Shown piece after piece: positions 1 to 64,000 of a stretch of 64,000 nt of DNA (its first letter is position 1; each line of letters begins with the position of its first letter). Source of the DNA: Halorhodospira halophila (GTDB lineage: Bacteria; Pseudomonadota; Gammaproteobacteria; Nitrococcales; Halorhodospiraceae); the NCBI RefSeq assembly GCF_016653405.1, contig NZ_NHSN01000017.1:62001-126000 (forward strand), written 5' to 3'. Made by a program: the position numbers and the translations under genes. The notes below the pieces were generated by a model. It did no database searches, was not told the origin of the DNA, and saw only the letters and a program-made list of their open reading frames with translations.

Positions 1-67
1 GGATGTCCTTGTACGCCTTGTAGCCCCGGCCGTCGATGCGCTGGAGGGTATTCTGCAGCTGTTCCAT
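1..67 (-). CDS. Predicted ABC-class ATPase, N-terminus only (cut by window edge)
   Basis: The first 67 bases, read on the minus strand from an ATG at 67, give a 22-residue start containing LQRIDGRGYKAYKDI. From memory this matches the start of the family 'predicted ATPase of the ABC class' (PF09818-like), whose members begin with a D-G-x-G-Y-K-A-Y-K-D-I block. A GTGAGGCGG stretch just upstream can serve as ribosome binding site. The MocR-type gene at 117-1556 lies 49 bases upstream in the same direction, so the two may be cotranscribed. Nothing can be said about the catalytic part, which lies outside the window. Confidence 0.6.
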   Translation of the reverse strand, partial: MEQLQNTLQRIDGRGYKAYKDI

Positions 68-116
68 GCCGCCTCACGGTAGCCGAGCCGGGCCGCGCCG
101 GCCAAGAGGGGCCGGC

Positions 117-1556
117 TCAACCGCGAACGTCGCCACGGTCCTCGCCGGCGGCGAGGGCACCGAGCCGCTGCAGCGCCCACTCCGTGGCCGCCACATCGGC
201 CTGGGCGCAGTTCAGCCGCAGGCAGCGTCCGTACCGCCCGGTGGGCGAGAACACCGGCCCCGGGGCCACGCTGACCCCCTCGGCCAGCGCCCGGCGCTGC
301 AGCTCCAGGCTGTCGCAGCCGGCCGGCAGTTCGACCCAGACCACGAAACCGCCCCGTGGCCGGGTCACTCGGGTCCCCTCGGGGAAGTGGCGGCGTACCA
401 GACCGGCGATCCAACGCACGTGCCGCTCGTAGTTGCGCCGGGCCCGGCGCAGGAAGCGGTCGTAGCCGCCCTGCTCCAGGTAGTCGGCCACGGCCAGCGT
501 ACTCAGGGTGCAGGTGGCTTGACTGGTTGCGTACTTGAGGTAGACGAGACGATCCCGGTAGCGCCCCGGCGCCACCCAGCCGACGCGCAGCCCGGCACCG
601 AGGATCTTCGAGAACGAACTGCAGTAGAGCACTTCGCCCTGGCCATCGAAGGCCTTCGCCGCCCACGGGCGGGTGCCGTCGAAGGCCAGCTCACCGTAGA
701 CGTCGTCCTCGATCAGGGGCACGTTGTGGGCGTTAAGCAGTGTCACCAGTTCCTGCTTGCGCGCCTCCGGGGTCACGTGGCCCAGCGGATTGCCGAAAGT
801 GGGCATGAGCACGCAGGCACGGATCGACCAACGCGACAGGGCCCGCTCAAGGGCCTCGGGGATCATCCCCGAGTGGGGGTCGGTGGCGACCTCCAGGGCC
901 TGCATCCCCTGGGACTCGATGGCCTGGAGGATGCCGTAGAAGGTGGGTGACTCGATGGCCACCACGTCGCCGGGCTCGGCCACGGCACGCAGGCTGAGGG
1001 TGATTGCCTCCTGGCAGCCGGCGGTCAGCACGATGTCGTCCGGCGAAAGGCTGCAGCCGGCGTAGGCCATGCGCCGGGCGATCTGGGTGCGCAGCTCAGC
1101 ACAGCCCGGCGGGAAGTCGTAGGCATTGACGCGCTCGCGCTGTCGGCGGCGCACCCGGGCAAAGCTGCGGTCCATGGCCGCCGCCGGCAGGAAAGCGGCG
1201 GGCGCCGCGGCAGCACCCAGCGAGACCACGTCCGGCTCGTGGTGGGCGCGGACCAGATCGAGCACACGCTCCTGGCCGAGCACCAGACTGGGCGCGTCCA
1301 CTTCGCCCACCTGCTCGCTCGGCGCCGCGGCGGCGGTGGTGCGTTCGCGGACGTAGAACCCGGAGCGTGGCCGCGCCTCGAGGATCTCGCGCTGCTCAAG
1401 CAGTTCACAGGCGGCGACGATGGTCGCCATGCTCACCCCGAAGTGCCGGCGCAGCCGTCGCAGTCCGGGCAGCCGGTCGCCAGGGGCATAGACGCCCTGT
1501 TCGATCTGCCCGGCGAGGGTCTCGGCCACTCGTTCGTAGAGCGGTGTGGTCATCAC
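117..1556 (-). CDS. MocR-type regulator: GntR winged helix fused to PLP aminotransferase domain
   Basis: A 479-residue protein with two parts. Residues 1-75 form a GntR-type winged helix-turn-helix (LYERVAETLAGQIEQGVY, then GDRLPGLRRLRRHFGVS). Residues about 110-470 form a fold-type I aminotransferase domain with the PLP-lysine motif SSFSKILGAGLRVGW near residue 317. This architecture and length are typical of MocR/PdxR/GabR-like transcription factors, in which the aminotransferase domain senses PLP or an amine rather than acting as a metabolic enzyme. It is divergent from the methyltransferase gene at 1672, and MocR proteins commonly control a divergent neighbour. The effector is unknown. 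A plain aminotransferase role cannot be excluded. Confidence 0.9.
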   Translation of the reverse strand: MMTTPLYERVAETLAGQIEQGVYAPGDRLPGLRRLRRHFGVSMATIVAACELLEQREILEARPRSGFYVRERTTAAAAPSEQVGEVDAPSLVLGQERVLDLVRAHHEPDVVSLGAAAAPAAFLPAAAMDRSFARVRRRQRERVNAYDFPPGCAELRTQIARRMAYAGCSLSPDDIVLTAGCQEAITLSLRAVAEPGDVVAIESPTFYGILQAIESQGMQALEVATDPHSGMIPEALERALSRWSIRACVLMPTFGNPLGHVTPEARKQELVTLLNAHNVPLIEDDVYGELAFDGTRPWAAKAFDGQGEVLYCSSFSKILGAGLRVGWVAPGRYRDRLVYLKYATSQATCTLSTLAVADYLEQGGYDRFLRRARRNYERHVRWIAGLVRRHFPEGTRVTRPRGGFVVWVELPAGCDSLELQRRALAEGVSVAPGPVFSPTGRYGRCLRLNCAQADVAATEWALQRLGALAAGEDRGDVRG

Positions 1557-1671
1557 GGTCCAGTCTAACGCAACTGTACCGGTTCATAATGTCCAAAACT
1601 GATTCTGTATCGCCCGATGGATCGCGACGATCATAGTCATCGATCCCGAGAAGCAACGCAGGAATGCAATA
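1557..1671. promoter_or_regulatory. Divergent promoter region with a direct repeat
   Basis: These 115 bases separate the MocR-type gene from the divergent methyltransferase gene. They are clearly more A+T-rich than the flanks. They carry a direct repeat, CTGTACCGG at 1574-1582 and CTGTATCGC at 1605-1613, 31 bases apart (about three helical turns). MocR-family regulators often bind direct repeats in such divergent regions, so this is a candidate operator. No experimentally supported motif is known to me for this protein. Confidence 0.35.
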
Positions 1672-2448
1672 ATGTCCCAGGCCCTAAACGCCGAAGCAGG
1701 CTGGCAGTACGAGCAGTATACCCCCGGTTTTGCCGACTACTGGGATGACCTGGTGGGGTGGGAGACGCGTCTGGCCCGCGAAGGCGCCTTCTACAACCGC
1801 CTGGTGGGCGCCCACGGCGCCAAGAAGGTCATCGACCTGGCCACCGGCACGGGGGTCAACGCCGTCTCGCTGGCTCAGGCCGGCTTCGAGGTGACCGCCG
1901 TCGACGGCTCCGAGAACATGCTGATCAAGGCCCGCGAGAACGCCAGCAAGTACGGCGTGGAGTTCAGCGACACCCGGGCCGTCGACTGGCTGGAGCTCGA
2001 CAAGGTCATGGGCACCGAGCAGTACGACGCTGCGGTGTGCCTGGGCAACTCCTTCACCCACCTGTTCGATCACGAGGACCGCCGCACCGCGCTGCTGGCG
2101 ATGTACCGCGTGCTGCGTCCGGGCGGGATGCTGATCATCGATCAGCGCAACTACGACGACATGCTCGACAACGGCTACAGCTCCAAGCACGCCTACTGCT
2201 ACACCGGCGAGGGTGTGGACGTGGGCCCGGCCGAGCTGCACCGGACGATGGCGCGTTTCCAGTACGTCTTTGCCGACGGCTCCACCTTCCAGCTGAAGAT
2301 GTATCCGCTGCGGCAGGACTACATGACCCACCTGCTCGAGGACGCCGGGTTCATCAACGTGGAGCGCTACGGCGACCTGCAGAAGCCGTACTACCGCAAC
2401 GATGTGGACTTCATCCAGCAGGTGGCCTACCGCCCGCTGGAGTCCTGA
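1672..2448 (+). CDS. Glycine/sarcosine N-methyltransferase (betaine synthesis)
   Basis: A 258-residue class I SAM-dependent methyltransferase. Motif I is DLATGTGVNAVSLAQAGF followed by VDGSENML. The blocks CLGNSFTHLF, DQRNYDDMLDNGY and DGSTFQLKMYPLRQDY match what I remember of the Ectothiorhodospira halochloris glycine sarcosine methyltransferase (GSMT), which is about 268 residues. GSMT methylates glycine to sarcosine and then to dimethylglycine with SAM, the first two steps of de novo glycine betaine synthesis in halophiles. The partner that makes betaine from dimethylglycine is not in the window. An AGGAA lies about 8 bases before the ATG. A strong terminator follows, so the gene looks monocistronic. 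Regulation by the adjacent MocR-type protein is possible but not shown. Confidence 0.85.
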   Translation: MSQALNAEAGWQYEQYTPGFADYWDDLVGWETRLAREGAFYNRLVGAHGAKKVIDLATGTGVNAVSLAQAGFEVTAVDGSENMLIKARENASKYGVEFSDTRAVDWLELDKVMGTEQYDAAVCLGNSFTHLFDHEDRRTALLAMYRVLRPGGMLIIDQRNYDDMLDNGYSSKHAYCYTGEGVDVGPAELHRTMARFQYVFADGSTFQLKMYPLRQDYMTHLLEDAGFINVERYGDLQKPYYRNDVDFIQQVAYRPLES

Positions 2449-2484
2449 GACACCTCCGGCGCCCTCGGGCGCCCGGATGCACGG

Positions 2485-2516
2485 ACGCGGCCCCGCCCCA
2501 GGGGCCGCGTTTTTTT
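2485..2516 (+). terminator. Rho-independent terminator after the betaine methyltransferase gene
   Basis: A perfect 10-base-pair stem (2485-2494 with 2501-2510), loop GCCCCA, then a run of T to 2516. It lies 37 bases after the stop codon of the methyltransferase gene. Confidence 0.9.
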
Positions 2517-2642
2517 GTGCCCACTCGCCGGACCTGCTCCCACCCGATAACCGTACCGCGGCTGCCTTGAAGCCACGCACCGGTGCATCTAGCTTCAGAT
2601 GTTGAAAGCTGACCCACGCGTGGACAGCGCAGGAGGTCGATG

Positions 2643-3008
2643 ATGAACCGGCGGCAAAAGAGAGCGGAAGAAGCGCGGCGCAGGATCCTGGAGTCGGGCG
2701 ATCAGGAGCTGATCAACCGGCTACACCTGCTGGAGGCGAGCCAGGCCCGGGCGGGACGTGGCGGACGTGGACCTGGACTGCTCGGAACGGCGGCGGCCGT
2801 CGGCGGCGGTGCCTATCTGGGCACCCTGCTCGCCGGGATGACCCTTAACGCCGAGATGCAGCGGGCCTTTGCCGCCGTTGCCGAGGACATGGGCTTTAGC
2901 CCGGGGGATCTCGGCCTCAGCCCCGCCGCGATGGAGGGCGACGTGGGCGATGTCGGCGGCGACGACGGTGGTCTGTTCGACGGCTTCGGCGGGTTCTTCG
3001 ACATCTGA
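2643..3008 (+). CDS. Hypothetical small protein with Gly-rich hydrophobic segment and acidic tail
   Basis: I do not recognise this 121-residue protein. Residues 1-45 are highly charged and helical (RRQKRAEEARRRILESGD). Residues about 47-68 are Gly/Ala-rich and hydrophobic (GTAAAVGGGAYLGTLLAG), possibly a membrane-associated segment. The C-terminal 35 residues are Gly/Asp-rich and end in aromatic GGLFDGFGGFFDI. AGGAGG sits at 2631-2636. Two ATGs follow at 2640 and 2643, and the second has the better spacing. It stands alone between the terminator of the methyltransferase gene and the convergent prpD. The charged-helix, Gly-zipper, acidic-tail layout suggests a membrane-interacting or oligomerising protein. 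This is only a description, not a function. Confidence 0.7.
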   Translation: MNRRQKRAEEARRRILESGDQELINRLHLLEASQARAGRGGRGPGLLGTAAAVGGGAYLGTLLAGMTLNAEMQRAFAAVAEDMGFSPGDLGLSPAAMEGDVGDVGGDDGGLFDGFGGFFDI

Positions 3009-3014
3009 CCCACC

Positions 3015-3040
3015 CCCCGGCGGGCGGCTGCCCGCCGGGG
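3015..3040. terminator. Hairpin between convergent genes
   Basis: An 11-base-pair G+C stem (3015-3025 with 3030-3040) with a four-base loop lies between the convergent small ORF and prpD. There is no T run on either strand, so it is a possible bidirectional transcript end rather than a canonical terminator. Confidence 0.45.
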
Positions 3041-3057
3041 TGGCGCCGGCAGCGGGC

Positions 3058-4503
3058 TCAGACCCGCCAGAGGTCCATGAACTCGTGGACCGGCATCTGC
3101 TCCAGCCGCTGCTGCTCGCCGAGCGCAGCCTCAATCGCGCCAGCTTGCCGCGGCGCGAAGCGGGACGATACGGCGTTGCGGAACTTCTCCTCAAGCACCG
3201 GGATGCCCTCATCGCGACGACGGCGGTGGCCGATGGGGTATTCCACGGCGATGCGCTCGGTCTTCGAGCCGTCCTTGAACACAACCTGCACCGCGTTGCC
3301 GATCGAGCGCTTGTCGGGGTCCATGTAATCCCTCGAGAACGCCTCGTTCTCGGTGACCTCCATCCGCTCGCGCAGGGCGTCGAGCCGCGAATCGGCGGCC
3401 ACGGCGTCCTCGTAGTCGGCGGCGGTGAGGCGGCCGAAGATCAGCGGGACCGCAACCATGTACTGCAGGCAGTGGTCGCGGTCGGCGGGGTTGTTCAGCG
3501 GCCCAGTCTTGTCGATGATCCGCACCCCAGCCTCCTGGGTCTCGATGATGACCCGGTCGACCTCGTCAAGTCGCGGCGCCACCTGGGCATGGAGCTGCAG
3601 GGCAGCCTCGACAGCGGTCTGGGCGTGGAACTCGGCCGGGAACGAGATCTTGAACAGCACGTGCTCCATAACGTAGCTGGCGTAGGCCTGGGAGCGACGG
3701 ATCGGCTCGCCGCGGAAGAGCACGTCCTGGAAGCCCCACCCCTGGGCGGAGAGGGCGGAGGGGTAGCCCATCTCGCCGGTGAGGCTCATCAGCGCCAGCC
3801 GCACGCCGCGCGCCGAGGCGTCACCGGCGGCCCAGCTCTTGCGCGAGCCGGTATTCGGCGCGTGGCGATAGGTGCGCAGCGCCCCGCCGTCGATCCAGGC
3901 GTTGGAGACGGCGTTGATGACATCCTCGCGGCTGCCGCCGAGCAGCCGGGTGGTCACGGCCGTGGTGGCCAGCCGTACCAGCAGGACGTGGTCGAGGCCG
4001 ACGCGGTTGAAGCTGTTCTCCAGCGCCAGCACGCCCTGGATCTCATGGGCCTTGATGGCGGCGGTGAGCACCTCGCGCATGGTCAGCGGCGTCTCGCTCC
4101 GGGCGAGCCGCCGGCGGCTCTCGTAGTCGGCGGCGGCGAGGATGCCGCCGAGGTTGTCCGAGGGGTGGCCCCACTCGGCAGCCAGCCAGGTGTCGTTGAA
4201 GTCCAGCCAACGGATCAGGGCGCCGATGTTGAACGCGCCCTGCACCGGGTCGAGGCGATAGGCGGTGCCCGGCACCACCACCCCGTCGCGCATCTCGGCG
4301 CCGGGGACGATCGGTCCGAGCAGCTTGGTGCAGGCCGGGTAGTCGAGCGCCATCATGGCGCAGGCGAGGCTGTCCATCAGGCAGTGCCGGGCAGTCTGAT
4401 ACGCCTCGGCGGAGTCGATGTCGGTGGCGCTGACGTAGTCGGCGATGGCCACCAGCTCGGCATCGGGATCGGGGCGCTGGGCGCTGCGGATGTCTCCGGA
4501 CAT
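3058..4503 (-). CDS. prpD: 2-Methylcitrate dehydratase
   Basis: A 481-residue MmgE/PrpD-family protein, almost exactly the size of E. coli PrpD (483). It dehydrates 2-methylcitrate to 2-methyl-cis-aconitate in the methylcitrate cycle that oxidises propionyl-CoA to pyruvate. PrpD-like blocks include [18 protein letters not shown], the segment around [12 protein letters not shown], and the Lys/Gly-rich [19 protein letters not shown] place the start at the ATG at 4503 (MSGDIRSAQ), preceded by GAGGAAG; a longer reading frame to 4545 lacks such a site. It is the last gene of acuI-prpB-prpC-prpD and ends against a convergent hairpin. PrpD-type rather than AcnD/PrpF-type dehydration is implied, since neither of the latter is present. 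Confidence 0.95.
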
Positions 4504-4542
4504 GGGAAGCTTCCTCAAGAACCAGTTGCAGGTTGATCGTGG

Positions 4543-4579
4543 CACCGCCGCCGGGCGCGATGGCGTTGCGGCGGCGGTG
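4543..4579. other. Intercistronic hairpin between prpC and prpD
   Basis: A perfect 10-base-pair inverted repeat (CACCGCCGCC at 4543-4552, GGCGGCGGTG at 4570-4579) lies in the 97-base gap between prpC and prpD, the only sizeable gap downstream of prpB in this gene set. It could affect mRNA processing or the relative expression of the two genes. Confidence 0.4.
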
Positions 4580-4600
4580 TTGGCTGGCGGGCGAACCGCG

Positions 4601-5722
4601 TCAGCGCTGGTCGATCGGCGGCACCGTGCGCAGATGGTGACCGGTGTAATCGGCGCTGGGGCGGATGATGCGGTTCTTGGCCCGCTGCTCCATGACGTGG
4701 GCCGCCCAGCCGCTGTGCCGGGACATCACGAAGATCGGCGTAAACAGCTTGGTGGGGATGCCCATGAAGCGGTAGGCCGAGGCGTGGTAGAAGTCGGCAT
4801 TCGCGAACAGCCCCTTCTCGTCCCACATCAACTGCTCCACGGCCTCGGAGACCGGGAACAGGGTCTCGTCACCGACCTCCGCGGCGAGCTCGCGGGACCA
4901 CTCCTTGATCACGGCGTTGCGCGGGTCGACCTCGGTGTAGACCGCATGGCCGAAGCCCATGACTTTCTCCTTGCGCTCGAGCATTCCGGCCAGCTCGCGT
5001 CGCGCCTCCTCCGGGCTAGACCACTGCTCGAGCATCTCCATGGCAGCCTCGTTGGCGCCACCGTGGAGCGGGCCGCGCAGGGTCCCGATTGCCCCCGTGA
5101 TGGCCGAGTGCATGTCCGACAGCGTCGAGGCGCAGACCCGGGCAGCGAAGGTGGAGGCGTTGAACTCGTGCTCCGCATAGAGGATCAGCGAGACGTGCAT
5201 GACGTTCTTGTGCAGCGCGTTGGGCCGCTCACCGCGGAGCAGGTAGAGGAAGTGGGCGCCGATGGAGTCCTCGTCGCTGTCGGTATCGATGCGCACACCT
5301 TCGTGGCTGTATCGGTACCAGTAGGTGATGATCGACGGGAAGACCGCCAGCAGACGGTCCGCCACCTCGGCCTGCTGCGAGAAATCGGTCTCGGTCTCCA
5401 GGGTGCCGAGCATGGAACAGCCAGTGCGCATCACATCCATGGGGTGGGCATCCCGCGGGATCTGCTCAAGGACCGCCTTGACCGCCGGCGGCAGCTCGCG
5501 CATGCCGGAGAGGCGGCGCTTGTACGCCTCGAGCTGGGCGCGGTCGGGGAGTTCGCCGTAGAGCAGCAGGTAGGCCACCTCCTCGAACTCGCACTGTGCC
5601 GCCAGGTCACGGACGTCGTAGCCGCGGTAGGTCAGGCCCGTCCCCTCCTGGCCGACCGTGCACAGCGCCGTCTCCCCGGCGGATTGGCCACGCAGCCCGG
5701 CACCGGTCTTCTTTCCCGTCAT
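4601..5722 (-). CDS. prpC: 2-Methylcitrate synthase
   Basis: A 373-residue citrate-synthase-family protein of the short bacterial type. It condenses propionyl-CoA with oxaloacetate to 2-methylcitrate. Visible family blocks are [20 protein letters not shown] near the N-terminus, [14 protein letters not shown] (active-site His region) and [16 protein letters not shown] (second active-site His), and a C-terminal [12 protein letters not shown]. The context, overlapping prpB by four bases and followed by prpD, favours methylcitrate synthase over a housekeeping citrate synthase. Some enzymes of this type act on both acetyl-CoA and propionyl-CoA. Confidence 0.95.
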
Positions 5723-6624
5723 CGCTTCTCTCCTCCTGTTCGTACGTCGCGCCCGAAGAGCTCATCGAGCTTGCGCTCATAGTCGTGGTAGCCGAGCACC
5801 TCGTAGAGCTCTTCGCGCGTCTGCATGCGATCGAGCATGCCCTCCTGGGTTCCCTCGGCACGAATGGCGCCGTAGACCTCCTCGGCGGCCCGGCTCATGG
5901 CCCGGAAGGCCGAAAGCGGATAGAGGACGAGCCCCGCCCCCGCCTCGCGCAGCTGCGCCACCGTGAAGTACGGCGTCTTGCCGAACTCGGTGATGTTGGC
6001 CAGCACCGGCACCGAGAGCCGGTCGGTGAAGGTGCGGATGTCCTCAAGGCTGTGCATGGCCTCGGCGAAGACCATGTCGGCACCAGCCTCCACGTACGCC
6101 TCGGCGCGCTCCAGGGCGGCCTCCAGACCCTCCGAGGCGCGGGCGTCGGTGCGCGCCATGACCACCAGCTCCGGATCGGGCCGCGCGTCCACCGCCGCTC
6201 GGACCCGATCGACCATCTCGGCGGTGGAGACCAGCTCCTTGCCCGGGCGGTGACCGCAGCGCTTGGCCTGGACCTGGTCCTCGATGTGCACCGCGGCCGC
6301 CCCGGCGCGCGTCAGCTCGCGGATAGTCCGCGCGACGCTGAAGGCACCGCCAAAGCCGGTGTCGATATCCACCAGCACCGGCGCGCGGGTCACGTCGGTG
6401 ATGCGCCGGACGTCCTCGACCACATCGGCCAGCTGGGTGATCCCCAGATCCGGCAGGCCGTACGAGGCATTGGCCACCCCGGCGCCGGAGACGTACAGCG
6501 CCTGGAACCCGGCCCGCTCGGCGAGCAGCGCCGAATAGGCGTTGATGGCGCCGACCACCTGCAGCGGTTGTTCCTGCGTAACGGCGTCGCGGAAGCGGCG
6601 TCCCGCGGATGACTGATCGGTCAT
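5719..6624 (-). CDS. prpB: 2-Methylisocitrate lyase
   Basis: A 301-residue isocitrate lyase/PEP mutase-superfamily protein that cleaves 2-methylisocitrate to pyruvate and succinate. The metal-binding VDIDTGFGG and the active-site loop [14 protein letters not shown] (family KKCGH/KRCGH signature with the catalytic Cys) are present. Length fits PrpB (about 295). It overlaps prpC by four bases (ATGA, 5719-5722), so the two are translationally coupled. acuI ends 46 bases upstream in the same direction. No propionyl-CoA synthetase (prpE) or PrpR regulator gene is nearby. Confidence 0.95.
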
Positions 6625-6670
6625 GTTTTCGTTCGCTCCGTGTCGTGATCGGGTGGGCGGGCCGGACGGG

Positions 6671-7675
6671 TCAGGCGACGGCGTCGCCGCCCACGCGGAC
6701 CAGGGTGCGGCCGGTCACCTGCCGGGCGAGCATCGCCTCGGCGGCATCGCGCAGCCCGTCGAGTTCCACCTCGCGGGTAACGAAGCCTTCCGGGTCCTGC
6801 GGACGCAGGTCTTCGCCGAGCCGCCGCCAGCTCTCCAGGCGCAGGGGGCGCGGGCAGTTGGCGGAACTGACGCCGAGCATGCTCACGCCGCGCAGGATCC
6901 ACGGCATGACGGTGGTCTCGAGCTTCACGCCCCCGGCCAGACCGATGGAGGCGACGTTGCCGTACTCCTCGACCTGGGGCAGCAGCCCGGCGAGCAGGGG
7001 ACCGCCAACGTTGTCGACCACGCCGGCGAAGCGGGCGCGATCCAGCGGCCGCTCGCTGAGCCCGATCGCCTCCGGGCTCACCACCTCGGCGGCGCCCAGC
7101 GCGTGGAGATATGACGCCGCATCCTTCTTGCCGGAAACCGCTACCACGCGGTAACCGGCGTTGCTGAACAGATCCACGGCGATGCTGCCCACGCCCCCCG
7201 AAGCCCCGGTGACGAGCACATCGCCCAGCGCCGGGGTCTGCCCGGCCGCCTCCATGCGAATCAGGGCCAGCGCCGCCGTGAATCCGGCGGTACCGAGTGC
7301 CATCGCCTGGCGGGGCGTCAGCCCTCCGGGCAGCGGCACGACCCAGTCGGCAGGGATCCGCACGTACTCGGCGAAGCCGCCGTCGTGGACCTCACCCAGA
7401 CCGCAGCCGGTGATCAGCACCTGCGCCCCGACTTTCACATCGTCGCTGTCGCTCTCAACCACGACGCCGGCGGCATCGATCCCCGGGGTGATGGGGAAAC
7501 GGCGCAGGATCTTGCCCTGGCCGGTCAGGGCCAGCGCATCCTTGTAGTTGACGGAGGAGTACGCCACCCGGACCAGCACATCGCCAGCGGGCAGATCGGC
7601 GGCACCGAGGGTCACGACCCCGCCCTGATCCTCCCTGCCGGATTCCGGGACCCGCCACGCCGTGAATTCCTGCAT
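6671..7675 (-). CDS. acuI: Acrylyl-CoA reductase-type MDR oxidoreductase (AcuI/YhdH family)
   Basis: A 334-residue medium-chain dehydrogenase/reductase of the zinc-free YhdH/AcuI quinone-oxidoreductase subfamily. Typical blocks are [32 protein letters not shown]-like [16 protein letters not shown], the nucleotide-binding [16 protein letters not shown], and DNVGG. AcuI reduces acrylyl-CoA to propionyl-CoA with NADPH. It is the first gene of a run with prpBCD, which would consume the propionyl-CoA formed, so the context agrees with the family function. The ATG at 7675 lies just inside an A+T-rich leader with GAGGTGAT as ribosome binding site. An alternative is a general enone/quinone reductase. 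Confidence 0.85.
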
Positions 7676-7952
7676 TTTTTATCACCTCTGACGGCCAGTT
7701 CAGCGAGTTTACAACAGCGCTTCACCGCCTCCCAAATCATATAACAACCAATATGTTAGGAGCTCTCATGGCGTTTTCTGCGTGTTCTCCGCGCGCTTCG
7801 TACGGGAGCAGCATTATGTTCAACAATGATCCGGCTCACGCTGCATTGCGCGCGCCCCGGGCCAAGGGCAGGTTGGACCCCACGCAAAGCTTGGTGCACC
7901 ATGAGCTGCGGTCAAAAACCGACCCCGCAGCGAGGACTCACAGGCTCGACCC
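7676..7952. promoter_or_regulatory. Divergent intergenic region with A+T-rich inverted repeat
   Basis: This 277-base gap separates acuI-prpBCD (minus) from the ABC importer operon (plus). The first third is unusually A+T-rich for the window and holds an inverted repeat, CATAT at 7738-7742 and ATATG at 7751-7755. On the minus strand a TATGAT lies here, a candidate -10 for acuI. I see no convincing -35, tRNA or terminator. A short reading frame starting at 7768 has a fair AGGAG but no recognisable protein. Confidence 0.35.
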
Positions 7953-10484
7953 ATGGCGCCGCGCTCCTATATCCCCCTGGCCGCGCTGGCCCTGATTGCC
8001 GGGGCAATCGCCACCGTGCTGATCATCGGCGAACAGCGCGGCGCGGACACCGACGCCAGCAACCGGGGCGAACCGGGCGACCCGGCCGAACGCCGCGGTG
8101 CACTAGTCGATGAGATCATCTTCACCGAGGAGTCCGACCCGGGCCGGCTCACCGCGCTCATCGAGCACGGCTCGCACCACCTATTCACCCAGGGTATCGA
8201 TAGCGCCACCATCTTCCGCCAGGCGCAGGACTCGGAGCAGGTCGACCACTTCCTTTCCCACGGCACGGCCATCGAGCTGACCCTCAACCCGGCCGCCTTC
8301 GAGGACGAGCAGCGACTCAATCCATTCCGCGAGCCGCGCATCCGCGAGGCGCTGAATCGCCTGATCGACCGGCGCCACGTGGCCGAGGAACTCTTCGGCG
8401 GTCTTGCGGTGCCCCGCTATCTGCCGATCAACACGGCCTTCCCCGACTACGCCCGGCTGGCGGAGACCGCACGCTCGCTGGAACTCAAGTACCGCCATGA
8501 CCCGGAGCGCGCCGAGGCGACCATCGCGGAAACCATGGAGGCGCTCGGCGCCGAGCGCCGGGAGGGCCGCTGGTATTACGCCGACGAGCCGGTGACCCTC
8601 ACCGTGCTCATCCGCACCGAGGACAACCGTGAGCGGGTCGGGGACTACATCGCCAACCTGATGGAGGATCTCGGCTTCACCGTCGAGCGCCTCTACCGCA
8701 CGGCCGAGGAGGCCTCCCGCATCTGGATGACCGGCGACCCGGCCGCCGGACGCTGGCACATCTACACCGGCGCCTGGGTCTCGACCGTGATCAACCGCGA
8801 CATCGGCGACAACTTCAACTACTACTACACCCCCCGAGGCCGCCCCGACCCGCTATGGCAGGCGTATGAGCCCACCGAGGCGTTCAGCGAGGCCGCCGAG
8901 CGCCTGGAGCGCCGCGACTACACCAGCGTCGGGGAACGCCAGGAACTCATGGAGGAGGGCCTGACCCTGGCGATGGAAAACTCGGCGCGCATCTGGCTGG
9001 CGGATCAGCTCAGTGTCTGGCCCCACGCCGCCGATCTTGAGGTGGCCGGCGACCTGGCCGGCGGGCTCTCCGGGTCGCAGCTGTGGCCCTTTACCCTGCG
9101 TTTCAGCGATCGCGTGGGGGGTCGCGTGGTGGCAGCCACGCCGAGCATGCTCACCGAACCGTGGAACCACGTCGCCGGCAGCAACTGGATCTTCGACCGC
9201 ATGATCCTGCGCGGGTTGACCGACTCGGCGGTGCTGCCCGACCCCTTCACCGGCCTCTACTGGCCGCAGCGACTCGACTCGGCGGAGGTCACGGTCACTG
9301 AGGACGCGCCGGTCAACCGCACCCTGGACTGGGTCTCGCTGGAAACCGCTGAGACCATCGAGATCCCCGGTGACGCCTGGATCGACTGGGACCCGGAGGA
9401 GCAGCGCATCCTGACCGTGGACGATCGCCACGAGGATGGACTGACCGCCCGCTCGCGGGTAGTCCTCCACTACGAGGACGACTACCTCGAGCGCCGCTGG
9501 CACGACGGCTCGCAGGTCTCCGTGGCCGACGTGGTGCTGCCTTGGATCCTGAGCTTCGCCCGAGCCGACGAGGACAGCCCGCTGTTCGATCCCTCCCACC
9601 TGCCGGAGTTCGAGGTCTATCAACGCAACTTCCGCGGCTGGCGGATTACCGATACCGACCCCCTGACCGTCGAGGTCTACAGCGACCAGGTCTACCCGGA
9701 CGCCGAGAACCTGGTCGCCGCCCGCATCCCGGCCGCTCAGCCCTGGCACGTGGTCAACCTGGGCATCCAGGCCGAGCGCCGCGGCGAGCTCGCCTTCTCC
9801 TCGAGCAAGGCCGACCGCATGGATGTGGAGTGGCTCAACCTGGTCTCGGGGCCGAGCCTGGAGGTTCTCCGCGGCTACCTGCGCGCTGCCGCTGAGGCCG
9901 AGCAGGTGCCCTTCGAGCAGGCCCTTGGCGAATGGCTGCGTGAGGGCGAGGCCGCCGAGCGCTACCGCGCCCTCGACACCTGGCAGCAGGAACGCGGCCA
10001 CTTCTGGGTGGATGATGGGCCGTTCTACCTGCACTCGGTCCGCCCGGTGGAGGGCAGCATCGTGCTGCGTCGCTACCCGGATCACCCGGATCCGGCCGAC
10101 AAGTGGCTGCGCTTCACCGACCCGCGCATCCCGGAGCTGGAAATCGACGGACCGCTGCTGGTCGAGCACGGCGAGGATCTCGAGCTGACGGTCCGCATCA
10201 CCTACGCCGGCGAACCCTACCCGGACGAGGAGATCGAGACCGCCCGCTTTCTCCTCTTCGACCGGGACGACCGGCTGGCGCTGAAAGGCGAGAGCGAGCC
10301 GGACGGCGACGGACAGTGGCGCATCCGCGTCCCCGCCGAGGCGCTGGAGACGCTGGGCACCGGAGCCAACAGCATGGAACTGGCCGTCACCTCACGAAGC
10401 GTGGCCCTGCCGGCATTCGCCACCCACGCCTTCGCCACCCTACCGGCCGGCGGCCCCGAAGCAGACAGCCAGGAGGAGGAGTAG
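7953..10484 (+). CDS. Membrane-anchored substrate-binding protein of peptide/nickel-type ABC importer, apparently circularly permuted
   Basis: An 843-residue extracytoplasmic solute-binding protein related to DppA/OppA (SBP_bac_5), which is usually 500-550 residues. Residues 7-25 are a hydrophobic signal anchor without a lipobox. The domain order is unusual. Residues about 50-385 look like the second half of DppA (VDEIIFTEESDPGRL; FREPRIREALNRLIDRRH at 125-142, the 'vRqAl.yAiDr' block). Residues about 390-725 look like the first half (WHDGSQVSVADVV at 516-528, the 'FHDG..ltAeDV' block; GPFYLHSVRPVEGSIVLRRY near 689). Residues about 728-830 form an extra beta-rich, Ig-like domain. It is the first gene of a five-gene importer operon and is followed by AGGAGGAGG and the permease start three bases on. 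The substrate is unknown. The ribosome binding site is weak. Confidence 0.8.
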   Translation: MAPRSYIPLAALALIAGAIATVLIIGEQRGADTDASNRGEPGDPAERRGALVDEIIFTEESDPGRLTALIEHGSHHLFTQGIDSATIFRQAQDSEQVDHFLSHGTAIELTLNPAAFEDEQRLNPFREPRIREALNRLIDRRHVAEELFGGLAVPRYLPINTAFPDYARLAETARSLELKYRHDPERAEATIAETMEALGAERREGRWYYADEPVTLTVLIRTEDNRERVGDYIANLMEDLGFTVERLYRTAEEASRIWMTGDPAAGRWHIYTGAWVSTVINRDIGDNFNYYYTPRGRPDPLWQAYEPTEAFSEAAERLERRDYTSVGERQELMEEGLTLAMENSARIWLADQLSVWPHAADLEVAGDLAGGLSGSQLWPFTLRFSDRVGGRVVAATPSMLTEPWNHVAGSNWIFDRMILRGLTDSAVLPDPFTGLYWPQRLDSAEVTVTEDAPVNRTLDWVSLETAETIEIPGDAWIDWDPEEQRILTVDDRHEDGLTARSRVVLHYEDDYLERRWHDGSQVSVADVVLPWILSFARADEDSPLFDPSHLPEFEVYQRNFRGWRITDTDPLTVEVYSDQVYPDAENLVAARIPAAQPWHVVNLGIQAERRGELAFSSSKADRMDVEWLNLVSGPSLEVLRGYLRAAAEAEQVPFEQALGEWLREGEAAERYRALDTWQQERGHFWVDDGPFYLHSVRPVEGSIVLRRYPDHPDPADKWLRFTDPRIPELEIDGPLLVEHGEDLELTVRITYAGEPYPDEEIETARFLLFDRDDRLALKGESEPDGDGQWRIRVPAEALETLGTGANSMELAVTSRSVALPAFATHAFATLPAGGPEADSQEEE

Positions 10485-10486
10485 CC

Positions 10487-11599
10487 GTGGCCAGCGCCGC
10501 CCCCGTCAGCCGCACCGCCTCCTTGCTCCGCGACCTCCGTCATCTTGGGGTTTTCACCGCCAAGCGGCTCATCGCCCTGCTGCTGACCGTGCTGATCGGT
10601 GTCTACCTGACCATCCTCATCGCCAACATGGGCGGGCAGGTGGATGAGCTGCGCATGGCCCAGATCCAGGGCGAAGTGGCCGAACAGGTCCGGGGAGACC
10701 CGGCCTTCCAGGACCTCGACTCGGAGGAGCGCGAGGAACTGATGCAGCGCCAGATCGACCTAGAGGTCGAGCGCCTGCGCCTGGACGAGCCGTTCATCGT
10801 GCGCAGCTTCGACTACCTGCGCGCGGCCATGACCCTCGACCTGGGGCGGGCGGAGCAGATGCACAGCGATGCCGGTTCCCGGCAGGTCTACAACATCATT
10901 GCCGAGCGCCTGCCGGCGACGCTGCTGCTCTTCGGCACCGCCAACCTGCTGGTGTTTTTCGTCTCGGTCTTCGCCGCGCTGTCGCTGTCACGACGCTACG
11001 GCAGCCGGCTGGACCAGACCGTGATCGGCCTGGCACCCACCTCGGCGGCGCCGGCGTGGTTCTACGGCATCTTCCTGATCCTGCTGCTTGCGTTCATCTT
11101 CCCGCTGCTGCCGTCCGGCGGCATGGTGGCGGTGCCGCCGCCGGAGGATCCGTGGGCCTATGCAGCCAGCGTGATCCGCCACATGGCGCTACCGGTGGCG
11201 GCGATGTTCATCGCCCAGATCTTCATATCGATCTACTCGTGGCGGACGTTCTTCCTCATCCACTCCAGCGAGGATTATGTGGAGATGGCCCGTGCCAAGG
11301 GTTTGCCCGACGCCCTGGTGGAGCAGCGCTACATCCTCCGGCCGACACTTTCGCCGATCATCACCAGCTTCCTGCTGATGCTCATCGGCCTATGGAGCGG
11401 TGCGATCATTCTCGAACAGGTCTTCAACTGGCCGGGCCTGGGCACGCTACTCTTCGAGGCCATCGGGCACCGTGACACGCCGGTCATCATCGGCTCGGTG
11501 GTCATCTTTGCCTACCTGCTGGCCGTGACCGTGTTCCTGCTGGACTTCCTCTACGCCATCCTGGACCCGCGGGTCCGCATCGACGGGGGGCAGGGATGA
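10487..11599 (+). CDS. ABC importer permease, DppB/OppB type
   Basis: A 370-residue inner-membrane permease. The first membrane segment is at about residues 25-45 (LIALLLTVLIGVYLTILIAN), followed by a charged periplasmic stretch. Five more segments lie in the C-terminal two thirds. The BPD_transp_1 coupling motif region (EDYVEMARAKGLPDALVEQRYILRP) contacts the ATPase. I choose the GTG at 10487 as start, because AGGAGGAGG ends seven bases before it and it lies two bases after the stop of the binding-protein gene; the reading frame is open further upstream but overlaps that gene. It overlaps the next permease by four bases (ATGA). Confidence 0.9.
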   Translation: MASAAPVSRTASLLRDLRHLGVFTAKRLIALLLTVLIGVYLTILIANMGGQVDELRMAQIQGEVAEQVRGDPAFQDLDSEEREELMQRQIDLEVERLRLDEPFIVRSFDYLRAAMTLDLGRAEQMHSDAGSRQVYNIIAERLPATLLLFGTANLLVFFVSVFAALSLSRRYGSRLDQTVIGLAPTSAAPAWFYGIFLILLLAFIFPLLPSGGMVAVPPPEDPWAYAASVIRHMALPVAAMFIAQIFISIYSWRTFFLIHSSEDYVEMARAKGLPDALVEQRYILRPTLSPIITSFLLMLIGLWSGAIILEQVFNWPGLGTLLFEAIGHRDTPVIIGSVVIFAYLLAVTVFLLDFLYAILDPRVRIDGGQG

Positions 11600-12930
11600 T
11601 CCGCTGGCGCGATGGGCTCACCCAGGTACGACGCTACCCGTCCGCCGTGGCCGGGCTGCTGATCATCGCCATGCTGATCGCCACGGCCATCTATGCCGTG
11701 ACCGCCATCCCCTACTCCGAGGCGCAGAAGCTCTGGCGCGGCGGCGACGCCTGGCAGGACCTGCCGGTCAACGCCAGCCCGGCGTGGACCGACCGGCTTC
11801 TCGGCGGGGATGCCCCGCGCACCATCACCGTCTCCAGCGAGGATGCGCCCACCGAGCGCCAGGATCTGGGCGCAGCACGGCTCGAGACAACCACCCTGGA
11901 GGTCGACTTCCCCTACGACGGCTTCCCCTCGGAGATCAATCTCTTCCTCGAGGCGGAGTTCGAGCAGGGCCAGCCCTTCACGCGGGTGCACTGGCGCACC
12001 CCGGACGGCGAGGAGATCCCCATCGACGCCCGCCGGGTGGGGGAGCGGGAGCGCTTCTCCATCTCCCAGGACCGGCAACTGGAGAGTCGGCTGGGCCGCG
12101 CGCCCCAGGTCGGCCTGTTCACCGACGCCGAGCCCGGAACCCCGGACCCGACAGTGCGCACCGGCACCTACGAGCTGGTTATCGAGACGGTGCACTTCGA
12201 AGAGTCCGCCCGGCTGCACGCCGAGCTGGTCGTCTACGGGCAGGTCCACGGCGCCTTCGGCACCGACCACCAGCGCCGCGACCTGGCCGTAGCCCTGCTC
12301 TGGGGCACGCCGGTCGCCCTCGCCTTCGGACTGCTCGCCGCCGTGGGCACCACAGTGACCACCCTGATCATCGCCGCCACCGGGGTCTGGTACGGGGGCT
12401 GGGTGGACGCCACCATCCAGCGGCTCACCGAGGTGAACATCATCCTGCCGCTGCTGCCGATCCTGGTGATGATCGGCACCCTCTATTCGACCAGCATCTG
12501 GCTGATGCTCGGCGTCGTCGTGGTGCTGGGCATATTCAGCGCCGGGATCAAGATGTACCGCTCGATGCTGCTGCCCATCCGTGAAGCGCCCTATATCGAG
12601 GCGGCGCGCGCCTATGGGGCCGGGGGCGGCCGGATCATCCTGCGCTACATGGTGCCGCGGATCCTGCCAGTGCTCATCCCCACCTTCGTCACCCTGATCC
12701 CCACCTACGTCTTCCTGGAGGCGTCGTTGGCGGTTCTCGGCCTGGGTGACCCGGTGCTGCCGACGTGGGGCAAGGTCCTGCACGATGCCCAGGCCCAGAG
12801 TGCGCTCTACCACGGCTTTTACTACTGGGTGCTGTCGCCGGCGACGCTGCTGATGCTCACCGGACTCGGCTTTGCCATGCTCGGCTTCGCCCTGGACCGG
12901 ATCTTCAACCCGCGGCTGAGGAACCTCTGA
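11596..12930 (+). CDS. ABC importer permease, DppC/OppC type, with large extracytoplasmic insert
   Basis: A 444-residue permease, about 150 residues longer than normal DppC/OppC. Membrane segment one is at residues 16-36 (AVAGLLIIAMLIATAIYAV). A soluble stretch of about 180 residues follows (roughly 40-225). It contains beta-rich sequence such as TTTLEVDFPYDGF and FTRVHWRTPDGEEIPID. The five remaining membrane segments and the BPD_transp_1 motif (EAPYIEAARAYGAGGGRII) then follow. The insert would face the periplasm and could dock the unusual binding protein. Translational coupling with the upstream permease (ATGA) and with the downstream ATPase (one-base overlap TGATG) indicates one operon. 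Confidence 0.9.
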   Translation: MIRWRDGLTQVRRYPSAVAGLLIIAMLIATAIYAVTAIPYSEAQKLWRGGDAWQDLPVNASPAWTDRLLGGDAPRTITVSSEDAPTERQDLGAARLETTTLEVDFPYDGFPSEINLFLEAEFEQGQPFTRVHWRTPDGEEIPIDARRVGERERFSISQDRQLESRLGRAPQVGLFTDAEPGTPDPTVRTGTYELVIETVHFEESARLHAELVVYGQVHGAFGTDHQRRDLAVALLWGTPVALAFGLLAAVGTTVTTLIIAATGVWYGGWVDATIQRLTEVNIILPLLPILVMIGTLYSTSIWLMLGVVVVLGIFSAGIKMYRSMLLPIREAPYIEAARAYGAGGGRIILRYMVPRILPVLIPTFVTLIPTYVFLEASLAVLGLGDPVLPTWGKVLHDAQAQSALYHGFYYWVLSPATLLMLTGLGFAMLGFALDRIFNPRLRNL

Positions 12931-13907
12931 TGGCCGGTGCCCCGCTGCTCGAGATCGAGAACCTGCGCCTGGGCTACGCCACCGCGCGCGGCACCCTGTG
13001 GGCGGTGGACGGCGTGAACTTGGAGGTGCGCCGCAACGAGGCCCTGGCCGTGCTCGGCGAGTCCGGCTGCGGCAAGAGCTCGCTGGCGCGTACCCTGCTG
13101 CGCACGCTGCCGCGCAACGCCCATGCCCCCAGCGGCCAGATGCGCCTGGACGGACGCGACGTGCTCGGCCTTCCGGAGGAGCGCTTCCGCCGCGAAGTGC
13201 GTTGGGTGCGCATCGCCCTGGTCATGCAGGCGGCCATGAACGCCCTCAACCCGGTGGTGCGCGTCGGGGAACAGGTGGCTGAACCGCTGCGCGTGCACCA
13301 CCGGCTGGGCCGGCGGGAGGCACACCGTCGCGCCGGCGCCGCCTTCGAGGAGGTGGGCATCGCCACGGATTTCCTGCGCCGCTACCCCCACGAGCTTTCG
13401 GGGGGCATGCGCCAGCGCGCGGTGCTGGCCATGGCGCTGGTGACCGAACCGGACCTGGTCGTCCTCGACGAGCCCACCTCGGCGCTGGACGTGCTCACCC
13501 AGGCATCCATCATGAACGTGCTCAAGCGCATCAAGGCCCAACGCGGGGTCAGCTTCGTGCTGATCACCCACGATATCGCCACCTCCAGCGAACTGGCCGA
13601 CCGGGTGGCGCTGATGTACGCCGGGCAGGTGGTGGAGACCGCCAGCGCCGAGGCGTTCTTCGGCCATCCCGCCCACCCCTACTCGCGGCTGCTGATGGAC
13701 TCGGTGCCCCGGCTGCACCAGGAGCAGCCGCCACGCGCCATACCGGGCCGCCCCCCGAGCCTGCTCGAGCCGCCGACCGGCTGCCGCTTCGCCGAACGCT
13801 GCCCGAAGGCCTATGAGCGCTGCAGCGAGCCACCACCCGAGGTTGCCTACGATACCCGGCACCGAGTCCGCTGCTGGCTTCACCACCGCTCGGGAGGGGG
13901 ACCATGA
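12930..13907 (+). CDS. ABC importer ATPase, DppD/OppD type
   Basis: A 325-residue ATPase. Walker A is GESGCGKSSLA, the signature motif is LSGGMRQRAVLAMAL and Walker B is LVVLDEPTSALD. The C-terminal oligopeptide/dipeptide transporter domain has the Cys-rich block CRFAERCPKAYERC, which in this family can bind an iron-sulfur cluster. The start ATG at 12930 overlaps the previous stop by one base. The frame also extends upstream to 12765 inside the permease gene, but without support. It pairs with the next ATPase to energise uptake. Confidence 0.93.
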   Translation: MAGAPLLEIENLRLGYATARGTLWAVDGVNLEVRRNEALAVLGESGCGKSSLARTLLRTLPRNAHAPSGQMRLDGRDVLGLPEERFRREVRWVRIALVMQAAMNALNPVVRVGEQVAEPLRVHHRLGRREAHRRAGAAFEEVGIATDFLRRYPHELSGGMRQRAVLAMALVTEPDLVVLDEPTSALDVLTQASIMNVLKRIKAQRGVSFVLITHDIATSSELADRVALMYAGQVVETASAEAFFGHPAHPYSRLLMDSVPRLHQEQPPRAIPGRPPSLLEPPTGCRFAERCPKAYERCSEPPPEVAYDTRHRVRCWLHHRSGGGP

Positions 13908-14926
13908 GCTTGCACTCACCCATCGCGGCGCGCACCACCGGCAGCACCGATGAGGCACTGCTGTGCGTTGACGGCCTGCACACCCACTTCGAACTGCGTC
14001 AGTGGGGGTTCCTGCGGACCGGCACGGTGCGCGCCGTCGACGGCGTAGCCTTCAGCCTGGACGCCGGTGAGGCCATTGCGGTGGTCGGCGAGAGCGGCTG
14101 CGGCAAGAGCTCTCTGGCGCGCACCCTGCTCGGGCTGCACCGGCCGACCGCCGGCTCGGTGCGTTTCGCCGGTACCGAGGTGGGTGAGCTCAACGGCGCG
14201 GCCCTCAAGACATACCGCGCGCAGGTCGGCTACGTCCAGCAGGACCCCTACGGGGCCCTGCCACCGTTCATGGAGGTGCAGCGGATCCTGGCCGAGCCGC
14301 TGATTATCCACGGCGTCCGCCCGCGCGCCGAGCGCTGGCGGCGCATCGAGGCAGCCCTCGAAGAGGTTGGCCTCAGCCCCGCGGCCGAGGTGGCCGGCAA
14401 GTTTCCCCACCAACTCAGCGGCGGTCAGCAGCAGCGCGTGGTCATCGCCCGGGCACTGCTGCTGCGGCCGGCGATGATCATCGCCGACGAGCCCGTCTCC
14501 ATGCTCGACGCCTCGGTCCGGGTGGAGATCCTCAACCTGCTCCACCGGGTGCAACAGGAGCACGACTTGGCCCTGCTTTACATCACCCACGACCTCTCGA
14601 CGGTCCGCCACTATGTGGACCGGGCGATGGTGATGTACGGCGGACGCATCGTCGAGCAGGCCCCTGTGGACGCGCTGTTGCAGCGGCCCCAGCACCCCTA
14701 CACCGAGGCCCTGCTCAGCGCCCTCGGCGACCCCGATGCCGCCAACGCCGGCCGCCCCCGCCCAGTCCCCGGGGGCGAGGCGCCCAGCCTGATCCAGCCA
14801 CCCACCGGATGCCGTTACCACCCACGCTGCCCGCACGCCATGGCGGGTCGGTGCGAGCTCGATCCGCCGCCGCCGGACTTCCGGCCCCGCCCGGAGCATC
14901 GAGCCGCCTGCTGGCTTCGCGAGTGA
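13904..14926 (+). CDS. ABC importer ATPase, DppF/OppF type
   Basis: A 340-residue ATPase. Walker A is GESGCGKSSLA near residue 62, the signature is LSGGQQQRVVIARAL and Walker B is MIIADEPVSMLD. The C-terminal extension has CRYHPRCPHAMAGRC, the Cys motif of the oligo_HPY domain. It overlaps the preceding ATPase gene by four bases (ATGA) and the following methyltransferase gene by four bases (GTGA), so it sits in the middle of a coupled set. The two ATPases are clearly paralogous but not identical, as is usual for dpp/opp/nik systems. Confidence 0.93.
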   Translation: MSLHSPIAARTTGSTDEALLCVDGLHTHFELRQWGFLRTGTVRAVDGVAFSLDAGEAIAVVGESGCGKSSLARTLLGLHRPTAGSVRFAGTEVGELNGAALKTYRAQVGYVQQDPYGALPPFMEVQRILAEPLIIHGVRPRAERWRRIEAALEEVGLSPAAEVAGKFPHQLSGGQQQRVVIARALLLRPAMIIADEPVSMLDASVRVEILNLLHRVQQEHDLALLYITHDLSTVRHYVDRAMVMYGGRIVEQAPVDALLQRPQHPYTEALLSALGDPDAANAGRPRPVPGGEAPSLIQPPTGCRYHPRCPHAMAGRCELDPPPPDFRPRPEHRAACWLRE

Positions 14927-15513
14927 CCCCGGTGCGCGGCGTCGAGCACATCCCGTGGCTCTACGACGCCGGTATGGCCGTCTGCGAACGCTTAGGCATG
15001 CACCGCTGGCGCGAGGCGCTCGTCGACGGGGTCCGCGGCCGTGTCCTGGAGGTAGGCTGCGGGACGGGACGGACCCTACCGCTCTATCCCGCCGAGACCG
15101 CGGTGTGGGCAGTGGATCCGGACGCCGCCGCGTTGCGCCGCGCCCGGCGCCGGGCGCCGCAGGTCCCGCTGTACGTTGGCCGCGCGGAGGCACTGCCCTT
15201 CGCCGACGGCAGCTTCGACACGGTCACCACCAGCCTGAGTTTCTGCAGCGTCGGCGATACCGCGGCGGGGCTGCGGGAGATCCGCCGGGTCCTCGACGAT
15301 CACGGGGTGCTGCGAATGCTCGAGCACGTGCGCTCACCGGGGCTGGCGGGCCGGGTGCAGGACCGCATCCAGCCGGTGTGGACCGCCGTCAGCGGCGGCT
15401 GCCACCTCAACCGGGATACCGAGGCAGCCGTGCGCGCGGCGGGGTTCCGCATCGACGGCACCTCGCGACGGGCGCGCGGGGTCATGCGCTGCTTCGCCGC
15501 CTACAAAGCGTAA
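14923..15513 (+). CDS. Class I SAM-dependent methyltransferase
   Basis: A 196-residue methyltransferase of the UbiE/Methyltransf_11 type. Motif I is VLEVGCGTGRTLPLYP, followed by VWAVDPDAAALRRARRRAP and ADGSFDTVTTSLSFCSVGD. I choose the GTG at 14923, which overlaps the stop of the preceding ATPase gene as GTGA; the open frame to 14809 runs back over that gene. It is the last gene of the importer operon, and a role in modifying the imported compound is possible but not shown. Similar small methyltransferases act on phospholipids or quinones, and the sequence does not decide between them. Confidence 0.8.
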   Translation: MTPVRGVEHIPWLYDAGMAVCERLGMHRWREALVDGVRGRVLEVGCGTGRTLPLYPAETAVWAVDPDAAALRRARRRAPQVPLYVGRAEALPFADGSFDTVTTSLSFCSVGDTAAGLREIRRVLDDHGVLRMLEHVRSPGLAGRVQDRIQPVWTAVSGGCHLNRDTEAAVRAAGFRIDGTSRRARGVMRCFAAYKA

Positions 15514-15516
15514 CAG

Positions 15517-15798
15517 TCAGGACCGGCCCAGACGCTGCCACAGATCCGCCAGGTGGGCCGCCAGGCCAGCCAGCAACCACCCCGAGACCCAGTACCACGG
15601 GGCACCGGTCAGCGCGGCGCGCAGCGCCAGCAGCAGGAAGCCGCCGGCCGCCAGGGTGGTCACGATGGTTGCCGGCGCCAGGCCATGACCGGTGCGCCGG
15701 TAGAGCGCGTAAAGCAGGGCCCCCTCGAGGAGCATCAGCACCAGGATGGCGTCGATGACGCGGCCGCTGGCAAACCATTCCGCCATCATCCCGCTCAC
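15517..15798 (-). CDS. Small integral membrane protein of unknown function
   Basis: A 93-residue protein with three predicted membrane segments, at about residues 15-32 (VIDAILVLMLLEGALLYAL), 41-60 (ATIVTTLAAGGFLLLALRAA) and 66-84 (WYWVSGWLLAGLAAHLADLW). I do not recognise a named family, though it resembles short conserved proteobacterial membrane proteins. I prefer the GTG at 15798, which overlaps the patatin-gene stop as GTGA; another GTG at 15801 is equally in frame. It is convergent with the methyltransferase gene, three bases away. Confidence 0.7.
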   Translation of the reverse strand: MSGMMAEWFASGRVIDAILVLMLLEGALLYALYRRTGHGLAPATIVTTLAAGGFLLLALRAALTGAPWYWVSGWLLAGLAAHLADLWQRLGRS

Positions 15799-16769
15799 CA
15801 CTCGGCCAGCCGTTCACGCAGCTCGTCCCGGAGGATGTCCACCTCAGGGCGGGCCTGCTCAAGGATCGTATCCACCCTGTGAAAGTCGAGCACGCGGATA
15901 TCGCGGATCGCCGGGCTGATCAGGATATCGGGCTCCTCCCGCCGCCGCTTCTCCTGCAGGATGGAGTACTGCATGACCTGGAACGTGTTGAAGATGTTGT
16001 CCAGGTACGCCGGGTTGCGCAGTGCCTCGTCCTTGCCCTCCTCACGGGTGCCGAGCACATTGACCGCCACCACCACGTCGCAATCCTTAGCGAGCAGGTC
16101 GAACGGCACCGGATTGGTCAGGCCGCCGTCGACCAGCACCCGATCCTGATAGGAGACCGGGCTGAACAGCCCCGGCATGGCCATGCTCGCCTGGACCGCC
16201 GGCCACAACGCACCCGAATCGAAGACCACCGCCTCGCGCTTCCAGTAGTCGGTGGCCACAATCTGCAGCGGAATCTCCAGCTCGCCAAAGCGCGACACGC
16301 CCGTCTCCTTGCGCAGGTGGGCGATAAAGGCGTCGGACTCCACAAGCCCGCCGTCGCGATCCGACGGCTGCACGAAGTCGAGCCACTGCCGCCATTTGCC
16401 GCCCATCAGCGTCTGCAGCCAGTTCTCGTCCTGATCGGCGACGAGCTCATCGATTCCGGCTCGGATCTCCTCGGCGCTAAGCCCGGCGGCATAGAGCGCG
16501 CCCATGATGGCGCCGATGCTGCAGCCACTGATCCGGTGCGGACGCACCCCGAGCTCCTCGAGCGCCTCGAAGACCAGCAGGTGGGAGAGGCCGCGGGCCC
16601 CGCCGCTGCCGAGCGCCAGGCCGATACGCGGCCTCCCGTCCCGGTCCACCTCGCCGCCCCGGGCGCCGGCAACCGGGGTGGCCGACATGCCCACCAGGGG
16701 CATCAGGGATGCGCTGATCATCATCTTCAGGGTGTGGCGTCGTGGGCGGTCGGGGAGGTCGTGTGGCAC
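15795..16769 (-). CDS. Patatin-like phospholipase (RssA/NTE type)
   Basis: A 324-residue patatin-domain hydrolase. It shows the oxyanion loop GSGGARG, the nucleophile elbow GCSIGAIMGAL (G-x-S-x-G) and the catalytic-dyad Asp block VDGGLTNPVPFDLL. It probably acts as a lipid acyl hydrolase. I start it at the GTG at 16769, six bases after GAGGA; ATGs further upstream at about 16830 are possible. Residues about 18-38 form a weakly hydrophobic stretch (MMISASLMPLVGMSATPVAG) that could be a signal peptide, placing the enzyme outside the cytoplasm. The membrane-protein gene downstream overlaps its stop. Confidence 0.88.
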   Translation of the reverse strand: MPHDLPDRPRRHTLKMMISASLMPLVGMSATPVAGARGGEVDRDGRPRIGLALGSGGARGLSHLLVFEALEELGVRPHRISGCSIGAIMGALYAAGLSAEEIRAGIDELVADQDENWLQTLMGGKWRQWLDFVQPSDRDGGLVESDAFIAHLRKETGVSRFGELEIPLQIVATDYWKREAVVFDSGALWPAVQASMAMPGLFSPVSYQDRVLVDGGLTNPVPFDLLAKDCDVVVAVNVLGTREEGKDEALRNPAYLDNIFNTFQVMQYSILQEKRRREEPDILISPAIRDIRVLDFHRVDTILEQARPEVDILRDELRERLAEW

Positions 16770-16846
16770 TGCGAATCCTCGCTTCAGGCTGCCGCTGAAG
16801 GTGCAGCGGTCTCGGGTGAACATAGCAGGCATGGCCCCGACTGTCC

Positions 16847-17500
16847 TCAGCCCGCGCCGCCGGCGACCGGGCGGCGCAACAGGGCGACATCGTCCCGCGG
16901 CAGGTGCAGCTCCGCGCCCCAGCGTCGGGCGAACCAGCAGAAGGTCACCTCGGCGAAGAAGGCGATGTGGGTCGGGTCGCGCAGGTAGTGCCAGGCACCG
17001 AACGCCTCGGCGGACGGCTGGCGCTTGGTCATGATACCCAGCCAACCCCCGGGTCGCACGCACCCCCAGAGCCCGTCGAGCTCGGCCGCCGGCTCGGCCA
17101 GGTGCTCGACCACCTCGGTGGCGGTAACCACCTCGTAGCGATCGCGCAACGGCGACGGATCGGGGAAGTAGAAGGGATCGTAGACCTCGGCCTGATAGCC
17201 TGCCTCACGGAACATCGCCGCCAGCGCGGGGCCGTGGCCGCAACCGAAATCCAGCACGCGCGCCGGCGGCACCACCGCGGCCATCAGCGGATCGGCGATC
17301 CGGGCCAGGAAGCGCCGGTAGCCCGGGTCGTTCACCGCATTCCGGTGCTGGTCGTAGACAGCCTTCTCGTCCGCCGCCGACAGGTGCTGCTGGGGCGGTA
17401 CGTGGACCAGGGCGCAGCTCGGGCATCGGTAATACGTGCGCTCGGCCCGATGGAACAGCACCGCCGAGCTGCCGCACAGGGGGCAGGGGCGAACGCTCAC
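16847..17500 (-). CDS. Class I SAM-dependent methyltransferase with N-terminal zinc-ribbon
   Basis: A 217-residue protein. The first 30 residues carry two CxxC pairs (CPLCGSSAVLFHRAERTYY, then CPSC), a zinc-ribbon-like knuckle. A Methyltransf_23-type domain follows, with motif I VLDFGCGHGPALAAM and the downstream EVVEHL. This layout is common in methyltransferases near surface-polysaccharide or lipid genes, but the substrate is not predictable. The start is GTG at 17500, overlapping the lipoprotein-gene stop by four bases (GTGA). The patatin gene follows 77 bases downstream. Confidence 0.85.
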   Translation of the reverse strand: MSVRPCPLCGSSAVLFHRAERTYYRCPSCALVHVPPQQHLSAADEKAVYDQHRNAVNDPGYRRFLARIADPLMAAVVPPARVLDFGCGHGPALAAMFREAGYQAEVYDPFYFPDPSPLRDRYEVVTATEVVEHLAEPAAELDGLWGCVRPGGWLGIMTKRQPSAEAFGAWHYLRDPTHIAFFAEVTFCWFARRWGAELHLPRDDVALLRRPVAGGAG

Positions 17501-18342
17501 GGCGCCACCCCGCCGGCCTCCTCCGCGCGGACCGCCTCCAGGCGCCTGCCATCCGCGGTCAGCAGGCGCAGACGGTCGACTTCGGGCATATAGAGGAAGT
17601 ACACCCCGGCGAGCACATCCAGGAACGCCTGCTCGGCTTCCGCCAGGCCCGCGTCGCGGCAGGCCATGCGCGTGGCGGCCAGGCCGCTGAACACGATCCG
17701 CTCGCCGGTCAGCCGGTAGGCGCCGGCGTAGCGATTACACGGCGCCTGCCCGTGAACCCGCCCCTCGGCATCGAGATCGAGCGTGATGATTGCCTCGGGG
17801 ATCTCGCCGTCGACGGCCACGATCTGCCACTCACCCCCGGTCAGCAACGCCCGGGGATCGCCGCCGCAACCGCGATGCTGCGTACCGTCCAGGGTGTAGT
17901 CGACGCGGTACGGGTGCGGCATGCCGGTGGCCACATCGGCGCACAGCGCCTGCTCGACGACAACCTCCAGCGCGCGGCCGTTATCGGTCTCCGCCGTATA
18001 GCGCAGGGCCGTGTCCGTTACCTCCGGGTCCGGCTGCGCGGCGGCCACCTCGAGGCGGCCGTAATCGGCCAGCAGCCGCATGCGCTCGCCGTCCATGCGC
18101 AGCATCCACCCCGGCTCCTGCCCGCGGGCAATGAACGGTTCATCGGCGGTACCCAGCCCCGGTGCCGGCTCCGGGACAGTCTCGGGGGCCTCGATGGGCT
18201 CGGGCTCGGCCTCGGCCAAGGGGGCGGGGGGATCCTCACGGACCCCGGCCGGCTCGCGGTCCTGCGCCCGCTCGGGAGTAGCGCACGCGGCCAGCAGGAG
18301 AAGGATCGGAAGAGTGGTCGCGACGGTACGGATGGTGGTCAT
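17497..18342 (-). CDS. META-domain lipoprotein
   Basis: A 281-residue lipoprotein. The signal peptide ends in lipobox LLAAC at about residues 16-20, with Thr after the Cys. Residues 25-65 are a Pro/Glu-rich linker. Residues about 66-160 resemble the uncharacterised COG3650 module (FIARGQEPGWMLRMDGERM). Residues about 165-275 are a META domain (GGEWQIVAVDGE; CNRYAGAYRLTG; MACRDAGLAEAEQAFL), as in the heat-shock protein HslJ. Such proteins sit in the envelope and are linked to stress or antibiotic tolerance, without a known reaction. It heads the group with the methyltransferase and patatin genes. Confidence 0.85.
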   Translation of the reverse strand: MTTIRTVATTLPILLLLAACATPERAQDREPAGVREDPPAPLAEAEPEPIEAPETVPEPAPGLGTADEPFIARGQEPGWMLRMDGERMRLLADYGRLEVAAAQPDPEVTDTALRYTAETDNGRALEVVVEQALCADVATGMPHPYRVDYTLDGTQHRGCGGDPRALLTGGEWQIVAVDGEIPEAIITLDLDAEGRVHGQAPCNRYAGAYRLTGERIVFSGLAATRMACRDAGLAEAEQAFLDVLAGVYFLYMPEVDRLRLLTADGRRLEAVRAEEAGGVAP

Positions 18343-18415
18343 GGGTCCAGAATACCCGAAAGCGGTGCTCCAGCGGCACTGCCTCGGTGCAACGGAATCC
18401 GGACCGCACGCGGCG

Positions 18416-18440
18416 GCGCCGCCCCGTGCGGGGGCGGCGC
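18416..18440. terminator. Hairpin downstream of lpd
   Basis: A perfect 10-base-pair stem (GCGCCGCCCC at 18416-18425, GGGGCGGCGC at 18431-18440) with a five-base loop. It lies 16 bases past the lpd stop on the minus strand. No T run follows, so termination is plausible but not canonical. Confidence 0.45.
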
Positions 18441-18455
18441 ACGGCGCGTACCGGC

Positions 18456-19877
18456 TCAGTTGGCCTTATGGATGGCCCGCTTACCCACGGCCAGGGCCGC
18501 TTCGTGGACGGACTCGGAGAGCGTCGGGTGGGCGTGGATGGTGCGCGCGATGTCCTCGGCGGAGCCGGCGAACTCCATGGTCACCACCGCCTCGGCGATG
18601 AGTTCGGAGGCCTGCGGACCGATGATGTGGGCCCCGAGCAACCGGTCGGTCTCGGCGTGGGCGATGAGCTTGACCATCCCAGCGGTCTGGTCCATGGCAC
18701 GGGCCCGCCCGTTGGCAGCAAAGCCGAAAACCCCGGTGTTGTAGGGGATGCCGGCCTTCTTCAGCTGCTCCTCGGTCCGACCCACCCAGGCGATCTCGGG
18801 GTCGGTGTAGATCACCCACGGGATGGTCTCGTAGTTGAGGTGCCCGCCCTTGCCGGCGATCCGTTCCGCCACCAGGATGCCCTCTTCTTGGCCCTTGTGG
18901 GCGAGCATCGGCCCGCGCACGACGTCGCCGACGGCGTAGACGTCGGGCAGGTTGGTCTTGCAGTCCTCGTCGACATTGATGAAGCCACGCTCGTCGAGGA
19001 GCAGATCGACCTCTTTCGAGCAGAGGTCATCGGTGTTGGGTCGCCGGCCGACGCAGACGATGAGGCGGTCGACCTCCAGCTCCTGCCCACCGTTCTTGTC
19101 CTCGTAGGAGACCGTGACCCCACCGTCGACCCGGGTGCCGGTGACCCGGCAACCCAGGCGGATATCCAGCCCCTGCTTCTTGAACTCCTTCTGGGCCGTG
19201 CGCGCCACCTGGCGGTCCACCGGCCCGAGGAATTCGTCCTGCGCCTCGAGCAGCACCACCTCCGAGCCGAGGCGGCTCCATACCGAGCCCATCTCGAGGC
19301 CGATGACCCCGGCGCCGATGATGCCGAGCCGCTGCGGCACCTCGGTGAAGTCCAGCGCCCCGTCGGAGTTGACGATGCGCTCGTGATCCAGCGCTGCGGC
19401 GCCGATCTCGACGCTGCGCGAGCCGGTGGCCAGTACGACGGAGTCGGCGCTGTAGCGCTCACTGGTGCCATCCGAGCGGCGGACCTCCACGGTCTTCGCC
19501 TCGACCAACTGGCCGTGACCGTGGATCCACTCGATCTTGTTGGCCTTGAACAGCTGACGGATGCCCCCGGTGAGATCCTTAACCACCTTGTCCTTGCGGG
19601 CGATCATCTTCTCCACATCCAGCTCCACCCCCTGGGCGGTGATGCCGTGGGCGCTGAGCTGCTCGGTGACCTTGTGATACTGCTCCGAGCTGTCGAGCAG
19701 CGCCTTGGAGGGGATGCAGCCGACGTTCAGGCAAGTGCCGCCGAGGGCGGGCTCGCCGTCCTTGAAGACGAAGGCGTCGACCACGGCAGTGCGCATGCCC
19801 AGCTGGGCGCAGCGAATGGCAGCGCTGTATCCGGCGGGGCCGGCACCGATAACGATGACATCGTAGTGATTGGACAT
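18456..19877 (-). CDS. lpd: Dihydrolipoyl dehydrogenase (E3)
   Basis: A 473-residue flavoprotein disulfide reductase. It has an FAD-binding GAGPAGYSAAIRCAQLG, the redox disulfide GGTCLNVGCIPSKALL, an NAD-binding GAGVIGLEMGSVW, and a C-terminal HAHPTLSE with the catalytic His-Glu pair. E3 reoxidises the lipoyl groups of 2-oxoacid dehydrogenases with NAD+. It lies 73 bases downstream of sucB in the same direction and so is probably the dedicated E3 of the 2-oxoglutarate dehydrogenase complex, though it may also serve other complexes. Confidence 0.96.
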   Translation of the reverse strand: MSNHYDVIVIGAGPAGYSAAIRCAQLGMRTAVVDAFVFKDGEPALGGTCLNVGCIPSKALLDSSEQYHKVTEQLSAHGITAQGVELDVEKMIARKDKVVKDLTGGIRQLFKANKIEWIHGHGQLVEAKTVEVRRSDGTSERYSADSVVLATGSRSVEIGAAALDHERIVNSDGALDFTEVPQRLGIIGAGVIGLEMGSVWSRLGSEVVLLEAQDEFLGPVDRQVARTAQKEFKKQGLDIRLGCRVTGTRVDGGVTVSYEDKNGGQELEVDRLIVCVGRRPNTDDLCSKEVDLLLDERGFINVDEDCKTNLPDVYAVGDVVRGPMLAHKGQEEGILVAERIAGKGGHLNYETIPWVIYTDPEIAWVGRTEEQLKKAGIPYNTGVFGFAANGRARAMDQTAGMVKLIAHAETDRLLGAHIIGPQASELIAEAVVTMEFAGSAEDIARTIHAHPTLSESVHEAALAVGKRAIHKAN

Positions 19878-19950
19878 GTTGCGACCCTGTTCTGTGGTTG
19901 TATGTGCGCTCGAGGGCCTCCGGCCCCGGGCGGATCCTGGGCCCGCGCCG

Positions 19951-21258
19951 CTAGATTTCGAGCAGCAGCCGGGCGGGATCCTCGATGCAGTCCTTGACGG
20001 CCACCAGGAACTGCACCGCCTCGCGGCCGTCGATGATGCGGTGGTCGTAGGTGTGGGCCAGGTACATCATCGGCCGGACCACGATCTCACCGTCCTCGAC
20101 CACCGGTCGTTCCTGGATCTTGTGCATCCCCAGGATGCCGCTCTGAGGCGGGTTGAGGATGGGCGTGGAGAGCAGCGACCCGAAGATCCCGCCGTTGGTG
20201 ATGGTGAAAGTCCCGCCGGTAAGCTCGTCCATGCTCAGCTTGCCCTGCTGGGCACGCTTGCCGAGCTCGTTGATCTGTGACTCGATCTCGGCGAAGGAGA
20301 GGCGGTCGGCGTCGCGCAGCACCGGCACCACCAGCCCCCGCGGCGAGGAGACGGCGATGCCGATGTCGTAATAGCCGTGGTAGATGATGTCATTGCCGTC
20401 GATCGAGGCGTTGACCGCCGGATAGCGCTTGAGGGCCTCGACCGCCGCCTTGACGAAGAACGACATGAAGCCTAAGCGCACGTCGTGGGCCTTTTCGAAA
20501 CGCTCGCGGTAACGGGCGCGCAGATCCATCACCGGCTGCATGTCCACCTCGTTGAAGGTGGTGAGCATGGCCGCGGTCTGCTGCGCCTCGACCAAACGCT
20601 CGGCGATACGCTGGCGCAGCCGGGTCATGGGCACCCGCTGCTCGGGTCGGTCGCCCAGCGGGGCGGCCTCGGCGGCGGGGGCGCTCTGCGGTGCTGTAAC
20701 CGCGGTGGGCGCTGCCTCGGCCTCGGCCCGACGCTCCAGATGGCGGAGCACGTCTTCCTTGGTCAGGCGACCGTCGCCACTGGAGGACTCGATCCGGGCA
20801 GGATCCAGGTCGTGCTCGCGGACCAGACGGCGCACCGCCGGGCTGAGCCCGTCCAGGCTCGCCGCCGGTGCCGCCTCCGCGTCCGCGGCCGCGACGGGCG
20901 CCTCGGGGGCCGTGTCCTCCCCGCCCTGGGGGGCCGGCTCGGCGTCGTCCGACGCCTGTCCGCCGGCCGCGGCCGCCGCGGCGGTCTCGGCGGCCGGGGG
21001 GTCATCGGTGGCGGGTGCGGCACCCGCCTCGACGTGCCCGAGGATATCGTCCGGGGTGACCGTATCGCCCACCGCACGGTCGATCCCCTGCAGCACACCG
21101 TCGGCGGGCGCCGGGACCTCCAGCACCACCTTATCCGTCTCCAGATCGACCAGGTTCTCGTCCTGGCTCACCGCCTCGCCGGGCTGCTTATGCCAGGCCA
21201 CCACCGTCGCCTCGCTGACGGACTCGGGCAGCGCTGGCACCTTGATCTCGACGCTCAT
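19951..21258 (-). CDS. sucB: 2-Oxoglutarate dehydrogenase E2, dihydrolipoamide succinyltransferase
   Basis: A 435-residue acyltransferase of the citric acid cycle. Residues 1-77 are a lipoyl domain ([17 protein letters not shown], lipoyl-Lys in ETDKV). Residues about 80-140 are a very Ala/Pro/Glu/Asp-rich flexible linker. Residues about 142-178 are the E3/E1-binding domain ([18 protein letters not shown]). Residues about 205-435 are the catalytic core, ending with the active-site [10 protein letters not shown]. The acidic linker is longer than in E. coli and fits the halophilic proteome. It lies 51 bases downstream of sucA. Confidence 0.96.
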
Positions 21259-21309
21259 GCAGGTCCCCTTCTCTGGTGTTCTCGTCCGGGCTCGATCGCC
21301 GCGTGCCGC

Positions 21310-24147
21310 CTAGCCAAGGGCATCCTCGACCAGCGCCCGCTGCTGCTCGTGGTGGCGCTTGGGGTAGCCGACCGCCGGCGATGCCGCCGCCGAGCGCCCG
21401 GCGTAGCGCAGCCGCTGATCCGGCCCCATGCAGTTGTAGAGGTGGTGGTTGGTGGAGTACCAGGCGCCCTGGTTCTTCGGCTCCTCCTGGCACCAGACCA
21501 CCTCGGTGGCGGCCGCGTAGCGCTCGGTCAGCAGCCGGCGCAGCGCCTTCTCCGGGAACGGGTAGAGCTGCTCGACCCGGATGATGGCGATGTCATTGCG
21601 GGCCTCCCGCCGGCGGGCCTCGAGCAGGTCGTAGTAGACCTTGCCGGCGCACAGCACCACCCGGCGGCAGGCAGCGGGATCGAGCCCGTCCACCTCATCG
21701 ATGATGTTGTGGAAGTGGCCGCCGGTCAGGTCGTCAAGCCCGGAGGTGGAGAGCTTGTGCCGAAGCAGGCTTTTCGGCGTCAGCACCACCAGTGGCTTGC
21801 GGTAGCGGCGCAGCATCTGCCGGCGCAGCATGTGGAAGAACTGCGCCGGCGTCGAGGGCACGCAGACCTGCATGTTGTTCTCGGCACACAGCTGCAAGTA
21901 GCGCTCCAGGCGGGCCGACGAGTGCTCCGGCCCCTGCCCCTCGTAGCCGTGGGGCAGGAACATGGTCAACCCCGACAGCCGCCCCCACTTGGCCTCGGCC
22001 GCGGCGATGAACTGGTCGATGACCACCTGCGCGCCGTTGGCGAAGTCACCGAACTGCGCCTCCCAGATGGTCAGGGTGTCCGGCTCAGTGGTGGCGTAGC
22101 CGTACTCGAAACCGACCACGGCCTCCTCGGAGAGGAGCGAGTCGATGACTACGAAGTCCTGCGGCTCGGTGGTCACGTCCTGCAGCGGCACGAAGTTGGA
22201 GCCGTCACGGGCGTTGTGCAGCACGGCGTGGCGGTGGAAGAAGGTCCCCCGGCCGGAGTCCTGGCCGGTCAGACGCACGCGGTAGCCGTCCTGCAGCAGC
22301 GTGGCGTAGGCCATGGTCTCGGCAAAGCCCCAGTCCAGCGGCAGCGCACCGGCGACCATTTTGCGCCGGCTCTCCATGATGGAGGCCACCCGCGGATTGA
22401 GTTCGAAGCCGTCGGGCAGGGCGTCGAGAATCTGCTGCAGCCCGCGCAGGCGCTCCTTGTCCACGGCGGTCTCCACCGGCTCATTCCACTCGCCGCCGAC
22501 GAACCGGGTCCAGTTCGCGGCGTAGTCGTTGCGCACGCCGGTGAGGATGTTCGACGCCACCACCTCCCGGTTTTCAAGGGCCTCGCGGTAGGCGGCGACC
22601 ATCTCCTCGGACTCCCGCGGCCCGAGGATGCCTTCCTGCACCAACCGCTCGGCGTAACGCTGGCGTACCGTCGGCTGGTTGCGGATCTTCTGGTACATCA
22701 TCGGCTGCGTGGCCGCCGGCTCGTCGGCCTCGTTGTGGCCGTGGCGGCGGTAGCAGATCAGATCGATGACCACATCGCGGTGGAAGGTGTTGCGGTAATC
22801 CAGGGCCAGGGCCGTGGTGAAGGCTACCGCCTCGGGGTCATCGCCGTTGACGTGGAAGATCGGCGCCTGAACGATCTTCGCCACTTCGGTGCAGTAGTGG
22901 CTCGAGCGCGTGTCTTGCGGGTGCGAGGTGGTGAAGCCGATCTGGTTGTTGACCACCACGTGCACCGTACCCCCGGTATAGAAACCGCGGGCCTGGGAGA
23001 GCTGGAAGGTCTCCATGACCACGCCCTGCCCGGCGAAGGCGGCGTCACCGTGGATGAGCAGGGGCAGGACCTGCTCGCCCTGGGGATCGCGACGCCGGCG
23101 CATGCGCCCGCGGCAGGAGCCCTCGACCACCGGGTTGACGATCTCCAGGTGCGACGGATTAAAGGCCAGAGCCACGTGCATGGGACCGCCCGGGGTCTGG
23201 ATGTCCGACGAGAAGCCCATGTGGTACTTGACGTCGCCGGAGCCCTGCAGCCCGTCGGGTTGATGGCCCTCAAACTCGGCGAACAGGTCGCCCGGGTCCT
23301 TGCCCATGATGTTGATCAGCACGTTGAGCCGGCCCCGGTGGGCCATGCCCAGCACCATCTCCTTGACGCCCTCGCGTCCGGCGCCCTGGATCAGGTCGTG
23401 GAGCAGGGGGATCAGCGAGTCCCCACCCTCCAGGGAGAACCGCTTCTGGCCCACGTACTTGGAATGCAGGTACTTCTCGATACCCTCGGCCGCAGTCAGG
23501 CGCTCGAGGATCTCTTTCTTGCGCGCGGCGCTCAGCCGCGGACGGCAACCGGTCCCTTCGAGCCGCTCCTGGATCCAGCGCTTCTGCACCGTATCCGTGA
23601 TGTGCATGTACTCCGAACCGACGGACCCGCAATAGACCTCCTCGAGCTGAGCGATGATCTCGCGCAGCGTCATTTGCGTCGGCGCGTAGAGGGACCCGGT
23701 GTTGAACGTTTGGTCCAGCTCCGCCGGCGACAGGCCGTGGAAGGCCGGATCGAGATCCGGCACCGGCGGTTTCGGGCGCAGGTCCAGGGGGTCGATATCC
23801 GCCGCCTGGTGACCCCGAAAACGGTAGGAGTTGATCAGCCGCAGCACCGCCGCCTGCTTCTCGGCCGCCTCGGCGCTCAGCCCGCCCTGGACAGCGCCGG
23901 AGGCCCGCGCCGGAGTGCCGCCATTGTCCCGCGCGTGCTGCTCAAAGCGGGCCCGGATGGGGCTGTGCGGGATGTCCTCACCGGTGCCGGACTCCCGGGT
24001 CAGGCTGTGGAAGTAGGCGCGCCACTCCGGGTCCACGCGGCTCGGATCGGCCAGGTACGTCTCGTACAGGTCCTCGATGAAGGCCGCATTGGCCCCGTGC
24101 AGGTAGGAGGTGTTGCGAAGGTGTTCGAAAAGGCCGCGATCAGTCAT
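21310..24147 (-). CDS. sucA: 2-Oxoglutarate dehydrogenase E1 (thiamine diphosphate)
   Basis: A 945-residue E1, close to the E. coli size (933). It decarboxylates 2-oxoglutarate and passes the succinyl group to SucB. It has an N-terminal E2-binding segment (YLHGANAAFIEDLYETYLADP), family blocks GMAHRGRLNVLINIMGK and VNNQIGFTT, a thiamine diphosphate motif around HVNGDDPEAV, and a C-terminal HEGQGP-type LPHGYEGQGPEHSSAR. It is the first gene of sucA-sucB-lpd and follows a G+C hairpin downstream of tatC. No succinyl-CoA synthetase or succinate dehydrogenase genes are adjacent, unlike E. coli. Confidence 0.97.
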   Translation of the reverse strand: MTDRGLFEHLRNTSYLHGANAAFIEDLYETYLADPSRVDPEWRAYFHSLTRESGTGEDIPHSPIRARFEQHARDNGGTPARASGAVQGGLSAEAAEKQAAVLRLINSYRFRGHQAADIDPLDLRPKPPVPDLDPAFHGLSPAELDQTFNTGSLYAPTQMTLREIIAQLEEVYCGSVGSEYMHITDTVQKRWIQERLEGTGCRPRLSAARKKEILERLTAAEGIEKYLHSKYVGQKRFSLEGGDSLIPLLHDLIQGAGREGVKEMVLGMAHRGRLNVLINIMGKDPGDLFAEFEGHQPDGLQGSGDVKYHMGFSSDIQTPGGPMHVALAFNPSHLEIVNPVVEGSCRGRMRRRRDPQGEQVLPLLIHGDAAFAGQGVVMETFQLSQARGFYTGGTVHVVVNNQIGFTTSHPQDTRSSHYCTEVAKIVQAPIFHVNGDDPEAVAFTTALALDYRNTFHRDVVIDLICYRRHGHNEADEPAATQPMMYQKIRNQPTVRQRYAERLVQEGILGPRESEEMVAAYREALENREVVASNILTGVRNDYAANWTRFVGGEWNEPVETAVDKERLRGLQQILDALPDGFELNPRVASIMESRRKMVAGALPLDWGFAETMAYATLLQDGYRVRLTGQDSGRGTFFHRHAVLHNARDGSNFVPLQDVTTEPQDFVVIDSLLSEEAVVGFEYGYATTEPDTLTIWEAQFGDFANGAQVVIDQFIAAAEAKWGRLSGLTMFLPHGYEGQGPEHSSARLERYLQLCAENNMQVCVPSTPAQFFHMLRRQMLRRYRKPLVVLTPKSLLRHKLSTSGLDDLTGGHFHNIIDEVDGLDPAACRRVVLCAGKVYYDLLEARRREARNDIAIIRVEQLYPFPEKALRRLLTERYAAATEVVWCQEEPKNQGAWYSTNHHLYNCMGPDQRLRYAGRSAAASPAVGYPKRHHEQQRALVEDALG

Positions 24148-24187
24148 GCCACCACTCTAAGGCTCGGAGCGAACGGAGAGAACCCGT

Positions 24188-24233
24188 GCGCCCGGGGCGC
24201 GGCGGCCCCGGCGGGCCGGCGCACCCCGGGCGC
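24188..24233. terminator. Hairpin between tatC and sucA
   Basis: A 10-base-pair inverted repeat (GCGCCCGGGG at 24188-24197, CCCCGGGCGC at 24224-24233) with a G+C-rich 26-base interior lies in the 91-base gap between tatC and sucA. It may end the his-tat transcript. There is no T run. Confidence 0.4.
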
Positions 24234-24238
24234 CACCG

Positions 24239-25033
24239 CTAACCGTGATCGCCTCCGCCGCCGTCCGGTGAGGCGGCCTCGGCGGGCTGCGTCCGTCCGG
24301 CGAGCAGGATGCCGATCTCGTAGAGCAACCACACCGGCACGGCCAGCAGCACCTGCGAGAGCACATCGGGCGGGGTGAGCATCATACCCACCACGAAGGC
24401 ACCGACAATCACGTAGGGGCGCTTGGCCGCCAGGCTCTCCCGGGTGGAGATGCCACTGCGCACCAGAAGGATGGTCGCGATCGGCACCTGAAAGGCCGCA
24501 CCGAAGGCGAAGAACAGGGTCAGCACGAACGACAGGTATTCGCCGATATCCGTCATCATCTGCACGCCTTCCGGGGAGACCAGTGCAAAGAAGCGGAAGG
24601 CAATCGGGAAGACCACGAAGTAGGCGAAGGCCGCCCCAAGATAGAACAGCCCGGTGCTGGAGATCAGCAACGGCCAGATCATCCGCCGCTCGTGGCGGTA
24701 CAGCCCCGGCGCCACGAAGGCCCAGAGCTGGTAGAGGATGTAGGGGATGGTGATGAAGATGGCCGCCACCAGGGCCAGCTTCATGGGAATCAGAAACGGC
24801 GAGGCCACCTTGATAGCAATCATCGAGGTGCCCTCGGGCAGGACTTCCTGAAGCGGCCCGGAGATCCAGCGGTAGAGTGTGTCCCGGAAGGGGTAGAGGA
24901 GCAGGAACGCCCCAAGGACCACCACGACGATGCGCAGCAGGCGGTCGCGGAACTCCTTCAGGTGGCTAAGCAGCGGTGCCTCCTGAAGCTTCTCGTCACC
25001 CCCCTCTTTCTCGTCGGGCTCGCCGGCACTCAC
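24239..25033 (-). CDS. tatC: Twin-arginine translocase subunit TatC
   Basis: A 264-residue inner-membrane protein with six membrane segments. It carries the TatC N-terminal signature SHLKEFRDRLLRI and a cytoplasmic block around YILYQLWAFVAPGLYRHERR. It is the receptor for twin-arginine signal peptides and works with TatB and TatA to export folded proteins. The start GTG overlaps the tatB stop by four bases (25030-25033). It is the last gene of the dtd-his-tat run. Confidence 0.96.
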   Translation of the reverse strand: MSAGEPDEKEGGDEKLQEAPLLSHLKEFRDRLLRIVVVVLGAFLLLYPFRDTLYRWISGPLQEVLPEGTSMIAIKVASPFLIPMKLALVAAIFITIPYILYQLWAFVAPGLYRHERRMIWPLLISSTGLFYLGAAFAYFVVFPIAFRFFALVSPEGVQMMTDIGEYLSFVLTLFFAFGAAFQVPIATILLVRSGISTRESLAAKRPYVIVGAFVVGMMLTPPDVLSQVLLAVPVWLLYEIGILLAGRTQPAEAASPDGGGGDHG

Positions 25034-25383
25034 TGGTCCTGCTCCTTGTCGGCGCCGCGCGGCTTACCGCCCTCGGATTCCTCGGCCCTGCGGAGCCGGG
25101 CGGCGCGCCGGGCCTCCCGGGTCTCCCGCTCGACGTGTTCCTCAGCCCCCGTGAAGGCGCGGCGGGTCTGCTCGACATCGCGCCGAACCGACTCGCCCGC
25201 CTTGCGAATCTCCTCGACCCGCAGCTCGCGCTCGACCTCGCGGCGCGTCGCGTTGAACGAAGAGCGCGCCTTCCCGGCCCATCGGCCGAGCACGCGCACG
25301 GTACGAGCCATGCGCTCGGGGCCGAGCACCAGCAAGCCGATCAGGCAGATGATCAGAACTTCCCAGAAGCCGAGGTCGAACAT
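25030..25383 (-). CDS. tatB: Sec-independent translocase subunit TatB
   Basis: A 117-residue single-span protein. The membrane segment FWEVLIICLIGLLVLGPERM has the TatB Glu in the first turn and the Gly-Pro hinge before the amphipathic helix (RTVRVLGRWAGKARSSF). A long, highly charged coiled tail follows. It forms the substrate-binding complex with TatC. The gene sits 44 bases after tatA and overlaps tatC by four bases. Confidence 0.94.
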   Translation of the reverse strand: MFDLGFWEVLIICLIGLLVLGPERMARTVRVLGRWAGKARSSFNATRREVERELRVEEIRKAGESVRRDVEQTRRAFTGAEEHVERETREARRAARLRRAEESEGGKPRGADKEQDQ

Positions 25384-25427
25384 GGCGATCCTGCGTCAGG
25401 GCCGTACCGGAGGCGCGCCGGCGCCTC

Positions 25428-25718
25428 TCAGGAGGCGCTACGGTCGTGCTGCTCGGCACTCTGGCGGGTGGCACTGCTCTCCCGGGCGTGGCCCTGCTCG
25501 GAGGCGGGGTCGCCCTGGTGCTCCAGCGGCTCGGGCTCCTCCGACGACTCCCCATCGGCGCGCTTCTGCGCCTCTTCCTCTTCGCCCTCCCGCATCGACT
25601 CCTTGAAGCCGCGGATGGCACCACCAAGGTCCCCGCCGATATTGCGCAGCTTCTTGGTGCCGAACAGCAGCGCCACGATCAGCAGAATGATCAGCAGCGA
25701 CCAGATATTGAATCCCAT
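25428..25718 (-). CDS. tatA: Sec-independent translocase subunit TatA
   Basis: A 96-residue protein. Its N-terminal membrane helix ([20 protein letters not shown]) is followed by the Phe-Gly hinge and the amphipathic helix [18 protein letters not shown]. The tail is acidic. This is the pore-forming component. The N-terminus and length separate it from TatB next door. It lies 45 bases downstream of hisE in the same direction, an arrangement known from other proteobacteria. Confidence 0.94.
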
Positions 25719-25763
25719 CTCCTCACCCTCCGACGCCGTGCGGCGCCTTCCGTTATGCGTTGC

Positions 25764-26108
25764 TCACTCGCCGCGGGCCGCTTTCTCGTCCAGGCCCGAA
25801 CGGCCCACCCGTCGCTCCAGCTCCGCCAGCACCTCATCCACCGACACCCCACTGGCGGAGAGCATGACGAGAGTATGGAACCACAGATCGGCGGTCTCAT
25901 AAACGATCTGTTCCCGCTCGCCGCCCTTGGCGGCGATCACCGTCTCGGTCGCCTCCTCGCCAACCTTCTTGAGGATGGCGTCCAAGCCTTTGTGGTGAAG
26001 CCGCGCCACATAGGAGGCATCCGGCGATGCACCGCGGCGCCGCTCGATGGTCTCGGCCAGCTCGCGCAGGGTGTCGGCCGCCGACCGCCCGGTTCCGGCT
26101 TCGCTCAT
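25764..26108 (-). CDS. hisE: Phosphoribosyl-ATP pyrophosphatase
   Basis: A 114-residue MazG-like all-alpha pyrophosphohydrolase for the second step of histidine synthesis. The signature [16 protein letters not shown] is followed by [10 protein letters not shown], and together these carry the metal-binding acidic residues. The ATG at 26108 overlaps the hisF stop as ATGA. It is a stand-alone HisE. The cyclohydrolase HisI that acts next is neither fused to it nor in this window. Confidence 0.94.
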
Positions 26109-26869
26109 TGTCGGACCTCGATACCGCGTTCCGCCATGTACGCCTTGGCCTCGCCGACGGTGTGGTCGCCGAAGTGGAAAATGCTCGCCGCCAGAACGGC
26201 ATCGGCTCCCCCCTCGTCGACCCCATCGGCCAGGTGTTCCAGATCCCCCACGCCGCCGGAGGCGATCACCGGCACGGTCACCGCATCGGCGACGGCGCGG
26301 GTCAGGCCGAGATCGAAACCGGCCCTTGTGCCGTCTCGGTCCATGCTGGTCAGCAGGATCTCGCCGGCTCCCAGCGCCACCAGGCGCTGGCACCAGCTGA
26401 TGACCTCGAGCCCGGTGGGATTGCGCCCGCCGTGGGTGAAGACCTCCCAGCGCGGCGGATCCTCCTCAACCTGCTTGGCGTCCACCGCCACCACGATGCA
26501 CTGCGAGCCGAAGCGTTCGGCGGCCTCGCGGACGAACTCCGGGCGGTGAACCGCCGCGGTGTTGATAGCCACCTTGTCGGCGCCGGCATTGAGCAGGCGG
26601 CGCACGTCGGCCACGGTGCGCACGCCGCCACCGACGGTCAACGGGATGAAGACCTGCCCGGCCACCGCCTCCACCACATCGTAGATGGTATCGCGCTCCT
26701 CGTGGCTGGCGGTGATATCCAGGAAGGTCAGCTCGTCAGCCCCCATGGCGTCGTAGCGCCGGGCGATCTCCACGGGGTCGCCAGCGTCGCGAATGTCCAC
26801 GAAACGGACGCCCTTGACCACCCGGCCGCCATCCACATCCAGGCAAGGGATAATGCGCTTAGCGGTCAT
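26105..26869 (-). CDS. hisF: Imidazole glycerol phosphate synthase, cyclase subunit
   Basis: A 254-residue TIM barrel that uses ammonia from HisH to make imidazole glycerol phosphate and AICAR. Signatures are [20 protein letters not shown] with the catalytic first Asp, [11 protein letters not shown], and [13 protein letters not shown] with the second catalytic Asp. I choose the ATG at 26869, which gives the normal N-terminus and an 11-base overlap with hisA; the frame is open to 27004 only inside hisA. hisF and hisE are coupled by ATGA. Confidence 0.96.
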
Positions 26870-27599
26870 CGCCGGCCTCCCGCGCCGTGCGGATAGCGGC
26901 GGCCAGGTCAAGGCCGCCGTCGTAGATGGCCCGCCCCACGATGGCCCCGGCGATGCCCTCCGGGCTCGCGGCCAGGCTGCGCACGTCCTCGAGGCTGCTG
27001 ACACCGCCGGATGCGATCACCGGGATGGAAACGGCCCGGGCCAGCTCGCGGGTGGCCTCGACGTTGCAGCCCTGCATCATCCCGTCCCGGCCGATGTCCG
27101 TGAAGATCAACGCCGCCACGCCGGCGTCCTCGAACCGGCGAGCGAGGTCGACGGCGGCCACCTCGGAGGTCTGTTCCCAGCCATCGGTGGCGACGTACCC
27201 GCCCCGCGCATCCAGCCCCACGCACACCCGCCCGGGGATCTCGCGGCAGAGCTCCTCCACGAAAGCCGGCTCGCGCACGGCACGGGTGCCGACAATGACG
27301 TAACCCACGCCGGCGTCCAGGTAGCGCAGGGCCGTATCCCGACTGCGGATGCCACCGCCGATCTGCAGCGGCGTATCGGGGTAGGCGCGGGCGATCGCGT
27401 GGATCGTCTCCTCGTGGGCAGGCCGGCCCTGCACCGCGCCGTCGAGGTCGACCAGGTGGAGGCGCCTGGCGCCGGCCGCCACCCAGCGCCCGGCCACTGC
27501 CACGGGGTCGGCGTCAAAGATGGTCTCGTCGTCCATCCGGCCCTGGCGCAGCCGCACACAGTGGCCGTTCTTGAGATCGATGGCGGGGATTACGATCAC
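26859..27599 (-). CDS. hisA: ProFAR isomerase
   Basis: A 246-residue half-barrel-repeat TIM barrel, paralogous to HisF. The N-terminal [17 protein letters not shown] carries the catalytic Asp, with LQIGGGIRS and [14 protein letters not shown] carrying the second Asp and the phosphate loop. It isomerises ProFAR to PRFAR. The start is GTG at 27599, overlapping the hisH stop as GTGA. The frame remains open upstream to 27836 but only over hisH. Confidence 0.96.
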
Positions 27600-28246
27600 G
27601 TCCAGCTCCCGTCCCAGTCGAGGAAGTTGCGGTAGAGGCGCAGGCCCGCGTCCTGGCTCTTCTCCGGATGGAATTGCACGGCGAAGCAGGGCCCGTCCGC
27701 CACGGCGGCGGCGAAACGGCACCCGTGCTCGGCCTGGCCGACGATGATGCCCGGATCGTCGGCCACGACGTAGTAGCTGTGCACGAAATAGAACCAAGTC
27801 CCGTCCTCGATGCCGGCCCACAGCGGGTGCCGGCAAGGCCGGTGCACCCGGCTCCAGCCCATGTGCGGCACCTTCAGCGGCCGCCCGCGGCCGTCGCGCT
27901 CGCCGTCTGGGAATCGTACGGCACGTCCGGGCAGCACACCCAGGCCGTCCACCCCGCCGCTCTCCTCGCTGTGGGTCAGCAGCGCCTGCATCCCCAGGCA
28001 GATACCGAGGAAGGGACGGCTTTGCGCGGCCTCGATTAGGGCAGCGGTCAGCCCGAGGCGGTCGAGTTCGGTCATGCAGTCGCCGATGGCGCCGACGCCC
28101 GGGAGTACAACACGCTCGGCATCCCGGACCCGGGCGGGGTCGGCGGTCACCTCGAGACCCGACTCGTCACCGGCGGCGTGGGCCAGGGCCCGGTAGACCG
28201 AGCGCAGGTTGCCCATACCGTAGTCAACGATGGCCACCCGGCTCAT
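27596..28246 (-). CDS. hisH: Imidazole glycerol phosphate synthase, glutamine amidotransferase subunit
   Basis: A 216-residue class I glutamine amidotransferase that feeds ammonia to HisF. It has the N-terminal [18 protein letters not shown], the nucleophile elbow [11 protein letters not shown] with the catalytic Cys, and a C-terminal VQFHPEKSQ with the catalytic His and Glu. It lies two bases downstream of hisB and overlaps hisA by four bases. Confidence 0.96.
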
Positions 28247-28248
28247 GG

Positions 28249-28842
28249 CTAGAGGGCCCCCTTGGTGGAAGGGATCCGACCCGCGGCGCGCTCATCCAGG
28301 CTGACGGCCTGGCGCAGCGCGCGCCCGAAGGCCTTAAAAAGGCATTCGACCATGTGGTGAGCATTGCGTCCGCGCAGCACGTCCAGGTGCGCGGTCACCG
28401 CAGCGTGGCTGGTCAGGGCCCGGAAGAACTCCTCGACGAGTTCGGTATCAAAGCGTCCGATCAGCGCCCGCGGGAACTCGGCCTCATAGACGAGCCCGGG
28501 CCGGCCGGAGAGGTCGAGCACGGCACGCGATAGCGCCTCGTCCAGGGGCACATAGGCGTACCCGTAGCGGGTCAGCCCGGCCTTGTCGCCCCACGCACGA
28601 GCCAGCGCCTGCCCGAGCGCGATGCCCACGTCCTCCACGGTGTGGTGGTCATCGATCCAGGTGTCCCCCTTGGCCTGGACGTGCAGATCCAAGCCGCCGT
28701 GACGGGCCACCTGGGCGAGCATATGCTCGAAGAAGGGGACCCCGCAGTCGAGTTCTGCGCTCCCCTCGCCGTCGAGATCCACCCGCACCCGCACGGCGGT
28801 CTCGCCGGTGGTGCGCTCGACTTCTGCCGTTCGCTTGGCCAT
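28249..28842 (-). CDS. hisB: Imidazoleglycerol-phosphate dehydratase
   Basis: A 197-residue monofunctional IGPD. It shows the two metal-binding His motifs [17 protein letters not shown] and [20 protein letters not shown]. It is not fused to a histidinol-phosphate phosphatase as in E. coli. It is the first of five his genes (B-H-A-F-E) in one run, 64 bases downstream of dtd. hisG, hisD, hisC and hisI must lie elsewhere. Confidence 0.96.
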
Positions 28843-28906
28843 GGCCGTAACGCCCTCGCAGGTTGGAATCGATCCGGGCCTGACGCCCGACGGGCGAACG
28901 AGGATA

Positions 28907-29371
28907 TCACACGGCGCCGGCCGGCCCCGGCGGCGCCTCCAGCCAGAAGGTCACCGGCCCGTCATTGACCAGCTCAACCTGCATGTCCGCGCCAAAGACC
29001 CCGGCGGCCACCGGCCCCGTCGCCCGGGCGTGCAGAGCATCCAGAAAGATACCGAACAGGTCCTGACCGGTCTGGGGGTCGGCAGCGGGTCCGAAGCTCG
29101 GCCGCATGCCCTTGCGTGTATCCGCGGCCAGGGTGAACTGCGGCACAGCTAGCACACCGCAGGCCCGATCGAGGGCGGAGGCGTTCATGCGCCCGGCGTC
29201 ATCCGGAAACACTCGGTAGCCCAGCACCCGCTCGGCCAGGCGCCGGGCCTGTTGCGGGCCATCCCCGCGCACGGCACAGACCAGGGCGACCAGCCCGTGC
29301 CCGATCTGCCCGACAACCTCGCCCTCGACCCAAACCCGGGCCCTTCCTGAACGCTGAATAACGGTGATCAT
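28907..29371 (-). CDS. dtd: D-aminoacyl-tRNA deacylase
   Basis: A 154-residue DTD-family protein that hydrolyses D-aminoacyl-tRNAs to prevent misincorporation. The family blocks are [18 protein letters not shown] (S/P-Q-x-T active-site segment) and a C-terminal [14 protein letters not shown] (Gly-cis-Pro region). It is the first gene of the dtd-hisBHAFE-tatABC run. The GacA-like box of the proposed small RNA lies only 10-27 bases in front of its start codon, so the two divergent promoters share this stretch. Confidence 0.95.
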
Positions 29372-29380
29372 CGCCGACGA

Positions 29381-29398
29381 TGTCAGATTTGTCTTACA
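29381..29398. promoter_or_regulatory. GacA/UvrY-type box upstream of a proposed small RNA
   Basis: The sequence is TGTCAG-N6-CTTACA. The consensus upstream activating site of rsmX/Y/Z-type small RNA genes, bound by the response regulator GacA and its relatives, is TGTAAG-N6-CTTACA. Here 11 of the 12 fixed bases match and the spacing is exact. It lies about 65 bases before the proposed 5' end of the small RNA at 29455. In DNA this rich in G+C such an A+T-rich palindrome is unlikely by chance; by my rough estimate well under one match is expected in the window. Confidence 0.6.
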
Positions 29399-29454
29399 CG
29401 CACTGCGGCTGCCCCTGATTTCCCTGCTACGGGCGCTGGGGCATTGTAGACCAC

Positions 29455-29633
29455 GGCTACCGGCAGTCGAACTCCTGAGGCTTAACGGAAGAGCCCAGTC
29501 GATTGTGCGGGAGCCTGGGTGGGGCGATGGATCGCTCGGCCTTCAGGGACCGCTCAAGGAAGAGTAAGGCCCCCGCCCATTAGCCCGAGGGAAGCGGGTT
29601 CAAGCCGACGCAGGATGCGTCGGCTTTTTTTTT
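29455..29633 (+). ncRNA. Proposed CsrB/RsmZ-type regulatory RNA (sequesters CsrA/RsmA)
   Basis: A region of about 180 bases without a credible protein, ending in a perfect terminator on the plus strand that no annotated plus-strand gene explains. It holds seven GGA motifs, starting at 29487, 29510, 29529, 29547, 29558, 29590 and 29613, in contexts such as AGGGA, AAGGA and CAGGA. Several can be drawn in hairpin loops. 29475-29498 has a CTG/GGCT stem with loop TAACGGAAG. 29522-29537 has a 6-bp stem (one G-U) with loop TGGA. 29538-29571 has outer stem GGCCTT/AAGGCC with an inner CTC-AAGGAA-GAG. The terminator loop is exactly GGA. GGA in loops is the hallmark of CsrA/RsmA-titrating RNAs. The 5' end is approximate (CATTGT at 29442-29447 as a weak -10). 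A different kind of RNA remains possible. Confidence 0.55.
29602..29633 (+). terminator. Rho-independent terminator of the proposed small RNA
   Basis: A perfect 11-base-pair stem (29602-29612 with 29616-29626), loop GGA, followed on the plus strand by a run of T to 29633. On the minus strand only two T follow the stem, so it does not serve the PHA-protein gene well. Its orientation therefore argues for a plus-strand transcript in this gap. Confidence 0.88.
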
Positions 29634-29640
29634 CGTCCGA

Positions 29641-30183
29641 TCAGGCCTTCTTGCTGCCGCCCGAGGTGCTTCGCCCTGCAGAGGATTTCTGCGAGCCGGC
29701 AGCCCCCGACGTCGCGGTTCCGGATAGCTCCTGCATCGCCTCCTGGGCCCGCTTGGTCGCATCCTGCCAGGCCTGGAGCACGCGCTGGCCCTCCGAGTCC
29801 CACTGCTCCGCCATGCGGGACGGATCCATGTTCTTCACGCTGTCGAACCAGGCGTTCCAGAGCTTGCTCTGCGCCTCGGTCCAGGACTTCATCATCTCCT
29901 GGGTCTGCTTAACCGCCTCCTGCATCCCCTCGCTGGCATGCTCTCCGGCACCGGCCTGCTGTGCCCACTTCTGCGCCCACTGCACCTGGGCGTCGAGGGC
30001 CTCGCGGACCGCCTTCTCCCAGGCCTCCAGGTTCTGCTGATAGTGGCGCTGCCACTCATCGCCCTGGGACACCCCGGTGGGCATCTGCATGCCACGCACC
30101 GTCTGCAGCCACGTATCCCACATGCGCTGCTGCATCTCGGTCCAGTTCCGGACCATTTCTTCCATCGGTTGGTTACCGCTCAT
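29641..30183 (-). CDS. Phasin/PhaE-like PHA-associated protein with internal repeat
   Basis: A 180-residue, almost entirely helical protein. The N-terminal block VRNWTEMQQRMWDTWLQTV recurs at about residues 85-103 as MKSWTEAQSKLWNAWFDSV, an internal duplication rich in Trp and Gln. The C-terminal 28 residues are Ser/Gly/Ala/Lys-rich low complexity, like the basic tails of some phasins. The Trp-rich helices resemble PhaE, the partner subunit of class III PHA synthase, as well as phasins. I start it at the ATG at 30183, after GGAGAGG; the frame is open to 30456 without support. phaC is not in the window. It would act on PHA granule surfaces. Confidence 0.75.
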   Translation of the reverse strand: MSGNQPMEEMVRNWTEMQQRMWDTWLQTVRGMQMPTGVSQGDEWQRHYQQNLEAWEKAVREALDAQVQWAQKWAQQAGAGEHASEGMQEAVKQTQEMMKSWTEAQSKLWNAWFDSVKNMDPSRMAEQWDSEGQRVLQAWQDATKRAQEAMQELSGTATSGAAGSQKSSAGRSTSGGSKKA

Positions 30184-30349
30184 TGGAATCCTCTCCTGTA
30201 TGTCCTCACGAAGAACTCCGGGCACGGCCACATGGGTAAAGGCTCGTCCCGGGCGCGCATGGCACCCCACCGGGAAAGTGTAGCGAGCCTGCCCCCGAAC
30301 ACCACCGCCCGGGTTGCCTTGCCGCCCCGGGAACAGGTTAGCTATCGCC

Positions 30350-31261
30350 ATGACCGAAGAGCCAGCCCCACCACGCAGCCTGGAATGGACCCTCTCCGTC
30401 CTGGCCCGACTGCCCCTGCCCGTACTGCACGCCGTCGGTGCGGCGGTCGGCACCACCCTGGCCTACCTGCCCAATCGGACGCGGCAGGTCGCCGAGATCA
30501 ACCTGCGCCTCTGCTTCCCGGATCTGGCCGCGGGCGCGCGGCGCCGCCTGGTTCGCAACGCCCTGCAGGAGACGTGCAAGACCGCGCTGGAGATCGCGCC
30601 GGTCTTTAAGCGCCCGCCTGAACGGGTGGTCGGCTGGGTGCGCCAGGTCCACGGCCGAACCCACTTCGACCAGGCCCTGGATGAAGGTCGGGGCGTGCTC
30701 CTGCTCGCCCCCCATATCGGCTGCTGGGAACTGCTCAACCTCTGGGTGGCTGCGCGACAACCGCTCACGGCCCTGTACCGCCCCCCCCGCCAGCCCGCTC
30801 TGGAACCCATCCTGCTCGCCGGGCGCTCGCGCAACGGAGCCCGCCTGCTCCCCGCCGGCCCCCAGGGCGTGCGCGGCGTACTGCGCGCCCTCGCCCGCCG
30901 GGAGGTGGTCGGCATCCTGCCCGACCAGGAGCCGGACGGCAGTGAACCCTTCGCGCCGTTTTTCGGGGTCCCCGCCAAGACCATGACCCTGGCCGGGCGC
31001 ATCGCCCAGCGCTCCGGCGCCGTGCCACTATTCGCGTTCGCCGAGCGACTCCCCGCCGGTCGCGGCTACGATCTGCACTTCCTGCCCGCCGACCCTGACG
31101 TCGCCGACCGCGACCCGACCTCGGCCACGGCGGCGATCAACCGGGGAGTCGAGCAGTGCGTGCGCATCGCTCCGGCGCAGTACCAGTGGACCTACAAGCG
31201 CTTCAACACGCAGCCCGATGGCAGTCGCCCCTACCCGAAAAAACGCCGACGGCGAGGTTGA
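30350..31261 (+). CDS. Lysophospholipid/lipid A-type acyltransferase (LpxL/HtrB family)
   Basis: A 303-residue membrane-bound acyltransferase. The catalytic H-x4-E motif is in LLAPHIGCWELLNLW. It also has GILPDQEPDGSEPFAPFFGV and the C-terminal YQWTYKRFNTQP block of the family. One N-terminal hydrophobic segment (LPVLHAVGAAVGTTLAYLP) anchors it to the inner membrane. Family members add secondary acyl chains to lipid A. I choose the ATG at 30350; the frame is open to 30314. It is divergent from the PHA-associated gene, and its stop codon overlaps the proposed rpsU promoter. Confidence 0.9.
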   Translation: MTEEPAPPRSLEWTLSVLARLPLPVLHAVGAAVGTTLAYLPNRTRQVAEINLRLCFPDLAAGARRRLVRNALQETCKTALEIAPVFKRPPERVVGWVRQVHGRTHFDQALDEGRGVLLLAPHIGCWELLNLWVAARQPLTALYRPPRQPALEPILLAGRSRNGARLLPAGPQGVRGVLRALARREVVGILPDQEPDGSEPFAPFFGVPAKTMTLAGRIAQRSGAVPLFAFAERLPAGRGYDLHFLPADPDVADRDPTSATAAINRGVEQCVRIAPAQYQWTYKRFNTQPDGSRPYPKKRRRRG

Positions 31262-31287
31262 AATACCCCCCTCATGGCAACTAGACT
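31258..31287 (+). promoter_or_regulatory. Sigma-70 type promoter for rpsU-yqeY-dnaG
   Basis: TTGAAA at 31258-31263 and TAGACT at 31282-31287, spaced by 18 bases. It starts inside the stop codon region of the acyltransferase gene and about 75-100 bases before the rpsU start. The macromolecular synthesis operon has a promoter in this position in other gammaproteobacteria. Confidence 0.55.
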
Positions 31288-31360
31288 GCTCGTTTATCTT
31301 TGGGCTGAAATGCCCGGATAATCATTTGCCATGGACAACGACGAAGGGGTCGACGAGCGC

Positions 31361-31576
31361 ATGCCGATTGTGAAAGTCCGCGAAAACGAGCCATTCGAGG
31401 TGGCCCTGCGCCGCTTCAAGCGTTCCTGCGAGAAGGCGGGCGTGCTGTCCGAGATCCGCCGGCGCGAGTACTACGAAAAGCCCACGCAGGTGCGTAAGCG
31501 CAAGCAGGCCGCCGCCGTCAAGCGGCACATGAAGCGGCTCAACCGCGAGCAGCAGCGGCGCCAGCGGCCCTACTGA
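31361..31576 (+). CDS. rpsU: 30S ribosomal protein S21
   Basis: A 71-residue basic protein beginning [19 protein letters not shown], followed by [10 protein letters not shown] and the Arg/Lys-rich C-terminal helix. This is the normal size for bS21. S21 is needed for base pairing of the 16S 3' end with mRNA. The frame has an earlier ATG at 31331, but the homologous N-terminus begins at 31361. It leads the rpsU-yqeY-dnaG-rpoD order typical of gammaproteobacteria, with yqeY inserted. Confidence 0.97.
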
Positions 31577-31595
31577 CCCCCGGACCCAGGAACCG

Positions 31596-32060
31596 ATGGC
31601 CGCACCCAGCAGCGTCAAGGAAACCGTGCTCGAGGCAGTGAAATCCGCCATGCGTTCCGGCGACAAGGAGCGATTGGCGGTCCTGCGCTCGGCGAGCGCG
31701 GCACTCAAGCAGCGTGAGGTGGACGAGCGCTGTGACCTCGCCACCGACGACAGCGCGGCCATCGATGTCCTGGCCAAGGCGGTCAAGCAGCGGCGGGAGT
31801 CCGCGGAGCAGTACCGCGACGCCGGCCAGACCGCCCGGGCCGAGGCCGAGGAACGAGAGATCGAGATCCTCTCCGAGTTCCTTCCCCAAGCGGCCAGCGA
31901 TGAAGAGATCGACGCCCTGATCGAAGAGGCCATCAACAACTCAGGGGCCGCATCGATCAAGGACATGGGCCGCGTCATGGGATCTCTCAAAGAGAAGCTC
32001 CAGGGGCGGGCCGACCTCGGCGCAGTCAGCGCTCGCGTCAAGAACCGCCTCGGCGGCTGA
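31596..32060 (+). CDS. yqeY: GatB/YqeY domain protein
   Basis: A 154-residue helical protein of the YqeY family, with typical blocks VKSAMRSGDKERLAVLRS, RRESAEQYRDAGQ and ILSEFLPQ, then IKDMGRVMGSLKEKLQGR. The domain is related to the C-terminal tRNA-interacting part of GatB, the amidotransferase subunit. Its own role is not settled. It lies 19 bases after rpsU and 54 bases before dnaG, within the macromolecular synthesis operon as in many gammaproteobacteria. Confidence 0.93.
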   Translation: MAAPSSVKETVLEAVKSAMRSGDKERLAVLRSASAALKQREVDERCDLATDDSAAIDVLAKAVKQRRESAEQYRDAGQTARAEAEEREIEILSEFLPQAASDEEIDALIEEAINNSGAASIKDMGRVMGSLKEKLQGRADLGAVSARVKNRLGG

Positions 32061-32114
32061 CCCCGCCCTCGCCGCGATACCGTCTGGAGCCTTCCAGACC
32101 CCGGAGGCTGGCCG

Positions 32115-33959
32115 ATGGCCGGGCGGATCCCCGATGAGTTCATCGATGAGGTGCTGCAACGCACCGACATCGTCGCCGTCATCGGCGAGCGCGTGCCGTT
32201 GCGCCCGGCCGGCAGCAATTACAAGGCGCGCTGCCCCTTCCACGACGAGCGCACCCCCTCGTTCAACGTCAATCCTGAACGACAGACCTACCACTGCTTC
32301 GGCTGTGGTGCCCACGGCACGGCGATCCGCTTCCTCATGGAACACGACCGCATGGAGTTCCGTGAGGCCATTGAGGAGCTGGCCGGCCGGGTTGGCCTGG
32401 AAATCCCGGACGGCGGCGGGGCCCGCCGGGCCGCCGACGAATACGCCCCGCTGTACCGCGCTCTGGCCCACGCCCACCAGTTCTTCCGCGACGCACTGCG
32501 CAACCACCCCGCGCGCCAGAGCGCCGTAGAATACCTGCGTCGGCGCGGGATCTCCGGGGAGGTGGCCGCCCGTTTCGGCCTCGGCTTCGCCCCGCCGGGC
32601 TGGGACAACCTCCTGCGCCAGCTCGATGACCCGCGACCGGCCATCCGCGCCGGACTGATCATCGAACGGGAACAGAAGACCTACGACCGTTTCCGCGATC
32701 GCATTACCTTCCCGATCCACGATCGCCGCGGTCGCGTGGTGGCCTTCGGCGCCCGAGTGGTCTGCGACGGCGAGCCCAAGTACCTCAACTCCCCGGAGAC
32801 CCCGGTCTTCCACAAGGGCCGTGAAGTCTACGGCCTCTACCAAGCCCTTCAAGCCGAGCGCCGCCCCGGCCGGCTGATCGTGGTCGAGGGGTACATGGAT
32901 GTCATCGCCCTGACCCAGCAGGGCATCCCTGGCGCCGTCGCCACCCTGGGTACCGCCACCACCGCCGAGCAGGCGACGCTGCTACTGCGCTCCGCGGACG
33001 AACTGGTGCTCTGTTTCGACGGCGACGACGCCGGCCGCAGCGCGGCGCTGCGCGCCGTCGAGAACCTGCTCCCAGTCCTGCAGGGCGACCGCGAGGTCCG
33101 CGTGCTGCTGCTGCCCGAGGGCAGCGACCCCGACGACCTGGTGCGCAGCGAGGGCCGCGAGGCCTTCGAAGCACGCCTGGATGCCGCCACGCCGGTCATC
33201 GAATTCTTCCTGGCCCACCTCGGCGAGGAGTGCGACCTGACCACCGTCGACGGCCGCGCCCGCCTGCTGGAACGGGCCAGCAACCCGCTGCGGCGGCTAC
33301 CACGGGGCATCGTGCGCGAGACGCTGATCGGCCAGCTCGCCGAGCTGACGCGCACCGAGCCCGAACGCATCGACCGCATCCTCGAAGGACGGGGCGAAGC
33401 CACCCGCAACCAAGGCGCCGCGCAGCCGCGCAGCGCCCCACGCAGTCCCGAGACAAGCCTGCAGCGCACCCCCGTGCGCCACGCCATCGCCCTGCTGCTG
33501 CAGCAGCCGCAGCTCGCGGCGTACGCCGGCGACCCGGACCGCTTCGCCGATCGAGACATTCCTGGACTAGACTTGCTGCAACAGCTCCTTGAACTGGCGC
33601 GCACGGAACCCAATATCACAACGGCAAGGGTCTTGGAGCGGTTCCGCGACACCCCGCACGAGACCCCGCTACACCGGCTGGCGGCCTGGCAACGAACCGC
33701 CATGGCCGAGGGGGACCACCAGCAGGAACTCCAGGACGCCCTCATGCGGATCGAGGAGCAGATCATCCACAACGAGCAGAAGCGGTTGGTCCGTGAGCTC
33801 GAGCAGGAGGAACGGGATGAGCAGACCATGGACCTGGAGCAGGAGCGGCTGCGTCAGGCGACACGACTGCAGCTGCTGATGGACCGGCTCAAGCGGGGCC
33901 GGATCAGCGCCGATGAACAGCAGGAGATGGAGGAACTTCGCGCGGCGTTTCGCCTCTAA
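32115..33959 (+). CDS. dnaG: DNA primase
   Basis: A 614-residue primase that makes RNA primers at the replication fork. The N-terminal CHC2 zinc finger has Cys40, His43, Cys61 and Cys64 ([19 protein letters not shown]). The Toprim catalytic domain is at about residues 255-340 ([25 protein letters not shown]). The C-terminal helicase-binding domain starts around residue 465 and is rich in Glu/Arg/Gln coil near the end. A CCGGAGG precedes the ATG by about ten bases. A promoter for rpoD lies just after the stop. Confidence 0.96.
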
Positions 33960-33973
33960 AACCTGACGCGCCC

Positions 33974-34003
33974 TTGAAGGAACCCGAACCTGGACGCTAC
34001 ACT
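33974..34003 (+). promoter_or_regulatory. Promoter for rpoD
   Basis: TTGAAG at 33974-33979 and TACACT at 33998-34003 with 18-base spacing, in the 101-base gap between dnaG and rpoD. A separate rpoD promoter inside or behind dnaG is common and lets sigma factor be made independently of the upstream genes. Confidence 0.55.
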
Positions 34004-34060
34004 GTACGGTTCCGCCCAGCGGCGCCTTCCCCGAGCAACCGCGGATCAGACCGATCGCCT

Positions 34061-35872
<1,812 letters not shown>

Positions 35873-35889
35873 CCCGCGCCCGAGCCGAT

Positions 35890-35928
35890 CCCCGGGGTGC
35901 CGTTGCCGGCGCCCCGGGGTTGTGTTTT
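35890..35928 (+). terminator. Terminator after rpoD
   Basis: CCCCGGGG at 35890-35897 pairs with the same palindrome at 35912-35919, with inner pairs extending the stem (one T-G). It is followed by the T-rich TTGTGTTTT. It lies 17 bases after the rpoD stop and before the tRNA gene. Confidence 0.65.
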
Positions 35929-35958
35929 GATCCCTGCGGGATCCCTATCCCCTCCGAC

Positions 35959-36034
<76 letters not shown>

Positions 36035-36125
36035 TTTCCCGCCCTCCAATCCATCGTTACGCAAAAACCCACGTACTGCGTCCAGCCTCCCGGCGACCCG
36101 CGTGACTCGATCGTGACTCTTCCCG

Positions 36126-36545
36126 TCACTCCCCGATCAGCGTCAGCGTCACGCGTCGAGCATGCCCCCCGCTGCGGTGCTCCCAGAGGTAGAGCCCCTG
36201 CCACGTCCCCAGCGCCGGGCGACCGCCGCTGATCGGGATGGTCACGCCGCTGCCGGTGAGCATGCTGCGGATGTGGGCCGGCATGTCGTCAGGGCCCTCC
36301 ATGTCGTGCTCGTACATGGGGTCGCCGTCCGGCGCTACACGGGCCATGAACCGCTCCAGATCGGCGCGGACACTGGGATCGGCGTTCTCGGTGATCATGA
36401 GCGAGGCGCTGGTGTGGTGGCAGAAGGCATGCGCGAGGCCACGCGAAACGCCGTACTCACCAATGGCGTCGGCGAGGCGACGGGTGAGCTCATGGGTCCC
36501 ACGGCCGCGGGTCTGCACGGTGAGGGTCTGCTGCTCGATCTTCAT
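36126..36545 (-). CDS. yjbQ: YjbQ family protein (UPF0047)
   Basis: A 139-residue protein of the YjbQ family. The conserved block is AFCHHTSASLMITENADPSV, followed by YEHDMEGPDDMPAHIRSML and WQGLYLWEHR. Several family members are reported to have weak thiamine-phosphate synthase activity; the true physiological role is unclear. The length is normal. It is divergent from the radical SAM gene at 36673. Confidence 0.92.
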   Translation of the reverse strand: MKIEQQTLTVQTRGRGTHELTRRLADAIGEYGVSRGLAHAFCHHTSASLMITENADPSVRADLERFMARVAPDGDPMYEHDMEGPDDMPAHIRSMLTGSGVTIPISGGRPALGTWQGLYLWEHRSGGHARRVTLTLIGE

Positions 36546-36672
36546 GACACATGGACTCCGGGGCGATGATTCGAGCCCGACACCCTAGCGCCGCCCCGGG
36601 ATCCGCTCAAGTTGCGGCCGCGGCACATAAAACGTCCATGACGCGCCCCGCTGCGCCGGTTACCATGACGGC

Positions 36673-38694
36673 GTGAACGACTCGAAGCCCCCCGCACTGT
36701 TCTCCTACCGCCCCTACTGGGCGGCCCGCTTCGGCGTAGCGCCGTTTCTGCCCATGTCCCGGCGAGAAATGGGCGAGTTGGGCTGGGACAGCTGCGACAT
36801 CATCCTGGTCACCGGCGACGCCTACGTCGATCACCCGAGCTTCGGCATGGCCATCATCGGCCGTCTGCTCGAGGCCCAGGGCTTCCGCGTGGGTATTATC
36901 GCCCAGCCCGACTGGCGCGACACCACCGACTTCCAGGCCCTGGGGGCACCGAACCTCTTCTTTGGCGTCACCGCCGGCAACATGGACTCCATGGTCAACC
37001 GGTACACCGCCGATGGTCGGCGCCGCAGCAACGACGCCTACAGCCCCGATGACGAGGGCGGACGCCGCCCCGACCGGGCCACCATCGTCTACAGCCAGCG
37101 CCTGCGCCAGGCCTACCGCGACACGCCGATCCTCCTGGGCGGGATCGAGGCCAGCCTGCGCCGCCTGGCCCACTACGACTACTGGTCCGACAAGGTCCGG
37201 CGCTCGGTGCTGCTCGACGCCAAGGCCGACCTGCTGCTCTACGGCAACGCGGAACGGGCCCTGGTCGAGGTCGCCCACCGCATCGCCGCCGGCGAGCCGC
37301 CGCAGCGGATCCGCGACGTGCGCGGCATCGCTTACGCCCGCCCCGCTCCCGGCCCCGCGGAGGACGACCCGGCCGACCAGCAGGGCGTGCTGCGGCTGCC
37401 GGACTGGGAGAGCGTGCGCCGGGACGCGGATCGTTTTGCCGAGCTGGCGCGCATCACCCGCCAGGAGACCAACCCGCACAACGCCCGGACCCTGGTGCAG
37501 GCCCACGGCGATCAGGAGGTCTGGATCACGCCGCCTCCGCTGCCGCTGAGCACCGAGGAGCTGGACACCCTCTACGAACTGCCCTACCAGCGGGGGCCGC
37601 ACCCAGACTACGCCGGACGCCGGATCCCCGCCTGGGAGATGATCCGCTTCTCGGTGAGCATCATGCGCGGCTGCTTCGGCGGCTGCAGCTTCTGCTCGAT
37701 TACGGAGCACGAGGGGCGGCTGATCCAGTCCCGCTCCCGGGAGTCGATCCTGCGCGAGATCGACGAGATCGCCGAGCGCACCGAGGGCTTTACCGGGGTC
37801 ATCTCGGATCTCGGCGGCCCCAGTGCCAACATGTACCGCATGGGCTGCAAGGACCCGCAGGCCGAGGCCCATTGCCGGCGCATGTCGTGCCTCTACCCCC
37901 GCATCTGCCGCAACCTTGATACCGATCACGAGCCGCTGATCGACCTCTACCGCCAGGCCCGGCAACGCCCCGGCGTGAAGAAGGTCCTGGTGGCCTCGGG
38001 CGTGCGCTACGACCTGGCCATCCACTCCAAGGCCTACGTGCGGGAGCTGGTCAGCCACCACGTCGGCGGCTACCTGAAGATCGCGCCGGAGCACACGGAG
38101 CCCGGGCCCCTGGGGCAGATGCTCAAACCGGGCATGGACACCTACGATCGCTTCAAGGCGCTGTTTGAGGACTACAGCCGGCGGGCGGGCAAGGAGCAGT
38201 ACCTGATCCCGTACTTCATTGCCGCCCACCCGGGCACCACGGACGAGGACATGCTGCAGCTGGCCCTGTGGCTCAAGCGCAACGGCTTCCGGCCCAACCA
38301 GGTGCAGGCCTTCCTGCCCACGCCCATGGCGCTGGCCACCGCCATGTATCACAGCGGCCGCGACCCGCTGCGCCGGGTCGGGCCGGAGGGCGGCGCCCCG
38401 GTGCACACCGCCCGGGGTCTGCGCACGCGTCGGCTCCACAAGGCCTTCCTGCGTTACCACGACCCGGAGAACTGGCCGCTGCTGCGCCAGGCCCTGCAGC
38501 GCATGGGCCGCGCGGACCTGATCGGCAACAGCAAACGTCACCTGGTGCCCGCCCACCAGCCGCCGGGCACCGGATCCGCCGGCGAGGGGCGGCGGACCCC
38601 GACGGGCAAGCACCCCCGCCGGCAGACGCCGCCCGCGGGCGCCCCCCCGGCCCGGCAGCGAAAGGGCCGGGGGCGGGGCAGGCGCCAGCGCTAA
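36673..38694 (+). CDS. YgiQ family radical SAM protein
   Basis: A 673-residue radical SAM protein of the YgiQ/UPF0313 type. The N-terminal domain begins with [20 protein letters not shown]12-binding-like region ([19 protein letters not shown]) precedes the radical SAM core, whose cluster motif is CFGGCSFC (C-x3-C-x2-C) at about residues 334-341. The C-terminal 45 residues are a basic Pro/Arg/Gly-rich tail, possibly RNA-binding. The reaction is unknown. The start is GTG at 36673. It converges with glgA, 30 bases apart, with no obvious terminator between them. Confidence 0.92.
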
Positions 38695-38724
38695 TCCGCG
38701 GGCGCTGACCCGGCGGAGCGGTCG

Positions 38725-40158
38725 TCATCCCCGCTCTGCCCCCAGCTCGCGATACAGATCCCGATACGCCCGCGCCGAGGCCTCCCACGAGTAGCTCCCG
38801 GCCATGCCGCGGGCCTGGATGGCGTGCCAAGCCGACCGATCCCGCCAGTGCGCCAAGGCCCGCTCCACCGCCTCGGCCAGGGCGGCGCCCTCCGCCGCAG
38901 CCAGGTGGAAACCGTTACCGCTCTGGGGGTGGGCATCCACGTCCACGACCGTATCCGCCAGCCCGCCGGTGGGGTGGACCACCGGCGGCGTCCCGTAGCG
39001 CAGGGAGTAGAGCTGGTTGAGCCCGCACGGCTCAAAGCGCGAGGGCATCAGAAACAGATCACTGCCGGCCTCGATCTGGTGGGCGAGCGCCTCATCGTAG
39101 CCGATCACCACCCCGACCTGCCCCGGATATTGTTCGGCCGCGGCACGCAGCGCGGCCTCCAGCCTATGATCCCCCGAGCCGAGAAGGGCCAGCCGCGCGC
39201 CGCTGGCCAGCAGACGCGGCAACGCCGCCAGGATCAGGTCCACACCCTTTTGCTCCACCAGCCGACCGACGAAACCGAGCACGGGCCCGTCGCCCTCCGC
39301 CAGGCCAACGGCCCGTGCCACGGCTCCGCGATTGGCCCACCGGGCCGGGTCGTCCGGTTCGGCGTAGCGGGCGGCCAGATGGGGGTCACGCCCCGGGTCC
39401 CAGGTCTCGGTATCGATGCCGTTGACGATGCCGAACAGCCGGTCCCGCCGGTGGTGGAGGAGCCCCTCCAGCCCCCAGCCAAAGGCCGGGGTCTGGATCT
39501 CGCGAGCGTAGGTTGGGCTGACCGTCACCAGGGCGTCGGCGAAGACCAGCGAGCCCTTGATAAAGGCCAGCTGGCCGAAAAACTCCAACCCCTCGGGGTG
39601 CCAGAGCTCGGCTGGCAGCCCGAGCCGGGGATAGAGTTCCGCCGGAAAGAGCCCGCGGTAGGCCAGATTGTGGATACCGAACACGGTGGCCGGCCGCTCG
39701 CTGCGCTCGCGCAGGAACACCGGGGCCAACGCGGTCTGCCAGTCGTTGCCGTGGAGCACGTCGGCGCGCCAGTCCAGCAAATCCCCCGCTGCCAGAGCCG
39801 CAGCCACCTGCGACAGACGGCAGAACCGCCAATGATTGTCCGGCCAGGCATCGCCCCCAGCCGTGGCGTAGGGACCGCCGACGCGTGCGAACAGCGGCGG
39901 ATCGTCGAGCAGCCAGACCCCAACCCCGGTGCCGGGCAGCCGCCCTTCAATCAGCGCCACATCCCCGTCGGCCCACGGCACCTGACGCCGGCGGACCGTG
40001 CCCTCCAGCTGCTCGGCGGCACCCGGATAGGCGGGCATCAACAGGTGTACGTCGCAATCGAGCTCAGCCAGCCCCCGGGTCAGGCCGAAAGCCACGTCGC
40101 CCAAGCCCCCGGTCTTGGCCAGCGGCCAAGCCTCGGCGGTGGCGAACAGGATCCTCAC
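38725..40158 (-). CDS. glgA: Glycogen synthase (ADP-glucose)
   Basis: A 477-residue GT5 family starch/glycogen synthase, the same size as E. coli GlgA. It extends alpha-1,4-glucan with ADP-glucose. The N-terminal substrate motif is [12 protein letters not shown], with HGNDWQTAL, a C-terminal nucleotide-binding domain ([14 protein letters not shown]) and the catalytic-loop region [19 protein letters not shown]. The start is GTG at 40158, overlapping the glgB stop as GTGA; the upstream open frame is inside glgB. It is the second gene of the glgB-glgA pair. Confidence 0.96.
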
Positions 40159-42344
40159 GCACCCTCCCCGACCAGCACCAGGCCGGCCAGCGGCGGCAGG
40201 GTCAGCACCACCGAATACGGGTGGCCGCTCCACGGCACCGGCTCGGCGATCACGCCACCGGCGTTGCCCACATCCGAGCCGCCGTAGAGGGCCGAATCGG
40301 TGTTCATCCGCTCCGCCCAGTACCCAGCGACCGGCACGCCCAGCCGATAGCCGTGGCGTGGCACCGGCGTGAAGTTGAGAACCACCATTGCCCGCTCGCC
40401 GGCGTCACCGCAGCGCAGGTAACTGAACACCGACTGCTCGGCGTCGTGGCAGTCCACCCAGGCGAAGCCCGCCTCGGAGAAGTCGTGCCGGTGCAGCGCC
40501 GGCTCGCCCCGGTAGAGCCCGTTGAGATCGCCGATCAGGCGCTGCACGCCGGCGTGGCGTGGATCGGATAGGGCCGCCCAGTCCACCGTAGAATCGGCAT
40601 CCCATTCGCTGCGCTGGCCGATCTCGCAGCCCATGAACAGCAGCTTTTTGCCCGGATAGGTGAACTGGTAGGCGTAGAGCAGGCGCAGGTTGGCCAGGCG
40701 CTGCCAGTCGTCGCCGGGCATGCGGTCAAGCAGGCTGCCCTTGCCGTGGACCACCTCGTCATGACTGAACGGCAGGACGAAGTTCTCGGTGAAGGCGTAG
40801 AGCAGACCAAAGGTCAGCTGGTCGTGGTGGTAGCGGCGGTGGACGGGGTCCTCGCCGAGGTAGGTCAGGGTGTCGTGCATCCAGCCCATGTTCCACTTCA
40901 TGGTGAACCCCAGCCCACCGAGGTAGGTCGGGCGCGTGACCTGCGGCCAAGAGGTGGACTCCTCCGCGATGATGCAGGTCCCAGGCTGCTCGCCGTGGGT
41001 AACGGTGTTGACCTCGCGCAGGAAGGCGATGGCCTCCAGGTTCTCGTTGCCGCCGTGGACGTTCGCCACCCAGTCACCGTCCTCGCGGGAGTAGTCCAGA
41101 TAGAGCATGGAGGCCACTGCGTCGACGCGCAGCCCATCCAGATGGTAGGCCTCGAGCCAGTACACGGCGCTGGAGAGCAGGAAACTGCGCACCTCGTTGC
41201 GGCCGAAGTTGAAGATCAGCGTCCCCCAGTCGCGGTGCTCCCCCTGGCGGGGATCGGCGTGCTCGTAGAGCGGCGTACCGTCGAAGCGGGCCAGCGCCCA
41301 GGCGTCCCGCGGGAAGTGGGCGGGCACCCAGTCCAGGATCACTCCGATGCCGTGGCGGTGGCAGTAGTCAATGAAGTAGCGGAAATCATCCGGGCCGCCG
41401 AAGCGGCTGGTCGGGGCAAAGTAGCCGGTGGTCTGGTAGCCCCAAGAGTCGTCCAGCGGGTGCTCGGTGATCGGCAGCAGCTCGATGTGGGTAAACCCAG
41501 TGCGCTGGACGTACGCGACCAGCTCGTGGGCAAGGGTGCGGTAGTCGAGGAAACCGCCCTGCGCATCGCGCTGCCAGGAGCCAAGGTGGACCTCGTAGAT
41601 CGACCAGGGCGCCTGCTGCCAGGCGCTGCCCTCCCGGCGCCGGCGCTCCATCCACTCGCCGTCCTCCCAGGCGTAGGCCTCCGGCGGCTCGACCACGGCG
41701 GCCGTTTCGGGCCTTTGCTGGTAACGCCGGGCACAGGGGTCGGTCTTGAGCATGGGGCCACAACCGCCGTGACCGCGTAACTCGAACTTGTACAACGCCC
41801 CCGGCTCCAGCCCGGGGATAAACAGCTCCCACACCCCGGCCTCGAGGCGCAACCGCATGGGGTGAAGACGCCCGTCCCAGCGGTTGAAGTCGCCCACCAC
41901 GCTGACCCGCTCGGCGTTGGGCGCCCAGACGGCAAAGGCCACGCCCGCCACCCCCTCCACCGTGGTGCAGTGCGCGCCTAGAAAGCGCTGGGCGTGCCAG
42001 TGCCGCCCCTCGGCGTAGAGGTGCAGATCGAACTCGGAGAGCACCGGCGGGAAGCTGTAGGGGTCGTAGGTGCTGCGCCAGCTCCCGCCAGCGTCGCGCC
42101 AGCAGAAGACGTACGGCGCCTGCAGGGCGGCGGGCAGCGGCGCCTCGAAGAAGTCGGTACCCGCGATACGGGGCACCGCGGTGCCGTCCTTGAAGGTTAC
42201 CTCCACGGCTTCCGGGTGGTAGATCCGCACCCGGCGCTCGGCGCCGTGGGGCCCGCCGAGGTAGGCGAAGGGGTCGGCGTGACGGCCCTCCGCGATACGC
42301 TGCCGGTCGTCACCCCCGGCATCCTTCTGAATGGATCGATTCAC
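40155..42344 (-). CDS. glgB: 1,4-alpha-glucan branching enzyme
   Basis: A 729-residue GH13 enzyme (E. coli 728) that introduces alpha-1,6 branches into glycogen. An N-terminal CBM48-type region ([22 protein letters not shown]) precedes the catalytic barrel. The catalytic residues are visible as Asp in [17 protein letters not shown], Glu in [10 protein letters not shown] and Asp in [11 protein letters not shown] prefer the GTG at 42344 (then [10 protein letters not shown]), which gives the E. coli-like length; an ATG at 42398 gives 18 more residues with no homologous counterpart. It is divergent from glgC with a 126-base gap. Confidence 0.95.
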
Positions 42345-42470
42345 GCGCACACCCCGCTCGCCGGCTTCAATGGACCCTGCCGGAAGGGGCGCTGGCACGC
42401 AATACCCTGTCGATCGCCGGAAAAGCCGTCCATACTGCCCTTCAGGCCTCTGTCACCAGGAAGATCCGAC

Positions 42471-43736
42471 GTGTTATCCCATCGCTCTCCCCGTTTCGTC
42501 AGCCGCCTGACCCGAGACACCCTGGCCCTGATCCTCGCCGGCGGCCGCGGCACGCGGCTGCGCGAGCTCACCCAGTGGCGTGCCAAACCGGCGGTTCCGT
42601 TCGGCGGCAAGTTCCGCATCATCGACTTCCCCCTGTCCAACTGCATTAATTCCGGCGTGCGGCGCATTGGCGTACTCACCCAGTACAAGGCCCACTCCCT
42701 GATCCGGCACATCCGTCAGGGCTGGAGCTCGCTGAGCAGCGACTTCGGCGAGTTCGTCGAACTGCTGCCAGCCCAGCAGCGCATCGCCGACTCCTGGTAC
42801 CAAGGCACGGCCGATGCGGTTTATCAGAGCCTGGACATCGTCCGGCTGCACGATCCCGACTACGTCCTGATCCTCGCCGGCGACCACATCTACAAGATGG
42901 ACTACGGGCCGCTGCTTGCCTACCACGTGGAGAGCGGCGCCGACGTCACCGTCAGTTGCCTCGAGGTCCCCATCGAGGAAGCCAGCGCCTTCGGCGTCAT
43001 GGGCATCGATGACGACAGCCGGGTGGTTCGCTTCGACGAGAAGCCGGCCAGCCCCACCCCGATCCCCGGCCGCGACGACCGTGCGCTGGCCTCCATGGGG
43101 GTCTACGTCTTCAACCGGGACTTCCTCTTCCGAACCCTCGGGGCGGACGCCCGCAGCGGCTCGGAGCATGACTTCGGCAAGGACATCATCCCGCAGCTGA
43201 TCGACCAGGCCCGAGTCATGGCCTACCCCTTCCGGGAGCCGACCACCGGGGACCAGGCGTACTGGCGGGACGTAGGAACCATCGACGCCTTCTGGCGGAC
43301 CAACCTTGAGCTGATCGACGTCACCCCGGAGCTCAACCTCTATGACCGCAAGTGGCCGATCTGGACCTTCCAGGAGCAGCTGCCCCCGGCCAAGTTCGTC
43401 TTCGACGAGGAGGGCCGCCGCGGCACCGTAGTCGACTCCATGGTCTCCGGCGGGTGCATCATCTCCGGGGCGCGGCTACGGCGCTCGCTACTGTTCTCGT
43501 CGGTGATCGTCGATGAACGCACCCGGGTTGAGGACTCGGTGATCCTCCCCGAGGCCCATATCGAGCCCGACTGTCGGATCCGCAACGCGGTGATCGACAA
43601 GTACTGCCACATCCAGGCGGGGACCGTGATCGGCGAAGATCCCGAGGAGGACGCGCGGCGCTTTACGGTCAGCCCCAGCGGTGTTGTCCTCGTCACCCCG
43701 GAAATGCTCGGCCAGGAGATCCACGTTGTCTATTGA
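42471..43736 (+). CDS. glgC: Glucose-1-phosphate adenylyltransferase
   Basis: A 421-residue ADP-glucose pyrophosphorylase, the committed step of glycogen synthesis. The N-terminal [14 protein letters not shown] is followed by [19 protein letters not shown]. The catalytic Asp lies in [11 protein letters not shown], and the C-terminal left-handed beta-helix has hexapeptide-like repeats. I choose the GTG at 42471, six bases after AGGAAGA; the frame is open to 41994 over the glgB end and leader. It is the first gene of glgC-GH57-malQ, divergent from glgB. Confidence 0.95.
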
Positions 43737-45459
43737 TGCCAGCGACCCGAACGCGACAGAGACCCAGCCCGTGCGCGTGGTGCTGTGCTGGCACATGCAC
43801 CAGCCGAGCTACCTCGACCCCGGCACCGGCGACTACCTACTACCTTGGACCTACCTGCACGGGATCAAGGACTACGCCGACATGGCCGCCCACCTCGAGG
43901 CCAACCCGGCGGCGCGCGCAGTGGTCAACTTCTCCCCGGTTCTCCTCGAGCAGCTGGAGGACTACAGCCGCCAGATCGCCGGCTTCCTGGAAAGCGGCGA
44001 ACGGCTGCGCGACCCCCTGCTGCGCGCCCTGGCCATGCCCACCCTGCCGGTCAACGAGCACGAGCGGCGCCGCCTGGTCGAGCAGTGCCAGCGCATCAAC
44101 CGCCAGCGGCTAGCGGACCCGTTCCCGGCATTCCGGCACCTGCTCGAGATCGCCGAGATGGTCAGCGCCCACCCGGCGAGCATGCGCTACCTCAGCGACG
44201 CCTTCTTGGTGGATCTGATCACCTGGTACCACCTGGGCTGGATGGGCGAGACCGTCCGCCGCGGCGAGCCGCGGGTCCAGCGGCTGATCGACCAGGGCAA
44301 GGGCTTTACCCTCCACGACCGACGCGAACTGCTCGGCGTAATCGGCGAGCTGCTCGCCGGCCTGCCCCACCGCTACCGCCACCTGGCCGAGACCGGGCGG
44401 GTCGAGCTGTCGATGACCCCCTATGGGCACCCCATCCTGCCACTGCTCCAGGATCTGCAGTGCGCCCGCGAGTCCTGGCCCGAGAGTTCCATGCCGGTGG
44501 TCGACCGCTATCCCGGCGGCGAGGACCGGGCGCGCTGGCACCTCGAGCAGGGCATACGGCGCTTTGAGCACACCTTCGGCCACCGTCCGCGGGGGTGCTG
44601 GCCGTCGGAGGGGGCGATCAGCCAGGCCACCCTGAGGCTACTGCAGGAGTTCGGATTCCGCTGGGCGGCCAGCGGCGGCGCGGTCCTGGACAACAGCCTC
44701 GGCCCGGAGGGCACCGGCAACGGCCAGTGGCACCGGGCCTACGCCCTCGACGCCGAGGGCGACAGCGGCGACGGAACCCGCTGCTTCTTCCGCGACGACG
44801 GGCTGTCCGACGCCATCGGCTTCGAGTTCTCCGACTGGCACGGCGACGACGCCGTCGCCAATCTAATCAGCCGCATGGAGGCCATCGCCGCCGGCTGCGA
44901 GGCACCGGAACAGACGGTCATCCCGATCATCATGGACGGCGAGAACGCCTGGGAGCACTACCCCGCCAACGGTTTCCATTTTCTCAACGGCTTGTATCAG
45001 CGGCTCGGCGATCACCCGGGACTGGTGCTGACCACCTTCGCCGAGGCGGCCGAGGAACTCGAGCCGCGCCCCCTGTCACGACTGGTGGCCGGCAGCTGGG
45101 TCTACGGCACCCTCTCCACCTGGATCGGCGAGGTGGACAAGGATCGGGCCTGGGAGCTGCTTGCCGAGGCCAAGCAGGCGTTCGATCAGCGTATCGGCGC
45201 GCTCGACGAAGCCGCCCGGGAACGCGCCGAGGCGCAGCTGGCCATCTGCGAGAGTTCGGACTGGTTCTGGTGGTTCGGCGACTACAACCCCGCCGACGTG
45301 ATCCGCGACTTCGACCACCTCTATCGGATCCAACTCGCCGCGCTGTACCACGCCCTGGGCCAGGAGCCGCCGGAGCACCTGAGCCACGCCTTCGCGCGCC
45401 AGGGCCGGGGCTCGCCCGAGCGCGGCGGCGTGATGCGCCACGGACGCGCCGAGCCGTGA
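43726..45459 (+). CDS. Glycoside hydrolase family 57 protein
   Basis: A 577-residue GH57 alpha-glucan enzyme. Conserved regions are the first motif WHMHQPSY, the nucleophile region [13 protein letters not shown] with the presumed Glu, the acid/base region [17 protein letters not shown], and [11 protein letters not shown]. Members of this family are amylases, 4-alpha-glucanotransferases or branching enzymes, and the exact activity cannot be read from the sequence. The start is a TTG at 43726 inside the end of glgC (11-base overlap), with AGGAGA six bases upstream, so it depends on glgC translation. It overlaps malQ by four bases. The locus points to glycogen turnover. Confidence 0.9.
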
Positions 45460-46949
45460 GCGGCGCGGAGCTGGCCGAGCGGCGCCGGGCTGGGGTGCTG
45501 GTTCACCTCAGCGCCCTGCCTGGGCCCGCAGGCAACGGCGACCTGGGGCAGCACGCCTACCGCTTCGTGGACTGGCTGGCGGCAAGCGGCTTCACCATCT
45601 GGCAGATGCTGCCGCTCGGCCCCACCCACGACGACCTCAGCCCCTACCAGGGGTTGTCGGTTCACGCGGGCGAGCCGTGCTACATCGACCTAAACGCACT
45701 GGCCGAGCGGGGGTGGCTGACGCCGGAGGAGCTTCACCCCCCAGAGACCGGAGACGATCCTGTCGCGCTGCGGGCCTGGCGCCGCTCCTGCCTGCACCGC
45801 GCCCACCAGCGGCTGCGCGAACAAGGTGACGCACCGACCGAGGCGCAGATCGACGCCTTCCGGCGCGAGCAGGGCCACTGGCTGGAGGACTACGCCCTCT
45901 ACGCCGCCCTGCGCGAGGAGCACGGCGACGCGGCCTGGTGGACGTGGCCCGCCGCCGAGCGGGACCGCGAACCGGCGGCGCTGGAGGCAGCCACCCACCG
46001 GCTGGCCGGGCGGATCGACCGCCACATCTTTGAACAGTACCTCTTCTTCAGCCAGTGGCAGGCGTTGCGCGACTACGCCGCCGAGCGCGGTGTCCAGTTC
46101 TTCGGCGACGTCCCCATTTTCGTCGCCCACGACAGCGCCGATACCTGGGCCCACCGGCGGTACTTCCGACTCGACGACGAGGGGCATGCGGCCCTCGTCG
46201 CCGGCGTGCCACCGGACTATTTCTCCGCCGAGGGCCAGCGCTGGGGCAACCCGCTCTACGACTGGCAGCGCCTGCAGGGCGACGGCTTCGCGTGGTGGCT
46301 CGAGCGGCTGGCCACCCAGCTGGCCCTGTTCGACTTCGTGCGCATCGATCACTTCCGGGGGCTGAGCGCCTGCTGGGCGATCCCGGCCGAGGCGCCCACC
46401 GCCCGGGACGGATACTGGGAGGCAGCCCCCGGGGACGCCCTACTCGAGGCGGTGGAGGAGCGCTTCGGTCGGGTCCCGCTGGTGGCCGAGGATCTGGGCG
46501 TGATCACCGAGGACGTGGAGCGGCTCCGCGAGCGCTTCGCCCTGCCGGGGATGAAGGTGCTGCACTTCGCCTTCGACAGCGACGCCGCCAACCCCTACCT
46601 ACCCCACCAGCACCACCGGCACTGCGTCGTCTACACCGGTACCCACGACAACGACACCACCCTGGGCTGGTACGCCGACCTACCGGAGGCGACGGCGCAG
46701 CGGCTCCACGCCTACCTGGGCCACCCCGGCGAACCGATGCCGTGGCCGCTGATCCGGGCAGCGCTGGCGTCGGTGGCAGGACTGGCCGTGATCCCGTTGC
46801 AGGATCTGCTGGCGCTGGGCGGCGAGCACCGCATGAACGTGCCCGGGGTTGCCGAGGGCAACTGGCGCTGGCGTTTTGAATGGGAGTGGCTGCCCGGCCC
46901 CCTGGCCGGGCAGCTGCGCGCCCTCAACGAACTCTACGGCCGGCTCTAG
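45456..46949 (+). CDS. malQ: 4-alpha-glucanotransferase (amylomaltase)
   Basis: A 497-residue GH77 enzyme that transfers alpha-1,4-glucan chains between oligosaccharides. Motifs are LPLGPTHDDLSPYQGLS near the N-terminus, FDFVRIDHFRGL with the catalytic nucleophile Asp, VAEDLGVI with the acid/base Glu, and YTGTHDNDTTLGWY with the transition-state Asp. The GTG at 45456 overlaps the GH57 stop as GTGA; the long open frame upstream to 44595 lies inside that gene. With GlgP it would process the outer chains of glycogen. Confidence 0.95.
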   Translation: MSGAELAERRRAGVLVHLSALPGPAGNGDLGQHAYRFVDWLAASGFTIWQMLPLGPTHDDLSPYQGLSVHAGEPCYIDLNALAERGWLTPEELHPPETGDDPVALRAWRRSCLHRAHQRLREQGDAPTEAQIDAFRREQGHWLEDYALYAALREEHGDAAWWTWPAAERDREPAALEAATHRLAGRIDRHIFEQYLFFSQWQALRDYAAERGVQFFGDVPIFVAHDSADTWAHRRYFRLDDEGHAALVAGVPPDYFSAEGQRWGNPLYDWQRLQGDGFAWWLERLATQLALFDFVRIDHFRGLSACWAIPAEAPTARDGYWEAAPGDALLEAVEERFGRVPLVAEDLGVITEDVERLRERFALPGMKVLHFAFDSDAANPYLPHQHHRHCVVYTGTHDNDTTLGWYADLPEATAQRLHAYLGHPGEPMPWPLIRAALASVAGLAVIPLQDLLALGGEHRMNVPGVAEGNWRWRFEWEWLPGPLAGQLRALNELYGRL

Positions 46950-46971
46950 GCGGCGGTCGCCGCCTAGAGCC
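46942..46971. terminator. Palindromic hairpin holding both convergent stop codons
   Basis: A perfect 13-base-pair inverted repeat (46942-46954 with 46959-46971) with loop GGTC lies between malQ and glgP. The malQ stop TAG (46947-46949) and the glgP stop (46966-46964 on the minus strand) are both inside the stem. There is no T run. It is a compact bidirectional transcript-end candidate. Confidence 0.6.
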
Positions 46972-49519
46972 AGCGCATCCGCCCCAGCTCCAGCGGGTGA
47001 CCGAGCAGCGGGTGGCTCGGGTACATGCAGATACGGAAGTACTGCAAGCCGTTGAGGCGGGGTTGAATGTCCAGGGAGAACAGCGGATCCCCGTCGTCAT
47101 CACCGCCAGTGGGCGAGAACACGAAACGCTGGGTCTGGCCCGGATCCCGGGGGTGGGGCACCGGGCTGAAGCGGCACTCGACGGTGACATCATCGGCACC
47201 CAGCCCGTTGAGCTGCGCCTTCACCCGCAGACGCAGCGGCTCTCCGTGGCGCAGGGCGTCCGGGGCCTCGTCGATCAGCTCCAGGGCCGTCCCGTCCCAG
47301 CAGGCCCGCACATGCTCCTTCCAGGCGGCCAGACCAGCGGCGCCGGCCAACTCCTCGTCGGTCAGGCGCCGATGATGTCGGGCGGCCGGGCCATAGAGAT
47401 CGCGCACATAGTCCATCACCATGCGCTGCGCATTGAACCGGGGCAGCGTACTGCGCATCGAGGCCTTGGACATCTGCACCCAGCCGGCCGAGTAGCCGCG
47501 CTCACCGCGATCGAAGTAGAGCGGCGCCACCTCACCGGCAAGGGTATCGAGCAGGTCGCGGGCCTCCTCGCCGTCACGGTACTCCGGATCGAAGCCCGGC
47601 GCGTGGGGGTAGATCGCCCAGCCGTTGTCCCCGGCGTAGCCCTCATCCCACCAGCCATCCAGAACCGAGAGATTGACCACCCCGTTGATGGCCGCCTTCT
47701 GACCGGAGGTGCCGCACGCCTCCAGGGGGTACTCCGGATTGTTCAGCCACACGTCGACACCGGTCACCAGCTTGCGCGCCAGCGCCATGTCGTAGTTCTC
47801 CAGCAGCAGAAGCCGCCCGATCAGATCGGGATCGAGGGTCAGCTCGTGGATCCGCCGAATCATCTCCTGGCCCTGCTCATCGTGCGGGTGGGCCTTGCCG
47901 GCGAAGATCAGGATCATCGGCCGCTCGGGATCGTTGAGCAGCTGCTTGAGACGCTCGAGGTCGCGGAAGATCAGCAGAGCGCGCTTGTAGGTGGCAAAGC
48001 GGCGGGCAAAACCGAGCACGAGGACATCGGCCTCGGGGTCGCGGATGAAGCGGGTCATGCGCCGGATCATCGCCTCGGCCATGCCGTTGCGCTTGCACCG
48101 CGCCTCGACCCGGGCACAGACGTCGCGGAGCATCTGCGACTTCAGGCTCTGGCGCATGCTCCAGTAGCGGTGATCGGGCAGCTCGTCGACCACGCTCCAG
48201 AACGCCTCGTTGCTCAGCTCGCTGCGCCAGGCCGGCCAGCGCTGATCGAAGAGATTGCCCCACTCCTGGGCCAGGAAGGTCGGCACGTGCACGCCGTTGG
48301 TGATGGCGTGGATGGGGTTCTCCTGAGCCGGCACATCAGGCCAGATGCGCGCCTCCATCTCCGAGGCCACGCGGCCGTGGATTCGGCTGACCCCGTTGTG
48401 GAAGCGCGATCCGCGCAGGGCCAGGCTGGTCATGTTGAAACCCGGCTGCTCAGCCCGCCCGTTGCCCAGCGCCAGCAGGGCATCGATATCGAGCCCGGAG
48501 TCCCCGAGCGCAGCCCCCAGGTATTCGCGGACCATCTCCGGATCGAAGATGTCGTGACCCGCCGCCACCGGCGTGTGCGTCGTAAACACCGAGCCCCCGG
48601 CGACGGCCTCCATCGCCGTGACGAAATCGACGCCGGCCGCCACCCACTCGCGGCAGCGCTCGACGAGCTGGAAGGCCGAGTGCCCCTCGTTCAAGTGCCA
48701 GACCGTCGGCGCCACGCCAAGCTTGCGCAGCGCCCGTACGCCCCCGATGCCGAGGCAGAGCTCCTGCTTGATGCGCATCTCGGTGCCGCCGCCGTAGAGC
48801 TGATAGGTGATCGAGCGATCCTCGGGGGTGTTCTCGGGCACATCGCTGTCGAGCATGTACAGACGCACGTGGCCGGCCCGCACCGACCAGATGCGCAGCT
48901 GCACCGATCGTCCGGGGAAGTCGACAGCCACCCGCAGCTCCTCGCCGTCACCATCCTGGCGTGGGTAGGCGGGCAGCTGCGCCACCTCGGTGGGCACGTA
49001 GTGCGCCACCTGGCGCCCTTCGTGATCGATGCTCTGGATGAAGTAGCCCTGGCGATAGAGCAACCCGACCGCGATCAGCGGCACGCGCAGATCGCTGGCC
49101 GCCTTGCAGTGGTCACCGGCGAGGATGCCGAGGCCGCCAGAGTAAAGGGGCAGGCTCTCGTGCAGGCCGAACTCGGCGCAGAAGTAGGCCACCAGGTCCT
49201 GGTCCGGATCCAGGTGCGGGGCAACCTCCGGCGACGTGTCCTGCTCCAGATAGGTGTCGTAGGCGGAAAGGGTCCGGTTGTAGTCTTCCAGGAAGGTCGG
49301 GTCCTCGGCGGCACGCTCTAACGCCTCCTGGGGAACCCGGCGCAGGAAAACCTTGGGGTTGTGGCCGCTGGCCTCCCAGCACTCGGGGTCAATCTGGTAG
49401 AACAGCCCCCGGACTCGCCGGTCCCAGGAATAGTAGAGGTCATCGTCCAGCTCGCGCAGGCGGGCGAGTGACGGCGGGAGGCAGGGGTGGACTTCCAGGG
49501 TGAAGACGCGTTCGGACAT
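46964..49519 (-). CDS. glgP: Alpha-glucan phosphorylase
   Basis: An 851-residue PLP-dependent phosphorylase that releases glucose-1-phosphate from glycogen. It belongs to the shorter Thermotoga/actinobacterial-type family (N-terminal DUF3417-like region DDDLYYSWDRRVRGLF). The PLP-binding block is near residue 610 (EACGTSGQKAAINGVVN, then LDGWWDEGY). The blocks FTTHTPVAAGHDIF and RFATYKRALLIF are also present. It faces malQ with only 14 bases between the stop codons. A bidirectional terminator separates it from the cold-shock gene upstream. Confidence 0.94.
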   Translation of the reverse strand: MSERVFTLEVHPCLPPSLARLRELDDDLYYSWDRRVRGLFYQIDPECWEASGHNPKVFLRRVPQEALERAAEDPTFLEDYNRTLSAYDTYLEQDTSPEVAPHLDPDQDLVAYFCAEFGLHESLPLYSGGLGILAGDHCKAASDLRVPLIAVGLLYRQGYFIQSIDHEGRQVAHYVPTEVAQLPAYPRQDGDGEELRVAVDFPGRSVQLRIWSVRAGHVRLYMLDSDVPENTPEDRSITYQLYGGGTEMRIKQELCLGIGGVRALRKLGVAPTVWHLNEGHSAFQLVERCREWVAAGVDFVTAMEAVAGGSVFTTHTPVAAGHDIFDPEMVREYLGAALGDSGLDIDALLALGNGRAEQPGFNMTSLALRGSRFHNGVSRIHGRVASEMEARIWPDVPAQENPIHAITNGVHVPTFLAQEWGNLFDQRWPAWRSELSNEAFWSVVDELPDHRYWSMRQSLKSQMLRDVCARVEARCKRNGMAEAMIRRMTRFIRDPEADVLVLGFARRFATYKRALLIFRDLERLKQLLNDPERPMILIFAGKAHPHDEQGQEMIRRIHELTLDPDLIGRLLLLENYDMALARKLVTGVDVWLNNPEYPLEACGTSGQKAAINGVVNLSVLDGWWDEGYAGDNGWAIYPHAPGFDPEYRDGEEARDLLDTLAGEVAPLYFDRGERGYSAGWVQMSKASMRSTLPRFNAQRMVMDYVRDLYGPAARHHRRLTDEELAGAAGLAAWKEHVRACWDGTALELIDEAPDALRHGEPLRLRVKAQLNGLGADDVTVECRFSPVPHPRDPGQTQRFVFSPTGGDDDGDPLFSLDIQPRLNGLQYFRICMYPSHPLLGHPLELGRMRWL

Positions 49520-49592
49520 GGGTGGGGCAACTCCCTCTGTGGACCCCTCTGTTTAGCACATGTCGCCGGGGCGCACACGCACGTCCCACAAC

Positions 49593-49623
49593 GAGAAAGG
49601 CCCGCCAGGGGCGGGCCTTTCTC
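49593..49623. terminator. Bidirectional terminator after the cold-shock gene
   Basis: A perfect 14-base-pair stem (49593-49606 with 49610-49623), loop AGG. The stem arms end in GAGAAA/TTTCTC, giving T-rich sequence on either strand. It sits between the cold-shock gene (which ends at 49657, minus) and the glgP start at 49519. Confidence 0.8.
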
Positions 49624-49656
49624 TCAATGGCAGCTTACTGCCGCTCTGGCGGCGGT

Positions 49657-49866
49657 TTAAAGCGCTGCGACGTCCTCGGCCTGCAGGCCCTTGGGGCTGC
49701 GGGTCACGCTGAACTCGACCGCTTGACCCTCGTCCAGGGAGCGGAAACCGTCGCCCCGGATGGCACGGAAGTGGACGAACACGTCTTCACCCCCCTCGCG
49801 GCTGATGAAGCCGTAGCCCTTGGCGTTGTCGAACCACTTAACCGTACCTTGTTGACGCTCTGACAT
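49657..49866 (-). CDS. Cold-shock domain protein
   Basis: A 69-residue CspA-family protein, a five-stranded beta barrel that binds single-stranded RNA and DNA. RNP1-like [11 protein letters not shown] and RNP2-like DVFVHFRAI are present, and [13 protein letters not shown] marks the N-terminus. I start it at the ATG at 49866, with AGAGG about ten bases upstream; an in-frame TTG at 49875 is less likely. The untranslated leader is long if the promoter at 49947-49975 is real, as is usual for cold-shock genes. Confidence 0.95.
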
Positions 49867-49946
49867 CTCAAACAACCTCTGTATTAATCATCGTGACGCG
49901 ACCTCCATGAGGACCAGGGTCAGGTCTTGCTGTCGGTCGCACCCCA

Positions 49947-49975
49947 TATATTGGCACAAGTTGGGGGCCTCGCAA
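49947..49975 (-). promoter_or_regulatory. Candidate promoter of the cold-shock gene
   Basis: On the minus strand, TTGCGA (49975-49970) and AATATA (49952-49947) are spaced by 17 bases, about 80-110 bases upstream of the start codon. This leaves a leader of around 75 bases. Confidence 0.4.
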
Positions 49976-50007
49976 CCTGCCACCCACGAGTTTTTTTCAA
50001 CCGATTT

Positions 50008-50038
50008 TGTTGCGACGCAACATGGCCGCTGCTATGCT
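50008..50038 (+). promoter_or_regulatory. Phasin promoter with palindromic operator over the -35 box
   Basis: A perfect palindrome, TGTTGCG-A-CGCAACA, spans 50008-50022. The -35 candidate TTGCGA (50010-50015) lies within it, and TATGCT (50033-50038) follows at 17-base spacing as the -10. A repressor bound here would block the promoter. By position it is a likely site for a PhaR-type repressor, which controls phasin genes in other bacteria through GCA/TGC dyads. No phaR gene is in the window. Confidence 0.6.
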
Positions 50039-50090
50039 GCATGGCAACAATCGAGACAAAGCCCGGAACGGCGCGAAAGGAGCGGTGGCA

Positions 50091-50459
50091 ATGATGAACT
50101 ACCAAGAGATGATCAAGCAGATGCAGACCCAGTTCGGGCCCTATGCCGAGCCCTTCCACGGTGTGAACAGCAAGATGCTCGAGCACTGGGAGAAGATGAC
50201 CGATTACCAGCTGGACATGGCCCGGCGCTACACCGACGCCACCCTCGGCAACCTGCGCGAGGCAAGCGAGGTCCAGTCGCCGGAGCAGCTGCAGAACTAC
50301 CTGCAGAAGAGCGTGGAGGCGGCCCGCGAGACCTCGGACAGCCTCGCCAAGGACGCCCGGACTCTGGCCCAGCTCAGCCAGGCGATGACCGAGGACCTGC
50401 AGCAGTCGGTCCGCGAGAGCACCAGTAGCCTGGCCGCGAAGACCACCAAGGCCGCGTGA
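50091..50459 (+). CDS. Phasin family protein
   Basis: A 122-residue helical protein of the phasin_2-like type. The N-terminal half (IKQMQTQFGPYAEPFHGVN) is followed by a long amphipathic region with QLDMARRYTDATLGNLREA and SPEQLQNYLQKSVEAARE. It would coat PHA granules. I take the ATG at 50091, eight bases after AAGGAG; the frame is open to 50007, across the operator. A second phasin-like gene lies at 29641-30183. A very strong hairpin follows the stop. Confidence 0.85.
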   Translation: MMNYQEMIKQMQTQFGPYAEPFHGVNSKMLEHWEKMTDYQLDMARRYTDATLGNLREASEVQSPEQLQNYLQKSVEAARETSDSLAKDARTLAQLSQAMTEDLQQSVRESTSSLAAKTTKAA

Positions 50460-50473
50460 GCGGACGCTAAGAC

Positions 50474-50518
50474 GGCGCCACGCGCCGCCTCTGCCGGGCA
50501 GAGGCGGCGCGTGGCGCC
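50474..50518. terminator. Long perfect inverted repeat after the phasin gene
   Basis: A 22-base inverted repeat (50474-50495 with 50497-50518) with a single central base, so the folded RNA would form a hairpin of roughly 20 base pairs. It lies 14 bases after the phasin stop. No T run follows. It may stabilise the 3' end or end transcription. Confidence 0.6.
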
Positions 50519-50523
50519 ATAGC

Positions 50524-50541
50524 TATTCGCTTGAACGAATA
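50524..50541. promoter_or_regulatory. ArsR-type operator
   Basis: A perfect inverted repeat, TATTCG-N6-CGAATA, lies 25 bases before the arsR start. ArsR-family repressors typically bind such ATTCG-N6-CGAAT dyads over their own promoter. TTGAAC at 50531-50536, inside the site, is a possible -35 box. Confidence 0.65.
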
Positions 50542-50565
50542 CCGCGCGCCCCCTACCCTGAGCGC

Positions 50566-50919
50566 ATGCCCCTGACGCCCGACCACCTGTTCCGACTCTT
50601 CGGCGACCCCACGCGGCTGCGTTGCCTGCTTCTGCTGCGCCGCGAGGGCTGGTTATGCGTCTGCGAGCTCACTGAAGCACTGGGCATTATTCAGCCCAAG
50701 ATCTCCCGCCATCTGGCCATGCTCCGCGAGGCCGGGCTGGTCGAGTGTCGACGCCGCGGGCAATGGGTCCACTACCGCATCAGCCCCGAGCAGCCCCCGT
50801 GGGTGGCGCCGATCCTCGACGCCGCCGTCCAGGCCAGCGACGCCCTGGCCTGGCACCAGGAGGATCGTGAACGGCTGGAGCGTATGGCCAACCGAGTCAC
50901 CACCAAGGATCAAGCATGA
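50566..50919 (+). CDS. arsR: ArsR-family metalloregulator (arsenic-type)
   Basis: A 117-residue winged-helix repressor. The metal site at the start of the recognition region reads WLCVCELTEAL. The plasmid R773/E. coli ArsR has ELCVCDLC, so the two Cys needed for arsenite/antimonite sensing are kept and the third is Thr. The DNA-binding block QPKISRHLAMLREAGLV and the wing GQWVHYRISP are nearly those of E. coli ArsR. It is preceded by its own operator and overlaps the esterase gene by four bases (ATGA). No arsenical resistance genes lie beside it. Confidence 0.88.
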   Translation: MPLTPDHLFRLFGDPTRLRCLLLLRREGWLCVCELTEALGIIQPKISRHLAMLREAGLVECRRRGQWVHYRISPEQPPWVAPILDAAVQASDALAWHQEDRERLERMANRVTTKDQA

Positions 50920-51587
50920 ACGAGACCTCCCTGCTCGAGTGCGTGGAGAAGCGCACCGGCGAGAACGTTTCCGCCAGCATCATCTGGCTCCACGGCCTGG
51001 GCGCCGACGGCCACGATTTCGCGCCCATCGTCGATGAACTCCGCCAGAGCGCCGGTTACGGCGTGCGCTTGATCTTCCCCCACGCCCCGGTCCAGCCGGT
51101 CACGGTCAACGGCGGCATGTCCATGCCGGCGTGGTACGACATCCGGGGCCTTGGCGGCGGCGGCATCGATGAGGATACGCCGGGGCTCGAGCGAGCACGA
51201 CTGCAGATCGAGGCGCTGATGCGCCGGGAGGTGGAACGCGGCACCCCCGCCGAGCGCCTGTTCCTCGCAGGCTTCTCGCAGGGCGCCGCCACCGCCCTCT
51301 ACACGGCGCTCAACTCGTCAACCCCGCCGGCCGGGGTCATTGCGCTTTCGGGCTGGTTGCCGAGCGCCACGGAGACCGGCCACGACGGGGCACGGGCCCC
51401 GGTCTTCATGGCCCACGGGACGCAGGATCCGATCGTTCCCATCGAACTCGGCCGCCAGGCGGCTGCCGAGCTGGAGGCCGCAGGCCATCCCGTGGAGTGG
51501 CACGATTTCCCTATGGAGCACGCGGTCTGCATGCCCGAGATCCAGCGCCTGGACACCTGGCTATCGAACCGGCTCGGGCGGTCGTAG
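50916..51587 (+). CDS. Carboxylesterase/phospholipase, alpha/beta hydrolase
   Basis: A 223-residue alpha/beta hydrolase of the abhydrolase_2 (EstB/acyl-protein thioesterase-like) family. It has WLHGLGADGHDFAP, the nucleophile elbow FLAGFSQGAATAL with Ser in G-F-S-Q-G, the Asp in HGTQDPIVP and the His in PMEHAVCMPEI. It is cytoplasmic, with no signal peptide. It is coupled to arsR by ATGA, so it is probably under ArsR control, which is an unusual target. Confidence 0.92.
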   Translation: MNETSLLECVEKRTGENVSASIIWLHGLGADGHDFAPIVDELRQSAGYGVRLIFPHAPVQPVTVNGGMSMPAWYDIRGLGGGGIDEDTPGLERARLQIEALMRREVERGTPAERLFLAGFSQGAATALYTALNSSTPPAGVIALSGWLPSATETGHDGARAPVFMAHGTQDPIVPIELGRQAAAELEAAGHPVEWHDFPMEHAVCMPEIQRLDTWLSNRLGRS

Positions 51588-51603
51588 CCGGCCCGCGCGG
51601 CCT

Positions 51604-51990
51604 TCAGTCGTCACACTCGAAACCGAAGGCATCCAGTCCCTCTTCCAGGTAGTCGGCCGCCAGCGGCGTAGCGAGGATATAGTCAGCGGTCCGCGGGTTC
51701 CACGCCGACTTCGCCTCGCTGCGCGCCTCCGTCCACTCGCTGGCATCGAAATCGCCGCGTCCGATCCACATCAGCGCCACGACCTCGGCCTGCTCCGCCG
51801 GCTCCATGTCCTCGAAGGTGGCACGCAGCTCTTGCACGCTCAGGTCATCGGCGTGGTCGGCAAGGACCTGAAGCGCCCAGTCGTCCTCGGGGCCATCCGG
51901 CGAGTCGGGGATGACCACCGCCTCCTTAGCCTGGAACTCCCGGCACTTGCGGATGATAAAGCAGACAGTATCCAGACTGACCTCGAACAT
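51604..51990 (-). CDS. DUF3775 protein
   Basis: A 128-residue acidic protein that I match to DUF3775, a family of unknown function: LDTVCFIIRKCREFQAKE, MEPAEQAEVVALMWIGRGDF and TPLAADYLEEGLDAFG. The start ATG at 51990 is preceded by GAGGGGAAA; the longer frame to 52116 lacks support. It is convergent with the esterase gene and lies 80 bases downstream of queE in the same direction. The function is unknown. Confidence 0.8.
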   Translation of the reverse strand: MFEVSLDTVCFIIRKCREFQAKEAVVIPDSPDGPEDDWALQVLADHADDLSVQELRATFEDMEPAEQAEVVALMWIGRGDFDASEWTEARSEAKSAWNPRTADYILATPLAADYLEEGLDAFGFECDD

Positions 51991-52070
51991 GACCTTTCCC
52001 CTCGCCAGAGGCGGACCTGAGGGTCCACGTTGCCTGGGTCCCCGGCCGAGCGCAAGCGGCGCCCCGAGGG

Positions 52071-52700
52071 CTACGGGATACCCAGGTCTTTGTGGATCTG
52101 CATGCTCAGCCACCACTGCGGGTGCGCACGGCAGTAGTCCAGTGCCGCACGGGTATGCGCATCGCGCTGGGCATCGTCCAAGGGCTGGAGATAGAAGTGG
52201 CGGAATGCCAGGTGGGCGTAGCGCTCCGGCTCTGCTCCGGGCTGCGGATAGATCAGCTTGAGTTCGTCACCGGCGGTGACCGCCAGCTCGGTCCCTGCTT
52301 TGGGGCTAACGCAAAGCCAGTCCACGCCCGGCGCCAGGGGCAAGGTGCCGTTGGTCTCCACGGCCACCTCAAACCCCCGGGCGTGCAGGGCTGCCAGCAG
52401 GTCCGCGTCGAGCTGTAACGCCGGTTCACCGCCGGTGCAAACGACATAGGGCGCGCCGCCGTCGGGCCACTGCGCCGCCACCGCCGCGGCCAGCTCCCCG
52501 GCGTCACCGAAACGCCCCCCGCCGGGACCGCCGGTACCCACGAACTCGGTATCGCAGAACCTGCAGACGGCCGTCGCTCGATCGGACTCCCGGCCGCTCC
52601 ACAGGTTGCAGCCGGCAAAACGCACAAAGACAGCCGGCCGGCCGCTTCGCCCTCCTTCGCCCTGCAGGGTATAGAACAGACTGTGGACGGCGTAGCTCAC
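52071..52700 (-). CDS. queE: 7-Carboxy-7-deazaguanine synthase
   Basis: A 209-residue radical SAM enzyme. It converts 6-carboxytetrahydropterin to 7-carboxy-7-deazaguanine in queuosine synthesis. The N-terminal cluster motif is FAGCNLWSG with CRFCDTEFVGT, the widely spaced C-x14-C-x2-C of QueE. YSLQGEG-type FYTLQGEGGRSGRPAVF and CTGGEPALQLD also fit. It lies three bases downstream of the QueD-like gene, which makes its substrate. Confidence 0.94.
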   Translation of the reverse strand: MSYAVHSLFYTLQGEGGRSGRPAVFVRFAGCNLWSGRESDRATAVCRFCDTEFVGTGGPGGGRFGDAGELAAAVAAQWPDGGAPYVVCTGGEPALQLDADLLAALHARGFEVAVETNGTLPLAPGVDWLCVSPKAGTELAVTAGDELKLIYPQPGAEPERYAHLAFRHFYLQPLDDAQRDAHTRAALDYCRAHPQWWLSMQIHKDLGIP

Positions 52701-52703
52701 GGC

Positions 52704-53696
52704 TCAATCCGGCCAGGCGATGGCCCCGACGCCGTCGCGCTCGTAGCAGTCCACGCGGTGGAGTTCCGGCAGCCGCTGGTGCGCGGAGCGCGCCACCCAG
52801 GCGGCCAGACTGGCCACGTCCCCGGCCTCGAGACCGGCGATCGCGTCCAGGCGCTGGTGGTCCAGCGCCTGGCGCACAGGCGCGAAGGCCGCCTTGACGT
52901 CGCCGTAGTCCAACGTCCAGCCGAGCACGCGGTCCAGCGGGGCAGTGACATGGACCCGCAGCCGATAGCCGTGCCCGTGCAACCGGCCGCGTCGATCTCC
53001 GGGCCCCGAAACGCAGGTGGCGGCCTCAAAACGCTGGGCCTTCCAGATGGTGTGCCGCTCGCCGTCGTAGGTGCAGCCAGAGTGCTCCGTCTCATGGACA
53101 TGCAATCGGGTAAGCCCGGGGCAGCGGGGACGGAGCTGCTCCCAGAGCCAGACGGCAATGAGTTCACTGGTGGGGTTGTCCAGGAAGTCGTTCAGGCAGG
53201 CGCGGTCCAGGGCCTCGCCCAGCGGCGCCCACGCCGCCCCCAGCCCCTCAGCATCGGCGCCGGTGGCCTCGAGCACCACCAGGTACCCGTGCCCGTGCAT
53301 GCGCCCGCACGGGTGGCCTTCGGGGACGTAGGGCAGCCGATGGGCCGCCTCGAACCGGAAGGCCCGCCACGCCCAGTCCACCTCACCGCGGCCGACGCCG
53401 CGATCCGGGGCACTGCGCAGCGCCAGCCGCCGCGGGGTCACGCCAGCGGTGCGCAAGCACCGGCCGAGCTCGTCGAGCAGCCGGTCGTCAGCGGGATCCT
53501 CGAGGCGCTCGTTGAGGAGCGTGTAGTCAAATGGCGCCGTCACGCGGGCGCACGCATCGGCCAGCGCGTCCGGATCGGCGGCACCACCATCGGGCGCCGC
53601 CCGCACACGCAGCCGGAAGGAGTGGCCGTGCCAGCCCCGGCCAACGCGTCGCGCGGCCTCGAAGGGCACCTCGGCGGTGTAGAGCAGGGATTCCAT
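52704..53696 (-). CDS. Triple-domain 6-carboxytetrahydropterin synthase (QueD-like)
   Basis: A 330-residue protein, nearly three times the usual QueD length (about 120). Three tandem T-fold repeats are visible. Residues 1-105 carry HGHSF at 23-27 but no Cys/His catalytic set. Residues about 110-213 are a full QueD: FEAAHRL (His119), HPCGRMHGHGY (Cys130, His134, His136), NDFLDNPTSE and HETEHSG. Residues about 218-330 keep FEAA and HGHGY but have Thr and Arg at the first His and the Cys. Only the middle repeat looks catalytic. I start at the ATG at 53696; a TTG at 53726 overlaps the upstream gene. It sits directly before queE. Confidence 0.88.
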   Translation of the reverse strand: MESLLYTAEVPFEAARRVGRGWHGHSFRLRVRAAPDGGAADPDALADACARVTAPFDYTLLNERLEDPADDRLLDELGRCLRTAGVTPRRLALRSAPDRGVGRGEVDWAWRAFRFEAAHRLPYVPEGHPCGRMHGHGYLVVLEATGADAEGLGAAWAPLGEALDRACLNDFLDNPTSELIAVWLWEQLRPRCPGLTRLHVHETEHSGCTYDGERHTIWKAQRFEAATCVSGPGDRRGRLHGHGYRLRVHVTAPLDRVLGWTLDYGDVKAAFAPVRQALDHQRLDAIAGLEAGDVASLAAWVARSAHQRLPELHRVDCYERDGVGAIAWPD

Positions 53697-53709
53697 CCTG
53701 CTGATGCTA

Positions 53710-54873
53710 TCACGGCCGTGCGGCAATCAGCGGCACCCACTGCTCACTGGCCGAGGCGCCACCGTGCACGCCCACCTGGGCGAAACGGCCCTCACCCACC
53801 AGCCGATCCTTGATCACCCAGCCGTCCGCAGGCAACAACACCCAGTCGCCGATCCTCCGGCGCAGCCGGGGGTGCTCGGGCATCGGACCGAACCAACCGG
53901 CTGCAAGCAGCTCTTCGGCCCGGGCGACCTGGCAGACGGCCCCCAGGCGCTCCCGACAATAGAGCTGGAAGTCGGTCTCGGTGCCGGGACGCAGGTAGCA
54001 GTAAGCCGCCCGCGGCTCGCCGCACAGCGGCAGGGCCAGCATCTCGGCGAGTTCCGGATGGTCCTCGAGGTAGAGGGTCCGCTCGGGGGCGGTGTCGATC
54101 AGGCCGTGATCGGCCGTGGCCAGCACCACGGTATCGGTACCCTGGACCCCGTCGAGCAGTCGCTGCCAGGCGATATCGATGGAGCGAAACTGATCGCGCA
54201 CCGGCGCACTGTCGACCCCGTGCTGATGGCTCAGCGTATCCAGATCCGGCCAGTAGGCGTAGACGAATCGGCGCTGCCGGCCGGGCTCGCGGGCGATCCG
54301 CACGAGCACCTCGCGCAGCTCGTCCAGCCCCTGATAACCGTGGCGCCGGGCATAGCGTCCCGTGACCCCGCGGCTGTACGGCGTATCGACCAGCCAAGAG
54401 GGCTGGACGACGTGCGTCTCGGCCTCGAAGCGATCCCAGATCGGGTCGCGCTGAAGCAACTCGGCGCTTTCCGGCTCGATACCGGACCACTGCCCCTTGC
54501 CCACCCGCGGCCCGAAAGGCAGCCAGGCGGTGACGGCGCCGAGCTCGTGGACGTACATGAACCAGCCTGTGACCCCGTGCCCCCGCGGTGGGCGGCCGGT
54601 ACTGATACTGGTCAGCGCCGCCGAGGTGGTGGCCGGGAAAACCGAGGTCAGCCCCCGAACCCGGTCTCGGGCCAGTGTGCTGGCCGGCTGTCGGGCCAGG
54701 AAGTGGTCGCCGAGGCCGTCGATAATCCAGAGGATCACCGTGCGGGCATCCTCCAGCCCCAGGTCCGGATCGGGGTCGAGGGCTGGATAGTGGCTCGACC
54801 CGGCCGCGAATGCGCGACCCAGGGAGGCCATCAGGTTGACCAGCCCGCTGCCCTCGTAGCTCGGCTTATCCAT
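53710..54873 (-). CDS. Alkaline phosphatase superfamily hydrolase
   Basis: A 387-residue type I phosphodiesterase/nucleotide pyrophosphatase-like protein. The first metal-binding Asp is in ILWIIDGLGDHFL, the nucleophile is a Thr in FPATTSAALTSISTG, and ATADHGLID with a later GEPRAAYCYLRP completes the metal ligands. There is no signal peptide, so it appears cytoplasmic. The substrate is unknown (phosphodiester or phosphomonoester). It overlaps the GAF kinase gene by eight bases and lies 13 bases before the QueD-like gene. Confidence 0.88.
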   Translation of the reverse strand: MDKPSYEGSGLVNLMASLGRAFAAGSSHYPALDPDPDLGLEDARTVILWIIDGLGDHFLARQPASTLARDRVRGLTSVFPATTSAALTSISTGRPPRGHGVTGWFMYVHELGAVTAWLPFGPRVGKGQWSGIEPESAELLQRDPIWDRFEAETHVVQPSWLVDTPYSRGVTGRYARRHGYQGLDELREVLVRIAREPGRQRRFVYAYWPDLDTLSHQHGVDSAPVRDQFRSIDIAWQRLLDGVQGTDTVVLATADHGLIDTAPERTLYLEDHPELAEMLALPLCGEPRAAYCYLRPGTETDFQLYCRERLGAVCQVARAEELLAAGWFGPMPEHPRLRRRIGDWVLLPADGWVIKDRLVGEGRFAQVGVHGGASASEQWVPLIAARP

Positions 54874-56164
54874 CGCCGGAAACCTCGCTCTCCGCAGGGA
54901 AACAGGGCAGTTCGACCCAGAAGACCGACCCGACCCCGGGCTCGCTGGAGAAGCCTAGCTCTCCGCCCATCTGCTCAACCAGGCGGCGAGTCACCACCAG
55001 GCCGATTCCGGTCCCCTCCACCTCCGAGGATTCCAGGCCCAGGCGATTGAAGGGGTAGAAGACCTCGCGCTGGCGCTCCTCAGGGATGCCGACCCCGGTG
55101 TCCCGCACCCGGAACCGGATCCGGTTGGCGGCGGACGCTTCGACCTCGAGGTCCACCCGCCCCTGCGGCCGGTTGTACTTCACGGCATTGCTGAGCAGGT
55201 TGAACAGCACCTGCCGGATGCGCTGTGGATCGGCCCGGATCGTTGCCGGGGCATCAGCGGCCTGCTGCACCGACAGGTGCACCCCAGCATCGGCGGCCAG
55301 GGGACCGAGCAGCTCGACGCACTGATCAACCAGCGACCCCGGCGCCACCCACTCCGGCTGCAGCTGCACCCGACCGGCCTCAACCCGGGAGAGATCGAGG
55401 ATGTCGTCGATCAGCGACAGCAAGTGCCGACCACCCCCGAGGATCTGCTCGACGTAGCCGGCCTGGCGCTCGGAGAGCGGCTCGCGCGGGTCCTGATCGA
55501 GGATCTGGGCGAAACCGAGCACGGCGTTCAGCGGCGTGCGCAGTTCGTGGCTCATGCTTGAGAGGAACTGGCTCTTGGCCCGATTACCCCGCTCGGCCTC
55601 CTCGCGGGCCTGCTGCAGTTCGAGGTTGGCGCGGCGCAGCTCGGTGGCCGCCCGCTCTTGATCGAGGCGCTGGTTGGCCCGGCGCAGCTCGAACTCGTCC
55701 ACCACCATGGCCGCCAGCTCCTGCAGGGTCTCCAGCTCGGCGCCGGAGAGGGTCCGCGGCCGGCGATCCCCGAGGCATAGGGTGCCGATCCGCGCGCCGC
55801 CATCGACGACCAGCGGCACCCCGGCGTAAAAGCGCAGGTGCGGGGGCCCGGTAACCAGCGGATGGTCCGCGTAGTACGGATCCCGGTGGCTGTCAGTGAC
55901 CACCAGCGGATCCCCGGCCTCGATCACGCAGTTGCAGAAGGCGATCTCGCGCGGCGTCTCCGTCAGCTCCAGCCCGCGAGCCGCCTTGAACCATTGCCGC
56001 TCGCGCTCGACCAGCGAGATGAAAGCGATGGGCACCTCGAAGACCCTTGCGCACAAGCCCACCAGCCGGTCAAAGGCCACCTCGGGGCCGCTTTCACCGC
56101 CCTGGTACCGCGCCAGGGCCTCGAGGCGGTGCGCCTCGTCCGCCGGGATGCGGGATGATGCCAT
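54866..56164 (-). CDS. GAF-domain sensor histidine kinase
   Basis: A 432-residue cytoplasmic kinase. A GAF domain occupies residues about 25-160 (FEVPIAFISLVERERQWFK; AFCNCVIEAGDPLVV; FYAGVPLVV; GTLCLGDRRPR). A coiled coil covers 160-195. The HisKA box is SHELRTPLNAVLGF with His206, and the HATPase domain has FNLLSNAVKYN, DTGVGIPEE and GTGIGLVV. There are no membrane segments. No response regulator gene is adjacent, so the partner is unknown. It follows glk in the same direction and overlaps the phosphatase gene by eight bases. Confidence 0.92.
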   Translation of the reverse strand: MASSRIPADEAHRLEALARYQGGESGPEVAFDRLVGLCARVFEVPIAFISLVERERQWFKAARGLELTETPREIAFCNCVIEAGDPLVVTDSHRDPYYADHPLVTGPPHLRFYAGVPLVVDGGARIGTLCLGDRRPRTLSGAELETLQELAAMVVDEFELRRANQRLDQERAATELRRANLELQQAREEAERGNRAKSQFLSSMSHELRTPLNAVLGFAQILDQDPREPLSERQAGYVEQILGGGRHLLSLIDDILDLSRVEAGRVQLQPEWVAPGSLVDQCVELLGPLAADAGVHLSVQQAADAPATIRADPQRIRQVLFNLLSNAVKYNRPQGRVDLEVEASAANRIRFRVRDTGVGIPEERQREVFYPFNRLGLESSEVEGTGIGLVVTRRLVEQMGGELGFSSEPGVGSVFWVELPCFPAESEVSGDG

Positions 56165-56212
56165 GGTCAGAAGGCCTCGCCTGCCAGCCGCATGCCTGAA
56201 TCCACTCGGGTC

Positions 56213-57154
56213 TCAAGGGTACCGCAAGTCATCCAGCCACGCGCGCAGCCCGAGCAGCGCAGCTGCCGCCGGATCGTCGATGCGCCAAACCGGCACCGGC
56301 TCGAGGTAGCTACGGAAGCGCCCTTTGGCCAGGAAGCGCTCGAGCAACGGCGAGTCGGCTAGCCGCGAGGCACTCAACCGCGGCAGGATCCCGCCGGCGA
56401 GGAACACACCTGCGCGCGCACCCAGGGTGAGCGCGAGGTTGCCGGCGGTCCCGCCGAGCAGGGCGAGGAAACGGTCGATGGTCTCCCGGGCCGCCGGGTC
56501 GGCCTCGCCGTCGGCGGCAGTAATGGCCTCCGGGGCCGCCTCGACCCCGTGGAGCACCCGGTGCAGCCGGCTCAACCCGGGCCCACTGAGCACCGCCTCG
56601 GCGGAGACGTGGCCGAGTTCCCCGCGCAAGGCACCGAGCAACGTTGCCTCGGTCTCGTCGGCGGCGGCGAGGGTGACGTGGCCGCCCTCGCCGGCGATCA
56701 CCCCCCAGCCCCGGACGGCCGGCACCAGCCCGGAGACGCCCAGGCCCGTGCCCGGCCCAAGCACCGCCATCGCCCCACCCGACGCCGGCGTACCGGATCG
56801 CAGCACAGTGCAGTGCGCCGCCGGATCCAGTTCGGGCAGAGCGCGGGCCAGCGCCTGGTAGTCGTTAACCAGCTCGGCACGAGCCGCCCCGGTACGGCAC
56901 GCCAGCTCGCCGACCTCGAGCTGCCAGCCGAGGTTGGTCAGCCGAACCTCCCCCTGAGCCACGGGTCCGGCCACTGCCGCCGCCACCCACCAGTCTTCGT
57001 CGGCGTGCCCGGTGCGGTGGCGCTGCAGCGCCTCGCTGGGGCCGGCGAGATCGCGATTGCGGTACTGCGTGACCGGCCCCGGGGGTTCGCCCGGAACCGC
57101 CTCCGCCACGCGGGTATGCGTACCGCCGATGTCGGCCAGCAGGTAACGGGTCAC
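56213..57154 (-). CDS. glk: Glucokinase
   Basis: A 313-residue ROK-unrelated proteobacterial glucokinase (Glk type). It has the N-terminal ATP motif LLADIGGTHTRVAEA, the catalytic Asp region AELVNDYQALA, VLGPGTGLGVSG, and GEGGHVTLAA. It phosphorylates glucose with ATP. The ATG overlaps the otsA stop as a four-base overlap (57151-57154). In this cluster it can trap glucose released by the GH15 enzyme and supply glucose-6-phosphate to OtsA. Confidence 0.95.
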   Translation of the reverse strand: MTRYLLADIGGTHTRVAEAVPGEPPGPVTQYRNRDLAGPSEALQRHRTGHADEDWWVAAAVAGPVAQGEVRLTNLGWQLEVGELACRTGAARAELVNDYQALARALPELDPAAHCTVLRSGTPASGGAMAVLGPGTGLGVSGLVPAVRGWGVIAGEGGHVTLAAADETEATLLGALRGELGHVSAEAVLSGPGLSRLHRVLHGVEAAPEAITAADGEADPAARETIDRFLALLGGTAGNLALTLGARAGVFLAGGILPRLSASRLADSPLLERFLAKGRFRSYLEPVPVWRIDDPAAAALLGLRAWLDDLRYP

Positions 57155-58521
57155 AGCGCCTCCGAACTCCTTGCGCGGTGAGCATCGTGCAGGGCCTGGA
57201 TGAACTCCGTCCGCCAGCGGTGGATATCCTGCCGGCGCAGGGCCTCGATCATCTGCTGCCAGCGCTCGCGTCGCTCACCCAGCGGCATGGTCAGCGCCTG
57301 GTGCATAGCATCGACCATCTGGTCCACATCGTAGGGATTGACCAGCACCGCGCCATCCAACTCCTGCGCCGCGCCCGCATAGCGCGAGAGCACAAGGGCA
57401 CCCGGATCACCGGGATCCTGAGCGGCGACGAACTCCTTCGCCACCAGGTTCATGCCGTCGCGCATCGGGGTGATCAGCCCGACATCGCTGCGCGCCAGAA
57501 AGCCAAGGATGTTCGAGCGGTGGAAGCCGCGGTTGAGGTAGCGCAGCGGCACCCAGTCGTACTCCGCGAAACGACCATTGATGTGGCCGGCCAGGTACTC
57601 CAGGTGCTGGCGGATCTCCTCGTACTCGGGCACATCCCCGCGTGAGACGGGGGCGATCTGCAGGAAGACCACATCCCCGCGCTGCTCGCTGTGCTGCTCG
57701 AGCAGGGCCTCGTAGGCCTCGAACCGGTTGCGCAGGCCCTTGCTGTAGTCGAGCCGGTCGACCCCGATCATCAGCCGCCGATCGCGCAGACTCTGCTGCA
57801 GCCGCCGCCCCTGCTGGGAGTTGTAACCCCGCTGGGCCTCGCGGGCTACCTGATCGACATCGATGCTGATGGGGAAGACCTCGGCCCGGGGGCGCGGGAG
57901 CTGCGGGCGGTAATGCGCCAGGCAGTCGAAGAAGTTGTCCCGGTCGATGGCTGTCTGGAACCCCACCAGGTCGTAGCGGCACAGGGACTCAAGCAGACGC
58001 TCGTGGCCCGGTAGAGCGCGGTAGACATCCCAGGGCGGGAAGGGGGTGTGCAGGAAGAAGCCGATGGGCGCCTCGACGCCCTGTTCGCGCAGCAACTGCC
58101 CGAGCGGGATGAAGTGGTAGTCATGGACCCAGATAACCTCGTCGCCCTCAAGCAGCGGCGGTAGGTGCTCGGCGAACAGCCGGTTCACCTCCCAGTAGCC
58201 CTCGACGCGCTCCCGGCGGCAGTGCACGAAGGACATGCGGTAGTGGAACAGCGGCCACAGCACCTGGTTGGCGTACCCCAGGTAGTACCGGTTGTATTCA
58301 CTGCGACTCAGACGCAGGGTGGCGTAACGCACCCCGTTGGCGGTCTGCACGCGCGGCTGGCGCAACCCGTCGATGCGCTCGTCGACGCCGCCGTCCCAGC
58401 CGAACCAGATCCCGCCAGACTCCTCCAGCGCCGAGCGCAGGCCGACAGCGAGCCCACCCTGGGCCGCCTGCAGCTGGCTGGGCAGGGCCACACGGTTGGA
58501 AACGGTCACCAGTCGACTCAC
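57151..58521 (-). CDS. otsA: Trehalose-6-phosphate synthase
   Basis: A 456-residue GT20 enzyme that joins UDP-glucose (or ADP-glucose) and glucose-6-phosphate into trehalose-6-phosphate. Motifs are TVSNRVALPS, WVHDYHFIPLGQLLR, GFFLHTPFPPWDVYRALP, GVDRLDYSKGLRNRFEAYE and LSRYAGAAQELDGAVLVNP. I use the GTG at 58521, overlapping the GH15 stop as GTGA. No otsB phosphatase gene is present nearby. Trehalose is a compatible solute, which suits a halophile. Confidence 0.95.
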   Translation of the reverse strand: MSRLVTVSNRVALPSQLQAAQGGLAVGLRSALEESGGIWFGWDGGVDERIDGLRQPRVQTANGVRYATLRLSRSEYNRYYLGYANQVLWPLFHYRMSFVHCRRERVEGYWEVNRLFAEHLPPLLEGDEVIWVHDYHFIPLGQLLREQGVEAPIGFFLHTPFPPWDVYRALPGHERLLESLCRYDLVGFQTAIDRDNFFDCLAHYRPQLPRPRAEVFPISIDVDQVAREAQRGYNSQQGRRLQQSLRDRRLMIGVDRLDYSKGLRNRFEAYEALLEQHSEQRGDVVFLQIAPVSRGDVPEYEEIRQHLEYLAGHINGRFAEYDWVPLRYLNRGFHRSNILGFLARSDVGLITPMRDGMNLVAKEFVAAQDPGDPGALVLSRYAGAAQELDGAVLVNPYDVDQMVDAMHQALTMPLGERRERWQQMIEALRRQDIHRWRTEFIQALHDAHRARSSEAL

Positions 58522-60305
58522 AGCGGTTCCTCCCAAGTACGACTCAGGCGCATGGCCGAGTTAATGAGTCCGACCATGCTGTAGGTCTGCGGGAAGTTGC
58601 CCCAGAGTTCTCCAGTGTACGGGTCGATATCCTCCGAGAGCAGACCGACGTGATTGCGGCACTCGAGCAGGCGCTCGAACAGCGCGCGGGCCTCCGCGTC
58701 ACGCCCGACCGCGGCCAGGGCATCGATATACCAGAAGGTGCAGGTGGTGAAGGCCGTGTGCGGCTTGCCGAAGTCGTCCTCGTGGACGTAGCGGAACAGG
58801 AAGTCGCCGTGGCGCAGCTCCTGCTCCACGGCGCGCACGGTTCCGGCCAGACGCGGGTCGCCCGCGCGCAGGAAACCCCATTCGTAGAGCAGCATCAGAC
58901 TGGCGTCGAGATCCTGGCCGCCGAAGCTGGCCATGTAGCTGTTGCGCTGCTCGTTCCAGGCCTCGGTGCGGATGGTGGCTGCCATCTCGTCGGCGCGGCG
59001 GCGCCAGTAGTCGGCCCGCTCCATCAGCCCCAGTTTAGCGGCGATAGCGCGCAGGTTGCGGGCAGCCGCCCAGCAGATTGCCGCCGAGAAAGTGTGCACC
59101 TTCTCAAAACCGCGGAACTCCCAGGGGCCGGCATCCGGCTCGCGGTAGACGGCCACGGCCTGCTCGCCGAGCTGCTCAAGGCGACGGAACAGCGCTTCAT
59201 CGCCGCGGCGGCGCAGGCGCTCATCGAAGAACAGGTGCGCCGTGGCCAGGATCACCGAGCCGTAGACGTCGTTCTGCTGCTGCTCGTAGGCCTGGTTGCC
59301 GATGCGGACCGGGCCCATCTCCCGGTATCCGGGCAACCCGTAGGCGATGGTCTCGAAGAGATCATCGCGGCCGTTGATGCGATACACCGGGCGCAGGGAG
59401 CGACCCTCGATACCGGCGGTGGTGTTGATGATGAAGCGCACGTAGTGCTCCATCGTCTTGGTCGCCCCCAGCCGGTTGAGGGCGTTGATCACGAAGTACG
59501 CGTCACGCAGCCAGCAGTACCGGTAGTCCCAGTTGCGACCGGTATCCGGCGCCTCGGGGACCGAGGTGGTCACCGCGGCGATCACCGCACCGGTGTCCTC
59601 GTAGGTGTTGAGCTTAAGCGTGATCGCGGCGCGGATCACCGCCTCCTGCCACTCGAAGGGGATGGCCAGGTTGCGCACCCACTCCTGCCAATAGATGCAG
59701 GTGTGCTCATAGAACTGGTAGCCCGTCTCATGGGGCGACTGGGGCAGCGTCTCGTCGGGACCGAACACGAGCGTCAGGTCGTCCTCGAGGATGAACGGGG
59801 TCTCATCCTGGATCGCGGTCAGCGAGGCGTCGGTGGTCAGGCGCAGGACTTGGCCCGGGCCGACGTAGCGCACGTGATTGCTGCCCTGGGTGACGCTGGG
59901 CAACGCCCGACCATGATCGAACACCGGCCGCACCACCAGCCGAATCAGGGGCGAACCGGCCACCCGGCGCACCTGGCGGATCAACTCCACCGGGCGGAAG
60001 GTTCGTCCGAACTGCTCGAAGCGCGGGGCGAAGTCGGTCACCTCCACCACCCCGCCCTGATGATCGTAGAGCCGCGTCACCACGATGGCGGTGTTCCGCT
60101 CGTACCACTGCTCGGTGCGCGCCAACCCCTCGAGTTCGATGGCGAACCGCCCCGCCCCGGCGCCGGCGGCCGGATCGCCGAGCAGGGAGCAGAACACCGG
60201 ATCGCCGTCGAAGCGGGGCATACAGGCCCAGGTGATCTCGGCCTGGCGGTTGACCAGCGCGGCAAAGGCGCAGTTGCCAATCAGGGCTTGCTCCAGCGTG
60301 CTCAC
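58518..60305 (-). CDS. Glycoside hydrolase family 15 protein (glucoamylase/trehalase type)
   Basis: A 595-residue GH15 protein. An N-terminal beta-sandwich domain (TEQWYERNTAIVVTRLYD; VTDFAPRF) precedes an alpha/alpha barrel with RNWDYRYCWLRDAYFVINAL, GYREMGPVRIGNQAYEQQQ with a catalytic-Glu region, and GLLSEDIDPYTGELWGNFPQTYS. There is no signal peptide, so it is intracellular. Related proteins include glucoamylases, glucodextranases and trehalases. Being coupled to otsA (GTGA), it may hydrolyse trehalose or short glucans. The ATG at 60305 follows GAGGAGGT. Confidence 0.92.
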   Translation of the reverse strand: MSTLEQALIGNCAFAALVNRQAEITWACMPRFDGDPVFCSLLGDPAAGAGAGRFAIELEGLARTEQWYERNTAIVVTRLYDHQGGVVEVTDFAPRFEQFGRTFRPVELIRQVRRVAGSPLIRLVVRPVFDHGRALPSVTQGSNHVRYVGPGQVLRLTTDASLTAIQDETPFILEDDLTLVFGPDETLPQSPHETGYQFYEHTCIYWQEWVRNLAIPFEWQEAVIRAAITLKLNTYEDTGAVIAAVTTSVPEAPDTGRNWDYRYCWLRDAYFVINALNRLGATKTMEHYVRFIINTTAGIEGRSLRPVYRINGRDDLFETIAYGLPGYREMGPVRIGNQAYEQQQNDVYGSVILATAHLFFDERLRRRGDEALFRRLEQLGEQAVAVYREPDAGPWEFRGFEKVHTFSAAICWAAARNLRAIAAKLGLMERADYWRRRADEMAATIRTEAWNEQRNSYMASFGGQDLDASLMLLYEWGFLRAGDPRLAGTVRAVEQELRHGDFLFRYVHEDDFGKPHTAFTTCTFWYIDALAAVGRDAEARALFERLLECRNHVGLLSEDIDPYTGELWGNFPQTYSMVGLINSAMRLSRTWEEPL

Positions 60306-60348
60306 GGGACCTCCTCGTCACTCGGATCCACACCTTTCGGAGGATACC

Positions 60349-60945
60349 CTACTCGCCCCGGGCCGGGTTCGCCTCCCGGGCCACCGCCTCGCCACGCTCG
60401 TTGACGCTCAGCACGCACAGCCCCTGGGGCGGGACATCGAGGGCATTGTTGAACTTGGTGGTCATGTTGTGGAAGGCCACCAGCCCGGTGAGTTCGATCA
60501 GGGCCTCATCATCCAGATGGCGCTTCACCGCCCCGACCACGTCGGCGCTGACCGGGGTGTCGCTGCGCGTGACCGCCTCGACGTAGCCGAGCACCACCCG
60601 CTCCCGGCTGGTGAAACCCTCCCCCTCGGCCCAATCGGCGACCGCACGGATCTTCTCCCAGGGCACACCCTGTCGTTGGAGGCTGTGGGCGCTCTGATCA
60701 ACCGTGAAAGGGCATTCGTTGAGCTGCCCCACGCGCAGCCCCACCAACCCGCGCAGACCGGGCTCGAGGTCGGCGCGCCGGCGCTCGAACGCCGCCCCGA
60801 GGAGCATCAGCGGCGCCAGCAACCGGGGCCGGCGCGCCCACAGGCGGATCGGTTCGGACACCGAGCCGGCGCGCCGCCGCTGCCACCAGAACCAAGGGCG
60901 CAGGTACCAGGGGTAAGCGCTCAGGGGCATGGGATCTACGTACAT
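60349..60945 (-). CDS. AhpD/carboxymuconolactone decarboxylase-like protein lacking the second Cys
   Basis: A 198-residue all-helical CMD-domain protein. The block GQLNECPFTVDQSAHSL corresponds to the AhpD active site C-x2-C-x3-H region, but the second Cys is Thr. ERVVLGYVEAVTRSDTPVS and LTGLVAFHNMTTKFNNALD match the rest of the family. AhpD-type peroxidase activity needs both Cys, so a different role is likely. The ATG at 60945 follows GAGGA and overlaps the DUF123 gene by ten bases. Confidence 0.82.
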   Translation of the reverse strand: MYVDPMPLSAYPWYLRPWFWWQRRRAGSVSEPIRLWARRPRLLAPLMLLGAAFERRRADLEPGLRGLVGLRVGQLNECPFTVDQSAHSLQRQGVPWEKIRAVADWAEGEGFTSRERVVLGYVEAVTRSDTPVSADVVGAVKRHLDDEALIELTGLVAFHNMTTKFNNALDVPPQGLCVLSVNERGEAVAREANPARGE

Positions 60946-61388
60946 GGGTGTCCTCTTTCCGGGGATTGCGGGTGCTGCCGGAGGCTATCGGCGCCGCCAC
61001 TCGCAGCGTCCGGCACAGGCGCCGCGCCGAGCCAGCGCAGGTGGCTACCACAGCCGGCCACGCAGTCGCTAGCGCCGAAGCCCGACACCACCACGATACC
61101 GCCATTGCGGCGGTTGCGCCGACACTCCGGCTCGGCGTGCCGGGTGACCGACACCACGATGACGCGCCGGTCGCCGGTCAGGTAGTCCAGGTGCCAGCGC
61201 CGCGGTTTGTCCCGGCGCAGGTGCCGGGCGATCCGGGCATCCATGTTGCGCCGCGCGCTGCCCGTGTAGACCCACCAGCCGGCGGGGAATCCCACCATCC
61301 CGAGCCGGCCCACTCTGACCCGCATCGCCTCGGTAAGGAACAGCGTCAGGCAGTAGGTGGTGGCGTCCTGCTGCACCCCGGCTCCCAC
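60936..61388 (-). CDS. DUF123/GIY-YIG-like protein (Uri-type)
   Basis: A 150-residue protein of the DUF123 family, related to GIY-YIG nucleases: PAGWWVYTGSARRNMDARIARH supplies the Y-x(n)-Y-x-G-S-A and Arg, followed by HLRRDKPRRWHLDYL. The C-terminal third contains ECRRN and SDCVAGCGSH, with conserved Cys. Homologues are often fused to endonuclease III, suggesting a role in DNA repair, but no activity is established for the stand-alone form. It follows the hybrid kinase gene by two bases. Confidence 0.82.
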   Translation of the reverse strand: MGAGVQQDATTYCLTLFLTEAMRVRVGRLGMVGFPAGWWVYTGSARRNMDARIARHLRRDKPRRWHLDYLTGDRRVIVVSVTRHAEPECRRNRRNGGIVVVSGFGASDCVAGCGSHLRWLGAAPVPDAASGGADSLRQHPQSPERGHPCT

Positions 61389-61390
61389 GG

Positions 61391-62959
61391 CTAGCGACTC
61401 AGCCGGACCTCGCGGATCAGCGCATCGAGCTGCTCCAGCTCGAAAGGCTTGACGATATAGTCGTTGAACCCCTCGTCCATGGCTCGGCGACGGACCTCGT
61501 CGCTGGCATCGGCGCTGACCGCCACCAGCGGTGTCTCGTGCAGCGCCGGATCGGCGCGCAGCTGCCGGGCCAAGGCAAAGCCGTCGGTATCCGGCAGGTG
61601 CATGTCGAGCAGGATCAGATCCGGCCGCTTGCGCTTGGCCATCTCCAGCCCGGTGCCTCCGTCGTAGGCCTCGAGCAGCTCCACGCCCCGGCGCTTGGCC
61701 ACCAAACCGCTGAGCAGCAGCATGTTGACCCGATTGTCCTCCACCGCCAGCACACGCAGGGGCGGATCATCGGCGCGCTCATCCAGCAACTGCGGGTCGA
61801 GGCTCGGCGTGTGGTGCCGATCCCAGCCCTCACCGTCGATGCCGGGCAGGCTCAGCCGGAAGCGGGAGCCCTGATCCGGTGCGCTCTCGACCAAATGCAG
61901 ATCACCGCCCATCAGGCGGCTGAGCCGCAGCGCCAGCGGTAGCCCGATCCCCACGCCCTCGATGCTTCCCGTCTCGCGCCCGAGCCGGTCGAAGGTCTCG
62001 AAGAGCCCCTCGCGGCGCTCCGGATCAATCCCCAGCCCCGTGTCGGCCACGTCGACCCACACCTGCCCGGCCTCGTCGCATCCGTAGCTGAGGACCACCG
62101 ATCCGCCCTCACGGTTGTACTTGATGGCGTTGGTCAGCAGGTTCAGCACCACCTGCTTGAGCCGCAGCCGGTCCGCCCAGACACACACCCCGCTGGAGCG
62201 CCCGGAACCCTCCAGGCGCAGGCTGACGCCGTGGTCGGCGGCCTGATCACGCACGAGGCGCAGACCCTCCTGCAGCAGATCGGAGACGCGCACCGTCTCC
62301 GGCGTCAGTGACGCACGGCCGGCCTCGATCCGCGCCAGATCCAGGATGTCGCCGACCAGATCACGCAGGTGCCAGCCGGCACTGAGGATGTGGCGCAAGT
62401 ATTCGCTGCGGGTGGCGGCATCGAGCTCATCGTCGGCATAGAGCAGCTGCGCGAAGCCGACGATGGCGTTGAGCGGGGTGCGCAGCTCGTGGCTCATCGC
62501 CGAGAGGAACTCCGACTTGGCCCGGTCCGTGCGCTCGGCCGCCACCCGCGCCTCGGCGTGCTCGGACTCGCGCGCCTTATAATCCTCGATATCGAGCAGG
62601 GCGCCGGCCACCGCGGTCATCCGGCCGGCGGCATCGCGCACCGGCGTCCCGGTCGCGCGCAGCCAGCGCTGCTCCCCGCCGGCAACCCGGGCTTGGAACT
62701 CGACATCGTAGGCGGTGCCGTCATCGATGCACCGGCGATAGGCCTCCTGCAACCGCTCGCGATGCTCGAGGGCATAGTGGTCCAGCCCCTCGCGGGCCGG
62801 CCGCGGGGCGTCGTCGGTCAAGCCGAAGAGGGCCCGGGCGCGCGGACACAGCTCGATGCACTCGGTCTGCAGGTCGATACGCCATACGCCCAAGCCCACC
62901 GACTCGGCGGCCAGGGTAAGTAAGTCGTCCGGGTCGGACTCGGCATTCAATCTGGGCAA
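61391..62959 (-). CDS. Hybrid sensor histidine kinase (PAS-HisKA-HATPase-REC)
   Basis: A 522-residue cytoplasmic hybrid kinase. A PAS domain with PAC tail occupies residues about 15-125 (VGLGVWRIDLQTECI; ARALFGLTDD; VAGALLDIEDYK). HisKA is SHELRTPLNAIVGF with His157. HATPase has LLTNAIKYN, DTGLGIDPE and GVGIGLPLAL. The receiver domain is at about 398-520, with the phospho-Asp in PDLILLDMHLP and the switch Lys in YIVKPF. The start is a TTG at 62959 preceded by GAGGGTGG. Its HisKA closely resembles that of the GAF kinase at 54866-56164. No output regulator gene is adjacent. Confidence 0.92.
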   Translation of the reverse strand: MPRLNAESDPDDLLTLAAESVGLGVWRIDLQTECIELCPRARALFGLTDDAPRPAREGLDHYALEHRERLQEAYRRCIDDGTAYDVEFQARVAGGEQRWLRATGTPVRDAAGRMTAVAGALLDIEDYKARESEHAEARVAAERTDRAKSEFLSAMSHELRTPLNAIVGFAQLLYADDELDAATRSEYLRHILSAGWHLRDLVGDILDLARIEAGRASLTPETVRVSDLLQEGLRLVRDQAADHGVSLRLEGSGRSSGVCVWADRLRLKQVVLNLLTNAIKYNREGGSVVLSYGCDEAGQVWVDVADTGLGIDPERREGLFETFDRLGRETGSIEGVGIGLPLALRLSRLMGGDLHLVESAPDQGSRFRLSLPGIDGEGWDRHHTPSLDPQLLDERADDPPLRVLAVEDNRVNMLLLSGLVAKRRGVELLEAYDGGTGLEMAKRKRPDLILLDMHLPDTDGFALARQLRADPALHETPLVAVSADASDEVRRRAMDEGFNDYIVKPFELEQLDALIREVRLSR

Positions 62960-63167
62960 ACGTCCACCCTCAGCAGTGCAGGAACCAGCGGCCCACGGCC
63001 CTGCGGGGACCGATTCCCCACGGGATCACTGTAGCCCCGGAGCAGCGGTTGGCCCAACCCCGACCGCGCCCACAGGGAAGTGACTCCACCAACGAAAGAC
63101 CGTACTCTGGATCATACATTGGTTCAGGCGCGGCCGCGCCGCCGCCGACACAGAGGAGGGCTCCGCG
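62960..63167. promoter_or_regulatory. Divergent region between hybrid kinase and Aer-type receptor
   Basis: These 208 bases separate the divergent sensor genes. They hold a short palindrome, GGTTGG-C-CCAACC, at 63047-63059, and a more A+T-rich stretch ending in TACATT near 63113-63118, a possible -10 for the receptor gene. I find no clear -35 or sigma-28 promoter. Confidence 0.3.
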
Positions 63168-64000
63168 TTGCGAGTCAACGAACCGGTCACGCAGCGCCGT
63201 GTTGCCGTCTGGGATGGCGCCAACATCCTGTCGACCACCGACTCCCGCGGACGGATCCGCTACATCAACGAGGACTTTGTCCGCATCAGCGGCTACCAAC
63301 CGGACGAACTCATCGGGCAACCCCACAACGTGATCCGTCACCCGGACATGCCGCGGGTGGTGTTCGAGCACATGTGGCAGCGCCTGCAGTCCGGGCAACC
63401 GTGGATGGGGGTGATCAAGAACCGCTGCAAGAACGGCGATCACTACTGGGTTCACGCCTACGCCACGCCCATCCGAGACGATACGGGCAACATCACCGAG
63501 ATCCAGTCGGTGCGTCAGCAGATCGGCGACGAGGCGGTGATCGAGCGGGCCGAACGCGCTTACCGGCGCCTGCGCGCCGCGGAGCCGGACAAGGGCCCCC
63601 TGCCCGCCGGGCTGATCGAACGGCGGCGCCCGGGCGGTGGCGTCTGGCTGGCCGGCGGTGCGCTGGCCGCACTGCTCGGCGTCGCCCTCGGCGCCCTGCT
63701 GCCGGTCGGCACCGGGGGCCAGCTGTCGCTCGGCACCGCCGGCATCGCCGCCCTCGGCGCCGCCGGCCTGCAGGTGCTGAGTCAGCTCCGTGGCGCCCGC
63801 GAGCAGGCCCGAGCGCTGCTCGATGACCCGCTCAGCGAGGCGATCTACCTCGGCCGCCGCGACGATCGAGCGTCGATCCATCTGGCGCTGCTGCACCTCG
63901 CCTCCGAGACCCAGGCCATCGCCAAGCGCCTGGGGGACGACGCCCGCCGCCTCTCCGCAGAGGCCGCCGAGGCCCGCCAGTCGATGCACGCGGTGCGCGA
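63168..64000 (+). CDS. Aer-type PAS receptor/methyl-accepting chemotaxis protein, N-terminal part
   Basis: Open to the right edge (277 codons visible). It starts at a TTG seven bases after AGAGGAGGG. Residues about 15-125 are a PAS domain of the aerotaxis-receptor type (YINEDFVRISGYQPDELIG; HNVIRHPDMPRVVFEHMW; VKNR-type GVIKNRCKNGDHYWV). Residues about 160-205 hold two hydrophobic segments (GVWLAGGALAALLGVALGAL; TAGIAALGAAGLQVL), giving an Aer-like membrane hairpin. The visible C-terminal part enters a helical HAMP/signalling region. The methyl-accepting domain would lie beyond the window. It probably senses redox or oxygen through a flavin. Confidence 0.88.
   Translation, partial: MRVNEPVTQRRVAVWDGANILSTTDSRGRIRYINEDFVRISGYQPDELIGQPHNVIRHPDMPRVVFEHMWQRLQSGQPWMGVIKNRCKNGDHYWVHAYATPIRDDTGNITEIQSVRQQIGDEAVIERAERAYRRLRAAEPDKGPLPAGLIERRRPGGGVWLAGGALAALLGVALGALLPVGTGGQLSLGTAGIAALGAAGLQVLSQLRGAREQARALLDDPLSEAIYLGRRDDRASIHLALLHLASETQAIAKRLGDDARRLSAEAAEARQSMHAVR

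Follow-up and report, generated by a model that had tools for sequence, protein, structure and literature searches.

A predicted GacA-driven CsrA-antagonist RNA gene adjoining dtd in Halorhodospira halophila, with candidate counterparts in other Gammaproteobacteria

The DNA examined here, a 64 kb stretch referred to as the window, is part of the 2.86 Mb genome (G000) of Halorhodospira halophila, a halophilic purple sulfur bacterium. It contains a gap flanked by two minus-strand genes: dtd (28907–29371; PF02580, E 2.9e-47), which encodes a D-aminoacyl-tRNA deacylase and is transcribed away from the candidate small RNA (sRNA), and a phasin-like gene (29641–30183), which is convergent with it and whose match to Phasin_2 (E 0.0007, 20.2 bits) lies below the cut-off of 24.9. 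The original prediction had set the sRNA beside PHA and glycogen genes. The adjoining phasin-like gene is a candidate for the former, and a block of glycogen-type genes (GlgA-, GlgB/X- and GlgC-like motifs, recognized by pattern) is found at 38728–49552, 9–20 kb from the sRNA.

Direct reading of the plus strand of the gap revealed a GacA/UvrY-type box, TGTCAG-N6-CTTACA, at 29381–29398 (TGTCAGATTTGTCTTACA), matching 11 of the 12 fixed bases with the N6 spacing; a spacer of 9 nt separates it from the start codon of dtd, on the upstream side of that gene. It is followed by seven GGA motifs (first bases at 29487, 29510, 29529, 29547, 29558, 29590 and 29613) and by an intrinsic terminator (29602–29633) consisting of an 11-pair stem at 29602–29626 with the loop GGA and a T run extending to 29633. 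On the minus strand, the terminator hairpin has no T run. The box with its exact spacing, the seven GGAs, the TGGA loop at 29528–29531, the TAACGGAAG loop at 29483–29491 and the GGA-looped plus-strand terminator had all been foreseen, and each was borne out with its coordinates. A promoter scan detected no sigma-70 match on the plus strand of the gap, and a −10-like stretch was seen by eye past the box in several dtd loci. Within the gap, a sigma-70-like sequence was matched only on the minus strand (29470–29443), where it is directed towards dtd and overlies the 5′ portion of the presumed sRNA. The promoters of the sRNA and of dtd may overlap.

The box is the only site within the 64 kb window with at least 9/12 fixed bases; shuffled 64 kb sequences contained on average 3.95 sites of at least 9/12 and 0.05 sites of at least 11/12. 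A genome-wide search with TGTMAG-N5..8-CTTACA returned, besides this box, only a 17-bp palindrome that is unrelated to it and present twice, compared with none in the control. This palindrome, TGTAAGTGCCGCTTACA (L010:1501-1517 and L011:1501-1517), resembles a GacA box with N5 spacing, and its copy in L011 is situated just ahead of an ORF whose product resembles ATPases of the AAA type. A looser box allowing one mismatch was rejected as a genome-wide signal, being not above its control among the matches listed (10 and 11 versus 16 and 17).

The number of GGAs, to which the original prediction had implicitly given weight, proved ordinary (seven versus a mean of 5.75 in dinucleotide shuffles, p 0.32), and the evidence comes instead from ANGGA loops and covariation. 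The high-affinity site of CsrA is described, in the part of the source consulted, as an ANGGAN loop (PMC7652899). ANGGA occurs five times in the element as against a dinucleotide-shuffle mean of 1.20 (p 0.0046), and when both strands of the 64 kb were scanned in steps of 10 with windows of 191 nt, only eight of the 12762 windows held at least five ANGGA, all of them on this element. By a scripted count, four of the five ANGGA are placed in simple hairpin loops. The predicted fold of 29456–29633 has a free energy of −82.3 kcal/mol (z −2.80), with 4 of 200 shuffles equally good. The candidate sRNA body, as modelled, spans about 29454–29633 and begins with a 5′ stem-loop (29455–29515), whose apical hairpin (29475–29498) carries AACGGAA in its loop and whose 3′ side includes the GGA at 29510. 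A middle domain (29516–29579) comprises the hairpin GCGA-TGGA-TCGC (29524–29535), the motif AGGGA (29545–29549) and the hairpin GCTC-AAGGAA-GAGT (29552–29565), and is followed by a further hairpin (29582–29600) with its loop in an AGGGAAG region. These three parts are supported by fold and covariation.

In order to follow the element within the family, 12 genomes were searched at the DNA level, which identified relatives in G004 (88%), G006 (82%) and G007 (75%) and terminator pieces in G005 and G008. The G004 counterpart occupies G004:C1:1188317-1188493. Five full copies (G000, G004, G005, G006 and G007) were aligned by sequence alone, and the covariation figures were obtained from this alignment, not from hand-set helices. 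The structure under test contained 54 pairs, namely the RNAalifold consensus minus one weak helix. Ten pairs were changed on both sides, compared with a mean of 4.1 in shuffled alignments, and the covariation score was 0.198 versus 0.141; in each case none of 500 shuffles reached the observed value. Five of the nine pairs in the closing stem of the middle domain were changed on both sides. Paired cells amounted to 89.9%, a percentage biased in favour of the structure because the latter was derived from the same alignment; sliding the partners by 1–3 columns reduced it to 36–43% and left 0–3 pairs changed on both sides. Among the five copies no variation at all was seen in the stem of the terminator, and the six GGAs preceding it were kept in 3.0 of four relatives compared with 1.75 for other triplets (p 0.010).

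These data bear on the proposal that no RNA gene exists here at all, and that the gap holds either a plus-strand ORF (29364–29567, 67 aa) or the end of the phasin transcript. The frame is indeed open and the end of the phasin gene is nearby, but the ORF has no Pfam match and contains a 2-nt length difference in G006, the observed changes follow the stems, and the T run of the terminator is on the plus strand only. We regard this explanation as having almost no chance of being correct.

Conservation was found for the RNA, its GGAs and its terminator stem in five genomes, but not for the box, which fades (10/12 in G004, 9/12 in G006 and G005, no site of at least 9/12 in G007 or in G001), nor throughout the family, as 6 of the 12 genomes (G002, G003 and G008–G011) have dtd without the RNA next to it. 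Upstream of dtd in G008 (L096:2061-2085) there is a terminator-like hairpin lacking both a T run and the remainder of the RNA, which looks like a relic of RNA loss. The model R1, built from the five copies (its match to the window, 29454–29629, is by construction), was scored on the best 150 first-look candidates per genome in the family run and the best 50 in the order run; as regards a second copy in G000, its other matches there were weak (E 0.54 and 1.2).

The partners expected of such an RNA are encoded in the genome, as had been proposed for verification. Two csrA copies are present in G000. The gene immediately preceding uvrC codes for a homologue of UvrY/GacA that is 42% identical to UvrY and retains D54, K104 and the acidic pair. 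A candidate for BarA/GacS is a hybrid kinase that combines PAS, HisKA, HATPase, receiver and Hpt domains. The second CsrA, located on a 3 kb contig (G000:C38; L002:1501-1650), is divergent, scoring 62 bits versus 91.6 for the main copy, and extra CsrA copies also occur in several relatives. The phasin and glgC leaders were examined as CsrA targets: a GGA overlaps the phasin Shine-Dalgarno sequence in G000, G004 and G006, which is uninformative on CsrA targeting because a Shine-Dalgarno sequence looks like that.

The region upstream of dtd was then compared beyond the family, using dtd loci taken from named records (the best 80 of 540 relatives), 79 of which had at least 300 nt upstream (L045 was left out). 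Upstream of dtd, clusters of at least five ANGGA in 180 nt were found in 12 of the 79, compared with four on the other strand, seven with the reversed motif and a shuffle mean of 1.7 (maximum 5); for at least six ANGGA the corresponding figures were 12, one, three and a shuffle mean of 0.2. Since such clusters also appeared on the other strand and with the reversed motif, a triple test was adopted, in which an N6-spaced box scoring 9/12 or better had to be followed by at least three ANGGA and these by a terminator, all inside 2.6 kb and on the opposite strand from dtd. This ordered triple was present in 18 of the 79 loci and absent from the other strand, and 20 shuffles gave none eighteen times and one twice. 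The distance between box and dtd was at most 210 nt in seven loci and 964–1625 nt in the other 11. Triple-bearing loci include those of Ectothiorhodospira shaposhnikovii, E. marina, E. haloalkaliphila, Thioalkalivibrio denitrificans, Candidatus Thiodiazotropha and a Sedimenticola thiotaurini draft. By eye, the order dtd, RNA, phasin seen in the window recurs in L022, and in L028 a gene resembling proline iminopeptidase sits between dtd and the RNA. In three further loci, L018, L019 (Plasticicumulans acidivorans) and L024, the scan found the box together with ANGGA but no terminator. In the 18 elements and the window, 63 of 183 GGAs were in simple hairpin loops compared with 734 of 3500 other triplets, which we take as modest support because GAT, ATG and ACG exceed GGA in this respect.

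The same arrangement was sought in 54 genomes of the order, 53 of which contain dtd and 52 of which have usable sequence upstream of it (31 nt in G018). With at least two ANGGA required, the triple was detected in 23 of the 52, with the box 9–77 nt from dtd; there were none on the other strand and 0–2 in each of 20 shuffles. The named and the order-level sets are not independent, because they overlap (G006 and L012 are one contig). Among the remaining 29 genomes, four were judged, from the model or on visual inspection, to carry the RNA: G007 (R1, E 5.5e-29), G001 (a GGA-rich candidate with a terminator-like hairpin and a box below 9/12), G028 and G034. When R1 was run over the 54 genomes, its five strong matches were its own seeds, and the G008 hairpin was also recovered. 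Its best match outside the family, made blind to position, was in G015, a member of another family (E 0.0056): it begins 61 nt from dtd, the place predicted, and aligns with long insertions and best in the terminator. Weaker matches were G015:C14 (E 0.0087, likewise best aligned in the terminator) and G007:C67 (E 0.021).

In each of the 23 triple-bearing genomes a UvrY homologue is encoded next to uvrC; its acidic pair was read in 22 of them (the region was not covered in G033). The homologue is also present in G007, G001, G028 and G034 (acidic pair not covered in G034). The 25 genomes in which dtd is not accompanied by the RNA divide into 19 with no homologue beside uvrC, where only the stretch upstream of uvrC was considered (about 0.6 kb in G019), four with a decayed receiver, and two, G008 and G009, with an intact homologue (drafts 83% and 77% complete). 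The receiver pocket reads NA in G002 (L115), DW in G003 (L106) and DG in G010 (L112) and G011 (L113); in the G011 homologue E replaces the phosphorylated D. Thirteen of the 19 genomes lacking the homologue belong to one small-genome genus, which we presume may be Spiribacter. Fisher's exact test on the scripted table (23, 6, 0, 23) gave p 1.6e-9, a value to be read with the non-independence of related genomes in mind. Three genera (g1, g9 and g13) include genomes both with and without the RNA, suggesting more than one joint loss. CsrA matches were obtained in 50 of the 54 genomes, the exceptions being G014, G026, G036 and G046; G014 (assembly 78% complete) has the RNA and the GacA homologue without a CsrA match, and G026 and G036 have neither the RNA nor a GacA homologue beside uvrC.

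This co-occurrence weighs on whether GacA is involved. A CsrA-binding sRNA free of GacA control, with the box being there by chance or serving dtd, would fit the persistence of the RNA in members of the genus where the box has faded, as well as the failure of loose boxes to exceed their control in the genome. Such an RNA would not, however, account for the order and orientation of box, ANGGA and terminator being kept in 18/79 and 23/52 cases against none on the other strand, for perfect 12/12 boxes in several loci (G014, G017 and G052), or for the RNA occurring together with an intact GacA homologue, and we consider it unlikely. Alternatively, the GGA-rich loops, which look like Shine-Dalgarno sequences, could serve base-pairing of a structured sRNA with mRNAs instead of CsrA. 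This has very little probability in our view, as the enrichment is of ANGGA and not of any G-rich stretch, the loop flanks vary while the GGA stays, and the joint loss is with GacA, whose known role concerns the Csr RNAs (PMC4682653).

We therefore favour, with a probability of about 0.87 judged from sequence comparison, a non-coding RNA gene of ∼175–190 nt that would be driven by GacA and work like CsrB/RsmZ as a CsrA antagonist. The architecture of a CsrA-titrating RNA, as first proposed, is supported by the ANGGA cluster, the covarying stems and the presence of csrA and gacA. Phosphorylated GacA/UvrY would bind the box at 29381–29398 and transcription would start ∼60 nt downstream; the RNA would fold into a row of hairpins exposing ANGGA in their loops, CsrA dimers would bind these loops and so be drawn off mRNA leaders, and RNA synthesis would stop at the GGA-looped terminator. 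Transcription, activation by GacA, binding of CsrA and the choice of the freed mRNAs are steps that we infer. The dtd-linked RNA of the window appears from these comparisons to be one case of a widespread arrangement that is not particular to G000. The novelty lies in how long the position next to dtd has apparently been retained, and in what seems to be repeated loss of the RNA together with GacA. We lean somewhat towards a single ancestral GacA-driven gene for a CsrA-antagonist RNA, running divergently from dtd or from dtd together with a pip-like gene, that would have been kept by position across several gammaproteobacterial orders while its sequence drifted beyond the reach of sequence models, and lost along with GacA or its receiver function.

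If this ancestry is true, synteny with dtd would offer a general route to the Csr RNAs still missing from these lineages. A fixed address combined with box, ANGGA cluster and terminator yields candidates in dozens of genomes, and genomes that retain CsrA but have neither the RNA nor, next to uvrC, an intact GacA amount to natural experiments on sponge-less CsrA. Zere et al. (2015) put forward BarA-UvrY, with its orthologues, as the system responsible for transcribing CsrA antagonists in all of the Gammaproteobacteria (PMC4682653), and this proposal becomes testable in phototrophic halophiles storing PHA and polysaccharide. In what was available of a prediction study, including part of its Table 2, Halorhodospira, Ectothiorhodospira and Alkalilimnicola are unnamed (PMC5568370), and the accessible part of a Thioalkalivibrio paper describes cold upregulation of a csrA gene and reports no Csr RNA (PMC8092127). 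Our literature searches found nothing on Halorhodospira with CsrA, nothing linking RsmA, sRNA, D-tyrosyl-tRNA and GacA, and, among the papers listed, no report of this dtd-linked RNA, although it may have been listed earlier.

The comparison with Rfam CsrB/Rsm-type models, which had been suggested as a check, gave no match at gathering for clan CL00106 in the window; the best hit was RsmV with 10.8 bits (E 1.9, gathering 100), placing the window RNA outside the described Rfam families. No Csr/Rsm family reached gathering in the 18 triple-bearing named loci, nor was there any Rfam match at gathering at the order-level dtd places. Among the 10 loci searched with E-values, the dtd-linked element of L019 matched CsrB with 35.8 bits (E 2.8e-6), below the gathering score of 71, and the other nine had no Csr/Rsm match at E 1 or better.

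The RsmX, RsmY, RsmZ and RsmV RNAs of Pseudomonas are similar in size to the window RNA and have ANGGA hairpin loops and an upstream GacA box; to our knowledge, none of them adjoins dtd. Pf1, Pf2 and Pf3 of Pseudoalteromonas fuliginea are described as Csr RNAs recently identified in what is likewise a non-model gammaproteobacterium, of another lineage (PMC9927453, PMC11882849). In contrast to E. coli CsrB, the window RNA is about half as long, has seven GGAs versus 22 (PMC7652899, in part), lies beside dtd and not near yqcC and syd as csrB does, and has no Rfam match at gathering. It shares with CsrB and CsrC (RF00018, RF00084) the many GGA loops, the intrinsic terminator and an upstream 18-nt UvrY palindrome, for which the available part of the E. 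coli study gives the csrB site TGTGAGAGATCTCTTACA and the consensus TGTAAGNNNNNNCTTACA (PMC4682653); and, as with the homologue in G000, uvrY of E. coli adjoins uvrC.
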